The position numbers were made by a program, and so were the translations under genes. Below, piece after piece: positions 1 to 64,000 of a DNA stretch of 64,000 nt. Origin of the DNA: Elusimicrobia bacterium GWA2_66_18 (GTDB lineage: Bacteria > Elusimicrobiota > Elusimicrobia > UBA1565 > UBA9628); assembly GCA_001799675.1 (NCBI GenBank), contig MGTX01000014.1, positions 25,290 through 89,289 of the forward strand, in the 5' to 3' direction. The first letter of the stretch is position 1. The number at the start of each line of letters is the position of its first letter. The notes under the pieces are model-generated. The model searched no databases and was not told where the DNA came from. It was given only the letters and a program-made list of their open reading frames with translations.

Positions 1-103
1 TCCAGCGCCCCGGCGCCCCGCCGCTGTAAGCATCGCCCGCGACCGGTCCGCAGCTACGCAAACGCCGCGCTCTCCGTCGTCAAGGCCCACAATTTTTTGG
101 GCC

Positions 104-131
104 TTGACTGAAAAAAAATCGGAGCTATACT
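104..131 (+). promoter_or_regulatory. sigma70-type promoter TTGACT-N16-TATACT
   Basis: TTGACT at 104-109 and TATACT at 126-131 with 16 bp between. A palindrome AAGGCCC..GGGCCTT (83-105 area) overlaps the -35. Confidence 0.65.
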
Positions 132-138
132 CAATATC

Positions 139-363
139 GTCACCCGTCCCGAACCCGGTGTCGGAGGCGCTCAAGAAGGACCCCGGGTTGAGGCTGAGGC
201 CGGAACCGGAGGTCGGAGTCGAAGGCCGTCGTCGTGAGGCGCCCGTCGCGGGTTTGCCGAGACGCGTCGGGCCGCCTGGAGTGGCGGGCGTTACGGATTC
301 GGGGCGGGTGACTTACGAGGCGCTGAGACGGTCCGATTAAAAGGACGCCTGTCTCGGCGCCTC
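139..363 (+). ncRNA. candidate structured small RNA (6S-like architecture possible)
   Basis: Starts about 7 nt after TATACT. GTCACCCGTCCCGAA (139-153) pairs with TTCGGGGCGGGTGAC (298-312), a 15-bp closing stem. A second 13-bp stem lies at 317-329/351-363 with an inner GTCC/GGAC. No convincing CDS on either strand. Confidence 0.45.
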
Positions 364-370
364 CTGTCCG

Positions 371-1087
371 TCAGGGAAGGCGCCAGTAGTGGTGCCACTG
401 AGGCACCACCCTCACGTCCCGCACGACCCGCCTGGCCAAGTCCTCGAAGCGCAGGCAGCGCGCGGGCGCAATCGCCTGCGCGCCGTGCAACGGGGTCGCC
501 GGCTGGAGCACCAGAGGCAGGCGCCGGGGCGCGCCGCGCAGGAGCGACAGCACCCGGCGCCACTCCCCCTCGGTCGAGAGCGAAGTCAAAACAACCTTCA
601 CGAAAGTCCCGCGCGGGGCCTCTTTTAGGAAGGACTCGTGGAGGTCCCAACTCTCGCGCCCCGTGGAGGACGGGAGTTTAATGTCCATGGCCACCGTGTC
701 GCAGAGCGGGGCCAGGGCGCGCATGGCGGCCGGCAGCGTCCCGTTGGTCTCCAGATAATTCTCCAGCCCCCGAACACGCACCCATCCCATCAGGGGCCTC
801 AAGAACGCGGCGTGAAGGAGGGGCTCTCCCCCCGTCCAGGAGACGCTGCGATGCCGACGCCCGCGGTCTAAACGCGCGATGGCGGACTTCACGAACCCGG
901 CGCTCACGACCTTGCCGGAGGGGATCGGAATCGCGTCCGGCTCGTCGCAATAGTCGCAGCGGAGGTTGCATCCGCCCAGGCGCACGAAGATCTGCCTCTC
1001 GCCCACGCGCAGGCCTTCGCCCTGAAGCGAGGAGAAGACCGACACCATGCGGGCGCGGGACTCGTCGGAGAGCTTCAGCGCCCTCAA
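371..1087 (-). CDS. queE: 7-carboxy-7-deazaguanine synthase (radical SAM)
   Basis: [31 protein letters not shown] radical-SAM motif; directly downstream of queC. TTG start at 1087 overlaps the queC stop; ATG at 1048 is the alternative. Confidence 0.9.
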
Positions 1088-1758
1088 AGCGCGGGATCCT
1101 CGACGCCTGCTTCCCGGAAGCCCTTCTCGCGGAGCCGGCACGAATCGCAACGGCCGCACGGCCGCGAGCCCCCGGCGTAGCACGACCAAGTTAAAGACAA
1201 CGGCGCTCCGACCTTTTCCGCCAGGCGCACGATCCCCTTCTTGTCTAGACGCAGCAACGGCGCCAAGACCCTCAGCGGTTTCTTCTCAGTCCCGCGCTTC
1301 GTGCCCAGCTTGGCCGCTTTGGAGAAGGCGTCCAGAAACGAAGGGCGGCAGTCGGGATAGCCGGAGTAATCGAGGGCATTGGCGCCGATGACGATCGCTC
1401 TCGCCCCGACCGAATCCGCAAGCGACGTCGCGAGGGCGAGGAAGATGGTGTTGCGTCCCGGGACATAGCTGGAGGGGATTGCGCCGCGGCCGATCCTCGA
1501 TAGAGGCATTTCCGGCAGCTTCAGGCGGCGATTCATGAGAGACGAGCCGGACAACCACGGCAAAGACAACGACACCTCGCGCAAAGGCGCCCGCGCTTTC
1601 TTCGCCACGGCCCGGGCCGCAAGGAGTTCGCGATCATGCCGTTGACCGTACCTGATGGAGAGCGCCACGAGCCGGTAGCCCTTCTTGCGCGCCCAGAAGA
1701 GACACGTCGTCGAATCCAGACCGCCTGACAGGAGGATGACCGCCGTCTCCTTCTTCAT
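1084..1758 (-). CDS. queC: 7-cyano-7-deazaguanine synthase
   Basis: [25 protein letters not shown]-loop; C-terminal [18 protein letters not shown] zinc site. Confidence 0.93.
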
Positions 1759-2543
1759 GCCGAGGCTTTCTTGGCCGGGAACTTGCCGTCGAGGGCCTCG
1801 CGGCATATCCGGATCACGTCGGCGCTGAAGTTGCCCTTGTCGATCATCCAGTTGATGTAGCCGCGGTCCTGAGCGACCACCTCGCGCAGAGTCTTGCCCT
1901 TGTGCTTGTTGCCGAAGCCGAACGCGGCCTCGCCGCTCTTCCAGACGAACTTCCCCTCCGCGTCCACGCGGCCGGGGTCCACGGCGGAGCAGAACGCGTC
2001 TAGGCCCGCCGCGTCCTTGGGCAGGTCCGCGTAGCGCTCCACCTGCGCGAAGAGCACCTCGGCCGTGGCGCGCGCGTCCGCCTCGGCGCGGTGGCCTCCG
2101 GCCAGGTCCTTGCCGCAGTAGAACTTGTAGGCGGCCGTCAGATCGCGGCGCTCCTTGCGCGCGAAGATCGTGAAGGCGTCCACGACCCGCTTGCCCGCCA
2201 GCGGCCAGTCGAAGCCGGCGCGCTTGAGTTCGTTGGTCAGCAGGGGGATGTCGTACTTGACCGCGTTGAAGCCTGCGAGGTCGGCGCCCTCGAAGAGCTC
2301 CAAGAGCTTCGGGGCCAGGTCCTTGATGGCGGGCGCGCCTCTCACCATGTCGTCGGTGATCTTATGGATGGCCGTGGCCTCCGCCGGGATGGGAACGCCG
2401 GGGTCGACCAGCGAGGAGAAGAGGCTCCGGCTCCCGTCGGCCTCGAAGCGCAAGACGCAGACGTCGACGATGCGGTCGCTCTGCGGGTCGGCGCCCGTGG
2501 CCTCCAGGTCGAAAATGCAGAGGGGTCGGTCGAGCTTCATCAT
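1755..2543 (-). CDS. DnaQ/ExoX-like 3'-5' exonuclease
   Basis: CIFDLEATGADPQSDRIVD (DEDDh motif), GFNAVKYDIPLL, HRAEADARAT; C-terminal HKGKTLREVVAQDRGYINWMI. Confidence 0.8.
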   Translation of the reverse strand: MMKLDRPLCIFDLEATGADPQSDRIVDVCVLRFEADGSRSLFSSLVDPGVPIPAEATAIHKITDDMVRGAPAIKDLAPKLLELFEGADLAGFNAVKYDIPLLTNELKRAGFDWPLAGKRVVDAFTIFARKERRDLTAAYKFYCGKDLAGGHRAEADARATAEVLFAQVERYADLPKDAAGLDAFCSAVDPGRVDAEGKFVWKSGEAAFGFGNKHKGKTLREVVAQDRGYINWMIDKGNFSADVIRICREALDGKFPAKKASA

Positions 2544-3022
2544 CGGGAAGGCTCCAGGGAGGGGACAGTCGAGGTGGAAGACAAGACGGGCGGGATCACG
2601 AGCAGGGGCATCCGAGCCGGCGCGGTCGAAGCCATCACCTCTGGGGAGCCGGCGAGGCGGCACTCGTAGACAAGATGGATGAACGGCTCGATCTTGTAAT
2701 GCTCGCCGCCATGCTGGATGTTGACGGCCAGGTCGTCGCCCACGTAGGGCGCGTCGGCGTCCTGGCGGGCGTACTCGTCGACGACGCGCGGCTCCAGGTC
2801 CTTGCCGCAGTTCTTGCGCATGAGGCGGCGGGCGTGCCGCCGGCGGCCCTTTACGAACCAGGACCAGCCGTCGAGGGAGTAGCGCACGCTGCCTCCGCCG
2901 AGATCCACATAACCCACTTCTTTGACCGGACCCTTGCGGGGACGGCGGCGCTCCACGCTCTCGGCCACGCAGGCCGAGAGCAGGACGGCGGCGGAGGCGG
3001 CGAGGAGGACGGCGCGTCTCAT
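2540..3022 (-). CDS. hypothetical lipoprotein
   Basis: MRRAVLLAASAAVLLSACVAES lipobox. Confidence 0.6.
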   Translation of the reverse strand: MRRAVLLAASAAVLLSACVAESVERRRPRKGPVKEVGYVDLGGGSVRYSLDGWSWFVKGRRRHARRLMRKNCGKDLEPRVVDEYARQDADAPYVGDDLAVNIQHGGEHYKIEPFIHLVYECRLAGSPEVMASTAPARMPLLVIPPVLSSTSTVPSLEPSR

Positions 3023-4377
3023 GCGAGGGGTTGAAGCTCCCCGCCCGCCGCGGCCGGGCGCGCGGAGGCGACGCCGGCCAGGCGCTCGGCGCAACGCTTG
3101 CCGTCGAGGAGGGTTTCCTCCATGAAGGAATATTTCCAGCCCCCGTAGCGGCCGATGGATTGCGCTCCGAGCTTGGCTAGGTGGCGCAAGATCGCGTTCA
3201 CGGCCGGGGTGCGGGCGAAATCATAGACGACATAACCGACCGGGATGGGCATCCAAGCCATGGTCGAGATCTCGTCGCGCTTCTTCAAGATCCCGGCCTC
3301 CCGCAGGCCGTCGAGGATCGAGACTTCGAGCTTCGCCGTGTCCACGCGCGCGCCGCCCGGCCGCGCGACCTCGACGTAGAGGGCGCTGTGGCCCGCGGGC
3401 GCCGCGGCGGAAGAGAAATTGCTGGAGAAGCCGACCCGGTAGAACGGGAACTTCTTCTCGGGGAAATAGACCCAGTGCCGGTCGCCTACGACCGGACGGG
3501 CGACGCCCAGGTTGAGGTTCCAGACGGCGTTCCAGCGCAGGCGCCCTCGGGCTTGCCGCACCGCGTCCGGCAGGGGACCCGCGAGGTCCAGGAATGTCGT
3601 CAGCGGGAGGGTGTTCACCAGGCGCTCGTAGCGGACTTCCCCGAGGCCCGCGACCTGCGCGACCTTCCACCGCAGGTCCACCGCCGTGACGCGAGCGCCG
3701 GTGCGGACCACGCCGGGCTCCAGGCGGCGGGCCAAGGCGTCGGGCAGGGCTTGGATGCCGCCGCGGACCGGGTAGCGGAAGGAGGCGTTGTAACCGAAGC
3801 GCTTGTTCTGGTCGGCCAGCGCGCCGTAGAGGACCTCGGTGGCGGAGGGCTTGGGCACGAAGCGGCCCTGCCATTCGGTCGTCATCCGCGCCAGACTCGT
3901 CTGCCAGAGTTTCTCATTGTACGGCCGCATGAAATGACGAGTGATGCCGTCGCCGAAGGCGGCGCGGCACCAGGAGAGAAAATCACCTCGCTTCGACGGA
4001 CCGCTCGGCCGGTGCACCGTCTCGAGGAAGCCGGCCACGCAGTCCACCACCACGCCGAGGGGAAGGCCCTTCGTATTGGCCTGGAACGGGTAGCGCGTCA
4101 TGACCCCTTTGGAAAAAATCGCCGCCCGGCGCTCGTGGACGGCGAGATTCCCCTTAAGCAGGTCCAGGACGTATCCCTTGCCGTAGGGGTCGTGGAGATG
4201 GAGGAGGTGGCCCGTGTAGTCGAAGGTGAAGCCGTTCTTCGTCACGGAGCCGGCGACGCCGCCCACCGTCGGCTTCGCCTCCACGACCAGGCGCGAGCGC
4301 ACTCCGAGCCCGAGCAGGTGGTGGGCCGTCGAGAGGCCGGCCAGGCCCGCGCCCAGGATGAGGACGTCGGTCTTCAT
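3019..4377 (-). CDS. FAD/NAD(P)-binding amine-oxidase-like protein (protoporphyrinogen oxidase/UGM-like)
   Basis: MKTDVLILGAGLAGLSTAHHLL...VVEAKPTVGG dinucleotide-binding motif; GGWKYSFMEETLLDGK C-terminal FAD segment. Confidence 0.8.
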   Translation of the reverse strand: MKTDVLILGAGLAGLSTAHHLLGLGVRSRLVVEAKPTVGGVAGSVTKNGFTFDYTGHLLHLHDPYGKGYVLDLLKGNLAVHERRAAIFSKGVMTRYPFQANTKGLPLGVVVDCVAGFLETVHRPSGPSKRGDFLSWCRAAFGDGITRHFMRPYNEKLWQTSLARMTTEWQGRFVPKPSATEVLYGALADQNKRFGYNASFRYPVRGGIQALPDALARRLEPGVVRTGARVTAVDLRWKVAQVAGLGEVRYERLVNTLPLTTFLDLAGPLPDAVRQARGRLRWNAVWNLNLGVARPVVGDRHWVYFPEKKFPFYRVGFSSNFSSAAAPAGHSALYVEVARPGGARVDTAKLEVSILDGLREAGILKKRDEISTMAWMPIPVGYVVYDFARTPAVNAILRHLAKLGAQSIGRYGGWKYSFMEETLLDGKRCAERLAGVASARPAAAGGELQPLA

Positions 4378-5408
4378 CGCATGTCGATGAGCGCCATGCG
4401 GCGGCCCAGCCAGAAGACCACCGCGGCGACCAACGCGTACAGGGCGAGCGCGCCCTTGAGAGGATAGACCGTCGCGAGGAAAGCGCAGAACGAGAAAAAG
4501 GTGGCCGCCAGCGCGGCCATGAGCACGACATGGTCGCGCAGGAAGCCCAGGCGCTCCAGGCGCAGGGCGAAGTGATCGCGCGAGCCGAGGAAGGGCGAGC
4601 GCCCCTGGTTGAGGCGCAGGATGCTCACGAAGAAGGTGTCGAAGACGGGAACAAAGAGGATGAGCAGCGGGGCGAAGACGCCCACGTTGTTGACGTCGGA
4701 ATAGCGCGCGCCCAGGGAGATGCCCGCCAGGAGGAAGCCGATGACGAGACTGCCCGAGTCGCCCATGAAGACCTTGTGGCGCCGGGAGAGATTCCAGGGC
4801 AAAAAGCCCAGGGCCGCGCCCGCCACGGCGGCCGAGGCGAAGTTCACATACAACTCCTCGGAAGGAAGGGACACGAGCAGGAACCCGCAGGCCGCAACCA
4901 GGGCCTGGCTGGCGGCCAGACCATCCATGATGTCTATGATGTTGAAGGCGTTGGTCACGCCCACGACCCAGACGATGGTGACGAAGCCGGCGACCCAAGG
5001 CGGGTGAATGAAGCGGATGCGCAAGCCGAAGCGCACCAGGAGCGCCGTCGCCAGGAACTGCACCAGGAACTTCGGCTTATACCCGAGACCCGAGGGACGA
5101 TTGAGGTCGTCGGCGAGCCCGAGGAGGAAGGCCAGCGTGGCCCCCAGGACCAGGGCACGGAGATTGTAGAGAGTGCCCGAAGGGAAGTTCGTGGTCAAGC
5201 GCAGGAGCAGGACCGCGCCCACGAAGCCGGCGTAGATGGCCACGCCGCCGAAGATGGGAGTGGGCGATTTGTGCGTCTTGACCTCGGAGCTCACCGTGTC
5301 GAGAAAGCCGAAGCGGATCGAGACCAGGCGCACGAGCGGCGTCAGGAAGAAGGTGATCGTGGCCGCCGCCGCGAAGCAGGCGGCGTAGAGACCGAAATCG
5401 GCCTTCAT
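4374..5408 (-). CDS. MraY/WecA-family undecaprenyl-phosphate glycosylphosphotransferase
   Basis: KTHKSPTPIFGGVAIY, NAFNIIDIMDGLAAS, FMGDSGSLVIGFLLAG. Confidence 0.88.
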   Translation of the reverse strand: MKADFGLYAACFAAAATITFFLTPLVRLVSIRFGFLDTVSSEVKTHKSPTPIFGGVAIYAGFVGAVLLLRLTTNFPSGTLYNLRALVLGATLAFLLGLADDLNRPSGLGYKPKFLVQFLATALLVRFGLRIRFIHPPWVAGFVTIVWVVGVTNAFNIIDIMDGLAASQALVAACGFLLVSLPSEELYVNFASAAVAGAALGFLPWNLSRRHKVFMGDSGSLVIGFLLAGISLGARYSDVNNVGVFAPLLILFVPVFDTFFVSILRLNQGRSPFLGSRDHFALRLERLGFLRDHVVLMAALAATFFSFCAFLATVYPLKGALALYALVAAVVFWLGRRMALIDMR

Positions 5409-7327
5409 CGCGCGGACTCCAGGGAGGCGACCAGACAGGCCGGGCCGCGGAACTCCGTCTTCAGGAGCGACTCCAGGCCCAGCCAATTGGCCCGGCCGCG
5501 CTCGGTGAGTGCGCCGAGGCCTGATCCCAGGCGGCGGGCTTCGCGCGGCACGAAGAGCAGGCGCGTGTAGCCGTCGCGGCGCAGGGCGCGGGCCAGATCC
5601 TCGGCGGAAGAGGCCTCGTCGGCGCGTCGCAGGTACGGGTTCGGGGCGTGCACGGTGCTGGTCCGGTGCGGCAGGGGCAGGTAATAGCCGCGCTGCTCCC
5701 CCACGACGAGGACTTTATCATTTTGCCCGAGACGCTCCCGGGCGTACGTCGCGCACGGATAGTAGTCGAGGCGCTTGGCAAGGAAGGCCTCCCGGTCCTC
5801 CAAGGCCAGAAGGACGGACCCGGAGCCGAAGACCCCGTGCACGAACAGGGCGAGGAAGAGATGCGAGACGATCAGGACCCCCGCCGCGGCCGCGGCCAGG
5901 CCGCGGAAGAGCGGCGAGGTCCTCGAGCGCTGGTCCGCGACTCCCGCCGCGCCAAGCAGCGCCATGGCGGGCGCCAGCGCCGTCAGGAAGCGCAGGACCA
6001 CGCCCGTAGCGAACCAGCCCGTGAAGTAAAGGAGCGTGAAGAGAGCCAGGCCCCGCGGGCCCCTCTTCTTCCACGCTGCCCACAGGCCGAGGGGCCACAA
6101 CCAGAGGGTCAGGTCCCAGCCGATGTCGCCCAGCACGTCCATTCCCCCTCCAAAGCGCAGGGGATTGCGAAAAAGCAGGACGGGCAGCGACGCCAGGTCC
6201 CGGAGCAAGCCGTGGGCGTGGCCGTATTCGGTCAGGACCGAGAAATAACCGGAGGCCAAGTCCGCGGTCCAACCGACGGCCGTGGCCGGGAAAAATTGAT
6301 AAAGAAACGGGAAGACGGGATTGCCCACCAGCATCCAATTCTTAACCAACCACGGAGCGAACAGTCCGACGGCGACGGAAGAGAAGAGAAGCGATTCACG
6401 CAGGCGACGGCGGTACAGCAGTCTCAAGACGATGATCAGAGCGGTCAGGCCGGCATAATATTTCGTGCCCAAAGCCAAGCCCGTGAATAATGCCGACAGG
6501 GCGAGAAGTCCCTTCTTCTCGCCGACATCGGAGATCTCGAAGGCGAGGATCGCGGCGGTGCTCCACAGCATCACCAGCGGCTCGACGTAAGTGGTCGATG
6601 ACATGACCAGCACGGCGGAATGCGTCCCCACCAAGACCGCCGCCCAAGGGGCGGCGGGGGTCAGACGGCGGCCGAAGCTCAGCAGCCAGACGACGGTCAG
6701 CGCCGCGGCCAGCCAGACGTACATCTGCGCCAGGAGGTCCGAGCCGAGGGCCAAGGCCAGGGTGAAGAGCATCTCGCCGTTCTGCGGGAAGTGGGAATAG
6801 ACCAGGCCTTCCGGAGCGTGCAGGCGGCCGACGCGGAGATACTCTTGGGGGAGCTTGAGATGATAGACGAGAGAGTCATACTGATGAGGCGGCACGAGGC
6901 AGGCCCAGAGCGCGGCCAACAGGGGCAAGCCGATCAAGAGGCACAACCACGGCCTCTCGACGGCGCGGCGAAGACCCGAGGACATCGAGTCCAGCATCGG
7001 ACGGACTTCAGGCCAAGCGACGAGCCAGAAAAGACCCAGCAGGGCCGAGCACGCCCAAGGTTTGAAGAGACCGAAACAACCGAGGCAAAAGACGGAGAGG
7101 GCGATTAATCCGAGGCCGAGCGTGACGCCAGCGACGGTCTTCTCCTCTTCAGCGAGAGCGTCGGTCAGGAGAGCGACCAGGCGCCGGCCCGCGCCGGCCG
7201 CGGCCGCGGCCGAGAGGATGAGCAGGAGCAGGGGGAGGATTCCGGGCCGCAAGGCGGGGAGCAATCCATCCGCGGCGACCGCCGCGGCGAGCGCGACCGT
7301 CAGCGCGGCGAGGATGGGTCCGCTCAT
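5405..7327 (-). CDS. multi-TM glycosyltransferase-like membrane protein (GT39/ArnT-like)
   Basis: Many TM segments, HQYDSLVYHLKLPQEYL loop; overlaps flanking glycan genes by 4 nt. Confidence 0.65.
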   Translation of the reverse strand: MSGPILAALTVALAAAVAADGLLPALRPGILPLLLLILSAAAAAGAGRRLVALLTDALAEEEKTVAGVTLGLGLIALSVFCLGCFGLFKPWACSALLGLFWLVAWPEVRPMLDSMSSGLRRAVERPWLCLLIGLPLLAALWACLVPPHQYDSLVYHLKLPQEYLRVGRLHAPEGLVYSHFPQNGEMLFTLALALGSDLLAQMYVWLAAALTVVWLLSFGRRLTPAAPWAAVLVGTHSAVLVMSSTTYVEPLVMLWSTAAILAFEISDVGEKKGLLALSALFTGLALGTKYYAGLTALIIVLRLLYRRRLRESLLFSSVAVGLFAPWLVKNWMLVGNPVFPFLYQFFPATAVGWTADLASGYFSVLTEYGHAHGLLRDLASLPVLLFRNPLRFGGGMDVLGDIGWDLTLWLWPLGLWAAWKKRGPRGLALFTLLYFTGWFATGVVLRFLTALAPAMALLGAAGVADQRSRTSPLFRGLAAAAAGVLIVSHLFLALFVHGVFGSGSVLLALEDREAFLAKRLDYYPCATYARERLGQNDKVLVVGEQRGYYLPLPHRTSTVHAPNPYLRRADEASSAEDLARALRRDGYTRLLFVPREARRLGSGLGALTERGRANWLGLESLLKTEFRGPACLVASLESAR

Positions 7328-8076
7328 CACGGCTGTTTGGGCTCGAAGAGCTCGAAGCGCGCCAGCCCCAGGCGCTGGAGCACGGAGAGGGCCAGGCAGT
7401 AGAGGGCCGACAGCCCGTACACGCAGGAACGGCGGAAGTTGATGGAGGAAGCCTCGGCGAAGTAGCGCGCGGCCACGGGGACGTCGCCCAGGCGCTGCTT
7501 GAGCAGGGCGGCCTGGATGAGGAACTGCTGGTCGAAGACGAAGTCGTCGGAGTTCTTCTCCCAGGGGACGGTCTCCAGGCACTTGCGCGAGTAGGCGCGC
7601 AGGCCGGAGTGCCACTCGCCCAGGTTCTGGCCGGTGACCGCGTTCTCGAACATGGTCAGCAGGCGGTTGAAGAGGTACTTGTAGACCGGCATCCCGCCGC
7701 CCAGCGCCTCCCAGCGGGTGCGGATGCGGTTGCCGCAGACCATGTCGCAGATGTCGTGGGTGATGAGGTCCGCCATGATGGGCACCAGGCGCGCGTCGTA
7801 CTGATAGTCCGGGTGGACCATCACGACCACGTCTGCCCCGCGCTTCAAGGCTTCCCGATAGCAGGTCTTCTGGTTGCCGCCGTAGCCCTGGTTCGTCTGG
7901 TGCTCGATGACGGTCAGGCCCAGCTTCCGGGCCAGCGCCACGGTCGCGTCGCGCGAACGGTCGTCGACGAGGATCACCTCGTCGACGGACCCCGGCGGGA
8001 TGTCCTTGATGGTGCGCTCGAGGGTCTTCTCCGCGTTGTAGGCCGGCATGACGACGATGACTTTGGGCTTGGGCAT
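7327..8076 (-). CDS. glycosyltransferase family 2
   Basis: [39 protein letters not shown]. Confidence 0.88.
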
Positions 8077-8110
8077 GAGAGAAGGATTATAGGATATCCC
8101 TCCCCCAGCG

Positions 8111-8812
8111 TTATCGGAGACGGCAGTCGAATTCGATGCTCCTGACGCCATCCACCAACGAGTCAAGAGTCACCTTGAAGTCCACTCCCTTAACGGCATT
8201 GACGCGTATCTGTGTAGACCGCACATAAATACCGTCGTATGGAGAGCTTCCTATCCGTTCGCCGGCAGGGACATCCTCCTTGGATTTTTTGACCTGGCTG
8301 ATGGTAAGGGTGAATCCTTCAAAATTCCCGGCCTGAATTTCGCGTCGGTAATAGGGATTCACGTAAACATCAACCACTGGTAGAATCTTAGCATCATCGG
8401 CGTTGCCTGTTAAGCTGACGCCTCGCCCACTGCTCCCGGTCTTATTCTGCTCGACCCGGTCAAACTGAGCCAAGTCCACCGAAAAGTTCGGGAAAAAACC
8501 GCCGTCGAAGGAAACGCCGGCATCCAGATCCTTGCTCGTCGGAGCCATCCAGTAAAATATGCCGGCCGAGTTTCTCTCCTTTCTATAGTCAACACTGTAC
8601 AAGGGATAACATTGCAATGATGCGGCTTTTTCAGCGGCTGCCTTGTCGGCTGCGGCGTGCTCGACCTGGGACGCTGCGATTTTTGCCTTGGCATCATTAA
8701 CTTCCGTTGTTATTTCTTCACCCACCTGTCGCGCTTGATCTTCAAAGGCGCCTGCATAGGCTCGCCCGCCAGCCAAGCACAAAAGCCCCACGATCACACT
8801 GATCTTTTTCAT
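8111..8812 (-). CDS. hypothetical secreted protein
   Basis: [21 protein letters not shown] signal peptide; AAGGAG ribosome-binding site upstream. Confidence 0.6.
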
Positions 8813-9000
8813 GCCTTCATCTCCTTGCGTCATTCGATAGACATATCACGCCGACGCCATTCATTTTAAGCGAATTCAGATTTTTTCACATAGGCCGACT
8901 GGGTGCGATATGAAGGATCAGAAGACCCGGAATGTCTGGGCCCCCGAGCAGAGGGCGAGGGCGGCGGCAGCGTATCGTCGGAGCCTTTGATTGCAGTCCG

Positions 9001-10827
9001 TCAGCCGGGGGTCCTATCGGCATCATCCAGGCCCCACGGGGGCGTTTTCCCGACGACCTCGCGGATGTGCGCCATGGCGGGAAACGATGAAGGCTCATGG
9101 CCCGTCGCCAGCCGAATTTCCTTGAAGCCGCGGCGGGCGATCTCCCGGGCCGCGTCCTCGCCCTTGACCCCGTCGGCGAGGCTTGAGTCGATGTAGACGG
9201 GCGTATCCGCGGGGATGGAGCCCGCGTCCAGATCCGCCAGGAAGGCCGCCGCGTCCGCGTACGTCTGGAGGGTTTTCCCCGCCCGCTTGGCCGCCATGTT
9301 CCAGGTCATCCTTGCCAGCGCGTCGTCGTCGATGAGCGCCGCGTCGAGCCGCGCGCTGCGCCCGTCCGGCCCAGGCTCGCCCGCGCCGGCCGCCGGCCGG
9401 ACCCGAATGGGAACGAAGCCCGCCAGGCCCTTGGGAATCATGCGGGCTTGGAGCCGCAGGCATTCCGCGAGGATCGCATCCTCCTCAAAACGGCTCGTGA
9501 CCAGGATCGCCCGCTCGCCGAGGCCCAGCTCCGCGATCAGCGACAGGCCGGTGTCCTGGTGGCCCAACAGCTCATAGTCCATCAAGTAAACGGTGCCCCG
9601 CGCCCGCGCCGCGTCGGCCTTCACCCAGCCGCGCAGCTCGGCGGGCGTCGAGAAGTGCAGGACCTCAAGAGCCTGTCCCGTCGGTCGCAAGGAGTCGAAG
9701 CGCCCCTGCCAGACCTGGTGGATGCTCGTGTCGTCGTCGAGCACGACCACGGGCCGCCGAGGGTCAAGTTCCAGAACGCAGACGAACCACTCCGGCGGGC
9801 GGGCCTGGGGAAGGTTCAGGATCGCGGTCGTTCCCCGGCCCGTTTCGGACTGAAGCTCCAGTGATCCGCCCCAGGACTCGGCGGACGCGCGGGCGTGGTA
9901 GAGGCCGAGGCCCAAGCCGCCGGCCTTGCCGTGGGTCTCGCCCCGCGCCCCGAGCTTGGCCAGAATCTCGGGCGGGATGCCTTTCCCGGTGTCCTGGACC
10001 TCAAGCCGGAGCCGATCCGCCTGCGCGACCAGGCGCACCGTGACCGTGCCCTCATCGCCCAGGGCTTCCACGGCGTTGTTGACCAGGTTCGATATGAGCC
10101 GCTTGAACTCGACGGCCTGGACCATGGCGAACAGGCCGTAGGAAGCGGCGTCGACGCGGTTCTCGATCTCGACGCCTATCCTGGAGCGGAACTGTAGGCG
10201 CTTTTCGGTGACGACGGAGTCGAGCAGGCTCGACAGCAGGAATACCTCGGGCGGCGCGCCGGGCCGCTCCGAGGCCGCGCCTTTAGACAGCACCTTGCCG
10301 ATGAAGTCCACGCGCAAACCGACCTCGATGAGTCGGGTCCGAGCCCGATTCGGCAGCGTCAGGAACTTGAATGGCTTCGGCTCAGGGTTCGGGGGAATGA
10401 TGGGCGTCGTCATCGATCTGGCCCTTCCTGTCACGAGATCGGCATACTTGGGACAGAATGAGTAGAGGTTCGGGATTAAATTCGGATCCTCGTTCGTCGA
10501 GCGGATGAAACGCCCCTTGGCGTCGATGATGAATAGGTGTGTAACTCCGAGTTCATCGCGCAGCCCTTTTAAGCGACCTGTCGGCAGTGGACCGTGCTGG
10601 TCGTCATCAAGGACAACCGCCCGGCCTACTCCGTAGAGCAACGTCTCAGCGTTAGACTCCAATTGATTCAGAGTGTGGCCGAGGGAATCTGCGAACAGCG
10701 AGCATTTTGCGACGTAGGTCAACCGCGCTTGAGTCTTCATGTAGGCGCGGGCGGCCAGCGTGACACCGAGACCTAGTGATGCGGCGATGAGAAAGGCGAA
10801 AAGGAAGAGCTTATCGGCGAATCGCAA
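9001..10827 (-). CDS. membrane hybrid histidine-kinase-like protein, HATPase plus two receiver-like domains
   Basis: N-terminal TM; LISNLVNNAVEAL (N box), DTGKGIPPEIL (G1), GGLGLGLYHA (G2); then PVVVLDDD and LDAALIDDD receiver-like segments. Confidence 0.75.
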   Translation of the reverse strand: MRFADKLFLFAFLIAASLGLGVTLAARAYMKTQARLTYVAKCSLFADSLGHTLNQLESNAETLLYGVGRAVVLDDDQHGPLPTGRLKGLRDELGVTHLFIIDAKGRFIRSTNEDPNLIPNLYSFCPKYADLVTGRARSMTTPIIPPNPEPKPFKFLTLPNRARTRLIEVGLRVDFIGKVLSKGAASERPGAPPEVFLLSSLLDSVVTEKRLQFRSRIGVEIENRVDAASYGLFAMVQAVEFKRLISNLVNNAVEALGDEGTVTVRLVAQADRLRLEVQDTGKGIPPEILAKLGARGETHGKAGGLGLGLYHARASAESWGGSLELQSETGRGTTAILNLPQARPPEWFVCVLELDPRRPVVVLDDDTSIHQVWQGRFDSLRPTGQALEVLHFSTPAELRGWVKADAARARGTVYLMDYELLGHQDTGLSLIAELGLGERAILVTSRFEEDAILAECLRLQARMIPKGLAGFVPIRVRPAAGAGEPGPDGRSARLDAALIDDDALARMTWNMAAKRAGKTLQTYADAAAFLADLDAGSIPADTPVYIDSSLADGVKGEDAAREIARRGFKEIRLATGHEPSSFPAMAHIREVVGKTPPWGLDDADRTPG

Positions 10828-10832
10828 GAGAA

Positions 10833-11870
10833 CTACTCACTGCGCGTGAAGCGTTCGATGTCGGCCGTAAGCTTCGGGTAACGCGCCGTCAGAGCTTTTC
10901 GAGCGCCAAGTTCAAAGTCGCTGAATTCAAAGCCCGGCGCCATGGTGGTCCCCAGCAACGCCCAAGAGCCCCGGCCTTGCAGCCGTGTGCCTTGCCAAAC
11001 GCCCGCCTGGACGAGCACCTGAGGCTCGTGGCCGCTCAAGACATCAGGACCAAGAAGGACTTTCTTCACCGTTCCATCCTCGGAAATCTGAAGCATCTCG
11101 ACCGGATCTCCGGCATAGAAGTGAAATAGCTCATCGGTTTTCAGCCGATGCAAGGCCGAGAACTCATCAGGGCCCACGAGGTAAAATATCGCGGTACCCA
11201 CGCTGCGGCGACCTTCGGCATCGATGCCGACCGACTTAGCATCGACGGTCGCACCGCTACGGTAAGTCTCCCGGTAGTAGCCGCCCTCCCCTGGCAGGGG
11301 GAGAAGCCCCAGCTTCTTGATGATGTCTTCCTTGGTGTCCATTCGGCCTCTCTTGCCTGGAATCTTTCGCCAGAGCATCTTTGGATTCAGAATCGTCGTC
11401 ATAACCCGCCTGATGATGGACGGAGATCGGGAATCGACGGGCCATGAATCGACTGCGGACGAACGCGATGTGGTACCGTCAAATCGCTGATCCTCGGACA
11501 TCTTGTCCGTCTTGCCATCTCTGTCGACGCCGTCGAGAATGGATGATCGAGACGCGGTCGGGACAGGAATCGCGGATGGATCCTGCGGCTCTGGATACGT
11601 CGAGGCTATAGCGAACTTAGCCTGGATCTCAGATGCAGGCAATGAGGCAAGCTGAGCGGTCAGGCCTGGAACGGGAGCCGCGAGAATGGTTCCAACGGCT
11701 GAGGGAAGAGCCAACGATAACTCGGAGAGCATGGGCGCAACGCCGATAGTTGCGGTTTCGGGGAAATAGGTGATGCTCGGGATGACCGAGACTCGCGCAG
11801 ACCCGGACGCCCCTGCCTGCGCCGCAGCTGTTACGAGCAGGGACGCAAGACTCAACTCGTGGAAGCGCAT
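10833..11870 (-). CDS. secreted protein with C-terminal cupin_5 (DUF985-like) domain
   Basis: MRFHELSLASLLVTAAAQAGA signal peptide; C-terminal LGLLPLPGEGGYYRETYRS...FYLVGPDEFSALHRLKTDELFHFYAGDPVEML. Confidence 0.75.
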   Translation of the reverse strand: MRFHELSLASLLVTAAAQAGASGSARVSVIPSITYFPETATIGVAPMLSELSLALPSAVGTILAAPVPGLTAQLASLPASEIQAKFAIASTYPEPQDPSAIPVPTASRSSILDGVDRDGKTDKMSEDQRFDGTTSRSSAVDSWPVDSRSPSIIRRVMTTILNPKMLWRKIPGKRGRMDTKEDIIKKLGLLPLPGEGGYYRETYRSGATVDAKSVGIDAEGRRSVGTAIFYLVGPDEFSALHRLKTDELFHFYAGDPVEMLQISEDGTVKKVLLGPDVLSGHEPQVLVQAGVWQGTRLQGRGSWALLGTTMAPGFEFSDFELGARKALTARYPKLTADIERFTRSE

Positions 11871-12206
11871 GAGAAAGCTTAATCGAAACAATGGATTCCG
11901 ACAACGGCATTAAGACCCAGGTCCCAGGACCCAAACGGCCCATCGTGGTCGATTCGAGCATCGAACGAGCGTCGGAGTCGGACCGGTCCAAGCGTCGTCA
12001 TCTTGTTTGCTCTCGAGTCATGCGGTCATGATTATCCCCTGCCACGAGCAGATAGAACCGAGTTGCGAGAGGCCATCGATTGTCGGTGTTCATGTGTTAA
12101 GGCAGTGAGAACACTGTATGAAAATTGTCATTCACCGACTTGATACGGGAAAGGGCCCCTAGACCCACCGCTTCCCAGGCCCCAAGGCCCGCATCTTCGG
12201 ACATTC

Positions 12207-13220
12207 TCAACGCTTCAACACTTCCCCCATCCTGGCCCGGACGCCCTGCGCGAGCATGACGCCCAGATAGCCGCAGAACAGGAGGCGGACGCCCTCCCCG
12301 GCGCACAGGCGCCCGTCCGCCAGGAACCGGCGCAGCGCCGCCGACAGGAAGAGACCGCCCCTCCAGACCAGATAGACCGTGTAGCCCGAGAAGGCCGCCA
12401 GATAGGCGGTGTGGAGGGCCCTCACCCATCGGCGCTCCTGGAAGCGCTCGTAGATGTCGTGATAGCACCAGTAGCCGTCCGTGTGCAGGAGCGGGTTGAG
12501 GTTGAATATCAGAAGGCCGGACAGCGCCTGGAGGGCCAGCAGTAAGGCGTCCTGGCCGGTCGCCAGGAAGGCCGCCTCTAGGCCGAGCATATAGAGGGTC
12601 TGGGCGGAGAAGCCCCCCAAGCTGACGGCGATCTGGCCGCGCAGGTCGAGGGAGCGGATGCCGGAAACGTTGGTGTAGAAGACGGGGCAGTACAAGTAGA
12701 GCGAGAGGCCGATGGGCCGCGCCCCCAGGCCCAGCGCCCAAGTCGAGGCCGAATGTCCCAACTCGTGTACGATCATCCCGGCCAAGGCGAGAAGAACGGT
12801 CGCCGCGCCCGTACCGCCATGCAGGGCCGCCGGGCGCGGCGCAAGGAGCCAGACGGCGGCGGAAAGGGCCGCGCCGGAGGCGGCGAGCAGGCCGTTGAGC
12901 GCGAAGGCTTTAGATCCGCAGCGCTCCGGGTCCAGGCCGAGGCGCCGGAACGCCCTCTCTTGGACGAGCGGCTTGAGCAAGGTCAACCGGGGCTGCAGGA
13001 GCGCCGAGAATATCCTCCGGTGGAGCGGCCGGGTATTCTCCGGCGTCAGGGTCCCGTTGGCGACCAGCGTCGCGAAGGCGCCCGGAGAGTCCAACTCCGC
13101 GAGCGCCCTCTGGAAGTCGGCCGGCGCGCCGCGGCGGGGCAGTCCCGTGACGAGGCGCAGAAGTTCCTCGCCGGCCTTGAAGCAGCCGTCGCCGGTGACG
13201 AGGAGATACGAGTCTGCCAT
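12207..13220 (-). CDS. M50-like membrane zinc metalloprotease family protein
   Basis: GMIVHELGHSASTWALG (HExxH), LNPLLHTDGYWCYHDI second metal motif, multiple TM. Confidence 0.7.
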   Translation of the reverse strand: MADSYLLVTGDGCFKAGEELLRLVTGLPRRGAPADFQRALAELDSPGAFATLVANGTLTPENTRPLHRRIFSALLQPRLTLLKPLVQERAFRRLGLDPERCGSKAFALNGLLAASGAALSAAVWLLAPRPAALHGGTGAATVLLALAGMIVHELGHSASTWALGLGARPIGLSLYLYCPVFYTNVSGIRSLDLRGQIAVSLGGFSAQTLYMLGLEAAFLATGQDALLLALQALSGLLIFNLNPLLHTDGYWCYHDIYERFQERRWVRALHTAYLAAFSGYTVYLVWRGGLFLSAALRRFLADGRLCAGEGVRLLFCGYLGVMLAQGVRARMGEVLKR

Positions 13221-13567
13221 GCAGGGGCTTTTCGTTTCTCACCCCCAAGTGCAGGCCATTGAAAGTAGGTGCGTGCTCAGAGGGCTTGGCCTGCTCCTTG
13301 AGCGCGGCGGGTGATGGCGGGGGTTGGATCGCCCCGGGTGCGCGAACGGCACCGATAGGCGACGGCGCGCAGAGGGGCGATGGGGCCCCCGCCGACAGGA
13401 CCCGCCGCGCTATATCAAGCAAGCAGGCCATGCCCGGTCAGGCGCGCCACTTTCAGTGGATGCACCCGAGCCGGCGCTCAACCTCGCCTCGGAGAAATAT
13501 TATGATACCCTGGATCAAAGGCGCGCCGAGCGCGCCGGAGCCGATCAAGCGGGAGAGGAGCGAAGAC

Positions 13568-14860
13568 ATGGGCAAGACCGTGATTCTGAAGTTGGACGGC
13601 AAGGAGATCGAATTGCCGATCATCGAGGGCAGCGAGGGCGAGCGGGCCATCGACATCTGCGCGCTCCGCGCGCAGACCGGCTATATCACGCTCGACAACG
13701 GCTACATGAACACGGGCTCCTGCCTGAGCTCCGTCACCTTCCTCGACGGCGAGCGCGGCATCCTGCGCTATCGCGGCATTCCCATCGAGCAGTTGGCCGA
13801 GCAGTCCACCTTCGTCGAGACGAGCTATCTCCTCATCTACGGTCGCCTGCCCAATAAGAAGGAGCTCGAGGCCTTCACGGTCAACATCACCCGCCACACG
13901 ATGCTCCACGAGGACATGAAACACTTCTACGAGGGCTTCCCCCGCGACGCGCATCCCATGGCGACGCTGGCCTCGGCGGTCAGCACTCTGTCCACCTTCT
14001 ACCAGAACGCTCCGGGCAAGGCGACCAGCCGCAAGGATCTGGATCTCTCCATCTATCGCCTGCTGGGCAAGCTTCCCACCATCGCCACCTACTCGCACAA
14101 GAAATCGATCGGTCACCCCTTCGTCTACCCGGACAACAAGCTCGACTACGCCGCGAATTTCCTTAAAATGATGTTCGCGGTCCCGGCCGAGGATTACCAG
14201 GCGGATCCGGAAGTGGCCAAGGCCCTGGACCTGCTCCTTATCCTCCACGCCGACCACGAGCAGAACTGCAGCGCCTCCACGGTGCGCATGGTCGGCTCCA
14301 GCCGCGCGAGCCTCTTCGCGTCGGTCTCGGCCGGCATCTCCGCCCTCTGGGGCCCGCTCCACGGCGGCGCCAACCAGGAAGTCATCGAGATGCTCCAGCA
14401 GATCTGGGAGAGCGGCATCTCCCCGAAGGACTACCTCGCCAAGGTCAAGGTCAAGGACAGCGGCGCGCGCCTCATGGGCTTCGGCCACCGCGTCTACAAG
14501 AACTTCGATCCTCGCGCGAAGATCATCAAGAAGGCCTGCGACTCGGTGCTCAATAAGCTCGGCATCAACGACCCCCTGCTCGACATCGCCAAGCAGATCG
14601 AGGAAGCCGCGCTCAAGGACGAGTACTTCATTTCCCGCAAGCTCTACCCGAACGTGGACTTCTACAGCGGCATCATCTACCGCGCCGTCGGCATCCCGAC
14701 GAACATGTTCACCGTCATGTTCGCCATCGGCCGCCTGCCCGGCTGGATCGCCCAGTGGAAGGAGATGAACGAGGCCCCGAACTTCAAGATCTGCCGTCCG
14801 CGGCAGATCTACACGGGTCCGAAGGAGACCGCCTACACGACCGTCGGGCGCCGCAAGTAG
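13568..14860 (+). CDS. gltA: citrate synthase
   Basis: GYMNTGSCLSSVTFLDGERGILRYRGIPIEQLAE, ALWGPLHGGANQEVIEML, MGFGHRVYKNFDPRA. Confidence 0.95.
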   Translation: MGKTVILKLDGKEIELPIIEGSEGERAIDICALRAQTGYITLDNGYMNTGSCLSSVTFLDGERGILRYRGIPIEQLAEQSTFVETSYLLIYGRLPNKKELEAFTVNITRHTMLHEDMKHFYEGFPRDAHPMATLASAVSTLSTFYQNAPGKATSRKDLDLSIYRLLGKLPTIATYSHKKSIGHPFVYPDNKLDYAANFLKMMFAVPAEDYQADPEVAKALDLLLILHADHEQNCSASTVRMVGSSRASLFASVSAGISALWGPLHGGANQEVIEMLQQIWESGISPKDYLAKVKVKDSGARLMGFGHRVYKNFDPRAKIIKKACDSVLNKLGINDPLLDIAKQIEEAALKDEYFISRKLYPNVDFYSGIIYRAVGIPTNMFTVMFAIGRLPGWIAQWKEMNEAPNFKICRPRQIYTGPKETAYTTVGRRK

Positions 14861-14862
14861 CT

Positions 14863-16518
14863 TTACCGCCGCAGCCGGTAGGCCCGCAGCCAGGGCCCGG
14901 CGGCCGCGCCGGGGCCGGAAGGGAACTCGCGCACGAGGTCGGCCTGCTCGGCCAACTCCGAGAAGAAGGTGGCCAACTCGCGAGAGCGGCGAGGATCGGC
15001 GCCGTAGCTGGTGGTGACGACCCAGTCCACGCGCGCCGCGCGGACCAAGTCGAGGCCCGGGCGCACGTCCAGGAACTCGCCGTCGGCCTGCGAGGCGGCG
15101 ACGTGCCGGGGCGAAGACCAGAGGTCGCGCGCGGCGCGCTGGATGCGGTAGATGCGCCAGCCTCCGCCCGGATGCCGGGCGGCCATGGCGCGCAAGAGAC
15201 GGGCGCGCGGCGAACCCGCCCGTTCGGCGCGCTCGGCCAGTTCCTCGCACTGCTCCTTCAAGGGATAGGCCAGCGGACCCGCATGCGGCTGGTCTAGGAG
15301 GAGGCTCGCGCCCGCGGGCACGGTCTCCCGCAGCCAGGCGGCGGCCTGCGCGCGCGTGTCCGGGCGCAGAAGGTCCGCATCCTGCTGCCACGTGAGGAAG
15401 AGACCCGGAGCCAGCGCCAGCGCCGCGACGACGCCTCGCCGCCAGGCGCCGGTCCCTCCCAACAGCGACAACCCCTCTCCGGCCAAGAGGGCCAGCGCCG
15501 GATAGGCGCCCAGAAGATACCGCGGCACTCCCCCATCGAAACTGGCCGAGAGCAGGGCCGCGTAGACTCCGACCGGCATCAGGAGAAGAAGGGCGCGCTT
15601 GGCCTCCTTGCGGGCGACGGCGGCGAGTCCCAGGAGCGCGGCCGCCCCGGCCGGCGAGCCCTCGCCCCCGAAGCACCAGAGGTTCTTCATCACCAGACGA
15701 GCGGTCTCGACCGCGTCGTGGGGCTTGAGCCTCCCCAGATCGCCGTAGTCGCGCCAGTCGGCCAGGAAACGCTCATGGTCGATGAGCGCGTAAGGCGTGC
15801 CCGCAGAGAAGCCGAGGGCCGACAGGAGCCCCGCTTGGAGCAGCCAGGAGAACGGAGCGGGGCCGCCCGCGCGCAGGAGCCAGGCCAGGGGCACGACCAG
15901 CCCCGCGGGCGCGGCCGTGTACTGCGCCGAGCAGGCCAAACCCGCGAGGACGGCCGAGCCCATCAGCCAGCCCTTTTCGCCGCCGCGCTGGAAGCGCAGG
16001 GCCGCGGCGGTGGCGCCGGCGACGAGAAGGAACATGAAGGAGTCCGGCTTGGCGGCGTGGGCGAGCTCGACGAGGGCGGGCGAAGCCGCCAGGACCGCCG
16101 CGCCGTAAGGCCAGCGCAGCGCGTCCTTGCCGCGCTCACAGCGCGCGAGCACGATCAAGGCCCCCAGTTGGCAGAGCCCCGACAGCACGCGCGCGATCAG
16201 GTAGAAGCCCGTCGGCTCGAAGGCGTACTTGGCCGCGAAGTCGAGCGCGCCGCGCAGGAAGCCGAAGCCGGACCAGAACGCGTACCAGGCCCCATAGCCA
16301 GCGGCGAGCATTTCGGGCCACAACGTGGGATACTTGAAGGAGTGCGGGCGCAGGCCGCCGGCCAGCGAGACCGCCATGTTGATCACATGAGGCTCGTCGG
16401 CATTGTAGACGTGCGGCAGGCCCCAGGTGATGCCTACGAGGCGGGGCAGGGCGGCCAAGACGAGCAGGACGGCGGCGGCGGGGACGAAGGAGCGCCCGCG
16501 CTGAACGGCGCGCCTCAT
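14863..16518 (-). CDS. multi-TM glycosyltransferase-like protein (GT39-like)
   Basis: ALPRLVGITWGLPHVYNADEPHVINMAVS; repeated TM helices; overlaps the upstream GT gene. Confidence 0.7.
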   Translation of the reverse strand: MRRAVQRGRSFVPAAAVLLVLAALPRLVGITWGLPHVYNADEPHVINMAVSLAGGLRPHSFKYPTLWPEMLAAGYGAWYAFWSGFGFLRGALDFAAKYAFEPTGFYLIARVLSGLCQLGALIVLARCERGKDALRWPYGAAVLAASPALVELAHAAKPDSFMFLLVAGATAAALRFQRGGEKGWLMGSAVLAGLACSAQYTAAPAGLVVPLAWLLRAGGPAPFSWLLQAGLLSALGFSAGTPYALIDHERFLADWRDYGDLGRLKPHDAVETARLVMKNLWCFGGEGSPAGAAALLGLAAVARKEAKRALLLLMPVGVYAALLSASFDGGVPRYLLGAYPALALLAGEGLSLLGGTGAWRRGVVAALALAPGLFLTWQQDADLLRPDTRAQAAAWLRETVPAGASLLLDQPHAGPLAYPLKEQCEELAERAERAGSPRARLLRAMAARHPGGGWRIYRIQRAARDLWSSPRHVAASQADGEFLDVRPGLDLVRAARVDWVVTTSYGADPRRSRELATFFSELAEQADLVREFPSGPGAAAGPWLRAYRLRR

Positions 16519-17708
16519 GTCCCCGGGGGCGCGCGGCGGCGCAGAAGAGCGGCCAGACCGGCGCCGGCCAGCACGGCCAGGACCGGCTCGAGGGGCAGAC
16601 GGTAGCGGAGGTTGCTGGCGAAGACGGCGTGGAGCAGGTTCAGATGCGCCGCCCAGGCGAAGAGGAACCAGACCCCGGGCGCGGCCGCCGCCGCGGGCAG
16701 GCCGGCGAGGGCCGCGGCGAAGAGCGCGAGCGTGAAGACTCCGGCGCCCAGGCGCACGAGACGGGAGTGCGGAGGCTCGGGGGCGAGGCGCCAGAAGCGG
16801 GCGGCCTTCACGGCGCACAGCCGCAGGAACGCCCCGGGGTTCGCCCTGATCCACGACCGAGCCTTGGCGCCGAAATGCTCGTCGCGCGCGAACGGGTCGG
16901 AAAGTCCCAACGCGCGCGCCTCCTCGCCCATGGCCCGCGCGCGCGTGTGGCGGATCTCCTCGGGGTCGACGGTCAATCCCTCGTAGAAGTTCCAGCCTCC
17001 TTGCACGGTCACCGGCGCGAAACGATGGTGCTCCGCCCAGTTGCGCGCGGTCCAAGGAACCAGCGCCGCCGCCCAGACCAGACCGCAGACGGCGACGAGC
17101 GCGGCCCAGCGCGGCTGCTCGCGCCGCCGCCACAGAGCGACCAGGGCCAGCGCGCCCCCGAAGGGAAGCATCACGGGACGCGTGAGCGAGGCCAGGCCGC
17201 CCAGCAGCCCCGCCCAGGCGGCGTCCCGCGGCGAGCCCGTCCTCCACGCGCCGACCCACGCCAGGAAGAAACCGACGACCAGGGCCGTGAAGAGGGATTC
17301 GCTCATCATGCGCGCGCTGAAAAAGACGAGCATCGGGTGGAACGCGACGAAGAGCCCGGCCGTCAGCGCGGCGGTCCGGCCGAGACTCAGCGCGGACGCC
17401 AGCCGACGGGCCAGAACGGCCGTGTACGCCGAGAGGAGCATCTGGGCCCAGAGGGCCGGCGAGACGCCCGCCTCTCCAAGGGCCAGGAAGGGCGCCAGGG
17501 CCATGGAGTAGCCGGGAGCGTGCGTGAGCGCGACCGGACCCCGCCCGAGCAGGCCTCGCGCCATGTCGAGGAAGACGCCGTCGTCATAGGCCCCGTCGTC
17601 GCGGTAGCCCCAGAACCTGCCCGCCCAGACGGCCCAGGCGACGCGCGCGGCGAGGGCCGCGAGAAAGATCCACAGGCCGTCCCGGCGTTTCCCGATCTCG
17701 CGGTCCAA
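16515..17708 (-). CDS. GT39-like membrane glycosyltransferase
   Basis: Acidic loop WGYRDDGAYDDGVFLDMARGLLG plus multi-TM architecture. Confidence 0.7.
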   Translation of the reverse strand: MDREIGKRRDGLWIFLAALAARVAWAVWAGRFWGYRDDGAYDDGVFLDMARGLLGRGPVALTHAPGYSMALAPFLALGEAGVSPALWAQMLLSAYTAVLARRLASALSLGRTAALTAGLFVAFHPMLVFFSARMMSESLFTALVVGFFLAWVGAWRTGSPRDAAWAGLLGGLASLTRPVMLPFGGALALVALWRRREQPRWAALVAVCGLVWAAALVPWTARNWAEHHRFAPVTVQGGWNFYEGLTVDPEEIRHTRARAMGEEARALGLSDPFARDEHFGAKARSWIRANPGAFLRLCAVKAARFWRLAPEPPHSRLVRLGAGVFTLALFAAALAGLPAAAAAPGVWFLFAWAAHLNLLHAVFASNLRYRLPLEPVLAVLAGAGLAALLRRRAPPGT

Positions 17709-17712
17709 GGTC

Positions 17713-18444
17713 TCAGTCCGTGAAGCGGTAGCGGATGATCGCGAGGAGGACCCGCGTGCCGTCGCGCCAGAAGCGGATCTTCTTGCCTTCGGCGCGGCTG
17801 CGGGCCGTGTATGAAACCGGCAGCTCCGCGAAGCGGACCCCCTTCTTGGCGAGCTTGGCCGAGATCTCCCAGTCGTAGTCGAACACGTCGCTCTTCAGCA
17901 CGAGGCCTTCGAGGTCCTTCGCGCGGAAGATCTTGAACATCGTCGCGCCGTCGGTGAGCCTCGTGCCGTAGAGGGCGTTGAACAGGGACGTGAAGAGCAC
18001 GCCCCCGAGGTTGACGAGGAGACCGTAGAGGCGCTCGAGGCCCGAAAAGCGGCGGAACTGCCAGGCCTGAGGCGAGCGCATCACGCGCGAGCCGAACATC
18101 ACGTCGCATCGCCCCGCGATGAGCGGCTCGAGCAGGCGCGGATAGTCGGCCACGTCGTACTCGAGGTCGCCGTCCTGGATGAGCACGAGGTCGCCCGTGA
18201 CCTGGGCCAGACCCCGGCGCACCGCCGCGCCCTTGCCGCGGGGCGCGTCCTCCCAGACGATCTTGACGCCGGGCCGGCCCTCATGGCGCCGGACTTCCTC
18301 GCTCGTGCCGTCGGTCGAACGGCCCTCGACGATGACGATCTCCTTCTCCATCCCGCGCGGCAACTGGACGCCCAGGACCCGCTCGATGAGGACCGGGAAG
18401 GTCTTCTGCTCGTTGTAGACCGGGAGGATGATGGAGAGCTTCAT
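17713..18444 (-). CDS. glycosyltransferase family 2 (dolichyl-phosphate-sugar synthase-like)
   Basis: MKLSIILPVYNEQKTFPVLIERV; LIQDGDLEYDVADYPRLLEPL. Confidence 0.88.
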   Translation of the reverse strand: MKLSIILPVYNEQKTFPVLIERVLGVQLPRGMEKEIVIVEGRSTDGTSEEVRRHEGRPGVKIVWEDAPRGKGAAVRRGLAQVTGDLVLIQDGDLEYDVADYPRLLEPLIAGRCDVMFGSRVMRSPQAWQFRRFSGLERLYGLLVNLGGVLFTSLFNALYGTRLTDGATMFKIFRAKDLEGLVLKSDVFDYDWEISAKLAKKGVRFAELPVSYTARSRAEGKKIRFWRDGTRVLLAIIRYRFTD

Positions 18445-18450
18445 GGCGCT

Positions 18451-19422
18451 TCAGCGGCTGACGTAGACGATCTTCGATCCCTCGGGCTCCAGGGCGAAGG
18501 GGATCTCCCGCCAGGACGACAGCGCGCGGCGCACGGCGCGGCGCTTGGCCGGCGGCGCGAAGAGCAGGAGGAAGCCGCCGCCGCCCGCGCCCAGGATCTT
18601 GCCGCCGGTCGCGCCCGCCTTGCGCGCGGCCTCGTAGGCGCGGTCGATGCCCGGGTTGGAGACGCCGCCGGAGACGCCCTTCTTGAGATCCCAACCCTCG
18701 TGGAGCATCGGACCGAGGGCGTCGACGTCGCCGTCGCGCAGGGCCTCGCGCGCCTCGTAGGCCAGGTCGCGCAAGCGCGTCATCTGCCGGTCCTTGGCCT
18801 CGAATTTCGCGCGGAAGCGGCGCAGGACGGAGCCGGCCTTGCGCGTGACGCCGGTGTAGAGCAGCAGTGTGCGTTCGGCGAACGCCGCACGGGTCTTCTC
18901 ACTTAGAACGATCGGGTCGACGCGGACGGTCTCGTCGGGCAGGAACTCGATGGACTGGAAGCCGCCGTAGGCGGCGATGTATTGGTCCTGCTTGCCGATC
19001 GGCTCCCGCAGGAACTCAATCTCGATGAGACAGGCTTCTCGCGCCAACTCCTCGGCGGTCCGATACTCGCCCTTGAAGGCGTGCAGGGCATGCAGGACGC
19101 CCACGGTGAAGCTCGACGAGGAGCCCAGGCCCGTGCCGCCGACGACGTCGGCCATCGAGGTGATCTCGACGCCGCGCTCGATGCCAACGAGCCTCAGGCA
19201 CTCGCGCAGGATGGGATGGCGGATGTCGGACACGCGCTTGACCAGCTCGGTGCGGCGGTATTTCAAGATGATCGAATCGTCGAAGTATCGGTTGACCGTC
19301 ACGTACATGTACTTGTCGATCGCGGTCGACACGACCGCGCCGGGACGGCGGCGGTAGAAGGCCGCCAGGTCCGTGCCCCCGCCCACGAAGCTGATGCGGA
19401 ACGGCGTGCGCGAGATGATCAT
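18451..19422 (-). CDS. hddA: D-glycero-alpha-D-manno-heptose-7-phosphate kinase (GHMP family)
   Basis: MIISRTPFRISFVGGGTDLAAFYRRRPGAVVSTAIDKYMYV; GGTGLGSSSSFTVGVLHAL; LGAGGGGFLLLF. Confidence 0.88.
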   Translation of the reverse strand: MIISRTPFRISFVGGGTDLAAFYRRRPGAVVSTAIDKYMYVTVNRYFDDSIILKYRRTELVKRVSDIRHPILRECLRLVGIERGVEITSMADVVGGTGLGSSSSFTVGVLHALHAFKGEYRTAEELAREACLIEIEFLREPIGKQDQYIAAYGGFQSIEFLPDETVRVDPIVLSEKTRAAFAERTLLLYTGVTRKAGSVLRRFRAKFEAKDRQMTRLRDLAYEAREALRDGDVDALGPMLHEGWDLKKGVSGGVSNPGIDRAYEAARKAGATGGKILGAGGGGFLLLFAPPAKRRAVRRALSSWREIPFALEPEGSKIVYVSR

Positions 19423-20123
19423 CGGCGCGGGAGCCCGGCCTCGGCGCGCGCCAGGCGCTCGGGCGTGCCGAGGTCGGCCAGCGTCTCGCCGGTCTTGTAG
19501 CCGCGCAGCTCCAGGCCGCGGCGCAGGGCTTCGGGAAACACGTCGCGGCCGAAGTCGCTGGGACGGTCGCGCGGCGCGAGGTCGAGCAGGGGGCCGCGGA
19601 CCGCCCACACCGCCGCCAAGGCGAGCGGCTCGCACGGCGTGCCTGGCCGGGCGCGGTAGAAGCCGGTCAGGCGCTCGCCCTCCAGGCGCGCCAGGTCCGA
19701 GTCGAAGGGGTGATCGGTCTCGATGAGGACGAGGGAGGAGGCGGCCGAGGGACGCGCGGCGTGGAAGTCGACGAAGCGCCGGAAGTCCATGTCGGCGTAG
19801 AGGTCTCCGTAGACGACGAGCAGGTCGTCGCCGACCTCGGCGCGAAGATCAGCCACGGCGCCGGCCGTGCCGCGGGGACTCTTCTCGACATGATAACGGA
19901 GCTTCACGCCCCAGCGCGAGCCGTCGCCGAAGTGGGAGGTGACGGTCTCCGGACGGTAGCCAAGGCTGAGATGAATCTCCCTCCAGCCCGCCGCGGCCAG
20001 GCGTTCTACGAGATATTCCAGGATCGGTTTGCCTCCGAAGGGGAGCATCGGCTTGGGCAGGCCCTCGGTCGCCGCGCCCATGCGCTCGCCCCGGCCGCCG
20101 GCCACGATCACCGCGGCAATCAC
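19419..20123 (-). CDS. hddC: sugar-1-phosphate nucleotidyltransferase, likely heptose-1-P guanylyltransferase
   Basis: AAVIVAGGRGERMGAATEGLPKPMLPFGGKPILEYLVE; between hddA and gmhA. GTG start at 20123. Confidence 0.82.
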   Translation of the reverse strand: MIAAVIVAGGRGERMGAATEGLPKPMLPFGGKPILEYLVERLAAAGWREIHLSLGYRPETVTSHFGDGSRWGVKLRYHVEKSPRGTAGAVADLRAEVGDDLLVVYGDLYADMDFRRFVDFHAARPSAASSLVLIETDHPFDSDLARLEGERLTGFYRARPGTPCEPLALAAVWAVRGPLLDLAPRDRPSDFGRDVFPEALRRGLELRGYKTGETLADLGTPERLARAEAGLPRR

Positions 20124-20752
20124 GTCTTCTTCTGCTTGAGGTAGAACGTCAGGATGTGAGCGACGGACATATGCATGTCCTCGATGACGCCGTACTGATC
20201 GGAGGGGATCAGAAGAGACTCGTCGCACATCGCCTTCAGCCTGCCGCCGTCGAAGCCGAGCAGGCCGATGACCTTGGCCCCGCGCCCGCGCGACAGCTTC
20301 GCGGCCTTGAGGAGGTTCGGGGAGTTGCCGCTGCCCGTAATGAGGACGACGACGTCGCCGGCCGCGACCACGTTCTCCAGTTGGCGGGAGAAGGTCTCCT
20401 CGAAGGAGAGGTCGTTGCCGACGGCGGTCATGAAGGCGGTATTGTCCGACAGGGAGACGGCCTTGAGGGGCTTGGCTCCGGCCTTGGCCGCGGTCTTGCC
20501 GAAGTCGCAGCCGACGTGGGCGGAGGTCGCCGCCGAGCCGCCGTTGCCGCAGACCCAGACGAAGCGGCCCGTCCTCTGGGCCTCCTCGATGGCGGCCGCG
20601 ACGCGGGCCAGGGCCGTCAGGTCCAGCGCCCGCCACTGCTCGAGGGCGCGCTTGCGGTACCAGCGCGCGAAACCCTGAACGTCGAGCCCCCCGGGACCGG
20701 TGACGTGCGCGGCTCCAGGCTTGGCGCCTTTGATCTTCTTTTTTTCCGTCAT
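20120..20752 (-). CDS. gmhA: SIS-domain phosphoheptose isomerase
   Basis: VWVCGNGGSAATSAHVGCDFGK; LITGSGNSPNLLKAAKLSRGRGAKVIGLLGFDGG. Confidence 0.85.
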   Translation of the reverse strand: MTEKKKIKGAKPGAAHVTGPGGLDVQGFARWYRKRALEQWRALDLTALARVAAAIEEAQRTGRFVWVCGNGGSAATSAHVGCDFGKTAAKAGAKPLKAVSLSDNTAFMTAVGNDLSFEETFSRQLENVVAAGDVVVLITGSGNSPNLLKAAKLSRGRGAKVIGLLGFDGGRLKAMCDESLLIPSDQYGVIEDMHMSVAHILTFYLKQKKT

Positions 20753-20784
20753 CGCCCGCAGTATATCAATTGTCGCCCGGCGCT

Positions 20785-22719
20785 TCACTTGCGGGCGTCG
20801 GCGACTCCGGCGGGAAGCGTATAGGCGAGTTGGATGAGGCGGGTGCGCTGCTCGGCGTTCAGCGCGGGGAAGCGCGCCTTGATCAGGAGATGACCGTCCT
20901 GGTTGTGGTGACAATGGACCTTATGAACATCCACGCGGCAAGAAATGCCGTCCGAGCGGATATCCACGGTGAAATGATCCGGGACATGCCCTCCTTGCGG
21001 CAGGCGCAGCAGACAGCCTTCCTCCGACAGATCCACCGTCTCGGCCTCGCGGCCCACGCCGTCTGCGATGATGGTCGCCGGAAGATTGATCCGCACGCGC
21101 GGGGCGCGCCTGCGGTAGGGCTGGTCCTGCGTGCAGCCGATCGCCAAGCCGCAAAAGATGACGTTATAAGCCGCCCACAAGCCGTTGATCAAAATCAGCT
21201 CCCAGGCGTCCGGAAACCGGAGGTATTTCCAGATGCCCGCGGACAGTCCCGCCAAGAGGGCGAGGAACAGGACCAGGATCGGAGCCGCAGTCCGCCAATT
21301 ATTCCGCCGCGCATGGGACGTATCGCCTTTCGGCGTCACGAGGAACTCGGCCTCGCGCAGCCATGGGCAGAGGAATGTCTTCGCCATCCGCGCCAGGACG
21401 GGAACCATCTGGATGATTTCGTAAATGGAGCACAGGGCGAAATGGGAGACGTGTCCGCAAACCGCGTCGAACATGACGAGGTTGACGAGAAATGCCGGCA
21501 GGAAGTAGGAGCCCAAGCTCCCGATGTCGGTCTGCAGGCACCGCCAGCCCATGGCCAAATACCACAGCGGAGCCGTCATGTAGATGAGCCGCTGCAAAGG
21601 GAAGAAATAATACGCGAGCAGGTTCACGAAGAACACCCTCTGATACCAGCGCAACCCCGGCTTCCAAATCGGATTGTCTTTCAGGAAAATCTGGAAATTC
21701 CCGGTCGCCCAACGCAGCCTCTGAACGAGGAAACCGTAGAGCGTCTCCGGCACCAGGCCATGGATGAGGTCCTTGTTGAGGTATTCGATCCGGTAGCCGC
21801 GGGCCAGCAGGTTGATGCTGGTATGGGTGTCCTCGGTGACGGTCTCCATGCGAAAACCGCCGATCTCCTTGAGCGCGGAACGGCGGATGACGCCGGCGGA
21901 GCCGGCGAAGAAAGCGGAATCCCAAAGCCCCAGGCCGTGCATGATGACTTGATAAAAGAGCTCCTGCTCGTTGGAAATCTCGCGGCCGGCGCGGAAGTTG
22001 CGGCGGAAAGGATCGTCATTGACGAAATGATGCGCCGTCTGAACGGCCGCGATCCGGGGATCCTTGAAAAACGGCGCGGTCTCCTCCAGGAACGTGCGCA
22101 CGGGTATATGATCCACGTCGAAGACGGCGATCAACTCCCCCTGGGTGCGCTCTAAAGCGTAGTTCAGGTTTCCGGCCTTGGCCCCCCGGCGGGTGCCGCG
22201 CCGGAAATAGCCGCAGCCAAGCTCCCGCGCCAGGGCCTCGACCTCGTCGCGGCCGCCGTCATCGAGGATGTGCACCGCGCGCGGCAGGTAAGCTTGAGAC
22301 AGACAGCCGATCACCGTCCGGGTGAGGATAGCGAGGGGCTCGTGAGTAACGGTGACGAAGATGTCGACGCTCGGGCGCCCCTCCCAAGACGGCGCCTGGG
22401 GAAGGGGCCGGTCGATGTTCCAGAGATGGACGTAAAAAAGGGACATGTTCACGGCGCCCCAGACGTCGGCGGCCAAAAGCAATCCGCTGCAGATTGCGTT
22501 GGCCGTCGTGTCGAGCGCGAGCGTCGATGTCCAGCGCCAGGCCAGGAAGCGCAGGGTCAGGAATACGCTGAGCAGAAGGCCGGTCTTATGCAATCTCCGG
22601 TTTCTTGGCCGCAAGAACAGCAAGGCGAGGAAAAGCGCCGTCCCCGTCCAGACGGCGTGCTCGGGCCGCAAGAGCTCCCGCCCGAGCTCGAACCAGTTGA
22701 TTTCCCTGGTGAAGTCCAT
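20785..22719 (-). CDS. cellulose-synthase-like (BcsA-like) GT2 with C-terminal PilZ domain
   Basis: ILDDGGRDEV, FDVDHIPV, TEDTHTS, QRLRWATGN; C-terminal RRRAPRVRINLPATI...TVDLSEEGCLLRL (PilZ-like). Confidence 0.88.
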   Translation of the reverse strand: MDFTREINWFELGRELLRPEHAVWTGTALFLALLFLRPRNRRLHKTGLLLSVFLTLRFLAWRWTSTLALDTTANAICSGLLLAADVWGAVNMSLFYVHLWNIDRPLPQAPSWEGRPSVDIFVTVTHEPLAILTRTVIGCLSQAYLPRAVHILDDGGRDEVEALARELGCGYFRRGTRRGAKAGNLNYALERTQGELIAVFDVDHIPVRTFLEETAPFFKDPRIAAVQTAHHFVNDDPFRRNFRAGREISNEQELFYQVIMHGLGLWDSAFFAGSAGVIRRSALKEIGGFRMETVTEDTHTSINLLARGYRIEYLNKDLIHGLVPETLYGFLVQRLRWATGNFQIFLKDNPIWKPGLRWYQRVFFVNLLAYYFFPLQRLIYMTAPLWYLAMGWRCLQTDIGSLGSYFLPAFLVNLVMFDAVCGHVSHFALCSIYEIIQMVPVLARMAKTFLCPWLREAEFLVTPKGDTSHARRNNWRTAAPILVLFLALLAGLSAGIWKYLRFPDAWELILINGLWAAYNVIFCGLAIGCTQDQPYRRRAPRVRINLPATIIADGVGREAETVDLSEEGCLLRLPQGGHVPDHFTVDIRSDGISCRVDVHKVHCHHNQDGHLLIKARFPALNAEQRTRLIQLAYTLPAGVADARK

Positions 22720-22723
22720 GGGC

Positions 22724-24265
22724 TCAGAAACGCGCTTGGATGGCCGCGACGACGTGACGCGACACGAACTTCGGTCCGCCGTCGAGCCGGGAGACGAGAT
22801 AATAGCCGTCGACGGCGGCGCGCAAGCGGCCCCAATCCATCTTCAGTCCGGCCTCGACGCTGTCGCCGGTTTGGCGTCCCTGCGGCTGATAGAAGAGCAA
22901 GTTCGAAACCTCGACCCGCAGCCGGCCCAGCCGCCCCTTGGCGCGGGCGGCCCAGCCGTGGGAAAGATAGCCGTCGGGGCTGAAATAGAGCGGGCTCGGA
23001 TGCTGGACGTCCAAGTAATAGAGTTGATAGCCCGTCTCGACTCCCTGTTCCGGCCCACCCGCCAAGCGGTAAAAGACTTGATCGACGCTGGAGAACTTGC
23101 GGTTGCCGCCGGCATGGCGATAGACGCCGTAATGGGCGTCGGCATGGAGACGCCAACGGCCGGGCTCGGCGGAAAACGCGGCCGCGAAGTCGTCGAGCTG
23201 GACGCGCCGCTGGACCGAGGCCAGGGAGGCCTCATCGAACGAGCCGATGACTTCGCTTGGGGCGCCCGCATAAAGATCGGCTCGCTGATAAGAGGCCATG
23301 ACGTGGACGCCGTCCGCCGCAAGCCCGCCGGCGCGCGCGCGCCCGCTGAAGGTGGCGGGCCCGCTCTGGAACCACGTCCCGCGGGCCTCTCCATCGAAGC
23401 GCCAACGAAGCCCGACTTGCCCATCGAGGCGAAGGTCGGCGGAGTCCGCCTCGATTGCGCTCTTTCCGAACTGCAGGTAGCGCCAATGGGTATGACTGGG
23501 CGCCAGCCGCCAGTTATCGAAAGGCCGCAGGCCGATTTCCGTCGTCAACGCCGAGCGCTGGAATCCGTTCGAGTTGGAGAAGAAGGCCGGAGTCAAAGAA
23601 GCCTCCGGCCGTCTGGAGTCTTTGAGACGATTCCAGCCGTCCTGCGCCTGCTTATCCTCGGCGGAAAGCGCCAGCGCCCGTCCGAATTCTGCGCGCGAGG
23701 AAGCCCAATCCCCCACCCAGGAATGAAGCTCGCCCAGAGCCGCGTGAGCCTTCGCGCTGCCGGCGTCTTGCGCCAGCGCCGAACGCAATTCGCGCTCGGA
23801 AGCGATCAGCCTCCCGCTCCAGCCGAGAAGCTGGGCGCGCTCCAGCGTGAGATCCCGGCGGGAAGGGCCGCTGGCGAGCAGGACGTCGTAGAGTTCCAGG
23901 GCCTGCCGATGCCTGCCCGACCAAGCCAAGGCGCGCGCGCGCGCGATCCGCGCCGGAGCAAACGCCGGATCGATCTTAAGAGCCGCTTCGGCCTCGGCGA
24001 TGGCCCGGTCGTATTGATGGTCCCAGGCGAGCACTTCGGCGAGTTCCGCCATCGCCGGAAGAGCCTCGGGTCCGGGCGCCTGAGCCGAGAGCGATCGGCG
24101 GTAGAGCTCGATCGATTCGCGATAGCGCCCCGCCCACGACAGCCGCCGCGCCGCATCGATCGACTGCGGGCCCGCGACGGCGGCCGCGGCGACGTGCCCC
24201 GCCGTCAAGAGCGACGCGACGCAGAGACCGGCGCGGCATGACGCTCGAATGATTCCGCTTCTCAT
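22724..24265 (-). CDS. TPR plus outer-membrane beta-barrel protein (YaiO/PgaA-like export partner)
   Basis: Signal peptide; TPR-like AARRLSWAGRYRESIELYRRSL repeats; C-terminal alternating strands ending in F (VVAAIQARF). Confidence 0.68.
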   Translation of the reverse strand: MRSGIIRASCRAGLCVASLLTAGHVAAAAVAGPQSIDAARRLSWAGRYRESIELYRRSLSAQAPGPEALPAMAELAEVLAWDHQYDRAIAEAEAALKIDPAFAPARIARARALAWSGRHRQALELYDVLLASGPSRRDLTLERAQLLGWSGRLIASERELRSALAQDAGSAKAHAALGELHSWVGDWASSRAEFGRALALSAEDKQAQDGWNRLKDSRRPEASLTPAFFSNSNGFQRSALTTEIGLRPFDNWRLAPSHTHWRYLQFGKSAIEADSADLRLDGQVGLRWRFDGEARGTWFQSGPATFSGRARAGGLAADGVHVMASYQRADLYAGAPSEVIGSFDEASLASVQRRVQLDDFAAAFSAEPGRWRLHADAHYGVYRHAGGNRKFSSVDQVFYRLAGGPEQGVETGYQLYYLDVQHPSPLYFSPDGYLSHGWAARAKGRLGRLRVEVSNLLFYQPQGRQTGDSVEAGLKMDWGRLRAAVDGYYLVSRLDGGPKFVSRHVVAAIQARF

Positions 24266-24331
24266 GACCCAATTTCCATCACAGTCGGAGCCGGAACGGT
24301 TGACGAGGTCGTGGCGCTGCAAAAATAGACG

Positions 24332-25867
24332 CTACTGGTTGTATCGGTCCTGGGCGTACTTGCGCAGGGCTTCGGCCTCTTTGGCGCTGAGGCCCTTCTG
24401 CCAGACATGCTCGTCCTTGGCCAGGACGGCCGCGACGCGAGCCTGCCACTTCTTCTCCATCTCCGGGCTCTTGAGCTTGGCCGCTTCGATCACCGCCGGC
24501 AGGAACTTCGTGTAGAAGTGCTTGGAGACCTCGTACATGCCGTGCCAGTGAGTGTAGTCCGGACCCATCATGCTGGCGCCGTGGCGCGCGCGCCGGCCTT
24601 CATGATGCCAGAGTTCCCAGTACACCCACTGGACCTCGTGCTCGAAGGGCGCCTTCTGCTGGAGCACCCCGTCCTTGATCAGGTCGTCCATGATCTCTTT
24701 GGCCGGCCTGGCGAACTTGTCGTTGTAGAGGGTCACCAGGCTGTCGTACTGCTTGTAGAAGTTGTCGACGAAGCTGTCTCCGTGGCAGTTGACGCAGGCC
24801 GCCTTCATCTTGCCGCGCCGCTCCTGCCAGGTGAGGATCTTCGCCACCTTGCGCGCGACCTTCCTGGTCACGAGCGCGTCGCCCTCCCGGACCTTCTCGG
24901 CCGTCTCGACCGTCTCGCCCGGCTTGGGCAGGGCGCGAGGCTCCGGGTAGTCCTCCTTGAAGCCGTCCTCGAAAACGACCAGGTTGAGCTTGGCGCTGAT
25001 GACGGGACGCAGGGTCCAACTGATGCGCTCGCCCACGTCATGGCTGTTGCCGGCGACCTTGCCGTCCTTGGTCATGTGTCCCGAGATGTGGCAGGTCGCG
25101 CAAGTCGGGGCCGCCGAGTAGTCCTTGCCCAGGATCCACTCGTCTTTGTCGAGCGCCATCTTGTCGCGGTTGGCGTTGAAGGCGATGCCGTGCTTGGACT
25201 CGTTGTAGATCTCGATTTGCGGATGGTCGGGGCCCATGTGGCACTTGCCGCAGTTCTCCGGCGAGCGCGCGGTCTTGGCCTCGAAGGCGTGGCGCGAGTG
25301 GCAGGCGTTGCAGGAGCCGCGCGAGCCGTCGGGGTTGATGCGCCCGATGCCGCTGTTGGGCCAGGTCTCGGGGTCGAGGACCGGCTTGCCTTCCGGCCCC
25401 TCGCGCAGGAGCTCGCCCTTGGCGTCCTTTTTGAACTTGACGACCCCGCCGTGGCACTGCAGGCAGCCGTTGACCGCATCGGCGTTGTTGCCGGGCATGC
25501 CCGCGGCCTTCTCGGCCAGGACGTTGTCGAGGCTGGCGAGAATCTCCCCGGCCAGGGCGTGATGGCTGCGGGAGAACTCCTCATTCTCCTTGGCATGGCA
25601 TTGGGCGCAATCCTTGGGGGTCACGATCATCGAGATGCGCTCGCCGTGGTGCACCCAGGAGCCGGCCTTATTCTGATCGGCCTTGTGGCAGGCCAGGCAG
25701 TCCACGCCGTTCTTGGCGTGCTTGGAGCGTTCCCACTCCATGACGAGCGCGGCGGACTGCTTGCGGTGGCAATCGGAGCAGCCCTCGGCCGCCCGAGCCG
25801 CGCCCGGAAGGGCCGCCGTCAGAAGCAGGAGCGCCCAAGCGCGGATGATGCTGAAATTCGATTTCAT
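24332..25867 (-). CDS. octaheme cytochrome c, hydroxylamine-oxidoreductase family
   Basis: Eight CxxCH motifs: CSDCH, CLACH, CAQCH, CLQCH, CNACH, CGKCH, CATCH, CVNCH; signal peptide; C-terminal MMGPDYTHWHGMYEVSKHFYTKF. Confidence 0.85.
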   Translation of the reverse strand: MKSNFSIIRAWALLLLTAALPGAARAAEGCSDCHRKQSAALVMEWERSKHAKNGVDCLACHKADQNKAGSWVHHGERISMIVTPKDCAQCHAKENEEFSRSHHALAGEILASLDNVLAEKAAGMPGNNADAVNGCLQCHGGVVKFKKDAKGELLREGPEGKPVLDPETWPNSGIGRINPDGSRGSCNACHSRHAFEAKTARSPENCGKCHMGPDHPQIEIYNESKHGIAFNANRDKMALDKDEWILGKDYSAAPTCATCHISGHMTKDGKVAGNSHDVGERISWTLRPVISAKLNLVVFEDGFKEDYPEPRALPKPGETVETAEKVREGDALVTRKVARKVAKILTWQERRGKMKAACVNCHGDSFVDNFYKQYDSLVTLYNDKFARPAKEIMDDLIKDGVLQQKAPFEHEVQWVYWELWHHEGRRARHGASMMGPDYTHWHGMYEVSKHFYTKFLPAVIEAAKLKSPEMEKKWQARVAAVLAKDEHVWQKGLSAKEAEALRKYAQDRYNQ

Positions 25868-25944
25868 GATTCTCTCTTGAAGTTGGGAATGCCGTAGACG
25901 ATTCGCGATTATACTCAATAAACATGCCGCGGCGTCAAACGGCG

Positions 25945-26277
25945 TCAGGCGCGGATCATCACCAGCATCATCTTGAAGCGTTCCACCGCGTTCAAGGCGT
26001 GCGGTTTGCCCGCCGGCATGACGATTAACTGCCCCGCCGCGACGCGGTGGGGCGTGCCGTCCACGACCACCTCCGCGGCTCCATCGAGAATATGCGCAAG
26101 GGCGTCAAAAGGCGCGGTATGCTCGCTGAGGCCTTCGCCCTTGTCGAAAGAGAAGAGCGTCACGGTCCCTACGGGCTTCTTGACGATCGCGCGGCTGACG
26201 ACCGCCCCGGCGTCATAGGCCACGAGGTCGGCCGCGACGAGCGGCCGGCCGCGCAGTTCCTCGGGGGAATCGCTCAT
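25945..26277 (-). CDS. cupin-domain protein
   Basis: GEGLSEHTAPFDALAHILDGAAEVVVDGTPHRVAAGQLIVMPAGKPHAL. Confidence 0.85.
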   Translation of the reverse strand: MSDSPEELRGRPLVAADLVAYDAGAVVSRAIVKKPVGTVTLFSFDKGEGLSEHTAPFDALAHILDGAAEVVVDGTPHRVAAGQLIVMPAGKPHALNAVERFKMMLVMIRA

Positions 26278-26405
26278 ATCACCCGAGTCATGAGTTCTTG
26301 AATAGCGGCTTCCATCGTTCTCCTCTATCAGCGTTACTTGAAGGATGCTAGCAATTATGAATCACGCCATTGTCCCCTCGGTCCGCGAAGGGGTAAGATG
26401 TCGCC

Positions 26406-27830
26406 GTGTCCGATCCCTTGAAAAACCTTTTCCGAGCCCGCTTCGGCGCCGAGCCGGGCAACCCCGTCCCCGTGCGCGCCGACGGCTCCAACCGCAAGAT
26501 CTACCGCCTCTCGGGCGCGGGCGCGACCGCCATCGGGGTGCTCAACGAGGACGCCAAGGAGAACCGCGCCTTCATCGAATTTTCAAAACATTTCCGAAAG
26601 GAAATGCTTCCGGTCCCGGAAATCTACGGCGAGTCGCCTTCCGGCACGGCCTACCTCGAAGAGGACCTGGGCGACACCACCCTGTTCCAATTCCTCGGCA
26701 AGCGCCGGGGCCCCGCGGGATTTCCTGAAGACGTGGTCGCCGCCTACCGGGAAGTCGTGCGCTGGCTGCCGAAGATCCAGATCGCGGCGGGCAGGACCCT
26801 CGACTATCGCTGGTCCTACCCGCGCCAGGGCTTCGACAAGCAGTCCATGCTCTGGGACCTCAACTATTTCAAGTACTACTTCCTGACGCTGGGCGGCATC
26901 CCCTTCCACGAGGAGCGTCTGGAGGAGGACTTCGCGGTCTTCACCGACCACCTGCTCGGCGCCGAGCGGGACTTCTTCCTCTACCGCGACTTCCAGTCGC
27001 GCAACGTCATGCTCAAGGACGGCAAGCCCTACTTCATCGACTACCAGGGCGGACGGCGCGGCGCGCTCCAGTACGACGTCGCTTCCCTCCTTTATGACGC
27101 GAAGGCGGACGTGCCCTTCGACCTGCGCGACGAGCTCTTGGCCCTCTACATCCGCGAGGCCGGCAAGCACGCGACGGTGGATCGCGCCGAGTTCCTGAAG
27201 TTCTTCCCCGGCTTCGCGCTCATCCGCATCATGCAGGCCATGGGCGCCTACGGCCTGCGCGGCTTCCACGAGAAGAAGCCCCTCTTCCTCCAAAGCATCC
27301 CCTACGCCATCCGGAACATCGAGCATATCCTCCTGACCTCGAATCTGCCCGTCGAGGCGCCGGAGCTGATGGGGGTCTTCAAGCGCCTGGTGGGTTCCTC
27401 GGCCTTGCGGCAGTTCGGGGCGGCCAAGCTGCGGCTCACCGTCCGGATCCAGAGCTTCTCCTACAAGCACGGCATGCCCCGCGACGACCGCGGCCATGGC
27501 GGCGGCTATGTCCTCGACTGCCGCTGCCTCCCCAACCCGGGCCGCCTCATCGAGTTCAAGTCTTCCAGCGGCCTCGACGCGGACGTCGTCGCCTTCCTGT
27601 CCAAGGAGGAGATGGTGGACCGTTGGGCGCGCTCGGCTTTCTCCCTCGTGGATCAGGCCGTGGAGGACTACGGAAGCCGAAACTTCACCGACCTCTTCGT
27701 TGCCTTCGGCTGCACCGCGGGCCAGCACCGCTCGGTGTACCTGGCCGAGCGCCTGGCCAATCACCTGCGCGACCAGGGGGTCCACGTCGTCGTGACGCAT
27801 CGTGAAAAGAAGAATTGGCCCGCGCAATGA
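26406..27830 (+). CDS. AmgK-like sugar kinase (APH fold) fused to RapZ C-terminal-like domain
   Basis: DFFLYRDFQSRNVMLKDGKPYFIDYQGGRRG (kinase); C-terminal SFSYKHGMPRDDRGHGGGYVLDCRCLPNPG...FGCTAGQHRSVYLAERLANHL (RapZ-C). GTG start. Confidence 0.85.
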   Translation: MSDPLKNLFRARFGAEPGNPVPVRADGSNRKIYRLSGAGATAIGVLNEDAKENRAFIEFSKHFRKEMLPVPEIYGESPSGTAYLEEDLGDTTLFQFLGKRRGPAGFPEDVVAAYREVVRWLPKIQIAAGRTLDYRWSYPRQGFDKQSMLWDLNYFKYYFLTLGGIPFHEERLEEDFAVFTDHLLGAERDFFLYRDFQSRNVMLKDGKPYFIDYQGGRRGALQYDVASLLYDAKADVPFDLRDELLALYIREAGKHATVDRAEFLKFFPGFALIRIMQAMGAYGLRGFHEKKPLFLQSIPYAIRNIEHILLTSNLPVEAPELMGVFKRLVGSSALRQFGAAKLRLTVRIQSFSYKHGMPRDDRGHGGGYVLDCRCLPNPGRLIEFKSSSGLDADVVAFLSKEEMVDRWARSAFSLVDQAVEDYGSRNFTDLFVAFGCTAGQHRSVYLAERLANHLRDQGVHVVVTHREKKNWPAQ

Positions 27831-28561
27831 AGGCCCTGATCCTGGCGGCGGGCGCGGGTTCTCGTCTGGCGCCCCTCACGGACGAGACCGCGAAGGCCCT
27901 GATCCCCGTGGACGGCGTGCCCCTGCTGGAGCGCATCCTCCTGCGCCTGAAAGCGGCGGGCGCGGACTCCTTCGTGGTCAACGCCCATCACCATGCCCTG
28001 AAGGTCGCCGAGTTCTGCGCGGACCTCTCGCGGCGGCAGGGCGTCCCCGTCTCGGTCTCGCGGGAGGACGACCTCCTCCTCGACACCGGCGGCGCGCTGA
28101 AGAAGGCCTCCGCGCTCCTGCGCGGGCGCGAGCCCTTCTTCATCCACAACGCGGATATCCTCGCCGACATCGATCTTAAGGCTCTCTACGCCGCGCACGT
28201 GGAGAACGGCTCCCTCGTCACCCTGTCGGTGCGCGCGCGGGAGAGCGGCCGAGCCTATCTCTTCGACGCCAAGGGACGGTTCGTGGGGCACGACGACCGG
28301 AAGGCCGGCCGGACCGCCTGGGCCAAGGGCGCCGTCACGGGAGCTCAAAGGCTGCCCTTCGACGGGATCCACGTCGTCTCGCCGTCCCTCCTCGACCGGA
28401 TCACCGAGGGAGGCGTTTTTTCCATCACGAAGATCTACCTGCGCCTGGCCGCGGCCGACGCGGACATACGCGCCTTCCGCGCGGACCGCTGGGCCTGGCA
28501 TGACGTCGGCACGCCCGAGAAGCTCGCCGCGGCCGAACTCTGGGCTCGGCGAACCGTATGA
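27827..28561 (+). CDS. murU: MurU-like sugar-1-phosphate nucleotidyltransferase
   Basis: [38 protein letters not shown]; ATGA overlap with the upstream kinase stop. Confidence 0.75.
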   Translation: [244 protein letters not shown]

Positions 28562-28608
28562 TGAGTGAAGCCGCCCGGCGCCGAAACGCCCGGGGGCCGG
28601 GAGAAACC

Positions 28609-28998
28609 ATGAAGACCACGCTCGCCGCCGCATTCCTCGTAGTCGCCGGATGGGCCGCCGCCGAGAGCCCCCAGCCCGCGGCGCCCGAGGCGAAGGCCGT
28701 CGCCGCCGACAGGCAGGCCATCCGAAAGGACTGGGAGGCGCAGAAGGCGCAGGTCCAGGACCTGCGGACCCAGGAGAAAGCCGCCATCGACGCGGTCAAG
28801 GCCGATGCGACGAAGTCCGCAGCCGACAAGAAGACCGCCATCACGGCGATCAGGGCCGACTTCAAGACGAAGAAAGAGGCCGTCCGAGCCGAGATGAAGT
28901 CCGACCGCGAGGCCAAGCGCGCCGACATCAAGGGCAAGCGCGAGAACATCCGTAAAGAGCGTCACGAACGCCGCGAGATCAGGCGCCAGGGCAATTGA
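28609..28998 (+). CDS. secreted highly charged coiled-coil protein
   Basis: Signal peptide MKTTLAAAFLVVAGWAAAE; then K/R/E/A-rich heptad-like sequence. Confidence 0.6.
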   Translation: MKTTLAAAFLVVAGWAAAESPQPAAPEAKAVAADRQAIRKDWEAQKAQVQDLRTQEKAAIDAVKADATKSAADKKTAITAIRADFKTKKEAVRAEMKSDREAKRADIKGKRENIRKERHERREIRRQGN

Positions 28999-30248
28999 TC
29001 CGAGAGAAAAACGCGACGGCGCCGGACGACGACGAGTCCGACGCCGTCGCGCGGCCGCGCCCCGTGCTCAAGGGACGGCCCAAGACCCACGAGCTCCCCA
29101 TCCCCTGGGTGCGGCTGCGCTCGGCCGCCTCGGGCCACCAACTCTACAAGCGCATGCTCGGTTCGGTGGACCCCAGGGCCCGCCCCGGCGACCTGGTCGC
29201 GGTCTACGACCGCGCCGACGCGCCGTACGGCGTGGCCCTCTACAATCCGCGCAGCCTCATCGCCCTGAGGCTCCTCACCCGCGGCATCGGCGCTTTCGAC
29301 GCCGACGCCTTCTTCATGGACCGCATCGGCACGGCGGCGCAGTTTCGGCGCCAGGTCCTGGGCCTCGACGCCGTAAGCGACGCCTACCGCCTCGTCCACG
29401 ACAACGGCGACGGCCTGCCGGGCCTGGTCATCGACCGCTACGGCGACTGCGTGGCCCTGGAATTCTACTCGCTGGGCATGTACAAGCAGGCCGCGCGCAT
29501 CGAGCGGGCCGTCAAGGCGCTCTACCCCAACGCCCGCTTCTTCCATCGCGCGTCCCCCCATACCCAGAGCATGGAAGGCTTCGACCTCAAGCCCAACATG
29601 GGCACGGGCACGCGGGTCAAAGAGAACGGGGTGACTTTTCTCGTCGACCCTTCCAGCGGCTACAAGACCGGCTTCTTCACCGACCAGCGCGACAATCGCA
29701 TGGCCATCGTCCCCTTCGCCAAGGGCAGGAAGGTCCTGGACGTGTGCTCCTACACCGGCGGCTTCGGCCTTTACGCCAAGAAGCTGGGCGGCGCCGAGGA
29801 AGTCACGGCCGTCGAGCTCGATCCCGAGGCGGCGGAACTCCTCAAGAAGAACGCCAACGCCAACCAGGTCCGCATCGACGCGGTCTGCGCCGACGCCTTC
29901 CCCTATCTGCGCCAGGCGGGGCAGAACCAGCGCCGCTACGGCCTCGTCATCCTCGATCCCTACAAGCTCATCGCCAACCGGGAGGGCTACGCTTTGGGCC
30001 GGCAGAAGTACATCGACCTCAACCGCCTCGGCATGACGGTGCTCGAGCCCGGAGGGATACTCGTCACCTGCTCCTGTTCCGGCATGCTCGGCTGGGACGA
30101 GTTCCTCCAGTTCGTGCGCACCGCCGCAGGCTCCGCCGGCCGCCGCGTGCAGATCTTCCGCAAGAGCGGCGCCGGCGCCGACCACCCCTTCGCCGCCGAC
30201 CACCCCGAGGGCGAGTACCTCAAAATCCTCTGGTGCCGCGTCCTCTGA
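28995..30248 (+). CDS. class I rRNA methyltransferase (RlmI/RlmK-like, PUA plus SAM MTase)
   Basis: NGDGLPGLVIDRYGD; GYKTGFFTDQRDNRMA; VLDVCSYTGGFGLYAKKLGGAEEVTAVELD; ILDPYKL. Start codon uncertain. Confidence 0.85.
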   Translation: MIREKNATAPDDDESDAVARPRPVLKGRPKTHELPIPWVRLRSAASGHQLYKRMLGSVDPRARPGDLVAVYDRADAPYGVALYNPRSLIALRLLTRGIGAFDADAFFMDRIGTAAQFRRQVLGLDAVSDAYRLVHDNGDGLPGLVIDRYGDCVALEFYSLGMYKQAARIERAVKALYPNARFFHRASPHTQSMEGFDLKPNMGTGTRVKENGVTFLVDPSSGYKTGFFTDQRDNRMAIVPFAKGRKVLDVCSYTGGFGLYAKKLGGAEEVTAVELDPEAAELLKKNANANQVRIDAVCADAFPYLRQAGQNQRRYGLVILDPYKLIANREGYALGRQKYIDLNRLGMTVLEPGGILVTCSCSGMLGWDEFLQFVRTAAGSAGRRVQIFRKSGAGADHPFAADHPEGEYLKILWCRVL

Positions 30249-30252
30249 GACG

Positions 30253-31101
30253 ATGATCCTCGTCGCCGGCGCGACCGGCAAGGTCGGCCGAGAACTGGTC
30301 ATGGAGCTCAAGATCCGCCGGGCCGCGTTCAAGGTCCTGGTCCGAGACCCCGCCAAAGCGAACGCGCTCCTCGGCCCGGTGGACTGCGCCCACGGCGACT
30401 TCAACGCGCCGCATGCTCTGGATAAGCTATTGGCCGGCGTGGAGGCCGCCTTCCTTCTCACGCCCGCGGATCCGCGCATGGGCGCATGGCAGACCGCCTT
30501 CGCGCGCGCGGCCAAGAAGGCGGGCGTCAAGCGCCTCGTCAAGGTTTCCGTCCTGGGCGCCGCCCCGGAATCGGCCATGGCTCTGGGCCGCTGGCACGGC
30601 GAGATCGAAGAGGAGATCAAGAGACTCGACATCCCCTTCGTCATGCTCCAGCCGGCCTATTTCTACCAGAACCTGCTCGGACTGGCTCCCCTCATCCTGC
30701 GCGGCGTGCTCCCCGGGCCGATGGGGACCGCGCGCTTCGCCATGGTGGACGCGCGCGACGTCGCGGCCGCGGCCGCCGAGGTCCTCACCAAGCCCGATCA
30801 TGACGGCAAGACCTATGTCCTCACCGGCCCGGCCGCGCTCTCCTATGCCGAAGCCGCCGCGACCTTGTCGAAGGCGCTGGGCAGACCGGTGGCTTACTCG
30901 GACACGCCCCCCGCGGCCGCGCGCGAGCACATGATCACGGGCGGTTATCCTGAGTGGCGGGCGGATGCGCTCCTCGAGTTGGCCGCGGCCTTGCGCTCCG
31001 GCAAGGCCGATCTCGATACCGACGCGGTGAAGACCCTGACTGGACGCGCGCCCATCGCCTTCGAGTCCTTCGTGCGATCCTACAAATCCTCGTTCGGCTA
31101 A
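30253..31101 (+). CDS. NmrA-like NAD(P)-binding protein
   Basis: MILVAGATGKVGRELVMELKIRRAAFKVLVRDPAKA. Confidence 0.85.
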   Translation: MILVAGATGKVGRELVMELKIRRAAFKVLVRDPAKANALLGPVDCAHGDFNAPHALDKLLAGVEAAFLLTPADPRMGAWQTAFARAAKKAGVKRLVKVSVLGAAPESAMALGRWHGEIEEEIKRLDIPFVMLQPAYFYQNLLGLAPLILRGVLPGPMGTARFAMVDARDVAAAAAEVLTKPDHDGKTYVLTGPAALSYAEAAATLSKALGRPVAYSDTPPAAAREHMITGGYPEWRADALLELAAALRSGKADLDTDAVKTLTGRAPIAFESFVRSYKSSFG

Positions 31102-31116
31102 GGTATGCTTATTGTG

Positions 31117-31773
31117 ATGATGAAAGCCATGAAGGACTTCCGAGCCGCCGCGCTCGTCGTGCTCTTGGTACTGACCGCCTGCGCCACTTGGCGCTGGTCA
31201 GGCTCCCCTCCCCGAGACGAGCGGACCGCGAATGCTCCATTGGCCGCTCGAAGCGCCGGTGGAGAGCTCCACCCGCGCCCCGTGGAGGCGCCGCCGGAGA
31301 TCGAACTGCGCCTGTCCACCGCGCCCGCCGCGGTCAAGCCGCAGGTGGTCGTTGCCCCCACGCCCCCCGAGAAGCTCAAGACCGCCGTTTATCCCGCCGA
31401 CCTCGGTCCCGAGACCGTGGACGTCTCGGGTTATCCTCCTCGAATACGCGCCGACTACCAGGTCTATGCGCGCGTCTGCGCCAAATGCCACACTTTGGCC
31501 CGCGCGAACTACTCGCAGCACGTCGAACGCGCCTGGTGGAGGCTCTACATCACGAGGATGCGCGCGCGAGCCGCTTGGAAGGGCTCTCGCCTGTCCCGCG
31601 ACGAAGTTCGCGCCATCCTCAACTTCCTCAGTCACGACTCGCGCGCGCGCAAACGGGAGCGCCGAAAGGAGTTCGAGAAGACCACCGCGGAACTGGAGCG
31701 CCGCTTCGACGCGGAGATGGCCCTGCGCCTGCAGCGCCTGCAGAAAGGACGCCCCGTCCTCGACGGACGCTGA
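31117..31773 (+). CDS. lipoprotein with single CxxCH heme motif
   Basis: LLVLTACATW lipobox; YARVCAKCHTLARANY. Confidence 0.65.
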   Translation: MMKAMKDFRAAALVVLLVLTACATWRWSGSPPRDERTANAPLAARSAGGELHPRPVEAPPEIELRLSTAPAAVKPQVVVAPTPPEKLKTAVYPADLGPETVDVSGYPPRIRADYQVYARVCAKCHTLARANYSQHVERAWWRLYITRMRARAAWKGSRLSRDEVRAILNFLSHDSRARKRERRKEFEKTTAELERRFDAEMALRLQRLQKGRPVLDGR

Positions 31774-31780
31774 GGCCCTG

Positions 31781-32545
31781 ATGGAGGCGGTCGCGCATTT
31801 CCTTCGCGCCCGACTCGAGCAAGCCTGGCGCCTCCTATCCGGGCCCGGCGCCCCGGACGACAAGGCCGTCCACCTCGCGCGCAAGCGCCTGAAGGACGCC
31901 CGCGCGGCCCTGCGCCTCCTGCGCCCGGTCCTGGGCGAGGCATGCTCGGCGCGCGAGGAAGCGGCCCTGCGCCGCGCCGCCCGGAGACTCTCGGCGTTGC
32001 GCGACGCGCGCGTCGTCGCGGACCTCCTCGCTCGCATGCGCGTCCCGGGACGCCCCGCGCTCCGGCCTCCGCCTTCGCCTCTCCAAAATCCGCGGCGCTC
32101 CGGCGCCGAAATCGCGGCCTGCCGCCGCCGGCTGGCCTGCGCCCTCCATCGCGAACTCGCTCCCAAAGAGGCCCGGGAAGGGCTGAAGCACAGCTACCGC
32201 CAGGCGCGCCGGCGCCTGCGCGCGGCACGGCGCTCGGCAACGGGCGCGGACCGTCACGCCCTGCGCAAGAGCGTCAGGCGCCTGCGCGCCCAATTACGCC
32301 TGCTCCAGCCTGACTCGAAGCTGACCCGGGGGCTGGGCCACCTGGCGCGCCTGCTGGGCGGCGAGAGAGACTTGTCACTCCTTCTGCGCTCCCTATCCCG
32401 ACGGCAAACGCAGCCGTTATGGGTGAGCGACGCGGCGGCGCGCGCGCAGCTCCGCCGGGCCCTGCTTGCGCGGCGCGCCCTCGCGCAGGCCCGCCTCCTG
32501 CTGGCGGCTTCCACGCGCGACTTCGTCCGGGACCTGGGCCTCTGA
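31781..32545 (+). CDS. CHAD-domain-like protein
   Basis: VHLARKRLKDARAALRLLRPVLG and HALRKSVRRLRAQLRLLQP (H..RK..R..R motifs). Confidence 0.75.
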   Translation: MEAVAHFLRARLEQAWRLLSGPGAPDDKAVHLARKRLKDARAALRLLRPVLGEACSAREEAALRRAARRLSALRDARVVADLLARMRVPGRPALRPPPSPLQNPRRSGAEIAACRRRLACALHRELAPKEAREGLKHSYRQARRRLRAARRSATGADRHALRKSVRRLRAQLRLLQPDSKLTRGLGHLARLLGGERDLSLLLRSLSRRQTQPLWVSDAAARAQLRRALLARRALAQARLLLAASTRDFVRDLGL

Positions 32546-32579
32546 AGGTCGGCGCCGCGATGCTATGATACGAATGGCC

Positions 32580-34256
32580 ATGACCACGCAAGCCAAGAAA
32601 CGGATCCTGATCGTGGGCGGGGTCGCGGGCGGAGCCTCCGCCGCGGCCCGCGCGCGACGGCTCTCTGAAGACGCGGACATCGTGCTTTTCGAACGCGGCC
32701 GCCATGTCTCGTTTGCCAACTGCGGCATGCCCTATTATATCGGCGGCGCCATTCTGGACCGCGACCGCCTCCTCGTGCAGACCGCCGACGGCCTCAAGGC
32801 CCGCTACGGCATCGAGGTCCGAGTGCAGACCGAGGTCCTGCGCGTGGACCGCGCGCGCAAGCTCCTCGTTGTCCGCGGCCCCGACGGCGCTGAAAAGAGC
32901 GAAACCTACGACGCTCTCATCCTCTCCCCTGGAGCTCAGGCCATCAGACCGCCCCTGCCGGGAGGCGCGCATCCGCGCGTGTTCACCCTGCGCTCCCTGG
33001 CGGACATGGACGCCATCAAGACGGCGGTGGACGGGCTGAAGGGCTGCCGCGCGCTCATCATGGGAGGCGGCTACATCGGGCTCGAGATGGCCGAGGCCTT
33101 CCGCGCCCGCGGCCTGGAGGTGACCCTCGTCGAGTTGAGCGGCCAGGTCTTCGCCCCCGCCGACCCGGAGATGGTTGCGCCCGTCCACCGGCGCCTGCGC
33201 GACAACGGCGTGGACCTGCGCCTGGGCGTCTCCGTGACCTCGCTGTCGCAAGCCGACAACGGCCTGAAAGCGGCGCTCTCAACGGGAGACGAGCTGGACT
33301 GCGCCCTGGCGCTGCAGGCCATCGGCCTGCGTCCCGAAACGGCCCTGGCCCGCGAAGCGGGCTTGGCCCTCGGCCCGAGCGGCGGCATCGCGGTGGACGC
33401 GCATATGCGCACCAGCGACCCGTCCATCTACGCGGTGGGCGACGCGGTCGAAGTCTCCGAATTCGTCACGGGCAACAAAGCCCTCATCCCCCTGGCCGGC
33501 CCGGCCAGCCGCCAGGGCCGCATCGCCGCGGACAACGCGCTGGGCCGGGACTCCTCCTACAGGGGCACGCAGGGCACGGCCATCTGCAAGGTCTTCGACC
33601 TGGCCGTGGGCGTCACCGGCCTCAACGAGAAGACGCTCAAGCGCCTGGGCCGGGCCTACGAGAAGGTCCACATCCACCCCACGCATCATGCCGGCTACTA
33701 CCCGGGAGCCGCGCAGATGAGCCTCAAGATCCTCTTCGACCCGAAGGACGGACTCCTCCTCGGCGCGCAGGCCGTGGGGCTGGAAGGCGTGGACAAGAGG
33801 CTCGACGTGCTGGCCGTGGCCCTGCGCGCCAAGATGACCGTGCGCGACCTGAGGGACCTGGAACTCTGCTACGCGCCGCCCTACGGCTCGGCCAAGGATC
33901 CGGTCAACTGCGCGGGCTTCGCGGCGACCAACGCTTTGGAGGGCGACGTGCGGCTCTGGCACGCGGAGACTCTCCCCCCGCGGCCCGACCAGGTCCTCCT
34001 GGACGCGCGCACGGCGGGCGAGTTCGCGGCAGGGAGCATCCCCGGCGCTCTCAACGTCCCCGTAGACGACCTGCGCGCCCGGCTGGGGGATCTGCCCAAA
34101 GACCGGGAACTGCTGGTGTTCTGCCAGGTCGGCCTGCGCGGCTATCTCGCCTGCCTCATCCTGTCGCAGAACGGCTTCGTCTGCCGCAACCTCTCCGGCG
34201 GCTACCAGACCTACCAAGCCACGGTGTCCTCCCCGGCCGCCTCCGAACGGCGGTAG
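32580..34256 (+). CDS. CoA-disulfide reductase-like FAD oxidoreductase with C-terminal rhodanese domain
   Basis: RILIVGGVAGGASAAARARRLSEDADIVLFERGRHVSFANCGMPYYIGG (catalytic Cys); C-terminal LLDARTAGEFAAGSIPGALNVP...VFCQVGLRGY. Confidence 0.88.
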   Translation: MTTQAKKRILIVGGVAGGASAAARARRLSEDADIVLFERGRHVSFANCGMPYYIGGAILDRDRLLVQTADGLKARYGIEVRVQTEVLRVDRARKLLVVRGPDGAEKSETYDALILSPGAQAIRPPLPGGAHPRVFTLRSLADMDAIKTAVDGLKGCRALIMGGGYIGLEMAEAFRARGLEVTLVELSGQVFAPADPEMVAPVHRRLRDNGVDLRLGVSVTSLSQADNGLKAALSTGDELDCALALQAIGLRPETALAREAGLALGPSGGIAVDAHMRTSDPSIYAVGDAVEVSEFVTGNKALIPLAGPASRQGRIAADNALGRDSSYRGTQGTAICKVFDLAVGVTGLNEKTLKRLGRAYEKVHIHPTHHAGYYPGAAQMSLKILFDPKDGLLLGAQAVGLEGVDKRLDVLAVALRAKMTVRDLRDLELCYAPPYGSAKDPVNCAGFAATNALEGDVRLWHAETLPPRPDQVLLDARTAGEFAAGSIPGALNVPVDDLRARLGDLPKDRELLVFCQVGLRGYLACLILSQNGFVCRNLSGGYQTYQATVSSPAASERR

Positions 34257-34273
34257 ACCCCGGGACCGCGCCG

Positions 34274-34600
34274 TCAGGCGAAGATCGAACCGTCCCTCTC
34301 GGGACCTTCGGCGGTGACGATGGTCTCTCGCTCCTCGGACGATTTCCAGCGGCCCTGGCCGGCCCGCGCGCGCGCGACGATGCGCGCGCGGCCGGGCGAA
34401 GGCGCCCAATCGAACCAGAAGTGCCCGACCGAATCTCGGCAGTCGCTCCACGGACCGCCGTCGAAGCGGACCTGCGCCGAAGAGGCCCCCGCGGCCGAGA
34501 TGCGCAGGCAGTAATGGCCCGGCTTGACGATCTCGCCGCGCCGGGGATAGTCGATGCCGACTTCAAGCCCTCTCTTGCTAACGGCCTTTTTCTTTACCAT
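34274..34600 (-). CDS. hypothetical small beta-sandwich-like protein
   Basis: Intact ORF, PGHYCLRISAAGASSAQVRFDGGPWSDCR. Confidence 0.5.
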   Translation of the reverse strand: MVKKKAVSKRGLEVGIDYPRRGEIVKPGHYCLRISAAGASSAQVRFDGGPWSDCRDSVGHFWFDWAPSPGRARIVARARAGQGRWKSSEERETIVTAEGPERDGSIFA

Positions 34601-34615
34601 CGCTCATTTTAGCAT

Positions 34616-35017
34616 TCAGGGCCGCACTCGCCAGGGGCGTCCGCTCGCGTCGCCTTCGGGCAGGCCCATGAGACGACCGACCTCGGCGCAGAGGACCTCC
34701 CGCTCGAACGGCTTCGTGAAGTAGGCGCTCGCGCCTTCCTCAAGCGCGCGCTTGGCGATCGCAAGGTCGGAGGAGCCGGTCAGCATCAGGACGACGAGTC
34801 CTTTGTCGAGGCGGCGCGCGGCGCGCAGGACCTCCAAGCCGCCCATCTCCGGCATCACCACGTCGAGCAGCATCAGGCTCGGCTTCTCGGCCTCCAGCAG
34901 GCGCAAGGCGTCGACGCCGTTGGTCGCCGTCAAGACCTCGCCGACCGAGCCCAGGATGCGGCGCAGCATCTGGCACAGGGCGGGATCGTCGTCGACGACC
35001 AAGAGCTTTCGCGTCAT
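34616..35017 (-). CDS. response regulator receiver protein
   Basis: KLLVVDDDPALCQMLRRIL; LMLLDVVMPEMGG; VLMLTGSSD; YFTKPF. Confidence 0.9.
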   Translation of the reverse strand: MTRKLLVVDDDPALCQMLRRILGSVGEVLTATNGVDALRLLEAEKPSLMLLDVVMPEMGGLEVLRAARRLDKGLVVLMLTGSSDLAIAKRALEEGASAYFTKPFEREVLCAEVGRLMGLPEGDASGRPWRVRP

Positions 35018-35094
35018 AGGATCGGCGGGCGGCCGCTTCTCTTACAAAGTCTACACCCGCAACCGGGTCCTTCGCAAGACCCGGGTCGGCGGCG

Positions 35095-35313
35095 TCATTT
35101 CCGGCCCATAGGGGCGCCGCAGTTCGGGCATTTGAGGGCGGAGAAACGGAAGCCCGGCTTGGGCGGGACCTCCGTCCGGCAGGAGGGGCAATGACCGACG
35201 ACTTTGGTCGATCGGACCTGCGCGCTCGCGGCGTTGCGCGGAGCGCCGCCTTTCGGCCCGAAATTCTTCGCCGACTTGACCGGATTCTGTCCATTCCTCT
35301 GCATACGGTTCAC
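35095..35313 (-). CDS. small zinc-ribbon protein
   Basis: CPSCRTEVPPKPGFRFSALKCPNCG. Confidence 0.55.
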   Translation of the reverse strand: MNRMQRNGQNPVKSAKNFGPKGGAPRNAASAQVRSTKVVGHCPSCRTEVPPKPGFRFSALKCPNCGAPMGRK

Positions 35314-35323
35314 CCTCCTTGCT

Positions 35324-36094
35324 TCATCTGCGCTTGAACGCGAACGGACCGAAGGCTTGCATGACCGGCATCATCTGCAGGCGGTTGATGTTGAGATGGC
35401 GCGGCAGCGTGCAGGACCAGAAGATGGCCTCCGCGACGTCCTCGGCCGAGAGGGGCGTCAGCCCCTGGTACGGCCGGCCGGCCTTCTCGGCGTCGCCCTT
35501 GAAGCGCACCAGGGAGAACTCGGTCTCGGCTAGGCCCGGCTCGATGTTGGTGACGCGCACATTGGCGCCGAGCAGGTCCGCGCGCAGGTTGAGCGCGAAC
35601 TGCTTGACGAAAGCTTTCGTCGCGCCATAAACGTTGCCGCCCGGGTAGGGATAGTCCGCGGCGACCGAACCGATCAAGACCACATGTCCCTCGTCGCGCG
35701 CCACCATGCCCGGCAGGACCGCGCGCACGGTGTAGAGAAGGCCGTTGATGTTGGTCGCAACCATCTCCTCCCAGTCCTCCATCCGGGCCTGGTGCGCGGG
35801 CTCCAGACCCAGCGCCAAGCCGGCGCCGGCGACGACGACGTTGACGCGGGTAAACGCCTTGGGAAGGGCGTCCAGGCACGCCTGCGCCGCCTTGCGGTCG
35901 CGCGCGTCGAACGCAGCGACATGGCAGAGGCTTCCGAGCTCATCCTTGAGCGCCGCCAGACGCTCGGAGCGCCTTCCGGCCGCGATCACCCGGGCCCCCG
36001 CTCCGGCGAAACGACGGCACGCCGCCGCCCCGAAACCCGAGGTGGCTCCGGTGACGAGGACGGTCAGGGACTTCGCTTCGACCATGGCGATCAT
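35324..36094 (-). CDS. SDR-family oxidoreductase
   Basis: LTVLVTGATSGFGAAACRRFAGAG; YPYPGGNVYGATKAFVKQF (YxxxK). Confidence 0.88.
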   Translation of the reverse strand: MIAMVEAKSLTVLVTGATSGFGAAACRRFAGAGARVIAAGRRSERLAALKDELGSLCHVAAFDARDRKAAQACLDALPKAFTRVNVVVAGAGLALGLEPAHQARMEDWEEMVATNINGLLYTVRAVLPGMVARDEGHVVLIGSVAADYPYPGGNVYGATKAFVKQFALNLRADLLGANVRVTNIEPGLAETEFSLVRFKGDAEKAGRPYQGLTPLSAEDVAEAIFWSCTLPRHLNINRLQMMPVMQAFGPFAFKRR

Positions 36095-36453
36095 GCGGTC
36101 GCGCCCCCCTTCGGCGCGGCGGCGGCCGTCACGAGGGCGTGGCTGCGAACGATCAGCGCGCGAACCTCCGTCCAGTCCGTGTCCCGGTCGAGCTGGAGGC
36201 ACAGCCACCCATGATGGTCCGTGTAGGGTGAGAGAGCGAAGCGCCGATCCGCGAGAAGATCGTCCTGCCCCGCGACGCCCGTGAAGAAGGAGAGCGTTTT
36301 CCTCCCTTTGAACTCATCGAAGGCGGCGAAGAGCTTCTTACCCACGCGCCAGTTCGCATGGCCCCACGAGGAGGTCTCGGTCATGTCCGGGATTTTGAGG
36401 CAGATCTCCCTCACGCGCTTCAGCGTCTTATCTTCGCCGCTCATCGCCGCCAT
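36091..36453 (-). CDS. MmcQ/YjbR family protein
   Basis: ICLKIPDMTETSSWGHANWRVGKKLFAAFDEFKGRKTLSFFTG. Confidence 0.8.
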   Translation of the reverse strand: MAAMSGEDKTLKRVREICLKIPDMTETSSWGHANWRVGKKLFAAFDEFKGRKTLSFFTGVAGQDDLLADRRFALSPYTDHHGWLCLQLDRDTDWTEVRALIVRSHALVTAAAAPKGGATA

Positions 36454-36550
36454 CAGGGATTATTCTAGCCTATCGCGTTGACAAGACGAAAGGATGGACG
36501 GAGGTCGAGCACGGGCCCTCCTCCCGACGAATTGATATGATGGCGGCTTG

Positions 36551-36583
36551 ATGATGCAACCTCTGTCGCGGGAGGCGCTTTGA
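36551..36583 (+). CDS. putative 10-aa leader ORF MMQPLSREAL overlapping the lptD start
   Basis: TATGAT at 36536-36541, 9 nt gap, ATG at 36551; TGA stop 36581-36583 overlaps the lptD TTG at 36580. Confidence 0.35.
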   Translation: MMQPLSREAL

Positions 36584-38673
36584 AAGGGGCCTTACTGGCC
36601 TTGCTGCTGGCCGGAACCGCATCGGCCGCGGACTACGCCCTGCCCTCCCCGCCGCCCGGCCCTCACGTGGACTATTGGGCCGACCAGATCGAGTTCGACG
36701 AGACGAAGTCGACTCTGCACCTCTGCGGCGGCGTCACGATAAAAGATTCGACGATGACGATCAAAGGCCAGGATTTCTGGATCGACATCTCGAGTCGCAC
36801 CGGCCGCTCCGCCCAGCCGTTCATCCTCAATGACGGCCTCTCGGCGGTCTACGGCGAATCGGGCGAGTTCGACTTCGCCAAGCGCACCGGACGCCTCTCG
36901 CGGGCGTCGATGGGCATCGCGAGCTGGCGCATCCACGCGCGGCAGGCGCAGTTGTATCCCGACCGCCGCATCGAGTATCGCGCCGCGAATTTCACGTCAT
37001 GCGACCGGGTCCCTCCCGATTACCGCTTCCGCGCCTCATCGGTGCGCATCGTACCGGGCAAGCATCTGCTCGCCAAGAATACGTTGTTCTATTTAGGCAA
37101 GGCGCCTGTCTTATATCTTCCGATCTTTTATCACTCCCTGGATCCTAATCGGAGGCTCCAATGGCGATTCCAGCCCGGCGTCGACCGCCGCAGCGGCTAT
37201 TATCTCAAAGGAACCCTCACGACCCGACTCTCCGAAACGACCTACAGCAAGATCTTCGACGACTATTACACGAATCTAGGCTTCGGCTTGGGCGGGGAGG
37301 TGGATCATCGCGCGGGGCCAGATTCCCGAGGCTCGTTGTTCGGCTACCGGATCCACGAGGATGGCACCGTCAACAACCGCTGGGGATTGTTCGGCGGCGG
37401 CTACAAGGATCTCGGTTCGTCTTTTTCCCTGCAGGGCCGCATCCAGTTCCAATCCGACCCGAGCTTCACCAATCACTATGTTCGCTCCGACATCTTCCGC
37501 CTGACGCCGAATCTAGTCAATAGCGCCGCGTTGACCCGGAACTTCTCCAAAGGCATGGTGCGCCTGATCTATGCCCGCGAAGACGTCTTGAACCCGGTCA
37601 ATCCGAATCGATTCGTCAAAAACATCGAGAGCACCCCGCGCCTGGAGGCCGCGAGCGCGTCGTTGCGCATCTGGAAGCTGCCCTGGCTCAACACGTTCAC
37701 CGGATTTGCCGACAACAACTTCAATAATTCACGCCTCCATCTCGAAAAATCGGTCAACGCCGCATGGACCGGGACTAGGAGCTTCCACATAGCCCGAGGC
37801 GTCAACTTCACGCCGTCGCTCAACTATAGCGAAACCTACTACAACCGTTTCGACCTGACGAATTTCGCGACCTCCGAGACGAGCCAGAATCGAAACTCCT
37901 TGCTGGGACGCTGGACCGCGTCCAATAACCTGCGCTTCAACACGCCGTTGGGCGACATCGACGCGACGCACAGCTACGGCAAGCGCCTCAAGCCCGACGG
38001 CTTCACCGAGGACACGGAGAATGCCGACAAGGGCGTCGAACAGAACGCGGTCACGCTGGCGGATGTCTTCATGCCCGCTTCGCGGATGTGGGCGCGCCTG
38101 TCCACCGGCTACGATTACAGGACCTTCCGTGATCACTCGTTGACCTTCGACCAGAGGATACGTCCCATCACCACCGACGTCAGCTGGCAGTCGTCGAAGA
38201 GCCTCGCCTTTGCGTTTCATAACGACTACCAGCTTGGACCGGGAAAGGGCGAGAACCGCACGGTCATCGGCGACGTCCAGTGGGGAGACGAGCAGGGTGT
38301 TTCGCTGCGAGGCGGGGTCGGCTATAACCTCTCGAGCCCGGCAACCTCTTATCAAAGCCTGGATTTCTCGTTTGCGCCTTCCAGCCCCACGTGGCGCCTC
38401 GCGGTGGGACTGCGAACTCTCGTCGTAACCCCGCATGGGCTCTCGAGCGCGCAGCGCATGAGGCTCTTCGAGAAGGAGCTCACCTGGAGCAGACGTTGGC
38501 ACGATTTCTACACGAAGATCGTCGCGAGGGTCCGTCCCGGCGGCGTCGGAGAACTCACGGCCCGAATCGAATTCAAGTTCGGGACCAGCGACCCTCGCCA
38601 GGCTCCCCATCGCGACTGGGAGTCCGAATGGTTCCCCGGACGGGCCAAGGAAAGCGACGATCTGAGGCCGTAG
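36580..38673 (+). CDS. lptD: LptD/OstA-like outer-membrane LPS assembly protein
   Basis: Signal peptide KGALLALLLAGTASA; OstA-like WADQIEFDETKSTLHLCGGVTIKDSTMTIKGQDFWID; NTLFYLGKAPVLYLPIFYHSLD; TTG start. Confidence 0.8.
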   Translation: MKGALLALLLAGTASAADYALPSPPPGPHVDYWADQIEFDETKSTLHLCGGVTIKDSTMTIKGQDFWIDISSRTGRSAQPFILNDGLSAVYGESGEFDFAKRTGRLSRASMGIASWRIHARQAQLYPDRRIEYRAANFTSCDRVPPDYRFRASSVRIVPGKHLLAKNTLFYLGKAPVLYLPIFYHSLDPNRRLQWRFQPGVDRRSGYYLKGTLTTRLSETTYSKIFDDYYTNLGFGLGGEVDHRAGPDSRGSLFGYRIHEDGTVNNRWGLFGGGYKDLGSSFSLQGRIQFQSDPSFTNHYVRSDIFRLTPNLVNSAALTRNFSKGMVRLIYAREDVLNPVNPNRFVKNIESTPRLEAASASLRIWKLPWLNTFTGFADNNFNNSRLHLEKSVNAAWTGTRSFHIARGVNFTPSLNYSETYYNRFDLTNFATSETSQNRNSLLGRWTASNNLRFNTPLGDIDATHSYGKRLKPDGFTEDTENADKGVEQNAVTLADVFMPASRMWARLSTGYDYRTFRDHSLTFDQRIRPITTDVSWQSSKSLAFAFHNDYQLGPGKGENRTVIGDVQWGDEQGVSLRGGVGYNLSSPATSYQSLDFSFAPSSPTWRLAVGLRTLVVTPHGLSSAQRMRLFEKELTWSRRWHDFYTKIVARVRPGGVGELTARIEFKFGTSDPRQAPHRDWESEWFPGRAKESDDLRP

Positions 38674-38700
38674 AGCGGCGAAGTGGTATAATCGACGGCG

Positions 38701-40107
38701 ATGGGACTTCCTCCCTGGCTGCGGCACTCCCTGAGGATCGCCTGCCACCTCGCCCTCGACGCGGCGGCGGTGGCGGCCGCTTACCGTTTGGCCCACTGGG
38801 CGCGCTTTGAATGGACCTGGTTCTCGACGCTCCTGCCCCCGTCAGGGGAGCCCGACTCCTGGGCGGTCTACGGGGACCTTCTGCGCGCGGCCGTGCCGGT
38901 CTGGCTGTTGATCCTCTACGCCAACAAGCTCTACACCGCGACATGGCTGAGCGCCGGAGATCGCTTCCTCCAACTCGCCAGGTCCGCGCTCCTGGGCACG
39001 GGGTCCATACTGGTCTTCGCTTTCCTTTATGCGCGTCTGGCCTATTCGCGCGTCCTGCTGGCTGGAGTCTTCCCCATCGGACTGCTCCTGCTGCTGATGA
39101 GCCATGCCCTGACCCTGTGGTTCGACGAGTTCCTGGCGGGCCTGGAAGCGGCCCGCCCCGTGCTTCTCGTAGGCGGCGGGGCGGTGGGCAAGGTCCTTAA
39201 AGAACGCATACTCGCCCGTCACCCGGGCGCCGGCATCCATGAACTGCCGGCTCTGCCTGCGCTGGCGGACCTGGAGCGCATTCTCGATTCCAGGCCTTTC
39301 TATGAGATGATTCTCCTTCGCACCAAGGACCCGCGTGAGTTGGTGCTGGCGGCCGCCGAGGCCTGCGACGCGCGCGATGTCAGCTTCAAAATGGTTCCCG
39401 ACCTGCTCGAGATCCGCATGGGCGAAGTCCAGATGGACCACCATCTGGGTCTGCCCTCCTATCGGATCAAACACACGTCTCTCACCCGCGCGAATTTCAT
39501 CGCCAAACGCCTCTTCGACCTGGTATTCTCGGCGGCGCTCCTGCTCGCCACGGCTCCGTTATGGATCGTCATCTGCATCCTGATCAAGATCGACTCGAAA
39601 GGGCCGATCCTTTTTACCCAGAAGAGATACGGCTACAAGGGACAAATATTTGAAGCGTTCAAGTTCCGCACGATGTCGGCCGACGCCGAAAAGAATATCT
39701 CCGACGTCAAGGACCTCAACGACCAAAAAGGCGCGTTCTTCAAGGCGAAGAACGACCCCCGGGTGACGCGGGTCGGCAAGCGCCTGAGACGATTCTCTCT
39801 CGATGAGTTTCCCCAATTCCTCAACGTCTTGCGCGGCGACATGAGCGTCGTCGGTCCCCGTCCCTTGGCCCTCACCACCGGCGAAGTCGAAGCCCTGAAG
39901 CGAGATTTCGGCGAGACCGCCAAGAAGCGCGCCAACCTCCTGCCCGGCATCACCGGACTCTGGCAGGTCTCGGGACGTTCGGACGTCTCCAGCGAGCAGC
40001 GCTTCGGCCTGGACCTCTTCTACATCGAGCACTGGTCCTTGGGCCTGGACCTGGAGATCATCCTCAAGACGCCGTTCGTCATGGCTTTCGGAAAGGGGGC
40101 GTACTGA
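38701..40107 (+). CDS. exopolysaccharide polyprenyl glycosylphosphotransferase
   Basis: N-terminal TM region; KRLFDLVFSAALLLATAPLW; FEAFKFRTM; RLRRFSLDEFPQFLNVLRGDMSVVGPRPL. Confidence 0.93.
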   Translation: MGLPPWLRHSLRIACHLALDAAAVAAAYRLAHWARFEWTWFSTLLPPSGEPDSWAVYGDLLRAAVPVWLLILYANKLYTATWLSAGDRFLQLARSALLGTGSILVFAFLYARLAYSRVLLAGVFPIGLLLLLMSHALTLWFDEFLAGLEAARPVLLVGGGAVGKVLKERILARHPGAGIHELPALPALADLERILDSRPFYEMILLRTKDPRELVLAAAEACDARDVSFKMVPDLLEIRMGEVQMDHHLGLPSYRIKHTSLTRANFIAKRLFDLVFSAALLLATAPLWIVICILIKIDSKGPILFTQKRYGYKGQIFEAFKFRTMSADAEKNISDVKDLNDQKGAFFKAKNDPRVTRVGKRLRRFSLDEFPQFLNVLRGDMSVVGPRPLALTTGEVEALKRDFGETAKKRANLLPGITGLWQVSGRSDVSSEQRFGLDLFYIEHWSLGLDLEIILKTPFVMAFGKGAY

Positions 40108-40109
40108 AT

Positions 40110-41234
40110 ATGACCGCGACAACCGTGGACATCCCCCTCCTTTCGATCTGCGCGCAAAACCAAGAACTCTTGCCGGAAATCAAAGCCGCGGTCAACCGCG
40201 TGCTCGAATCCGGCGCCTTCATCCTGGGTCCCGAGTGCAAGTCCTTCGAGGCGGAGTTCGCCGAGATGATGGGCGCGACCTACGCCGTGGGCGTCGACTC
40301 GGGCACTTCCGCGCTGGAGCTCGCGCTGGAGGCCGTCGGCGTGGGACCCGGCGACGAAGTCATCATTCCGACCTATACCTTCATCGCCACGGCGACGGCG
40401 GTCTCCGTCCTCGGCGCAAAACCGGTGTTCGCCGATGTCGATGAAGTCACTCTCACCCTCGATCCCCGCTCGGTTGAGCGTCTCGTCACCGAAAAGACCA
40501 AAGCCGTCGTGCCCGTGCATCTTTTTGGACATCCCGCCGATATGGACCCCCTCCTCACCCTCGCCAAGCCCGGCAAGATCCACTTGGTCGAGGATTGCGC
40601 CCAGTCGCATCTCGCTTCTTACAAAGGCCGTTCGGCCGGAAGCCTGGGCGCCTTCGGCGCCTATAGTTTCTATCCGACCAAGAACCTCGGCGCGGCCGGC
40701 GACGCCGGCGCCCTGGTGATGAATGACGCCGCTCGGCGCGACCGCGTGATCGAACTGCGCAACTGCGGCCGCGCCGTCGGCGCGACCTACCATCACATGC
40801 GGGTCGGCCACAATTGCCGCCTGGACGAGGTCCAGGCCGCGGTCCTGCGCGTCAAGCTCCTGCATTTGAGATCTTGGACACAGGCCCGCCGCCGGCTGGC
40901 CGGGCTCTACCACGAACGCCTGAAGGATCTGCCCCTGCGCCTGCCGCCCCTGGGCTCGGACGGCACGCAGCCCGTCTTTCACCTCTTCACCGTCCGCTGC
41001 GAACGCCGCGACGCGCTGGCCGCGCACCTTAAGCGCCGCGGCGTCGGCTCCGGCGTGTATTATCCCCTGCCCGTCCACCTCCAGCCCGCCTACGCCGCCT
41101 GGGGCGGCCGCGAGGGCCAGCTCCCCGTCTCGGAGCGGGCCAGCGGCGAGGTCCTCTCCCTGCCCATGTTCCCGGAGCTCTCGGACGCGGACCACGCGCG
41201 GGTCTGCGAGGCCGTCCGCGGATTCTTCCGTTAA
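40110..41234 (+). CDS. DegT/DnrJ/EryC1/StrS aminotransferase
   Basis: GVDSGTSALELALEAVGVGPGDEVIIPTYTFIATATAV; YSFYPTKNLGAAGDAGALV. Confidence 0.93.
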   Translation: MTATTVDIPLLSICAQNQELLPEIKAAVNRVLESGAFILGPECKSFEAEFAEMMGATYAVGVDSGTSALELALEAVGVGPGDEVIIPTYTFIATATAVSVLGAKPVFADVDEVTLTLDPRSVERLVTEKTKAVVPVHLFGHPADMDPLLTLAKPGKIHLVEDCAQSHLASYKGRSAGSLGAFGAYSFYPTKNLGAAGDAGALVMNDAARRDRVIELRNCGRAVGATYHHMRVGHNCRLDEVQAAVLRVKLLHLRSWTQARRRLAGLYHERLKDLPLRLPPLGSDGTQPVFHLFTVRCERRDALAAHLKRRGVGSGVYYPLPVHLQPAYAAWGGREGQLPVSERASGEVLSLPMFPELSDADHARVCEAVRGFFR

Positions 41235-41242
41235 ACGCCCCC

Positions 41243-42349
41243 GTGGCTAGGATCCTGTTCGTCTCCACTTCGACGACGCTCGGCGGAGCGGAGAAGACTC
41301 TCTACGCGCTGGCCACGCTGCTCGACTGCGGCAAGCACCAGGTCGCGGGGGTCGTCAGCCTCAAGCCCGAGGGCCACTATGCCCGGCGCCTGCGCGAGCG
41401 GGGCGTCAAGGTCGAGAGCCTGGGCGTGACGAGTTCCTCGCGACCCGCCGACGCGCGGCGCTTGGCGGCGATCATCGAGCGCGAGCGCCCCGGCCTGGTC
41501 CACGCCGTCATGTACCAGGCCATCCAGCTCTGCCGCATGGCCAAGCCTCGCGTCAGCTTCCCGTTCAAGCTGGTCGCTTCCCCACGCGTCAACTATCGCT
41601 CCCGCTCCTGGTGGACCCTGCTGGTTGACCGTTGGCTCAAGGAGCGCGACGACCTGCTCATCGCCGAGTGCGAGGCCAGCCGCCGCTTCCTCGTCAAACG
41701 GCTGGGCTACGCGCCCGCCAAGGTGGTCGCCATCCGCAACGGCGTCGACCTGACGGGCTGGACCGCCTCCCAGATCGACCGCCGGAAGAAACGCACGGAA
41801 CTCCGCCTGAGCGCGACGGACGTCCTGGTCGGCGCCATCGGACGCCTCGACACGCAGAAGGGCTTCGCGACCCTCATCGAGGCCATGTCCCGACTCAAGG
41901 GCTCGCCTCTGCGCTGCGCCATTCTGGGCGAGGGCCCCGAGCGAGCGCGCCTGGAAGCCCTCGTGCGCAAGCACCGCCTCGAGGATTCGCTCTGGCTGCC
42001 GGGCGAGAAGAAGGAAGTCCCCTCCTGGCTGTCAGCCTTCGACCTCTACTGCCTGCCCTCCCTCTGGGAGGGCCTGCCCAACTCGCTCCTGGAGGCCATG
42101 GCCGTGGGGCTTCCCGTCATCGCCTCGGCCGTGGACGGCGTGCCCGAGGCCATCCTCGACGGCCAGGACGGCGTCCTGGTGCCTCCGGGCAAGCCCGCGG
42201 CCCTGGCCGAGGCCCTGCGCCAGTTGGTCGACGATCCCGCCCGCCGCGCCGCCCTGGGCAAGGCCGCCCAGGCGACCGTCTCCGAGCGCTTCACCCTGCG
42301 CCGGATGCTCGAAGAGTACCAGGCCGCCTACGCGGTCCTGCTGGCTTAA
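41243..42349 (+). CDS. glycosyltransferase family 4/1
   Basis: STTLGGAEKTLYALATLL; FDLYCLPSLWEGLPNSLLEAMAVGLPVIASAVDGVPEAI. Confidence 0.9.
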   Translation: MARILFVSTSTTLGGAEKTLYALATLLDCGKHQVAGVVSLKPEGHYARRLRERGVKVESLGVTSSSRPADARRLAAIIERERPGLVHAVMYQAIQLCRMAKPRVSFPFKLVASPRVNYRSRSWWTLLVDRWLKERDDLLIAECEASRRFLVKRLGYAPAKVVAIRNGVDLTGWTASQIDRRKKRTELRLSATDVLVGAIGRLDTQKGFATLIEAMSRLKGSPLRCAILGEGPERARLEALVRKHRLEDSLWLPGEKKEVPSWLSAFDLYCLPSLWEGLPNSLLEAMAVGLPVIASAVDGVPEAILDGQDGVLVPPGKPAALAEALRQLVDDPARRAALGKAAQATVSERFTLRRMLEEYQAAYAVLLA

Positions 42350-42354
42350 GGACC

Positions 42355-42383
42355 TTGACGCCGTAACGCCGCCCCGCTATACT
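42355..42383 (+). promoter_or_regulatory. consensus sigma70-type promoter TTGACG-N17-TATACT
   Basis: TTGACG 42355-42360, TATACT 42378-42383, spacing exactly 17. Confidence 0.7.
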
Positions 42384-42431
42384 CCAAATCGTCTCGCGCA
42401 CGTATTTATTTAAGGAACGCCGACCTTTTTT

Positions 42432-45400
42432 ATCGACAACTCGCTTTCGCGACATTTTCGGCGCTCGGTCGGCGCGGTCGGGCTCACCCTCGCGGCGGCC
42501 CTGCTCTTGCGTCCGGCCGCCGCCCAATTCACGGCGCCTTATGACCCGGATTTCGCACCTCTCAAAGAGGAGAAGTCCGAGCCGAAGCCCGAGACCCCAG
42601 CCGCACCCGATCAACTAACCCCCGCCAAGACCCCCTTCCTTCTCCTCGAGAGGCCGGAACGCGACCGCATCCTCGACCAGCGCGCCGAGCCCGCGGCCCC
42701 CGCAGCCCCGGAGCCGCGCGGCTACTCGATCGAACGCTTCCAGAAAGTGCGCGAACAGGTGGAGCGCGGCGAGGAGCCGGGCCGGGATATCGCCCGGCCC
42801 GGCGAGGAAGGCATGGGCCTGCCCGGAGAGATCATCGGCTCGACCGAGGCGCCCAAGCCTCCTCCGCCCGAAGTGGAACTGCCGACCTACGGCACCAGCC
42901 TCTCCGTCACCGGCCGCAAGGTGATCGGCTTCAACTTCTCCGAGAAGCGCTTCCTCCGGGACCAGAAGACGACGGGGCGCGTTAAGACCGCCAATCTCAT
43001 CGAGATCAACCAGCAACTCCAGTTGCGCATGCAGGGCAAGGTCGGCCCGAAGATCACGGTCAACGTCGATTATGACGACACCAAGACGAACCAGCAGGAC
43101 ATCTCGGTGGTCTACCAGGGCGACCCGAACGAGGTGGTCCAGAACGTCGCCTTCGGAGACATCGACCTCTCCCTGCCGTCCACCGAGTTCGTCTCCTACA
43201 ACAAGCAGCTCTTCGGCATCCGCGCCGACGTCAAGTACAACGGTTTCAAGGCGACCTTCATCGGCTCGCGCACCAAGGGCACGACCAAAACGAAGCAGTT
43301 CCTGGGCAACTCCCAGTTCGTGGCGACCGATATCTCCGACACCTCCTACCTGCGCCGCCAGTACTACGATCTGACCTTCGGCAACGCCGCGCGCCTGCCC
43401 ATCAGGGCCGGCTCCGAGCGCGTATACCTGGCCCGACAAGAGACCGGCTCGACCAACGTCAACGAGCAGACCTTCACCGCCGACGACATCGCCTTCCAGG
43501 GCGTGAATACCTCGTCCTTCACCGGCCGCTTCCTGGCCATGATCGCCGGCCAGGACTACACCATCGACTACGCCAAGGGCTATATCCAGTTCCGCAATCA
43601 ACTCCAGTCCCAGTACGCGGTCGCCGTGGACTACCTCGACGCCTCCGGAAACCAGTTGACCCTCCAAAAATCGAGCGACACCCTCGCCGGAGGCGGCTCG
43701 GGGCTCTTCAAGCTGATCAAGACGCCCTCGGATATCCCTCTTATTTCCTCCAGCACCGAGGCGGGATTCAACCGCGAGCTCAAGACCTATTACACCATCG
43801 GCCAGAACTCCATCGTCCGAGACAACGGGCGAGGGAGCTTCATCCTGCGCGTGCTCGACGCCAACCGCAACGAGGTGGGTCCCGCGCTCGATCCCATGCA
43901 GAAATACCCCGACACGATCGAGGTGGACTTCGAAAACGGCCTCTTCCACCTCAAACAGCCCTTCTCGATCTCCAACGCCTCGCCCACGGTCGCCGACCCC
44001 GACCTCTACGCCCCGACGCCCATCTCCAAGCGCCTCTTCCGAGTCGAATACAACTACCGCTTCAAAACCTTCTTCCTGGAACCGAACCTGGTGGTCCAGT
44101 CGGAGGTCGTGATCCTCGACGGAGTCAAGCTCAACCGCAACGTGGACTACTTCATCGACTACGAAGCGGGATTCATCACCTTCTTCAACCCCGACCGCAT
44201 CGGCCCCAGCGCCCAGATCGACATCGCCTTCGAAGTGGCTCCATTCGCCGGCCTCAACAACGACACCCTCCTCGGCGCACGCGTCTCCCATGATTTCAAC
44301 GAGCATTTCACGCTGGGCTCGACGCTCCTCTATCAAGCCGGGGCCAAATCTCTTACCGTGCCCCAGATCAACGAGTTGGCAAGGAGCCTCCTGGTCTATG
44401 AGTTTGACTCCCAGGTCAAGAAGATCCAGATCGGCAGGCGCCTGACCGTCAGCTTGGCCGGCGAGTTCGCCCAGAGCCGCCAGAACCTGAATCTCAACGC
44501 CTTCGCCCTCATCGACAACATGGAGGGCATCAAGCAGGAGGATTCCGCGCCGACCCTCGCCTCCCAGTGGCAGATCGCCTCCAACCCGAGCGCCATCCCG
44601 GCCGATCCGGCCAAGGTGGCCCTGGTCTCCGAGGACGTCAAGGTGCTGGAGATCAACCCGCGCGCGCAGGCCACCTCCCAGGAGGTGCAGAAGGTCCTGG
44701 GCCTCACCTACGATTTCAGCGACGCGGAGACCCAGGAAGTCTCGATCGTATTCCCCTTCTCCGTCGCCGGATTGGATATGTCCCAGCGCAGCATCCTCGA
44801 GGTCGTGATGTTGGGAGACGACAGCCTCAACAAGCTGAACTTCCGCCTGGGCGGCATCGACGAAAACGCCGACGGCTCCGGCGTCCTGCGCACCGAGGAC
44901 GCCAACGCCGACGGCCTCCTCCAACCGGGCGAGGACATCGGTTTCCTGTACGACCCGGGCGCGCCCAAATCCAGCCGGCGCTACGGCGCGGGCAACGGCA
45001 TCATCGATTCCTTTGATCTCAACAAGAACGGCCGCCTCGATCCGGACGACGGCAGCGGCGACGACTTCGGCTATGCGGGGACGCATGCCGAACTCTATGA
45101 CGCGACCACCGCCGGCAACCGAACCTCCATCGATTTCACGGGGCCGACCTGGCACACGCTGCAGATTCCCCTCGACATCTCCTCGGCCACCCTCAGCCGC
45201 TGGACCAACATCAAGCAGATTCGGATCTCCGTCAAGAAGGACGCGGCGGGCGACGCCGCCGGCGGGATCAAATTCGCCCGCATCGCGGTGGTGGGCAACA
45301 CCTGGCAGCGCGCCCAGGCCGGCGATCCCTCCCTCCCGGGCTCCACCGTCGGCGCCGGGACCATGACGGTCACGCCGGTCAACAGCGTGGACAACCCGAC

Positions 45401-47882
45401 CTACACGCCCATCTACAACGCGGCCGGGGACGCCTCGCAGGTCTTCAACGACCTCTACGGGAGCCTCTCCGCCCTGCAGAAACAGTCCAATTCGAAGAAT
45501 ATCTCCGAGCAGGCCCTCCAGCTCGACTACCATAACCTCGCGCAGGGCACGACCGTGTACACCAAGCGCGTCTTCTCCCGCGCCATCGACGTCAGCCAGC
45601 ACCGCTACTTCAACTTCCTCGTCTATGGCAACGCGGTTTCCCCGACCGATACGAGCGGCAATCAGGTCTTCTTCCTGCGCGCCGGCACCGACTTCAACTT
45701 CTTCGAGGTGCAGGTCCCCCTGAACTTCATCGGCTGGAAGAAGATCCGCGTGCGCCAAGTGGACCGAGCCGGCAACTCCGTGATGAACGACTGGGTCTCG
45801 GACACCCCCGGCACGGTCATCGTCTCCAGCGGCAACCCCAGCCTCCAACAGTTCGGGGCGCTGACGGCCGGCATCTACGCCCGCACCGGAGCTTCCCCCG
45901 ACGGCCGGGTCTACCTCAACGAGATCCATGTGGCCGAGCCCGTCACGCGCGTCGGCACGGCGCATAAGATCCAGGCCGACTTCGAGTACAAGGACTGGGG
46001 AACGGCCGGCTACAAACAGCGCGCCATCGACCGCAACTTCCAGACTCCGACCTCGGTCGTCTCCAACCAGGACAAGCGCGAGGACAACGGCTACCTAAAC
46101 CTCACGCGCCTGTCGTGGTTTCCCATGAGCTTCTCGCTGTCTCGCTCCCTCACCGACACGCCGAGCACGGTCCAGACCGGCAACCTCTCCAACCTGGTCA
46201 ACCTCCTCCAGCAGGGCAGGGTCACGACCTGGAACGGCGCCGCCCAAGGCAACATCGCCTACGGCGCCCTGCCTCGCCTCAGCCTCGGCCACACGCGAAA
46301 CCGCATCGAATACGACCTTCTCACGCGCCTCGACGACCGCCAGACCTTCAACGCCTCCCTGCAGTACGGCGTGCCGTCCCAAAGCCGCTTCCTGCCGCGC
46401 ACCATCGACCTCACGGCCGGACACGTCCGCTACGACGTGACCTTCGATTCCCCCTTCGCCAAGGCCCTGCCCGGAAACTTCGACATGGCCGAGCGCGGGC
46501 AGTCCTACGGCGCGCGCCTGACCTTCACGCCATGGACGGCCTCCTCCTTCAACCCCTCCTGGTCCACGGCCCGGGTCAACGAGCGCCGCACGGACAGCAC
46601 GAGCGGCACGCCCCTGGCCCGAAAATACCCCAAGTCATTCACGCAGTCAACAGGCTTCTCCTCGAACTTCCGGCTCACCTCCTGGCTCAACCCGCAGATC
46701 AACTACCAGATCGACGCCATCGAGAACAACGTCCTCAACGTCTCGACTTTCGTGCTCGCCTCCTCGACCTACGTCTTCAACCCCGGCGACGTCAAAACAG
46801 TCAACCGCTCCGCCAACGGCTCGGTGAGCCTGCCCATCACCATCGGGGACATCTTCCCGCGTTTGCGCCTCTTGCGCTCGATGAACATCGTATCCGGCTA
46901 TCAACTGCAGGACGGCGACGTCTGGAACCAGGTCGAAAAGGACCTCGGGACCCAGACCGCCCTCTGGGTTCGCAGCCCCCTGCGCCCGAAAAACCCCGTG
47001 GCCCAGCGCGTAAACCTCACTCAGCGCGACACCTGGAACTGCACCCAACGCTGGTCGCCGCTCGAGGGTTTCGAGATGTCCGGCCGCAAGGCGGCCTTGC
47101 GCACGCTGTCCATCTCCAACAACTACGTCCTGAGCCTCCAGCGCTCCGAGGTCACCGGGACGCAGTCGCGGAGCGTCGCGCGCACGCTGCCCGACGCGGT
47201 GGCCAGCATCTCCCAGCTCGAGCAGCTTTGGCACACCGAACGCTGGATGGCCAACAGTCAGATGAACTTCAAGCACTCCCGGCGCGTGACGGAGAACGTC
47301 GGCTCGACGCGCAACATCGAGGAATCCTTCGGCACGGACCTGCGCTCCGTCCTGCTCAAGCGCTACGACGCCACCGTCAGCTACAACCTGCGCACGACCA
47401 AGAACCGCGACCTGCGCGCCGCCGCCAACACCCAGAAAACGCGCCACGAGGACACCTCCGTCCAGGTGACCTTCGACTGGCGCAAGTTCCGCTTCACGCC
47501 GAAGGTGGACTACACGCAGGACAGCACCATCCTCGGCACGGGCGTCGAGAGCCAGAACGTGGAGGTCGTCACGCCCAGCGTCCTGATGCGAGCCGACCTA
47601 GCCCTGCCCAGCGGCCTGCGCCTGCCGGGATCGGCCAAACCACTCCTCTTTACCAACCGCATCATCTGGACGACCACGGCCTCGCTCGCAAACCGCCGCT
47701 CGCCGGTGACGGTGACCGACAACTCGCGCCTCTTCTCTCTGAGCACCAGCGGCGACTACGAAATCGCCAAGAACCTGCGCATGACCCTCAACGGCTCGGC
47801 CCAGCGCCTGTGGCACCGCTACCTCAAGGAAGAGGACTTCATCTCCTACGCCTTCGGCACCACCCTGACCTTTCAATTCTAG
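42432..47882 (+). CDS. SprA-like giant outer-membrane protein (T9SS translocon family-like)
   Basis: VDYDDTKTNQQDISVVYQGDPNEVVQNVAFGDIDLSLPSTEFVSYNKQLFGIRADVKYNG and ISEQALQLDYHNLAQGTTVYTKRVFSRAIDVSQHRYFNFLVYG...FFEVQVPL resemble SprA; C-terminal beta strands ending in F. Open frame with signal peptide extends upstream of the TTG at 42507; 42432 (ATC) is a proposed start. Confidence 0.7.
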   Translation: MDNSLSRHFRRSVGAVGLTLAAALLLRPAAAQFTAPYDPDFAPLKEEKSEPKPETPAAPDQLTPAKTPFLLLERPERDRILDQRAEPAAPAAPEPRGYSIERFQKVREQVERGEEPGRDIARPGEEGMGLPGEIIGSTEAPKPPPPEVELPTYGTSLSVTGRKVIGFNFSEKRFLRDQKTTGRVKTANLIEINQQLQLRMQGKVGPKITVNVDYDDTKTNQQDISVVYQGDPNEVVQNVAFGDIDLSLPSTEFVSYNKQLFGIRADVKYNGFKATFIGSRTKGTTKTKQFLGNSQFVATDISDTSYLRRQYYDLTFGNAARLPIRAGSERVYLARQETGSTNVNEQTFTADDIAFQGVNTSSFTGRFLAMIAGQDYTIDYAKGYIQFRNQLQSQYAVAVDYLDASGNQLTLQKSSDTLAGGGSGLFKLIKTPSDIPLISSSTEAGFNRELKTYYTIGQNSIVRDNGRGSFILRVLDANRNEVGPALDPMQKYPDTIEVDFENGLFHLKQPFSISNASPTVADPDLYAPTPISKRLFRVEYNYRFKTFFLEPNLVVQSEVVILDGVKLNRNVDYFIDYEAGFITFFNPDRIGPSAQIDIAFEVAPFAGLNNDTLLGARVSHDFNEHFTLGSTLLYQAGAKSLTVPQINELARSLLVYEFDSQVKKIQIGRRLTVSLAGEFAQSRQNLNLNAFALIDNMEGIKQEDSAPTLASQWQIASNPSAIPADPAKVALVSEDVKVLEINPRAQATSQEVQKVLGLTYDFSDAETQEVSIVFPFSVAGLDMSQRSILEVVMLGDDSLNKLNFRLGGIDENADGSGVLRTEDANADGLLQPGEDIGFLYDPGAPKSSRRYGAGNGIIDSFDLNKNGRLDPDDGSGDDFGYAGTHAELYDATTAGNRTSIDFTGPTWHTLQIPLDISSATLSRWTNIKQIRISVKKDAAGDAAGGIKFARIAVVGNTWQRAQAGDPSLPGSTVGAGTMTVTPVNSVDNPTYTPIYNAAGDASQVFNDLYGSLSALQKQSNSKNISEQALQLDYHNLAQGTTVYTKRVFSRAIDVSQHRYFNFLVYGNAVSPTDTSGNQVFFLRAGTDFNFFEVQVPLNFIGWKKIRVRQVDRAGNSVMNDWVSDTPGTVIVSSGNPSLQQFGALTAGIYARTGASPDGRVYLNEIHVAEPVTRVGTAHKIQADFEYKDWGTAGYKQRAIDRNFQTPTSVVSNQDKREDNGYLNLTRLSWFPMSFSLSRSLTDTPSTVQTGNLSNLVNLLQQGRVTTWNGAAQGNIAYGALPRLSLGHTRNRIEYDLLTRLDDRQTFNASLQYGVPSQSRFLPRTIDLTAGHVRYDVTFDSPFAKALPGNFDMAERGQSYGARLTFTPWTASSFNPSWSTARVNERRTDSTSGTPLARKYPKSFTQSTGFSSNFRLTSWLNPQINYQIDAIENNVLNVSTFVLASSTYVFNPGDVKTVNRSANGSVSLPITIGDIFPRLRLLRSMNIVSGYQLQDGDVWNQVEKDLGTQTALWVRSPLRPKNPVAQRVNLTQRDTWNCTQRWSPLEGFEMSGRKAALRTLSISNNYVLSLQRSEVTGTQSRSVARTLPDAVASISQLEQLWHTERWMANSQMNFKHSRRVTENVGSTRNIEESFGTDLRSVLLKRYDATVSYNLRTTKNRDLRAAANTQKTRHEDTSVQVTFDWRKFRFTPKVDYTQDSTILGTGVESQNVEVVTPSVLMRADLALPSGLRLPGSAKPLLFTNRIIWTTTASLANRRSPVTVTDNSRLFSLSTSGDYEIAKNLRMTLNGSAQRLWHRYLKEEDFISYAFGTTLTFQF

Positions 47883-47947
47883 CGCCCATGACCAAGAGAC
47901 TCCTCGCCGCCAAGCTCCTCGCGCCCCGCGCCGAGGTCGAGCGCGCC

Positions 47948-48709
47948 TCACCTAAATCGTGAGCGTCCGCGGCGGGACAAGACGACGAGGCGCGTGGAGG
48001 ACTTCCGGCGGGGCGCCCCGGTGAGGCTTCCCCAGGTCCGAATCGGCTCCAAGCCCGCGCGTCGCAAGGCCGCGAAGAGCCGGCGGCGGTCGTAGCCGCG
48101 CACCACGAAGCGGGAGCGCAGGGGGCGGCGGCCCGGGCGCAGGACGATCCACTCATTGACGACCTTGGGATCGCGCCCGCCGGTGAAGAAGGCCTCCTCC
48201 AGGACGAAGGAGCCGTCCTCACGGTCGGCCCAATTCTTCGCGCGGCGGCGGCGCTTGATGGCCGCGTAGTCCACGAGATCTATAAGAAAAAAACCGCCGG
48301 GCTTGAGAGCGCGGGCGGCGCCGCGCAGGACCTTCAAATCGTCGCGGGGACGGTCGAAGTAGCCGAAGCTGGTCCAGAGGTTGACGGCGGCGTCGAACTC
48401 GTCCCCGAGATGAACGCGCCGCATGTCGCCCTTGACGAAACGCGCGTTCGCCAGGCCCCGCGCGGCGGCGCGCGCCCGGCGCAGGTACTCGGCGCTCGCG
48501 TCGACGCCCAGGACCAGGGCTCCGCGGCGGGCGAGCAGTAATGCGTGACGGCCGGTCCCGCAGGGCATATCCAGAACGCGCGAGCCCTTCTTCAGGCGCA
48601 GGACCTTCCACAAGAAGGCGACCTCGCGAGGGGCGGCGTCCACGGCCTCCGAGGCTCCGGGATCGAAGATGGGCGAGCGAAAGAAGGACTTCGTCCAGTC
48701 GCGGCTCAT
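47948..48709 (-). CDS. class I SAM-dependent methyltransferase
   Basis: SRVLDMPCGTGRHALLLARRGALVLGVDAS. Confidence 0.88.
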   Translation of the reverse strand: MSRDWTKSFFRSPIFDPGASEAVDAAPREVAFLWKVLRLKKGSRVLDMPCGTGRHALLLARRGALVLGVDASAEYLRRARAAARGLANARFVKGDMRRVHLGDEFDAAVNLWTSFGYFDRPRDDLKVLRGAARALKPGGFFLIDLVDYAAIKRRRRAKNWADREDGSFVLEEAFFTGGRDPKVVNEWIVLRPGRRPLRSRFVVRGYDRRRLFAALRRAGLEPIRTWGSLTGAPRRKSSTRLVVLSRRGRSRFR

Positions 48710-49392
48710 AGCGCCTTCAGCCACGCGCCGAGCTCGCCGACGACCTCGGGCGGCACGCCGTGGCCGCCCTCGAAACGCCGCAGGCTCCCGACCCAGCCGG
48801 CCTCCTGGAGCCCCTTCTCCAGCGCCAACGCCTGTTGGAAGCCCAGGATGGGGTCCACGCTGCCGTGGCTCTGGAAGAAGCGAAGCCCCTTTCGCTTCGG
48901 CGCCAAAACCTTGAAGCTTCCGAGGTCGACCGGGGCGCCGGAGAGGATGATCACCCCCGCCGGGGGCTTCGACGCGCGCAGGGCCAGATCCAGCGCCAGC
49001 ATGGCGCCCTGGGAGAAGCCCATCAAGACGAGCTTTCCCCAATCCCCGCCCAGCTGCGCGAGCAGGCCCTGGAGCAGCCGGCGCGACTCGGCCAGGCCCC
49101 CGGGCTCCGAGTCGGAGAGGTCGCGGGGCACGCCCGTGCGCTGAGCCTCCTCGAAGGCGGCCACGTCGATGGGAAACCACGCCCGCCCGCCCCATTCCAG
49201 AACCTCGGGCGCGTTGGGGAATATCCAGCGCAGGGGCCGTCCGGCCGGGATGTCCAGGGCCAGCGGGGCCAGGTCGCGCATGTCCGCGCCGTAGCCGTGC
49301 ATGCACACGACGGTCAACGCGTTCGCATCGGCGCAGGCGAATTCGACGGCGTCCAGCTTTCCCAGACGGACCAGATGCGGTTGAGCGATCAT
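48706..49392 (-). CDS. alpha/beta-hydrolase carboxylesterase (YpfH/phospholipase family)
   Basis: VVCMHGYGADMRDLAPLALDI; LMGFSQGAMLALDLAL (GxSxG). Confidence 0.87.
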   Translation of the reverse strand: MIAQPHLVRLGKLDAVEFACADANALTVVCMHGYGADMRDLAPLALDIPAGRPLRWIFPNAPEVLEWGGRAWFPIDVAAFEEAQRTGVPRDLSDSEPGGLAESRRLLQGLLAQLGGDWGKLVLMGFSQGAMLALDLALRASKPPAGVIILSGAPVDLGSFKVLAPKRKGLRFFQSHGSVDPILGFQQALALEKGLQEAGWVGSLRRFEGGHGVPPEVVGELGAWLKAL

Positions 49393-51275
49393 GTCTTCCC
49401 CTCCCGCCGCCCCCGACCCGCGCGACCGCCTCGAACGCGCCGCGCCAGAATCGCCTCGCGCGGGGGATGCGCGGGGATGAGGGCGTCGCAGCCGTCGCCG
49501 ACGAGCTCCCGGCGGCCGGCCCTGAGGAGGGCCTCGCGGACCTCGAAATAGTTCTCGGGCTTGAAGAACTGGAGGAGCGCGCGCTGCAGCCGCCGGTCGC
49601 GCAGGCCCTTGGCGACCGGGACGGGCAGGCCGGTGTCCGGGTTCCTGCCGGTGTGATACATCGCGGTGGCCAGGTCGTGGGGCGAGGGAATGAAGTCCTG
49701 AACCTGATCCGGCTGGTAGCCGTTTTTCTTCAGGAAGACGGCCAGCTCGATCATGGCCTTCAGGTCGGAGCCCGGATGGCTGGCGATGAAATACGGGACG
49801 AGGAACTGCTTCTTGCCGGCCTTCTCGTTCTCCGCGGCGAACTGCCCGGCGAAATCCTCGAACGCGTCGTGCGCCGGCTTCTTCATGAGGGCCAGCACGC
49901 GCGGGTCCACGTGGTCGGGCGCGACCTTGAGCCGCCCGCCGACGTGGCGGCCCACCAGTTCGGCCATGTACGCGGCGGACAGCCGCGCCAGGTCCATGCG
50001 GATGCCGGAAGCCACCAGGACCTTGTCGACGCCCGGAACCGCGCTCGCTTTCTTCAACAACTCGACGAGCGGTCCGTGGTCGGCGCCCAGGCCTGCGCAG
50101 ATGGTCGGGCTCACGCAGGAGAGGCGCTTGCATATCATTTCGATCTCGGGCTTGGTACAGCGCATCTTGTACATGTTTGCCGTCGGGCCGCCGAGATCGC
50201 TGAGCACGCCCTTGAACTCGGGGTCGGCGGCCAGCGTCTTGAGCTCGGACAACACGCTCTCCTGCGAGCGGGACTGGACGGTGCGGCCCTGGTGGGCGGT
50301 GATGGAGCAGAAGGAACAGCCGCCGAAACAGCCGCGCATGATGGTGACCGAGTCCTTGATCATCTCCCAGGCGGGGATGGCATCTCTATAGGACGGATGC
50401 GCGCGCCGGGTATAGGGCAATCCATAATAAAAGTCCATCTTCTCTTGAGTGACGGGAAGCTGGGGCGGAGTCACGACCACCGTGCGGGCGCCGTGCTTTT
50501 GAACGACGGTCTTGGCGTTGAAGGGACTCGTCTCGCGATGGATCAGTCGGGCGGCCTTGAGGAACGCGCCTGGATCGGACTTGACCATCTCGAAGGATGG
50601 GATCTCCACGACATCCTCGCCCGAGGGGACGGTCTCGGATGCGCCGAGAGCATACGCCACGCCGCGCAGATCGCGGCACTCCTTGATCGTGCGGCCCGCT
50701 TGAATCCGCCGCGCGATCTCGGCGAGGGTCTCCTCGCCCATGCCGTACGCCACGAGATCGGCCTTGGAATCCATCAGGATCGAGGGGCGCACCGAGTCGG
50801 ACCAGAAATCGTAGTGCGCCATGCGGCGCAGCGACGCCTCCACGCCCCCGGCGATGACCGGCACGCCGGGAAAAGCCTCCCGGGCCCGCTGGCAGTAGGG
50901 TATGGTGGCGCGGTCGGGACGCAGGCCGATCCTGCCGCCGGGAGAATACGCGTCGTCATTGCGGACTTTCCGGTTGGCCGTGTAATGGTTGATCATCGAG
51001 TCCATGTTCCCCGCCGAGACCGCGAAGAACAGGCGGGGACGGCCGAAACGGCGCCAGGGCTCGGCGCTCTTCCAGTCCGGCTGGGACAAGACGGCGACCC
51101 GATAGCCCGCGGCGGTCAGCACCCGGCCCAGGATGGCCGCCGCGAAGGAGTAGTGGTCGACGTAGGCGTCTCCGGTGACGAAGACGACGTCCACGGCGTC
51201 CCAGCCCCGCGCCTCCATCTCGGCGCGGGCCATGGGAAGCAAACGAGGGTCGAAGCGGACGCAGGGAGCGCCCAC
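49389..51275 (-). CDS. YgiQ-family radical SAM protein
   Basis: GAPCVRFDPRLLPMARAEMEARGWDAVDVVFVTGDAYVDHYSFAAAILGRVL; RGCFGGCSFCSITAHQGR. Confidence 0.93.
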   Translation of the reverse strand: MGAPCVRFDPRLLPMARAEMEARGWDAVDVVFVTGDAYVDHYSFAAAILGRVLTAAGYRVAVLSQPDWKSAEPWRRFGRPRLFFAVSAGNMDSMINHYTANRKVRNDDAYSPGGRIGLRPDRATIPYCQRAREAFPGVPVIAGGVEASLRRMAHYDFWSDSVRPSILMDSKADLVAYGMGEETLAEIARRIQAGRTIKECRDLRGVAYALGASETVPSGEDVVEIPSFEMVKSDPGAFLKAARLIHRETSPFNAKTVVQKHGARTVVVTPPQLPVTQEKMDFYYGLPYTRRAHPSYRDAIPAWEMIKDSVTIMRGCFGGCSFCSITAHQGRTVQSRSQESVLSELKTLAADPEFKGVLSDLGGPTANMYKMRCTKPEIEMICKRLSCVSPTICAGLGADHGPLVELLKKASAVPGVDKVLVASGIRMDLARLSAAYMAELVGRHVGGRLKVAPDHVDPRVLALMKKPAHDAFEDFAGQFAAENEKAGKKQFLVPYFIASHPGSDLKAMIELAVFLKKNGYQPDQVQDFIPSPHDLATAMYHTGRNPDTGLPVPVAKGLRDRRLQRALLQFFKPENYFEVREALLRAGRRELVGDGCDALIPAHPPREAILARRVRGGRAGRGRREGKT

Positions 51276-52727
51276 CTAGTGGCCGGAGGAGGAGGGTTTC
51301 ATACCGAAGAGGGCCCGGAGGTCGGCGGCGGCGGTGCCGGCCGCGACGATGGCGCGCTGGATGACGCGGTTGACGTCGCCGCGCGGCGTGTAGCCGCGCT
51401 CGAGCCGGACGGCGGGATCCTCGAAGGCCCGGCGCGAGAGTCGCGCGATCAGGGCGGGCTCGGGAGAGACGACGATGTAGTGGCGGGTCTGGACGATGTT
51501 GACCAGTCCCCACGAAGGCCAGGAGGCTTCGGTGTGAACGGTGACGGGATGGGAGGAATGGTGGCCTGCCGCGGTCCAATGAGCGACGAGACGGCGGGAG
51601 AACTCGGCGAGGCGATTGTTGCCGGCCCCGTCGACCAGGGCCTCTACGTCGAAGTCGCTCGAAGGGCCGGCCGAACCGGTCGCGAAGCTGCCCAGCACGA
51701 TGGCCGCGCGCACGCGGTCGGGGGCGCGAGGGTTCTCCTCGTTGAGGGTCCGCATGAGGACGCTCATGAAAGCCTCGCGCACCTCGTCCATGCGGCCGCT
51801 CCGTTGGAAGTCGAGGACCGTCCGCTCTCTGTGCGGAGGCAGGAGGCCGTCGAAGAAATCCGCGAGTCGGTCGGGGCGCATCGTCGACGCCTTGAGCAGG
51901 GGGTCGCGGATGTTCTTGTACATGTTCGTGTGCGCGCGCTTCTCGGCGTTGAAGCCCTGGGCGCGCGTCATGAAGCGTTCCAGCGCCGCGCGCTCGCGCG
52001 CGCCTACGCCGGGACCGTCGAAATAGCGCGCGAAGGCGCCGCGGAACTCCCGGATGACCAGGCCGTCTTCGAGGGCGCTGCCGCCCAAGGCGTAGAAGCG
52101 GCCGCTCATGCCGGTTACGCGCATCGCCGTAAAGAAGGACCGCGGGCTCGACACCGCGACGGGGCCCTCGGCGCGGGCCTGCTTCCAGCGGCCGATATAC
52201 CCGGGCCACATGTCCTTGATATGCGTGTACATGTACCAGAAGAAGCTGCGCGCGGTGATCCTACCGTAGCGCAGCCGGTCGCGCAGGCGGTCGCGCCGGG
52301 ATGGGGCGATGTGGTCGGGATCGTAGATGGAGGCCGCGGCGCGCGCCGCGGCATAGGGGCCGGCGGGATGCAGGACGGCGACGGACGCAGGCTCTCCGGC
52401 CGCAACGGCGCCGTCCTCTCCCGGGGCAGCGGGCTTGGCCGCGTCGAAAAAAGCATCGGCCGCAACCTTGGCCTTCTCTTCTGAGGCTGCGGAAGAGGGA
52501 CCCTCGGAGACGGCGACGGTGACGGTGACGGGAAGGATCGCCGTCTCGGGGAGGACGGTAAGGAACGACACGGTCGGCGCGGCCGGCGAGCCGGCGGCGA
52601 CCCCGAGACGTCCCTGCAGAGCGACGGGACCCGGGGCGCGACCGCGGATCTGGGAGAAGACCGGGGCGCCCGTCAGGACGCTTGCCAAAGCGAGGAAGGC
52701 GGAGAGGAGTTTCCTCCTAGATGCCAT
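51276..52727 (-). CDS. secreted protein with nucleotidyltransferase-fold motif
   Basis: Signal peptide MASRRKLLSAFLALASVLTGAPVFSQ; IVLGSFATGSAGPSSDFDVEALVDG (GS..(S)DxD NTase signature). Confidence 0.6.
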   Translation of the reverse strand: MASRRKLLSAFLALASVLTGAPVFSQIRGRAPGPVALQGRLGVAAGSPAAPTVSFLTVLPETAILPVTVTVAVSEGPSSAASEEKAKVAADAFFDAAKPAAPGEDGAVAAGEPASVAVLHPAGPYAAARAAASIYDPDHIAPSRRDRLRDRLRYGRITARSFFWYMYTHIKDMWPGYIGRWKQARAEGPVAVSSPRSFFTAMRVTGMSGRFYALGGSALEDGLVIREFRGAFARYFDGPGVGARERAALERFMTRAQGFNAEKRAHTNMYKNIRDPLLKASTMRPDRLADFFDGLLPPHRERTVLDFQRSGRMDEVREAFMSVLMRTLNEENPRAPDRVRAAIVLGSFATGSAGPSSDFDVEALVDGAGNNRLAEFSRRLVAHWTAAGHHSSHPVTVHTEASWPSWGLVNIVQTRHYIVVSPEPALIARLSRRAFEDPAVRLERGYTPRGDVNRVIQRAIVAAGTAAADLRALFGMKPSSSGH

Positions 52728-52836
52728 CGCATTCATTATAACGGGGCCCCGGAACCGCCGCAACCTACTTAAGACCCATCCCGCAACGGACGAAGGGCCC
52801 AGCAGGGATGTTGTAATTCCCGTCACTGTCCGGCGC

Positions 52837-53316
52837 TCAATGGGCTGAAGGCTCGCGGGAGATGGCGAGGCTGTTGGAGGCCGCGCCCTCGGAGAAACGC
52901 AGGAGCATGCGCACGACCGTGCCGTCCTCGACGCGCACGAAGCGCTCGCGGGGCTGGAGGGGGTCTGCGAGGCGCGTCCACTCCCCCACGGGCGGCAGAA
53001 ACCAGTGCTCCAGGCGCACGGGCTGGTTTCCGACGGGCAGCTTGAGCTTCAGTATCCGCTCCTCGGACTTGCGCCCCACGCCCGTCTTCCCGACTTCCTT
53101 TCCGTCCACGAAGACCTTGGTGAAGGAGACGCCGTCGTCGTCGGGGCGGGGGACCGCCTCGGAGACGACGAGTATGAAGTTGGGGTCCTTGACTTCCGGC
53201 GCTTCCTGGACCGCAGGACGGGCGGGCGGGGGAGGAACGGCGGAGACGGACGACTTCGGCGCGGAAGAGACGCAGGCGGACAGCAACGCAACAAGGAGAA
53301 GAAGAGATTTCCTCAT
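52837..53316 (-). CDS. hypothetical lipoprotein
   Basis: MRKSLLLLVALLSACVSS lipobox. Confidence 0.65.
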   Translation of the reverse strand: MRKSLLLLVALLSACVSSAPKSSVSAVPPPPARPAVQEAPEVKDPNFILVVSEAVPRPDDDGVSFTKVFVDGKEVGKTGVGRKSEERILKLKLPVGNQPVRLEHWFLPPVGEWTRLADPLQPRERFVRVEDGTVVRMLLRFSEGAASNSLAISREPSAH

Positions 53317-54878
53317 TTCACGCGAACCCGGAAGGAATATTTATCCCGCACGTTGTTCTGGGCGGGATCGGCCGGTCTGAGGCGGACGGCGTACGTGCCG
53401 CGGTCGAGATCCCGGCTGATCGCGACGGGCTCGCCGGCCTTGGCGGCCGAAGACGAGGCCAACTCCCTGTACTCCTGGTCAAAGAGGGTGATCACGGGCG
53501 CCACGTTGATCACGCCGGTCAATTCGAGGTCGACGACGCCTTTCTGATAGACGTTGAACTCATAGAAGTCCGCGTCTCCCTTGGGCGCGAAATACCCGTC
53601 CACGGACTCGCCGACCTTCAAGGACTGGGCCGTGCCGGTGGAATCGTTGGGCTCCCACTCCAGGCCCGCCTGCCAGGCGATCAGCTTCTTCGTCAGCGTG
53701 TAAGGGGCGCGGCTGTCGGCCTTCTTGCCCGACTTCTCGCAGACGACGAGGTGGTAATCGCCCTTGGTCAAGCCCCAGCCCGTGAGAACCTCGGGCTGCT
53801 CCTTTCCCATGTTGTCGGCGATGGGAAGGCCGTTGCCTAGCGAATCCTTGAGCGTGAGGACCAAGTCCATGCCCGGCACGCCCGTGAGGTCGGCGCGCAG
53901 GAGGAACTTGCCGTCGGTGGCGATGGAGACCTTGTACCAGTCCTGGTCACCCGCCGGAGCGACGGCGCCCTGGATCGAGTCCAGCTCGAAGGGCGTGGCA
54001 TCGGCGCGCTGGTCGTTGGGCTCGAACTCGGTGCGGCCCTGGTAGGTCAGGAGCTCCGTCATGAGGTCGTAGGATGCGTCCGGGTTGCCCGCCGTCTTGT
54101 ACTTGGAGCGCAGGCGCAGAAGGAACTTGCCCGGACCGCGCACGCCGAAGTTGCGCAGGCTCTCGCCCTCGCCCACGCCGCCCGCGTCGCCCTCCTTGAG
54201 CTTGTAACCGTTGGTGTCGTAAACCTCGAGGATCGGGTCCACCTTCGGGACCTCGCTCACGTCGATGTTGAGGAGGAACAGACCGGGCTTTGCCACCTCC
54301 ATGGAAAACCAGTCCTCTTCGCCGGCCTCGGGATCCTCGCTGAGAAGGTTGCGCGTCGGCCAGTAATGCCCGCGGATCACTCCGCCGGCCTCCATGGGCT
54401 GAGCGGCGAGGGCGGAATCATTCGGTTCGCACTCCTTGCCCGAGGGCGACTCGAACCGGGTGACCAACTCGTAGCTCTGCGCTGCGTTGGCGGACTTCTC
54501 ATTCTTGTTCGAGACGACGAGATAGTAGACGCCGGGGGAAACGCCCAAGTCCAGGAGTTGCTCGTCGCCGCCGACCGTGGTCTCATCGACGCGCTTGAGT
54601 TCGCGACGCTCCTTGTCGAAGATCGCCAACACGAAGTCCACGTCACGGATGCCGCCGATCTTCGCCGACAGCACGCCGTCCGCCTCCAAGTCGAGCCGGT
54701 ACCAGTCCCGGTCCTTGGGAGTCGAGACGGCGCCCACCGCCTTGCGGCCGGCCCCGAGCGCCGTGGCCTGCTGGTAGGAATCGTTGGGCTCGACCTCCCG
54801 CGTCGGCCCGCACGCCGCAAGCATGAGCGAGAGAAGAAGGAGGGTCAGGCTTTCAAATCTTTCAAATAATCGGGCCAT
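53313..54878 (-). CDS. lipoprotein with four tandem PPC-like repeats
   Basis: LLLLSLMLAACGPTR lipobox; four EPND-started units (VEPNDSYQQ, CEPNDSALA, FEPNDQRAD, WEPNDSTGT), each with a DW/DFY strand. Confidence 0.78.
   Translation of the reverse strand: MARLFERFESLTLLLLSLMLAACGPTREVEPNDSYQQATALGAGRKAVGAVSTPKDRDWYRLDLEADGVLSAKIGGIRDVDFVLAIFDKERRELKRVDETTVGGDEQLLDLGVSPGVYYLVVSNKNEKSANAAQSYELVTRFESPSGKECEPNDSALAAQPMEAGGVIRGHYWPTRNLLSEDPEAGEEDWFSMEVAKPGLFLLNIDVSEVPKVDPILEVYDTNGYKLKEGDAGGVGEGESLRNFGVRGPGKFLLRLRSKYKTAGNPDASYDLMTELLTYQGRTEFEPNDQRADATPFELDSIQGAVAPAGDQDWYKVSIATDGKFLLRADLTGVPGMDLVLTLKDSLGNGLPIADNMGKEQPEVLTGWGLTKGDYHLVVCEKSGKKADSRAPYTLTKKLIAWQAGLEWEPNDSTGTAQSLKVGESVDGYFAPKGDADFYEFNVYQKGVVDLELTGVINVAPVITLFDQEYRELASSSAAKAGEPVAISRDLDRGTYAVRLRPADPAQNNVRDKYSFRVRVK
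54842..54855 (+). repeat. left inverted repeat GGGTCAGGCTTTCA
   Basis: Exact reverse complement of 55725-55738. Confidence 0.75.
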
Positions 54879-54913
54879 GGGAACTATTTCATGCCGCCAA
54901 CCGTATCCTAGAG

Positions 54914-55735
54914 GTGGGACGACGACCAAGAATACATTATCCCGGAGCCATCTATCATGCGATGGCCCGTGGTGTCGACGGAAGGGAAACGTTTGTCGAC
55001 CAGAGTGATCGTGAACTGTTTCTGACCACGCTTACGGAACTGCAACAAGAAACCGCCTTCACCTTGCTCGCCTATTGTTTGATGGGCAATCATTTCCATC
55101 TGGCAATCAAAGTCGGAACAGTCCCGCTCTCCACTATACTCCAGCGATTGCTCACGCGTTACGTTTCAACTTTCAATCTTCGTCATAGACGCACCGGCCA
55201 TCTCTTCCAGGCGCGATACAGGGCCGTTGTCTGCCTCCATCAGACCTACCTCCTGCAGTTGATCGCTTATATCCACGCAAACCCCGTTAGGTCAGGACTA
55301 GTCGCAACGCCAGAGGACTGGCGTTGGTCGAGCAGCCAAGCGTATACAACGGACAAACGGACAGGGCTCGTTGATCCAAATGCTTTACCACGGACGCTTG
55401 GATTGGACAATGATGCGCGATCAATGCAGGGTGATTTCGACCCCTGGCCGAGCGAGAGCGTGCCTTCACCGGTTTTGCTCCGGAATCCTTCCTCTGAAAG
55501 AACTCCCCTCGAATCTCTGGCTGCTCGCGTCTCATTGTCCTTAAATATTTCCATCGATACCATTTGCTCCCATCGAAAAGATCCGGCCATCGTTCGCGCC
55601 AAACGCATCCTTATCGCCAATTGTCTTCGGGAAGGACATTCCCTTTCGGATATCTCCCGATGGCTGCACTGCTCACCTTCGGGAATCCACTACCTAGCCT
55701 ATCCCAGGACGAATTTAAAAAAACTGAAAGCCTGA
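54914..55735 (+). mobile_element. REP-associated tyrosine transposase (RAYT/TnpA-REP, Y1 HUH family)
   Basis: GAIYHAMARGVDGRETFVD; LMGNHFHLAIKVG (HUH); YIHANPVRSGLV; visibly lower GC than surroundings. Confidence 0.9.
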
Positions 55736-55738
55736 CCC
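55725..55738 (-). repeat. right inverted repeat TGAAAGCCTGACCC
   Basis: Reverse complement of 54842-54855; contains the transposase stop codon. Confidence 0.75.
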
Positions 55739-55766
55739 CAACACCCAACACAACAACCACATCCAT

Positions 55767-57791
55767 TTAGAACTCGCGCGTCGGACGACCGAGGTAGACG
55801 TTCTTGACGAACCGCATCCAAACCGGCGCGCAGACGCTGCCGCCGGCTTTTCCGGGAGCCAACGGCACGCGCATATCGTCGTGCCCGACCCAGACGGCCG
55901 CGGCCAGGTCGGGAGTCACGCCCGCGAACCAGGCGTCGCGGTAGTCGTTGGTGGTGCCGGTCTTGCCGGCGGCCGGGAGGTTGAAGCCCAGGCGCCGGGC
56001 CGAGGCGTAGGCCGTGCCCTCGGGGCCGAGCACGCCCTTCATCACCTCGATCATCATCTTGCAGGTCTCGGGCTTGAAGACGACGGGGCCCGGCTCACCG
56101 GGCGCGCCGCCGAACTTAATGACCTTTCCCTCGCGGTCCGACACTTGGCGCAGCCACCAGGGCCGGACCGCGCGCCCGCCGTTGGCGAAGACGGCATAGG
56201 CCGCGGCCATCTGCAGGGGCGAGAGGTCGGCCGTCCCTAGAGCGAGCGAGAGGTTTCGCGGCCAGCGCTCGACCGGGATGCCCGTGGCCGTCGCGAGGGC
56301 TTCGATGACCCGGTCGATATCGATGCCCTGGAGCAGCTTGATCGCGACCGAATTGAGGGACTTCCACAGTGCGAAATCCAGGCGCACCGAACCGAAATAC
56401 TTGTTGCCGTAGTTGTGCGGGAACCACTTCTTCCCGCCGCCCACGGAGTAGGTGACGGGCGAGTCCAGGTATTTCGTGTCCTGCGCGGCTCGGCCCTCGT
56501 CGAAAGCCGAGGCGAAGATGAAGGGCTTGATCGCCGAGCCCATGAGACGGCGGCCGTCAACGGCCCGGTCGAGCTGGTTTTGGAAGGTGAAGCCCGACCC
56601 CCCCACCAGCGCCAGGAGCGCTCCATCTTGGGGATGCAGCGCCGCCAGCGCGCCCTCGACGGGGCTCTCCTTGCCGGCGGGCTCGCCGTCCTCGTCGGCC
56701 TGAGCTTCGGGACCGTTCTCGTGGGCCAGACGCTCGGACAAAGCCTCCTGAGCGGCCTTCTGCACCTCCAGGTCGAAAGTTGTGCGGATGACGAGGCCGC
56801 CGCGCAGCAGGCGCTCCTTGGTGAAATCCTTGAGCATCTGCCGACGCACGAACTCCACCAGGTAGGGCGCCTCATTGACGCGCGTGCGCCAGAACGAAAC
56901 CTCGGGGGAGCGGGCGCGACGCTCGAAGGAGGCCCGGAAATCACGCTCCACGCGGTCCAGGGCCGAGTCGGGAAGGAAGCCGTTTTTGGCCATGCGCTTG
57001 AGCACGGTGCGCAGGCGCGCTTTGGCCAACTCCGGCTCGTCGAGAGGGGAGTATTTGTTGGGGTTAGGGATGACCCCCACCAGCATCGCGGCCTCCCCGA
57101 CCTCCAGGGCGGAGGCGGGCTTTTCGAAATAGTATCGCGACGCGGACTCCACGCCGAAGTTCCCGTGCCCGAAGTAGGCGAAGTTGAAGTACATCAGAAG
57201 GATTTGGTCTTTGGTATACTTCTGTTCGAGTTTGCGCGCGCAGAAAAGCTCGAAGATCTTGCGGCCCAGAGTCTTCTTGCGGGTCGTGAACATTTGCTTG
57301 GCGAGTTGCTGGGTCAGAGTGCTGCCGCCCGAGACCCGGCGCGCGCGCGTCAGTGTGAAAAAGGCCGCGCGCGCGGTCGCCTTCCAGTCCACGCCGTGAT
57401 GTTGATAGAAATGCGCGTCCTCGCTGGCGACCAGGGCCTTCTTGAGGTAGGCCGGCAGGTCGTCGACGGAGCGCATGGTCTGGCCCTTCTCGACTGAGAA
57501 CTCGGCGATGAGCCGGTCCTTGGCGTCGAGGATGCGCGTGGGCGTCGCGGCGACGGATAACTTCGAAGCCATGTAGGGCACCTCGAATACCTCGTCGCCC
57601 TCCAGCATGTACTCCTCGCGGCCGGAGACGGTCAGATTGAGATAGTACTGGTCCATCTTCTCCACGATGGACGCTTCGAGTTGGTGGTAGCGCCACCAGC
57701 CCGCCAGGAACATGAAGCCGACCCCGGCGGCGGCGCACGCCGCCGCGGCCAGGACCGCCAGCGCCAGCCGCTTCAGCCAGGGGCTTCTCAC
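55767..57791 (-). CDS. penicillin-binding protein 1A-type transglycosylase/transpeptidase
   Basis: EDAHFYQHHGVDWKATARA; GGSTLTQQLAKQMF; MGSAIKPFIFASAFD; AGKTGTTNDYRDAWF. Confidence 0.93.
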   Translation of the reverse strand: MRSPWLKRLALAVLAAAACAAAGVGFMFLAGWWRYHQLEASIVEKMDQYYLNLTVSGREEYMLEGDEVFEVPYMASKLSVAATPTRILDAKDRLIAEFSVEKGQTMRSVDDLPAYLKKALVASEDAHFYQHHGVDWKATARAAFFTLTRARRVSGGSTLTQQLAKQMFTTRKKTLGRKIFELFCARKLEQKYTKDQILLMYFNFAYFGHGNFGVESASRYYFEKPASALEVGEAAMLVGVIPNPNKYSPLDEPELAKARLRTVLKRMAKNGFLPDSALDRVERDFRASFERRARSPEVSFWRTRVNEAPYLVEFVRRQMLKDFTKERLLRGGLVIRTTFDLEVQKAAQEALSERLAHENGPEAQADEDGEPAGKESPVEGALAALHPQDGALLALVGGSGFTFQNQLDRAVDGRRLMGSAIKPFIFASAFDEGRAAQDTKYLDSPVTYSVGGGKKWFPHNYGNKYFGSVRLDFALWKSLNSVAIKLLQGIDIDRVIEALATATGIPVERWPRNLSLALGTADLSPLQMAAAYAVFANGGRAVRPWWLRQVSDREGKVIKFGGAPGEPGPVVFKPETCKMMIEVMKGVLGPEGTAYASARRLGFNLPAAGKTGTTNDYRDAWFAGVTPDLAAAVWVGHDDMRVPLAPGKAGGSVCAPVWMRFVKNVYLGRPTREF

Positions 57792-57855
57792 CGGCTCATG
57801 ATACTAAAGCCGCCCGATGACGGGAACCTTTGCGGGGGCCTCTGCGTATCACGGT

Positions 57856-58569
57856 ATGGGCTTTTTGACCGAAGCCGCGCTCCACATCCTCCTGCCGCGG
57901 GCCTGCGCGCACTGCCGCGGCGACATCCCCCTGGGCGACGCCGAGGTCCTCTGCCTCTCCTGCCGGGAGCTCCTCCCGGAGCCCCCGGACCCCGCCTGCC
58001 TGCGCTGCGGCGGCACGCTCGGCGTGCGCAGGGACTTCTGCCGCTCCTGCGCGGGACGGCTCTTCGCCTGCCGTCTGGTGCGCGCGGCGGCCGCGCACCG
58101 CGGCCCCGCCGTCTCGCTCGTCCATGCCTTCAAGTTCCGCGGGCTGCCCTGCGCCGCGCGCGCGGCGGGGCGCTTCATGGCGCGCGAGTTCGCGCGGCAC
58201 GGCGAGCTGGCGGGCTTCGACGCCCTGGTCCCGGTCCCGCTCCATCCGCGACGGGAGCGCCAGCGCGGCTACAATCAGGCCGAAATCCTGGCGCGGGAGG
58301 TCGCCGCGGCGACGGGTCTTCCGATCATGTGCTTCTTAGAACGACGGCATGGCAAAGGGCCGGCCTGGCGAATGGGAAAAGAGGAGCGACAAACGGAGTT
58401 ATCTGGAGCCTTCGCGGTCAGATCCGGCTGTGAAAAGGATACGACAGGAAAACGGCTGTTATTAATCGATGATGTCTGCGCCACCGCGACGACGCTGGAG
58501 GAATGCGCCCGGGCCCTGAGGGAGGCGGGGGCAGCCGACGCGGCGGGCTGGGTATTCGCGCGGGCCTGA
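57856..58569 (+). CDS. ComF-family phosphoribosyltransferase-like protein
   Basis: ILLPRACAHC..; RRERQRGYNQAEILAREVA; LLLIDDVCATATTLEECARAL. Confidence 0.88.
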   Translation: MGFLTEAALHILLPRACAHCRGDIPLGDAEVLCLSCRELLPEPPDPACLRCGGTLGVRRDFCRSCAGRLFACRLVRAAAAHRGPAVSLVHAFKFRGLPCAARAAGRFMAREFARHGELAGFDALVPVPLHPRRERQRGYNQAEILAREVAAATGLPIMCFLERRHGKGPAWRMGKEERQTELSGAFAVRSGCEKDTTGKRLLLIDDVCATATTLEECARALREAGAADAAGWVFARA

Positions 58570-58571
58570 TT

Positions 58572-60446
58572 TTAGCGGCCGAGGAGCTTCTTCCACCACG
58601 GCAGCGCGACCGCGGCCTTGCTCCGCATGCGCGTCGCCTCGACGGCTTGAGCCGTTTGGACCGGAAGGGTGAAGAGGAAGGTCGCGCCTCGCCCCTCCTC
58701 GCTCTCGATCCACATCTTGCCCTTCTGCTGACGCACGAGGGCCTTGGCGATGGACAATCCGAGCCCCGTGCCGCCGACGTGAGACTCGCCCGCGGAAATT
58801 TGCACGAACTTGTCGAAAACGCGGGTCTGCTCGGCCTTCGGGATGCCGGGACCCGTGTCGGCGACCGCAAACTCCACGAAAGGCGCGTCGCCCTCCATGC
58901 GTCGGGCGAGCCTCACCGTGATCTTGCCTCCCGCCGGGGTGAATTTAATCGCGTTGGAGAGGAGGTTGACGAGAACCTGGACGGTGCGCGGAAAATCGGA
59001 CTCGATGATGGGCAAGCCGCTGGGCGCTTCCAGGGAGAACTCGATGCGTTTCTTCTGCGCCCAGGGCTGGAGGCTGTCCACCGCCTCTTTGGCGATCTTG
59101 CCCGGCTCGCAGGGCTTGGGGTAGACCGTCATCTGGCCGGATTCGATCCTGGAGAAGTCCAGGATGCTGTTGATCATCTCCGCCAAGCGGTCGGAGTTCT
59201 TGAGCGCGGTGTTGAGCATCCGCGTCTCCTCGTCCTCCATCTTCACCCCGAACTCGCTCTTAATGATCTCGAGCGCGGCGCGTATCGAGGAGAGGGGCGC
59301 GCGCAGTTCATGGGTCACATGCGCGATGAAGTCACGCTGCATCTTCTGTAGTTCGCGGTGCTTGGCCGCATCGTGCAGGGCCGTGATCATGCCGACGACC
59401 TTGCCTTCCTCGGTCTTGACCACGGCGCTGGAAGCCCGGAGGGTCTTCTTCGTGTCGTCGATGCCCGAGGCCTTCACCTCTTTGGCGATGTCGCGGTCAT
59501 CGGGAAGTCCGATCTCCGAGGCCATGGTCACGACGAACTGGTCGCTGATTTTCTCGGTGATGCCCTTCCCCGCGGTCTGCGCCAGAGCGGAGCCGTAGAT
59601 CTGCTCCGCGGTCGGGTTCATCATTAGGATCTTTCCCTGATCGTCGACGACGACGACGCCCTCGACCATATTCTGGAGGACGTTGGAGGTGCGCGCCGCC
59701 TCGTTCTCCACGGCCTTCTTCTCGCGCTTAAGCGGAAGGGTCACCTCCTCGACGCGCTTGGCGATGTCAACCTCCAGGAGCTTCATGACCTGGGCGAGGA
59801 CCTTGGCGCGCAGAACCGGGTTCGGCACGGCTTTGGCTACCAGGGCGTAGAGGGTGCTCTCCAGCAGGCCGGACGAGATCGCCTCGTTGATCTCGCGGGT
59901 CTGTTCCTCGGCGCAGGCCGTCCCGCCCGAGTCAGATCCTTTCCCCGCCCCTTCGCCCGCCGTCTCCGCGGACTTCACGTAGGTGGCTTCGTTGAGCACG
60001 ATATGCCGGATGCCCTTCTCGCCCAGAAACCCTTTGGGATCGGCGGCCGCCGGCGAGTCCGGACGGGAGGCGGCCAACTCGCAGAGGCCGGCGACGTCCT
60101 CATGCGTGAGGCCCGCGCGAAAGGTCAGGCTGTTGAGCTTGAAGCGGTTGAAGAGGCTGGGAACCGAGTTCGGCAGCTGCGCCGCGGTGCCGATCATCCG
60201 GCCGTTGGCGATGAAATTCTGCTGGTCGACGCTGATGATGAGCTCGCCGGCGCCCGCCAGCTCGACGGCCGCCGCGAGGTTCTCAAGGGCCGTGTCGATG
60301 GTCGAGGCGACGGCGGGGTGGCCGACCTTGTAGAGCGCCATCTGGCCCAGGGCCTTGCCGATGGCCTTGAGGGCCTCCAGGCACTGGCGCTCCAAGCTCG
60401 AGCCCGCGTAGCCGGAAGTCGGGGCGGGAGGCGTGGGGTCGGCCAT
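58572..60446 (-). CDS. PAS-containing sensor histidine kinase (no obvious TM)
   Basis: PAS-like NMVEGVVVVDDQGKILMMNPTAEQIYG; DFIAHVTHELRAPLSSIRAALE (H box); VNLLSNAIKFTPAGGKI; DTGPGIPKAE; GGTGLGLSIAKALV. Confidence 0.92.
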   Translation of the reverse strand: MADPTPPAPTSGYAGSSLERQCLEALKAIGKALGQMALYKVGHPAVASTIDTALENLAAAVELAGAGELIISVDQQNFIANGRMIGTAAQLPNSVPSLFNRFKLNSLTFRAGLTHEDVAGLCELAASRPDSPAAADPKGFLGEKGIRHIVLNEATYVKSAETAGEGAGKGSDSGGTACAEEQTREINEAISSGLLESTLYALVAKAVPNPVLRAKVLAQVMKLLEVDIAKRVEEVTLPLKREKKAVENEAARTSNVLQNMVEGVVVVDDQGKILMMNPTAEQIYGSALAQTAGKGITEKISDQFVVTMASEIGLPDDRDIAKEVKASGIDDTKKTLRASSAVVKTEEGKVVGMITALHDAAKHRELQKMQRDFIAHVTHELRAPLSSIRAALEIIKSEFGVKMEDEETRMLNTALKNSDRLAEMINSILDFSRIESGQMTVYPKPCEPGKIAKEAVDSLQPWAQKKRIEFSLEAPSGLPIIESDFPRTVQVLVNLLSNAIKFTPAGGKITVRLARRMEGDAPFVEFAVADTGPGIPKAEQTRVFDKFVQISAGESHVGGTGLGLSIAKALVRQQKGKMWIESEEGRGATFLFTLPVQTAQAVEATRMRSKAAVALPWWKKLLGR

Positions 60447-60447
60447 G

Positions 60448-61734
60448 TTAGAGCCTCTCGACGCGCCCCTTGACGCCGACGGCCGCGTTGCGAGCGTCGA
60501 AGACGCGGCGCGCCAGACGGCAGACGCGCGCGTAATCGACGGTCGGGTGGGCGGTCAGGATGACCACGATGTCGGCGGCCTTGACCGCCGCGTCCGTGAG
60601 CGCGCGGCTGCGCCAGGTCCGGCCGGCGGCCTTCGCCGCCGGCACGAAGGCGTCGTGGTAGCCGACCTTGGCTCCCGACTCGGCGAGCAGATGCATGACG
60701 TCCAGGGCGGGAGACTCGCGGAAGTCGGAGACCTCCGGCTTGTAGGCCACTCCCAGGACCAGGATGCGGCTGCCCTTGAGAGCCTTGGCGTCCTCGTTAA
60801 GCGCGCGCGCGACGCGCGAGACCGTGTATTCCGGCATGCCGCCGTTGATGACCGTGGCAAGCTGGATGAAGCGGGGCTCGAAGTTGAGGGATTTCATCTT
60901 CCAGGCCAGGAGCTGGGGGTCCTTCGGGATGCAGTGCCCGCCGATGCCGGGCCCGGGCCAGAAGGGCATGAAGCCGAAGGGCTTGGTCGCGGCGGCGCGC
61001 ACCACCTCCCAGACGTCCAGGCCGAGCCGGTCGCATATCTGGGCCATTTCGTTGACAAGAGCGATGTTGACGGCGCGAAAAGAATTCTCCAGGAGCTTGA
61101 CGAGTTCGGCCGCCTTGGCGCTCGAGACCGGGACCACCTGGCGCACGATCGAGGCGTAGAGCGCGCACGCCAGGCGCGTGGAGGCGGCGTCCACGCCCCC
61201 GACCACCTTGGGGGTGTTGGCGATCTTCCACTTCGCGTTGCCGGGGTCGACGCGTTCCGGCGAGAAAGCCAGGAAGAAGTCCTTGCCGGCCTTGAGGCCG
61301 GAAGACTCCAGGGCGGGGCGGACGATCTCTTCCGTGGTCCCGGGATAGGTGGTGCTCTCGAGGATGACGAGTTGGCCGCGGCGCAGGCGCTTGGCGAGCG
61401 CCCCGCAGGCGGCGACGATGGTGGAGAGATCCGGCTCCTTGGACTTGCGCAGGGGGGTCTGCACGCAGATGATGACGGCGTCGCAGCGGGGAAGTTCGCG
61501 CCCCTCGGTGTCCACCCGGAGCAGGCCTTCCTGGACCAGGTCGGCGACCTCGCGGGAAGGGACGTCCGAGATGTAGGAACGCCCGCGGCGCAGGGCTGCG
61601 GCGCGTTCCCGGCTGACTTCAAGGCCGACGACGTGGAAGCCCGCTCGGGCGAACTCAACCGACAGGGGCAGGCCGACATAGCCGAGCCCCACGACGCCGA
61701 CGCGCGCCGTCCGCTCGCGGATTTTCCTCTCCAT
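60448..61734 (-). CDS. nucleotide sugar dehydrogenase (UDP-HexNAc dehydrogenase-like, WecC/WbpA)
   Basis: RVGVVGLGYVGLPLSVEFARAGFHVVGLE; GPGIGGHCIPKDP; start set by TGGACA-N17-TATACT promoter 12 nt upstream. Confidence 0.9.
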   Translation of the reverse strand: MERKIRERTARVGVVGLGYVGLPLSVEFARAGFHVVGLEVSRERAAALRRGRSYISDVPSREVADLVQEGLLRVDTEGRELPRCDAVIICVQTPLRKSKEPDLSTIVAACGALAKRLRRGQLVILESTTYPGTTEEIVRPALESSGLKAGKDFFLAFSPERVDPGNAKWKIANTPKVVGGVDAASTRLACALYASIVRQVVPVSSAKAAELVKLLENSFRAVNIALVNEMAQICDRLGLDVWEVVRAAATKPFGFMPFWPGPGIGGHCIPKDPQLLAWKMKSLNFEPRFIQLATVINGGMPEYTVSRVARALNEDAKALKGSRILVLGVAYKPEVSDFRESPALDVMHLLAESGAKVGYHDAFVPAAKAAGRTWRSRALTDAAVKAADIVVILTAHPTVDYARVCRLARRVFDARNAAVGVKGRVERL

Positions 61735-61813
61735 TTCCACGGCACGAGTATAGACCATGCGGCGGGCCTTGTCCATGCCCCCATATTATGGAAAAATGCG
61801 CTATTCTCTACCG

Positions 61814-63133
61814 ATGAAAAAATACGACATCTGCGTCGTCGGCGCCGGCTACGTCGGACTCGTCACCGGAGCCTGCCTGGCCGAGATCGGACACCGGGTC
61901 GTATGCGTGGACTCCGACCCCAAGAAGCTCAAGGCCCTCAAGGCCGGCCGCATCCCCATCCACGAGCCGGGCCTGGGCGAGGTCTTCCGTCGGGTCGCGC
62001 GCTCCGGGCGACTCTCCTTCGCGGCCTCCGTCGTCGAGGGTCTGCGCTTCAAGGGGCGCCGCGCCGAGGTCGTTTTCATCGCGGTCGGCACGACGCCCCG
62101 CCACGACGGCTCCGCCGACCTCTCCGCCGTCGAGGCCGTGGCCGAGACCATCGCCAAGAATATCGATTCCTACACCGTGGTCGTCGATAAGTCCACCGTC
62201 CCAGTCGAGACGGGCGAGTGGGTCAGCCGCACCATCCAGCGCTTCAATAAATCCGGTACGCCTTACGACGTGGTCTCCAACCCGGAGTTCTTAAGCGAAG
62301 GCAGCGCGGTGCGCGACTTCATGCAGCCCGACCGAGTGATCCTGGGCGTGACTTCCAAGCGCGCCGAGACGCTCATGCGCGAGGTCTACGCACCGCTGAA
62401 GGCCGTGGTCCTCGTGACCGACCTTAAGAGCGCCGAGTTGATCAAGCACGCCTCGAACTCCTTCCTGGCGACCAAGATATCCTATATCAACGCCGTGGCC
62501 AACCTCTGCGAGAAGGTCGGCGCCGATGTGAAGCTGGTCGCGCAAGGCATGGGCCTCGACCGGCGCATCGGCCCCATGTTTCTCAACGCGGGGCTGGGCT
62601 TCGGCGGCTTCTGCTTTCCCAAGGACCTCGAAGCCTTCTACTGGATCAGCAAGCAGAAGGGCTACGACTTCCAACTGCTCAAGTCGGTCAAGGAGATCAA
62701 CGAGCACCAGAAGGGCTGGATCGCTCGAAAGATCGAGGAAAAGCTCTGGAATCTGGAGGGCAAGACGGTCGCGATGCTGGGTCTGGCCTTCAAACCCGAC
62801 ACCGACGACATGCGCTTCGCGCCCTCCGTCGACGTGGCCCATAAGCTTAAGAGCCGCGGCGTGAATATCCGCGCCTTCGACCCGGTCGCCATGGAGCGCG
62901 CCAAGGAACTCCCGGAATTCGCGGGCGTCAAGTTCGCCAAGGACGAGTACGACGCGCTCAAGGGCGCCGACGCCCTGGCGGTCGTGACCGAGTGGCCTCG
63001 CTTCAAGGCCCTCGACCTTAAGCGCGTTAAGCGCCTCATGCGCACGCCCGTCGTGCTGGACGCGCGAAACCTCTTCGATCCCGCCGCGATGCGCGAGCTC
63101 GGCTTCGACTACGCCGGTGTGGGGCGGCCCTGA
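61814..63133 (+). CDS. ugd: UDP-glucose 6-dehydrogenase
   Basis: YDICVVGAGYVGLVTGACLAEIGHRVVCVDSDPKK; NPEFLSEGSAVRDFMQPDRVILG; AGLGFGGFCFPKD. Confidence 0.92.
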   Translation: MKKYDICVVGAGYVGLVTGACLAEIGHRVVCVDSDPKKLKALKAGRIPIHEPGLGEVFRRVARSGRLSFAASVVEGLRFKGRRAEVVFIAVGTTPRHDGSADLSAVEAVAETIAKNIDSYTVVVDKSTVPVETGEWVSRTIQRFNKSGTPYDVVSNPEFLSEGSAVRDFMQPDRVILGVTSKRAETLMREVYAPLKAVVLVTDLKSAELIKHASNSFLATKISYINAVANLCEKVGADVKLVAQGMGLDRRIGPMFLNAGLGFGGFCFPKDLEAFYWISKQKGYDFQLLKSVKEINEHQKGWIARKIEEKLWNLEGKTVAMLGLAFKPDTDDMRFAPSVDVAHKLKSRGVNIRAFDPVAMERAKELPEFAGVKFAKDEYDALKGADALAVVTEWPRFKALDLKRVKRLMRTPVVLDARNLFDPAAMRELGFDYAGVGRP

Positions 63134-63167
63134 GCTGACGAGTTCGCACTTCCGCCAGGTCCTCTCA

Positions 63168-63872
63168 ATGAACCCGGCCCTCACCGTCGTCGTCGCCTGC
63201 CTCGACGAGGAAGGAAACCTCCGGCGCTATCCCGCCGAACTCTTCCCGGCCCTCGACTCCCTCGCCGTCCCCTACGAGATCATCCTGGTCGACGACGGCT
63301 CGACCGATGGGACGGCGGCCGAGGCCGAGGCTCTGGCGTCCTTGCGCCCTCAGATCCGCGTGGTGCGCCTCTCGCCGAACCGCGGCCTGGGAGGCGCCCT
63401 GCGCGCGGGCTTCGCGCAGGCGCGCGGCGAATGGGTCGCGACCCTCGACGCCGACCTCACCTTCCGTCCGGAGCGTTTGGCCGACCTGCTGGCCGCCGCG
63501 AAGGCCGAGAATGCGGACCTCGTGGCCGGCTCGCCGTACCTGCGGCCCGGCGACATGGACGCCGTGCCCTGGCCGCGCCGTCTGCCGAGCCTCCTGCTCA
63601 ACGCCTTCTACCGGAGACTCTTCAGCATGCGCCTGAGCGCGTACACGCCGGTCTTGCGTCTCTACCGGGCCTCGCGCCTGCGGGAGCTGCCCCTCGTCAG
63701 CGAGGGATTCGAGATCAACGCCGAGATCGCCGCGCTCGCCGCGAGGAGACTCTGGCGCGTCTGCGAGGTTCCCGTCCCCCTCGGCGCGCGCTCCTGCGGC
63801 GTCTCCAAGCTCAGCCGCGGCCGAGAGTTCGCCCGCCACCTGCGTCTCGTCGCCCGCCTGCTCACGTCCTGA
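63168..63872 (+). CDS. glycosyltransferase family 2
   Basis: LTVVVACLDEEGNLRRYPAELFPALDSLAVPYEIILVDDGSTDGT. Confidence 0.9.
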   Translation: MNPALTVVVACLDEEGNLRRYPAELFPALDSLAVPYEIILVDDGSTDGTAAEAEALASLRPQIRVVRLSPNRGLGGALRAGFAQARGEWVATLDADLTFRPERLADLLAAAKAENADLVAGSPYLRPGDMDAVPWPRRLPSLLLNAFYRRLFSMRLSAYTPVLRLYRASRLRELPLVSEGFEINAEIAALAARRLWRVCEVPVPLGARSCGVSKLSRGREFARHLRLVARLLTS

Positions 63873-63882
63873 TGCGCCACGA

Positions 63883-63915
63883 AGACCCCGGGGGAACAGC
63901 GGTCCCCCGGGGTCT
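63883..63915 (+). terminator. strong hairpin between convergent genes (no U-tract)
   Basis: AGACCCCGGGGGA-(7 nt)-TCCCCCGGGGTCT, 13-bp perfect stem. Confidence 0.5.
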
Positions 63916-63929
63916 CGCTTAGGCCCGGC

Positions 63930-64000
63930 TCAGTACAGCGTCCAGACGCTTCCCTTCGTGTCGGTGTGAGTGCAGTTGACGACCACCTGGCCCACGTTGG
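63930..64000 (-). CDS. 3' end of a CDS truncated by the window edge
   Basis: Minus-strand frame reads NVGQVVVNCTHTDTKGSVWTLY*. Confidence 0.4.
   Translation of the reverse strand, partial: NVGQVVVNCTHTDTKGSVWTLY

Follow-up and report, generated by a model that had tools for sequence, protein, structure and literature searches.

Positions 104-370 of the window (the whole stretch of 64,000 nucleotides analysed here, G000:C14:25290-89289, G000 being the source genome) are best explained as a member of a family of free-standing small RNA genes, which at present sensitivity is confined to a single order and whose product most likely binds a protein; we assign this reading a probability of about 0.6. 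Conservation and covariation support the element as a genuine RNA gene and, with it, the original prediction of a promoter-driven, structured small RNA belonging to a lineage-specific or new RNA class, while its designation as an order-specific, autonomously transcribed sRNA relies on transcription predicted from the sequence. The promoter would drive an RNA whose closed 5' domain is variable and whose 3' hairpin, which carries a bulge, is constant (Table 1). By the searches described below the family is new, matching no RNA family in Rfam and being confined to one order of Elusimicrobiota, a poorly known phylum. To our knowledge, no regulatory RNA has been characterised from this phylum, and a literature search for such RNAs returned nothing relevant.

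Table 1. Features of the small RNA locus and its surroundings, in window coordinates.
Feature	Position	Strand	Basis or remark
mutL 3' end, upstream neighbour	1..29 (stop codon 27-29)	+	Pfam MutL_C, 2e-34, on upstream extension (L022)
Inverted repeat CAAGGCCCA (81-89)/TGGGCCTTG (98-106), overlapping the -35 box	81..106	+	Sequence
Sigma-70-type promoter TTGACT (104-109)-N16-TATACT (126-131)	104..131	+	Sequence, promoter scan, kept in relatives
Predicted small RNA transcript, ~225-235 nt	138..370	+	Fold z -4.4; homologues in genus
Closing stem P1, 5' arm	139..157	+	Fold, alignments, covariation
Conserved core hairpin in body, GACGCCGRGUUGAGGCYGAGGCYGNAACCGGCG in most relatives	179..213	+	Alignments A1, A3
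Optional GC-rich arm of body	238..290	+	Lacking in G005, G006, G015
Closing stem P1, 3' arm	294..312	+	Fold, alignments, covariation
Constant 3' hairpin: 13-bp stem, 3-nt bulge on the 3' side, 4-bp upper stem, loop	317..363	+	Covariance model R3
queE-like radical SAM gene, convergent downstream neighbour	371..1057 (stop 371-373)	-	Pfam Radical_SAM, Fer4_12

The convergent radical SAM gene downstream of the element is followed by queC (PF06508) and is probably queE, judging by its fold family and neighbour. The TTGACT-N16-TATACT promoter, already recognised in the original prediction, proved to be the sole site passing the promoter scan in window positions 1-4000, with 0.2 expected from shuffled sequences, and transcription from it would start at about 138-139, right at the 5' arm of the closing stem. 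Fifteen full-length homologues retain a TTGAC..TATACT promoter a few nucleotides upstream of that stem; the element thus has, as an autonomous bacterial sRNA gene should, a consensus promoter of its own, kept across relatives. The palindrome noted over the -35 box does exist as an inverted repeat, and half-sites resembling it are visible by eye in several relatives, but its interpretation as a specific operator is weakened: promoters of this lineage generally have the -35 box extended as GGGYC-TTGAC, also upstream of unrelated protein genes (by the look of their sequences, TetR-type regulators, mraZ and lexA), and the same extended promoter (GGGYCTTGAC) stands at a c-di-GMP-I riboswitch locus. 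Because the same GGGYC promoter precedes unrelated genes, an operator is not needed to account for the palindrome.

Two further sets of loci with strong promoters were encountered. L166 (G000:C3:50942), L167, L168, L173 and L179 combine such a promoter with a conserved hairpin (CGGGACAGAGGGG..) and a U-tract, with a c-di-GMP-I riboswitch inserted between promoter and hairpin except in L173 and L179; these loci possibly represent a second unlisted small RNA. At L183/L194 (G045:C9:34069 onward), about 1 kb from a copy of the new RNA and on the opposite strand, a promoter of the same type precedes a long GC-rich stretch of degenerate GUUGCCGU/GUCGUUGC-like repeats with no evident gene.

The fold of the window copy agrees with the layout originally described. 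The 15-bp stem 139-153/298-312 pairs completely, with one G-U, begins at the predicted start and encloses a 5' domain of about 175 nt. Positions 138-312 fold at -97.3 kcal/mol (z -3.5, with 0 of 200 shuffles equally low) and positions 138-370 at z -4.4, scores to be read with the caveat that GC-rich genomes give strong folds anyway. Within the body, the core hairpin has an altered stem base in the source genome, and one of its pairs carries a compensatory GC to AU change among the relatives. The second hairpin foreseen at 317-363 is likewise found, its bulge being asymmetric and 3 nt long. It scores 59.8 bits against the family hairpin model, which itself contains this sequence, and is terminator-like, its U-tract being weak in the source genome (CUCCUGUCCGUC) and present in most relatives. 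As anticipated, no coding sequence is supported: among 15 relatives the length of the body ignores frame and no frame is consistently open, and on this variation in length and frame a small coding gene was rejected.

Homologues were detected by blastn in 17 of the 19 genomes of the genus (g1), the source genome included. The genus members G001 and G018 lack the element, as do several other genera, so either it is not essential everywhere or the assemblies miss copies. In alignment A3, consisting of homologues with the variable middle removed, 97.6% of cells are paired, 7 pairs have changed on both sides (12 cells), and the covariation score exceeds that of 500 of 500 shuffles. Compensatory changes in the closing stem, whose absence the original prediction had named as the outcome that would speak against it, were found in 3 of 15 pairs within the genus; when the sister genus g11 is added (stem there CCCGUCCUGAGUCCGG/CCGGACUCAGGACGGG), both-side changes extend to 9 of 16 pairs and 29 cells. 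Sequence kinship inflates the shuffle tests, and the slid-register control, in which pairing of the closing stem drops to at most 54%, agrees with them. The 3' hairpin was modelled alone (R3; 24 sequences from seven genera and two families) and shows compensatory changes in 10 of 17 pairs (39 cells, 0 of 500 shuffles reaching its score), its structure having been drawn from the same alignments that were used for the pair counts. In g11, leader and spacer form an additional outer stem, and those of one copy pair with each other better than with their counterparts in other copies (permutation p 0.0018).

The two parts of the RNA differ in how they are distributed. Scans with R3 placed the 3' hairpin in 33 of the 56 genomes of the order, representing three families (E <= 0.01), and, at E <= 1e-4, in 31 of 342 Elusimicrobiota genomes, all from this one order, with no hairpin outside it. 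Its shape and bulge are kept across relatives while the loop letters vary. The closed 5' domain, by comparison, ranges across the order from about 175 nt down to nothing: the part upstream of the hairpin measures about 120-210 nt in g1, long copies in g11 comprise a 16-bp stem, a body and the extra outer stem, and the basal relatives G037 and G043 (family f3) and G045 (family f2) have only a small hairpin as 5' domain. In the short copies (G028, G293, G206, G308, G309, G034, G197, G020) the 3' hairpin begins 6-10 nt past the -10 box, and the transcript would therefore be the hairpin alone, with neither a body nor a conserved single-stranded stretch. This span from a full RNA to a lone hairpin is the most informative feature of the family and points to the hairpin as its working part. 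One copy, L156 (G308:C435), has a 5' leader enlarged by tandem repeats of about CCGUUCGUCG. A 43-nt blastn match in G044 was judged to be due to chance, as this genome has no R2 or R3 match.

Copy number and genomic position are likewise variable. Most g1 genomes have one copy and g11 genomes have several, including tandem copies at G028:C75:36139 and 36423 and at G293:C173:968 and 1261. Contig C12 of G034 has a pair of copies, separated by 2.7 kb, that share an identical stretch of exactly 130 bp reaching from shortly upstream of the -35 box to the end of the U-tract, in unrelated flanks; G002 has near-identical copies, and G028 diverged paralogues homologous from about the -35 box to the U-tract. 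The site downstream of mutL is common to G000 and G004 (g1), G029 (g12), G206 and G309 (g11) and G045 (family f2), that is, to two families, which suggests that it is ancestral. Apart from mutL and queE, the neighbours of most copies differ even within one genus, and conserved neighbour genes were dropped as a clue to function.

The favoured reading is that the new RNA acts in trans, sequestering or guiding through a protein bound to the bulged hairpin, which would both terminate transcription and serve as the docking element, with the 5' domain as an accessory, interchangeable module. Protein binding is likelier than mRNA pairing because the shape and bulge of the hairpin are kept while its loop varies, and because the short copies amount to the hairpin alone. 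An ordinary base-pairing, trans-acting sRNA, seeded by the core of the body and ended by the 3' hairpin as a plain terminator, would accommodate the strong promoter, the terminator-like 3' end with its U-tract in most relatives and the core hairpin conserved in g1, and multi-copy sRNA families such as Yfr2 and the CsrB-type siblings are well known. However, such an sRNA is hard to reconcile with copies that have no body or conserved single-stranded stretch, and a plain terminator would require far less conservation of sequence, shape and bulge than this hairpin shows; we regard this explanation as unlikely. About equally unlikely is a small mobile non-coding unit of the MITE or REP type, in which promoter and hairpins move together and are kept for transposition or as a passenger. 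The identical 130-bp units in unrelated flanks, the near-identical copies in G002, the promoter-to-U-tract homology of the G028 paralogues and the changing neighbours inside one genus are all what such a unit would leave behind, but terminal inverted repeats and target duplications were looked for around the G034 units and none was seen, g1 genomes are usually single-copy, the mutL-adjacent position is common to two families, and promoter and hairpin pairing have been preserved through divergence at the level of the order, something of no use to a mere passenger. A bolder extension of the protein-binding reading would see in the family a new RNA class that works through its bulged hairpin of about 55 nt, which would be self-terminating and would bind a core protein (possibly RNA polymerase, RNAP, in a lineage that has lost 6S RNA), the RNA spreading as a whole promoter-to-terminator unit and carrying an interchangeable 5' domain; we offer it as a tentative idea of low probability.

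The 6S-like layout, from which the original prediction started, does not translate into 6S membership. The Rfam 6S model RF00013 found nothing in the window at the gathering threshold, in positions 1-600 at E <= 5 or in the source genome, and R1, a phylum-specific model derived from 20 Elusimicrobiota 6S RNAs, yields noise at best on loci of the new RNA with filters off. The phylum's own 6S is one long irregular hairpin that ends straight in a U-tract, whereas the new RNA has a branched body and a separate 3' hairpin. Of the 6S layout, the new RNA has the closing stem, and its consensus fold shows no conserved central bubble. Synteny is equally negative, 6S lying between zapA and rarA in the loci examined from other Elusimicrobiota classes and the new RNA between mutL and queE. 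Rfam 6S occurs in 55 of 296 phylum genomes and in none from the source class; zapA stands immediately next to rarA in 12 of 12 source-class genomes examined, the source genome included (L072-L083), and R1 gave no hit in 39 of 40 class genomes, the source genome among them. Judged by these scans, 6S in the source class is lost or diverged past detection, and the new RNA is no recognisable 6S descendant. Separately, G055:C6:87905-88012 (L071) gives a weak 19-bit R1 match away from zapA and might be a relocated, diverged 6S.

Two explanations would nevertheless tie the new RNA to 6S. A functional stand-in, that is, an RNAP-binding RNA in a lineage without canonical 6S, has precedents in Ms1 and CoRP (PMC9130861, PMC11077062) and would fit the absence of Rfam 6S from the class, the closed zapA-rarA gap, the near-complete silence of the phylum model (at most one weak match among the 40 class genomes) and the rod-like long form with its long closing stem, to which g11 adds an outer stem and a 5' bulge. 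Yet the RNA is limited to one order while the whole class is apparently without 6S, the long rod is missing from basal and short copies, there is no symmetric central bubble, the family is multi-copy with exact-unit duplication, and 6S model scores on it are noise. Both its confinement to one order and the existence of short forms argue against a 6S job as its main role, and we consider this explanation about as doubtful as the mobile unit. That the element is a highly diverged 6S gene relocated from zapA, as the vacancy of the zapA-rarA site and the original layout argument might suggest, is very improbable, given that Rfam and phylum-model searches were all negative, the architecture is unlike the phylum's 6S and short forms exist.

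Other known families fared no better. No locus of the new RNA that was scanned, in the window or among the related loci, matches Rfam, the sole hit (Six3os1_5, E 2.3) being a chance match. The proposed check for signal recognition particle RNA was negative as well, with no match of the bacterial small SRP model RF00169 to the new RNA; RF00169 was also not found elsewhere in G000 at E <= 0.001, and that RNA has either diverged or is not included in the assembly. A CsrB-like sponge was rejected, since GGA motifs, compared by eye, are not conserved between copies.

The family offers covariation support, ready models, a putatively ancestral mutL locus and natural variants running from a full RNA to a single hairpin, a range that makes a good set for locating the working part. 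Taken with the loss of 6S from the zapA-rarA site in this class, the family also makes it testable, outside Actinobacteria, what takes over from 6S once a lineage has lost it.

Among known systems, Ms1 and CoRP of Actinobacteria are, like the new RNA, structured and lineage-specific; they bind RNAP where canonical 6S is missing, CoRP being 516 nt long and the ends of Ms1 bearing extra short hairpins (PMC9130861, PMC11077062). The new RNA likewise belongs to a lineage lacking 6S, bar the weak 19-bit candidate in the distant class member G055. RNAP binding, measured for Ms1 and CoRP, would be a prediction for the new RNA, which is likened to them by description. With 6S RNA itself (RF00013, ssrS) it shares a promoter of its own, a length of about 200 nt and a long closing stem, and differs in having no sequence or covariance match, in its multiple copies and short forms, and in its locus. 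Multi-copy sRNA families, such as Yfr2 of cyanobacteria and the CsrB-type siblings, consist of dispersed paralogues with their own promoter and terminator and a copy number that varies between species. The new family resembles them in these respects, its terminator being a predicted one, but its constant part is a terminal bulged hairpin rather than a loop motif or GGA repeats, it has been duplicated at least once as a whole promoter-to-terminator unit, and some of its copies are predicted to consist of the hairpin only.
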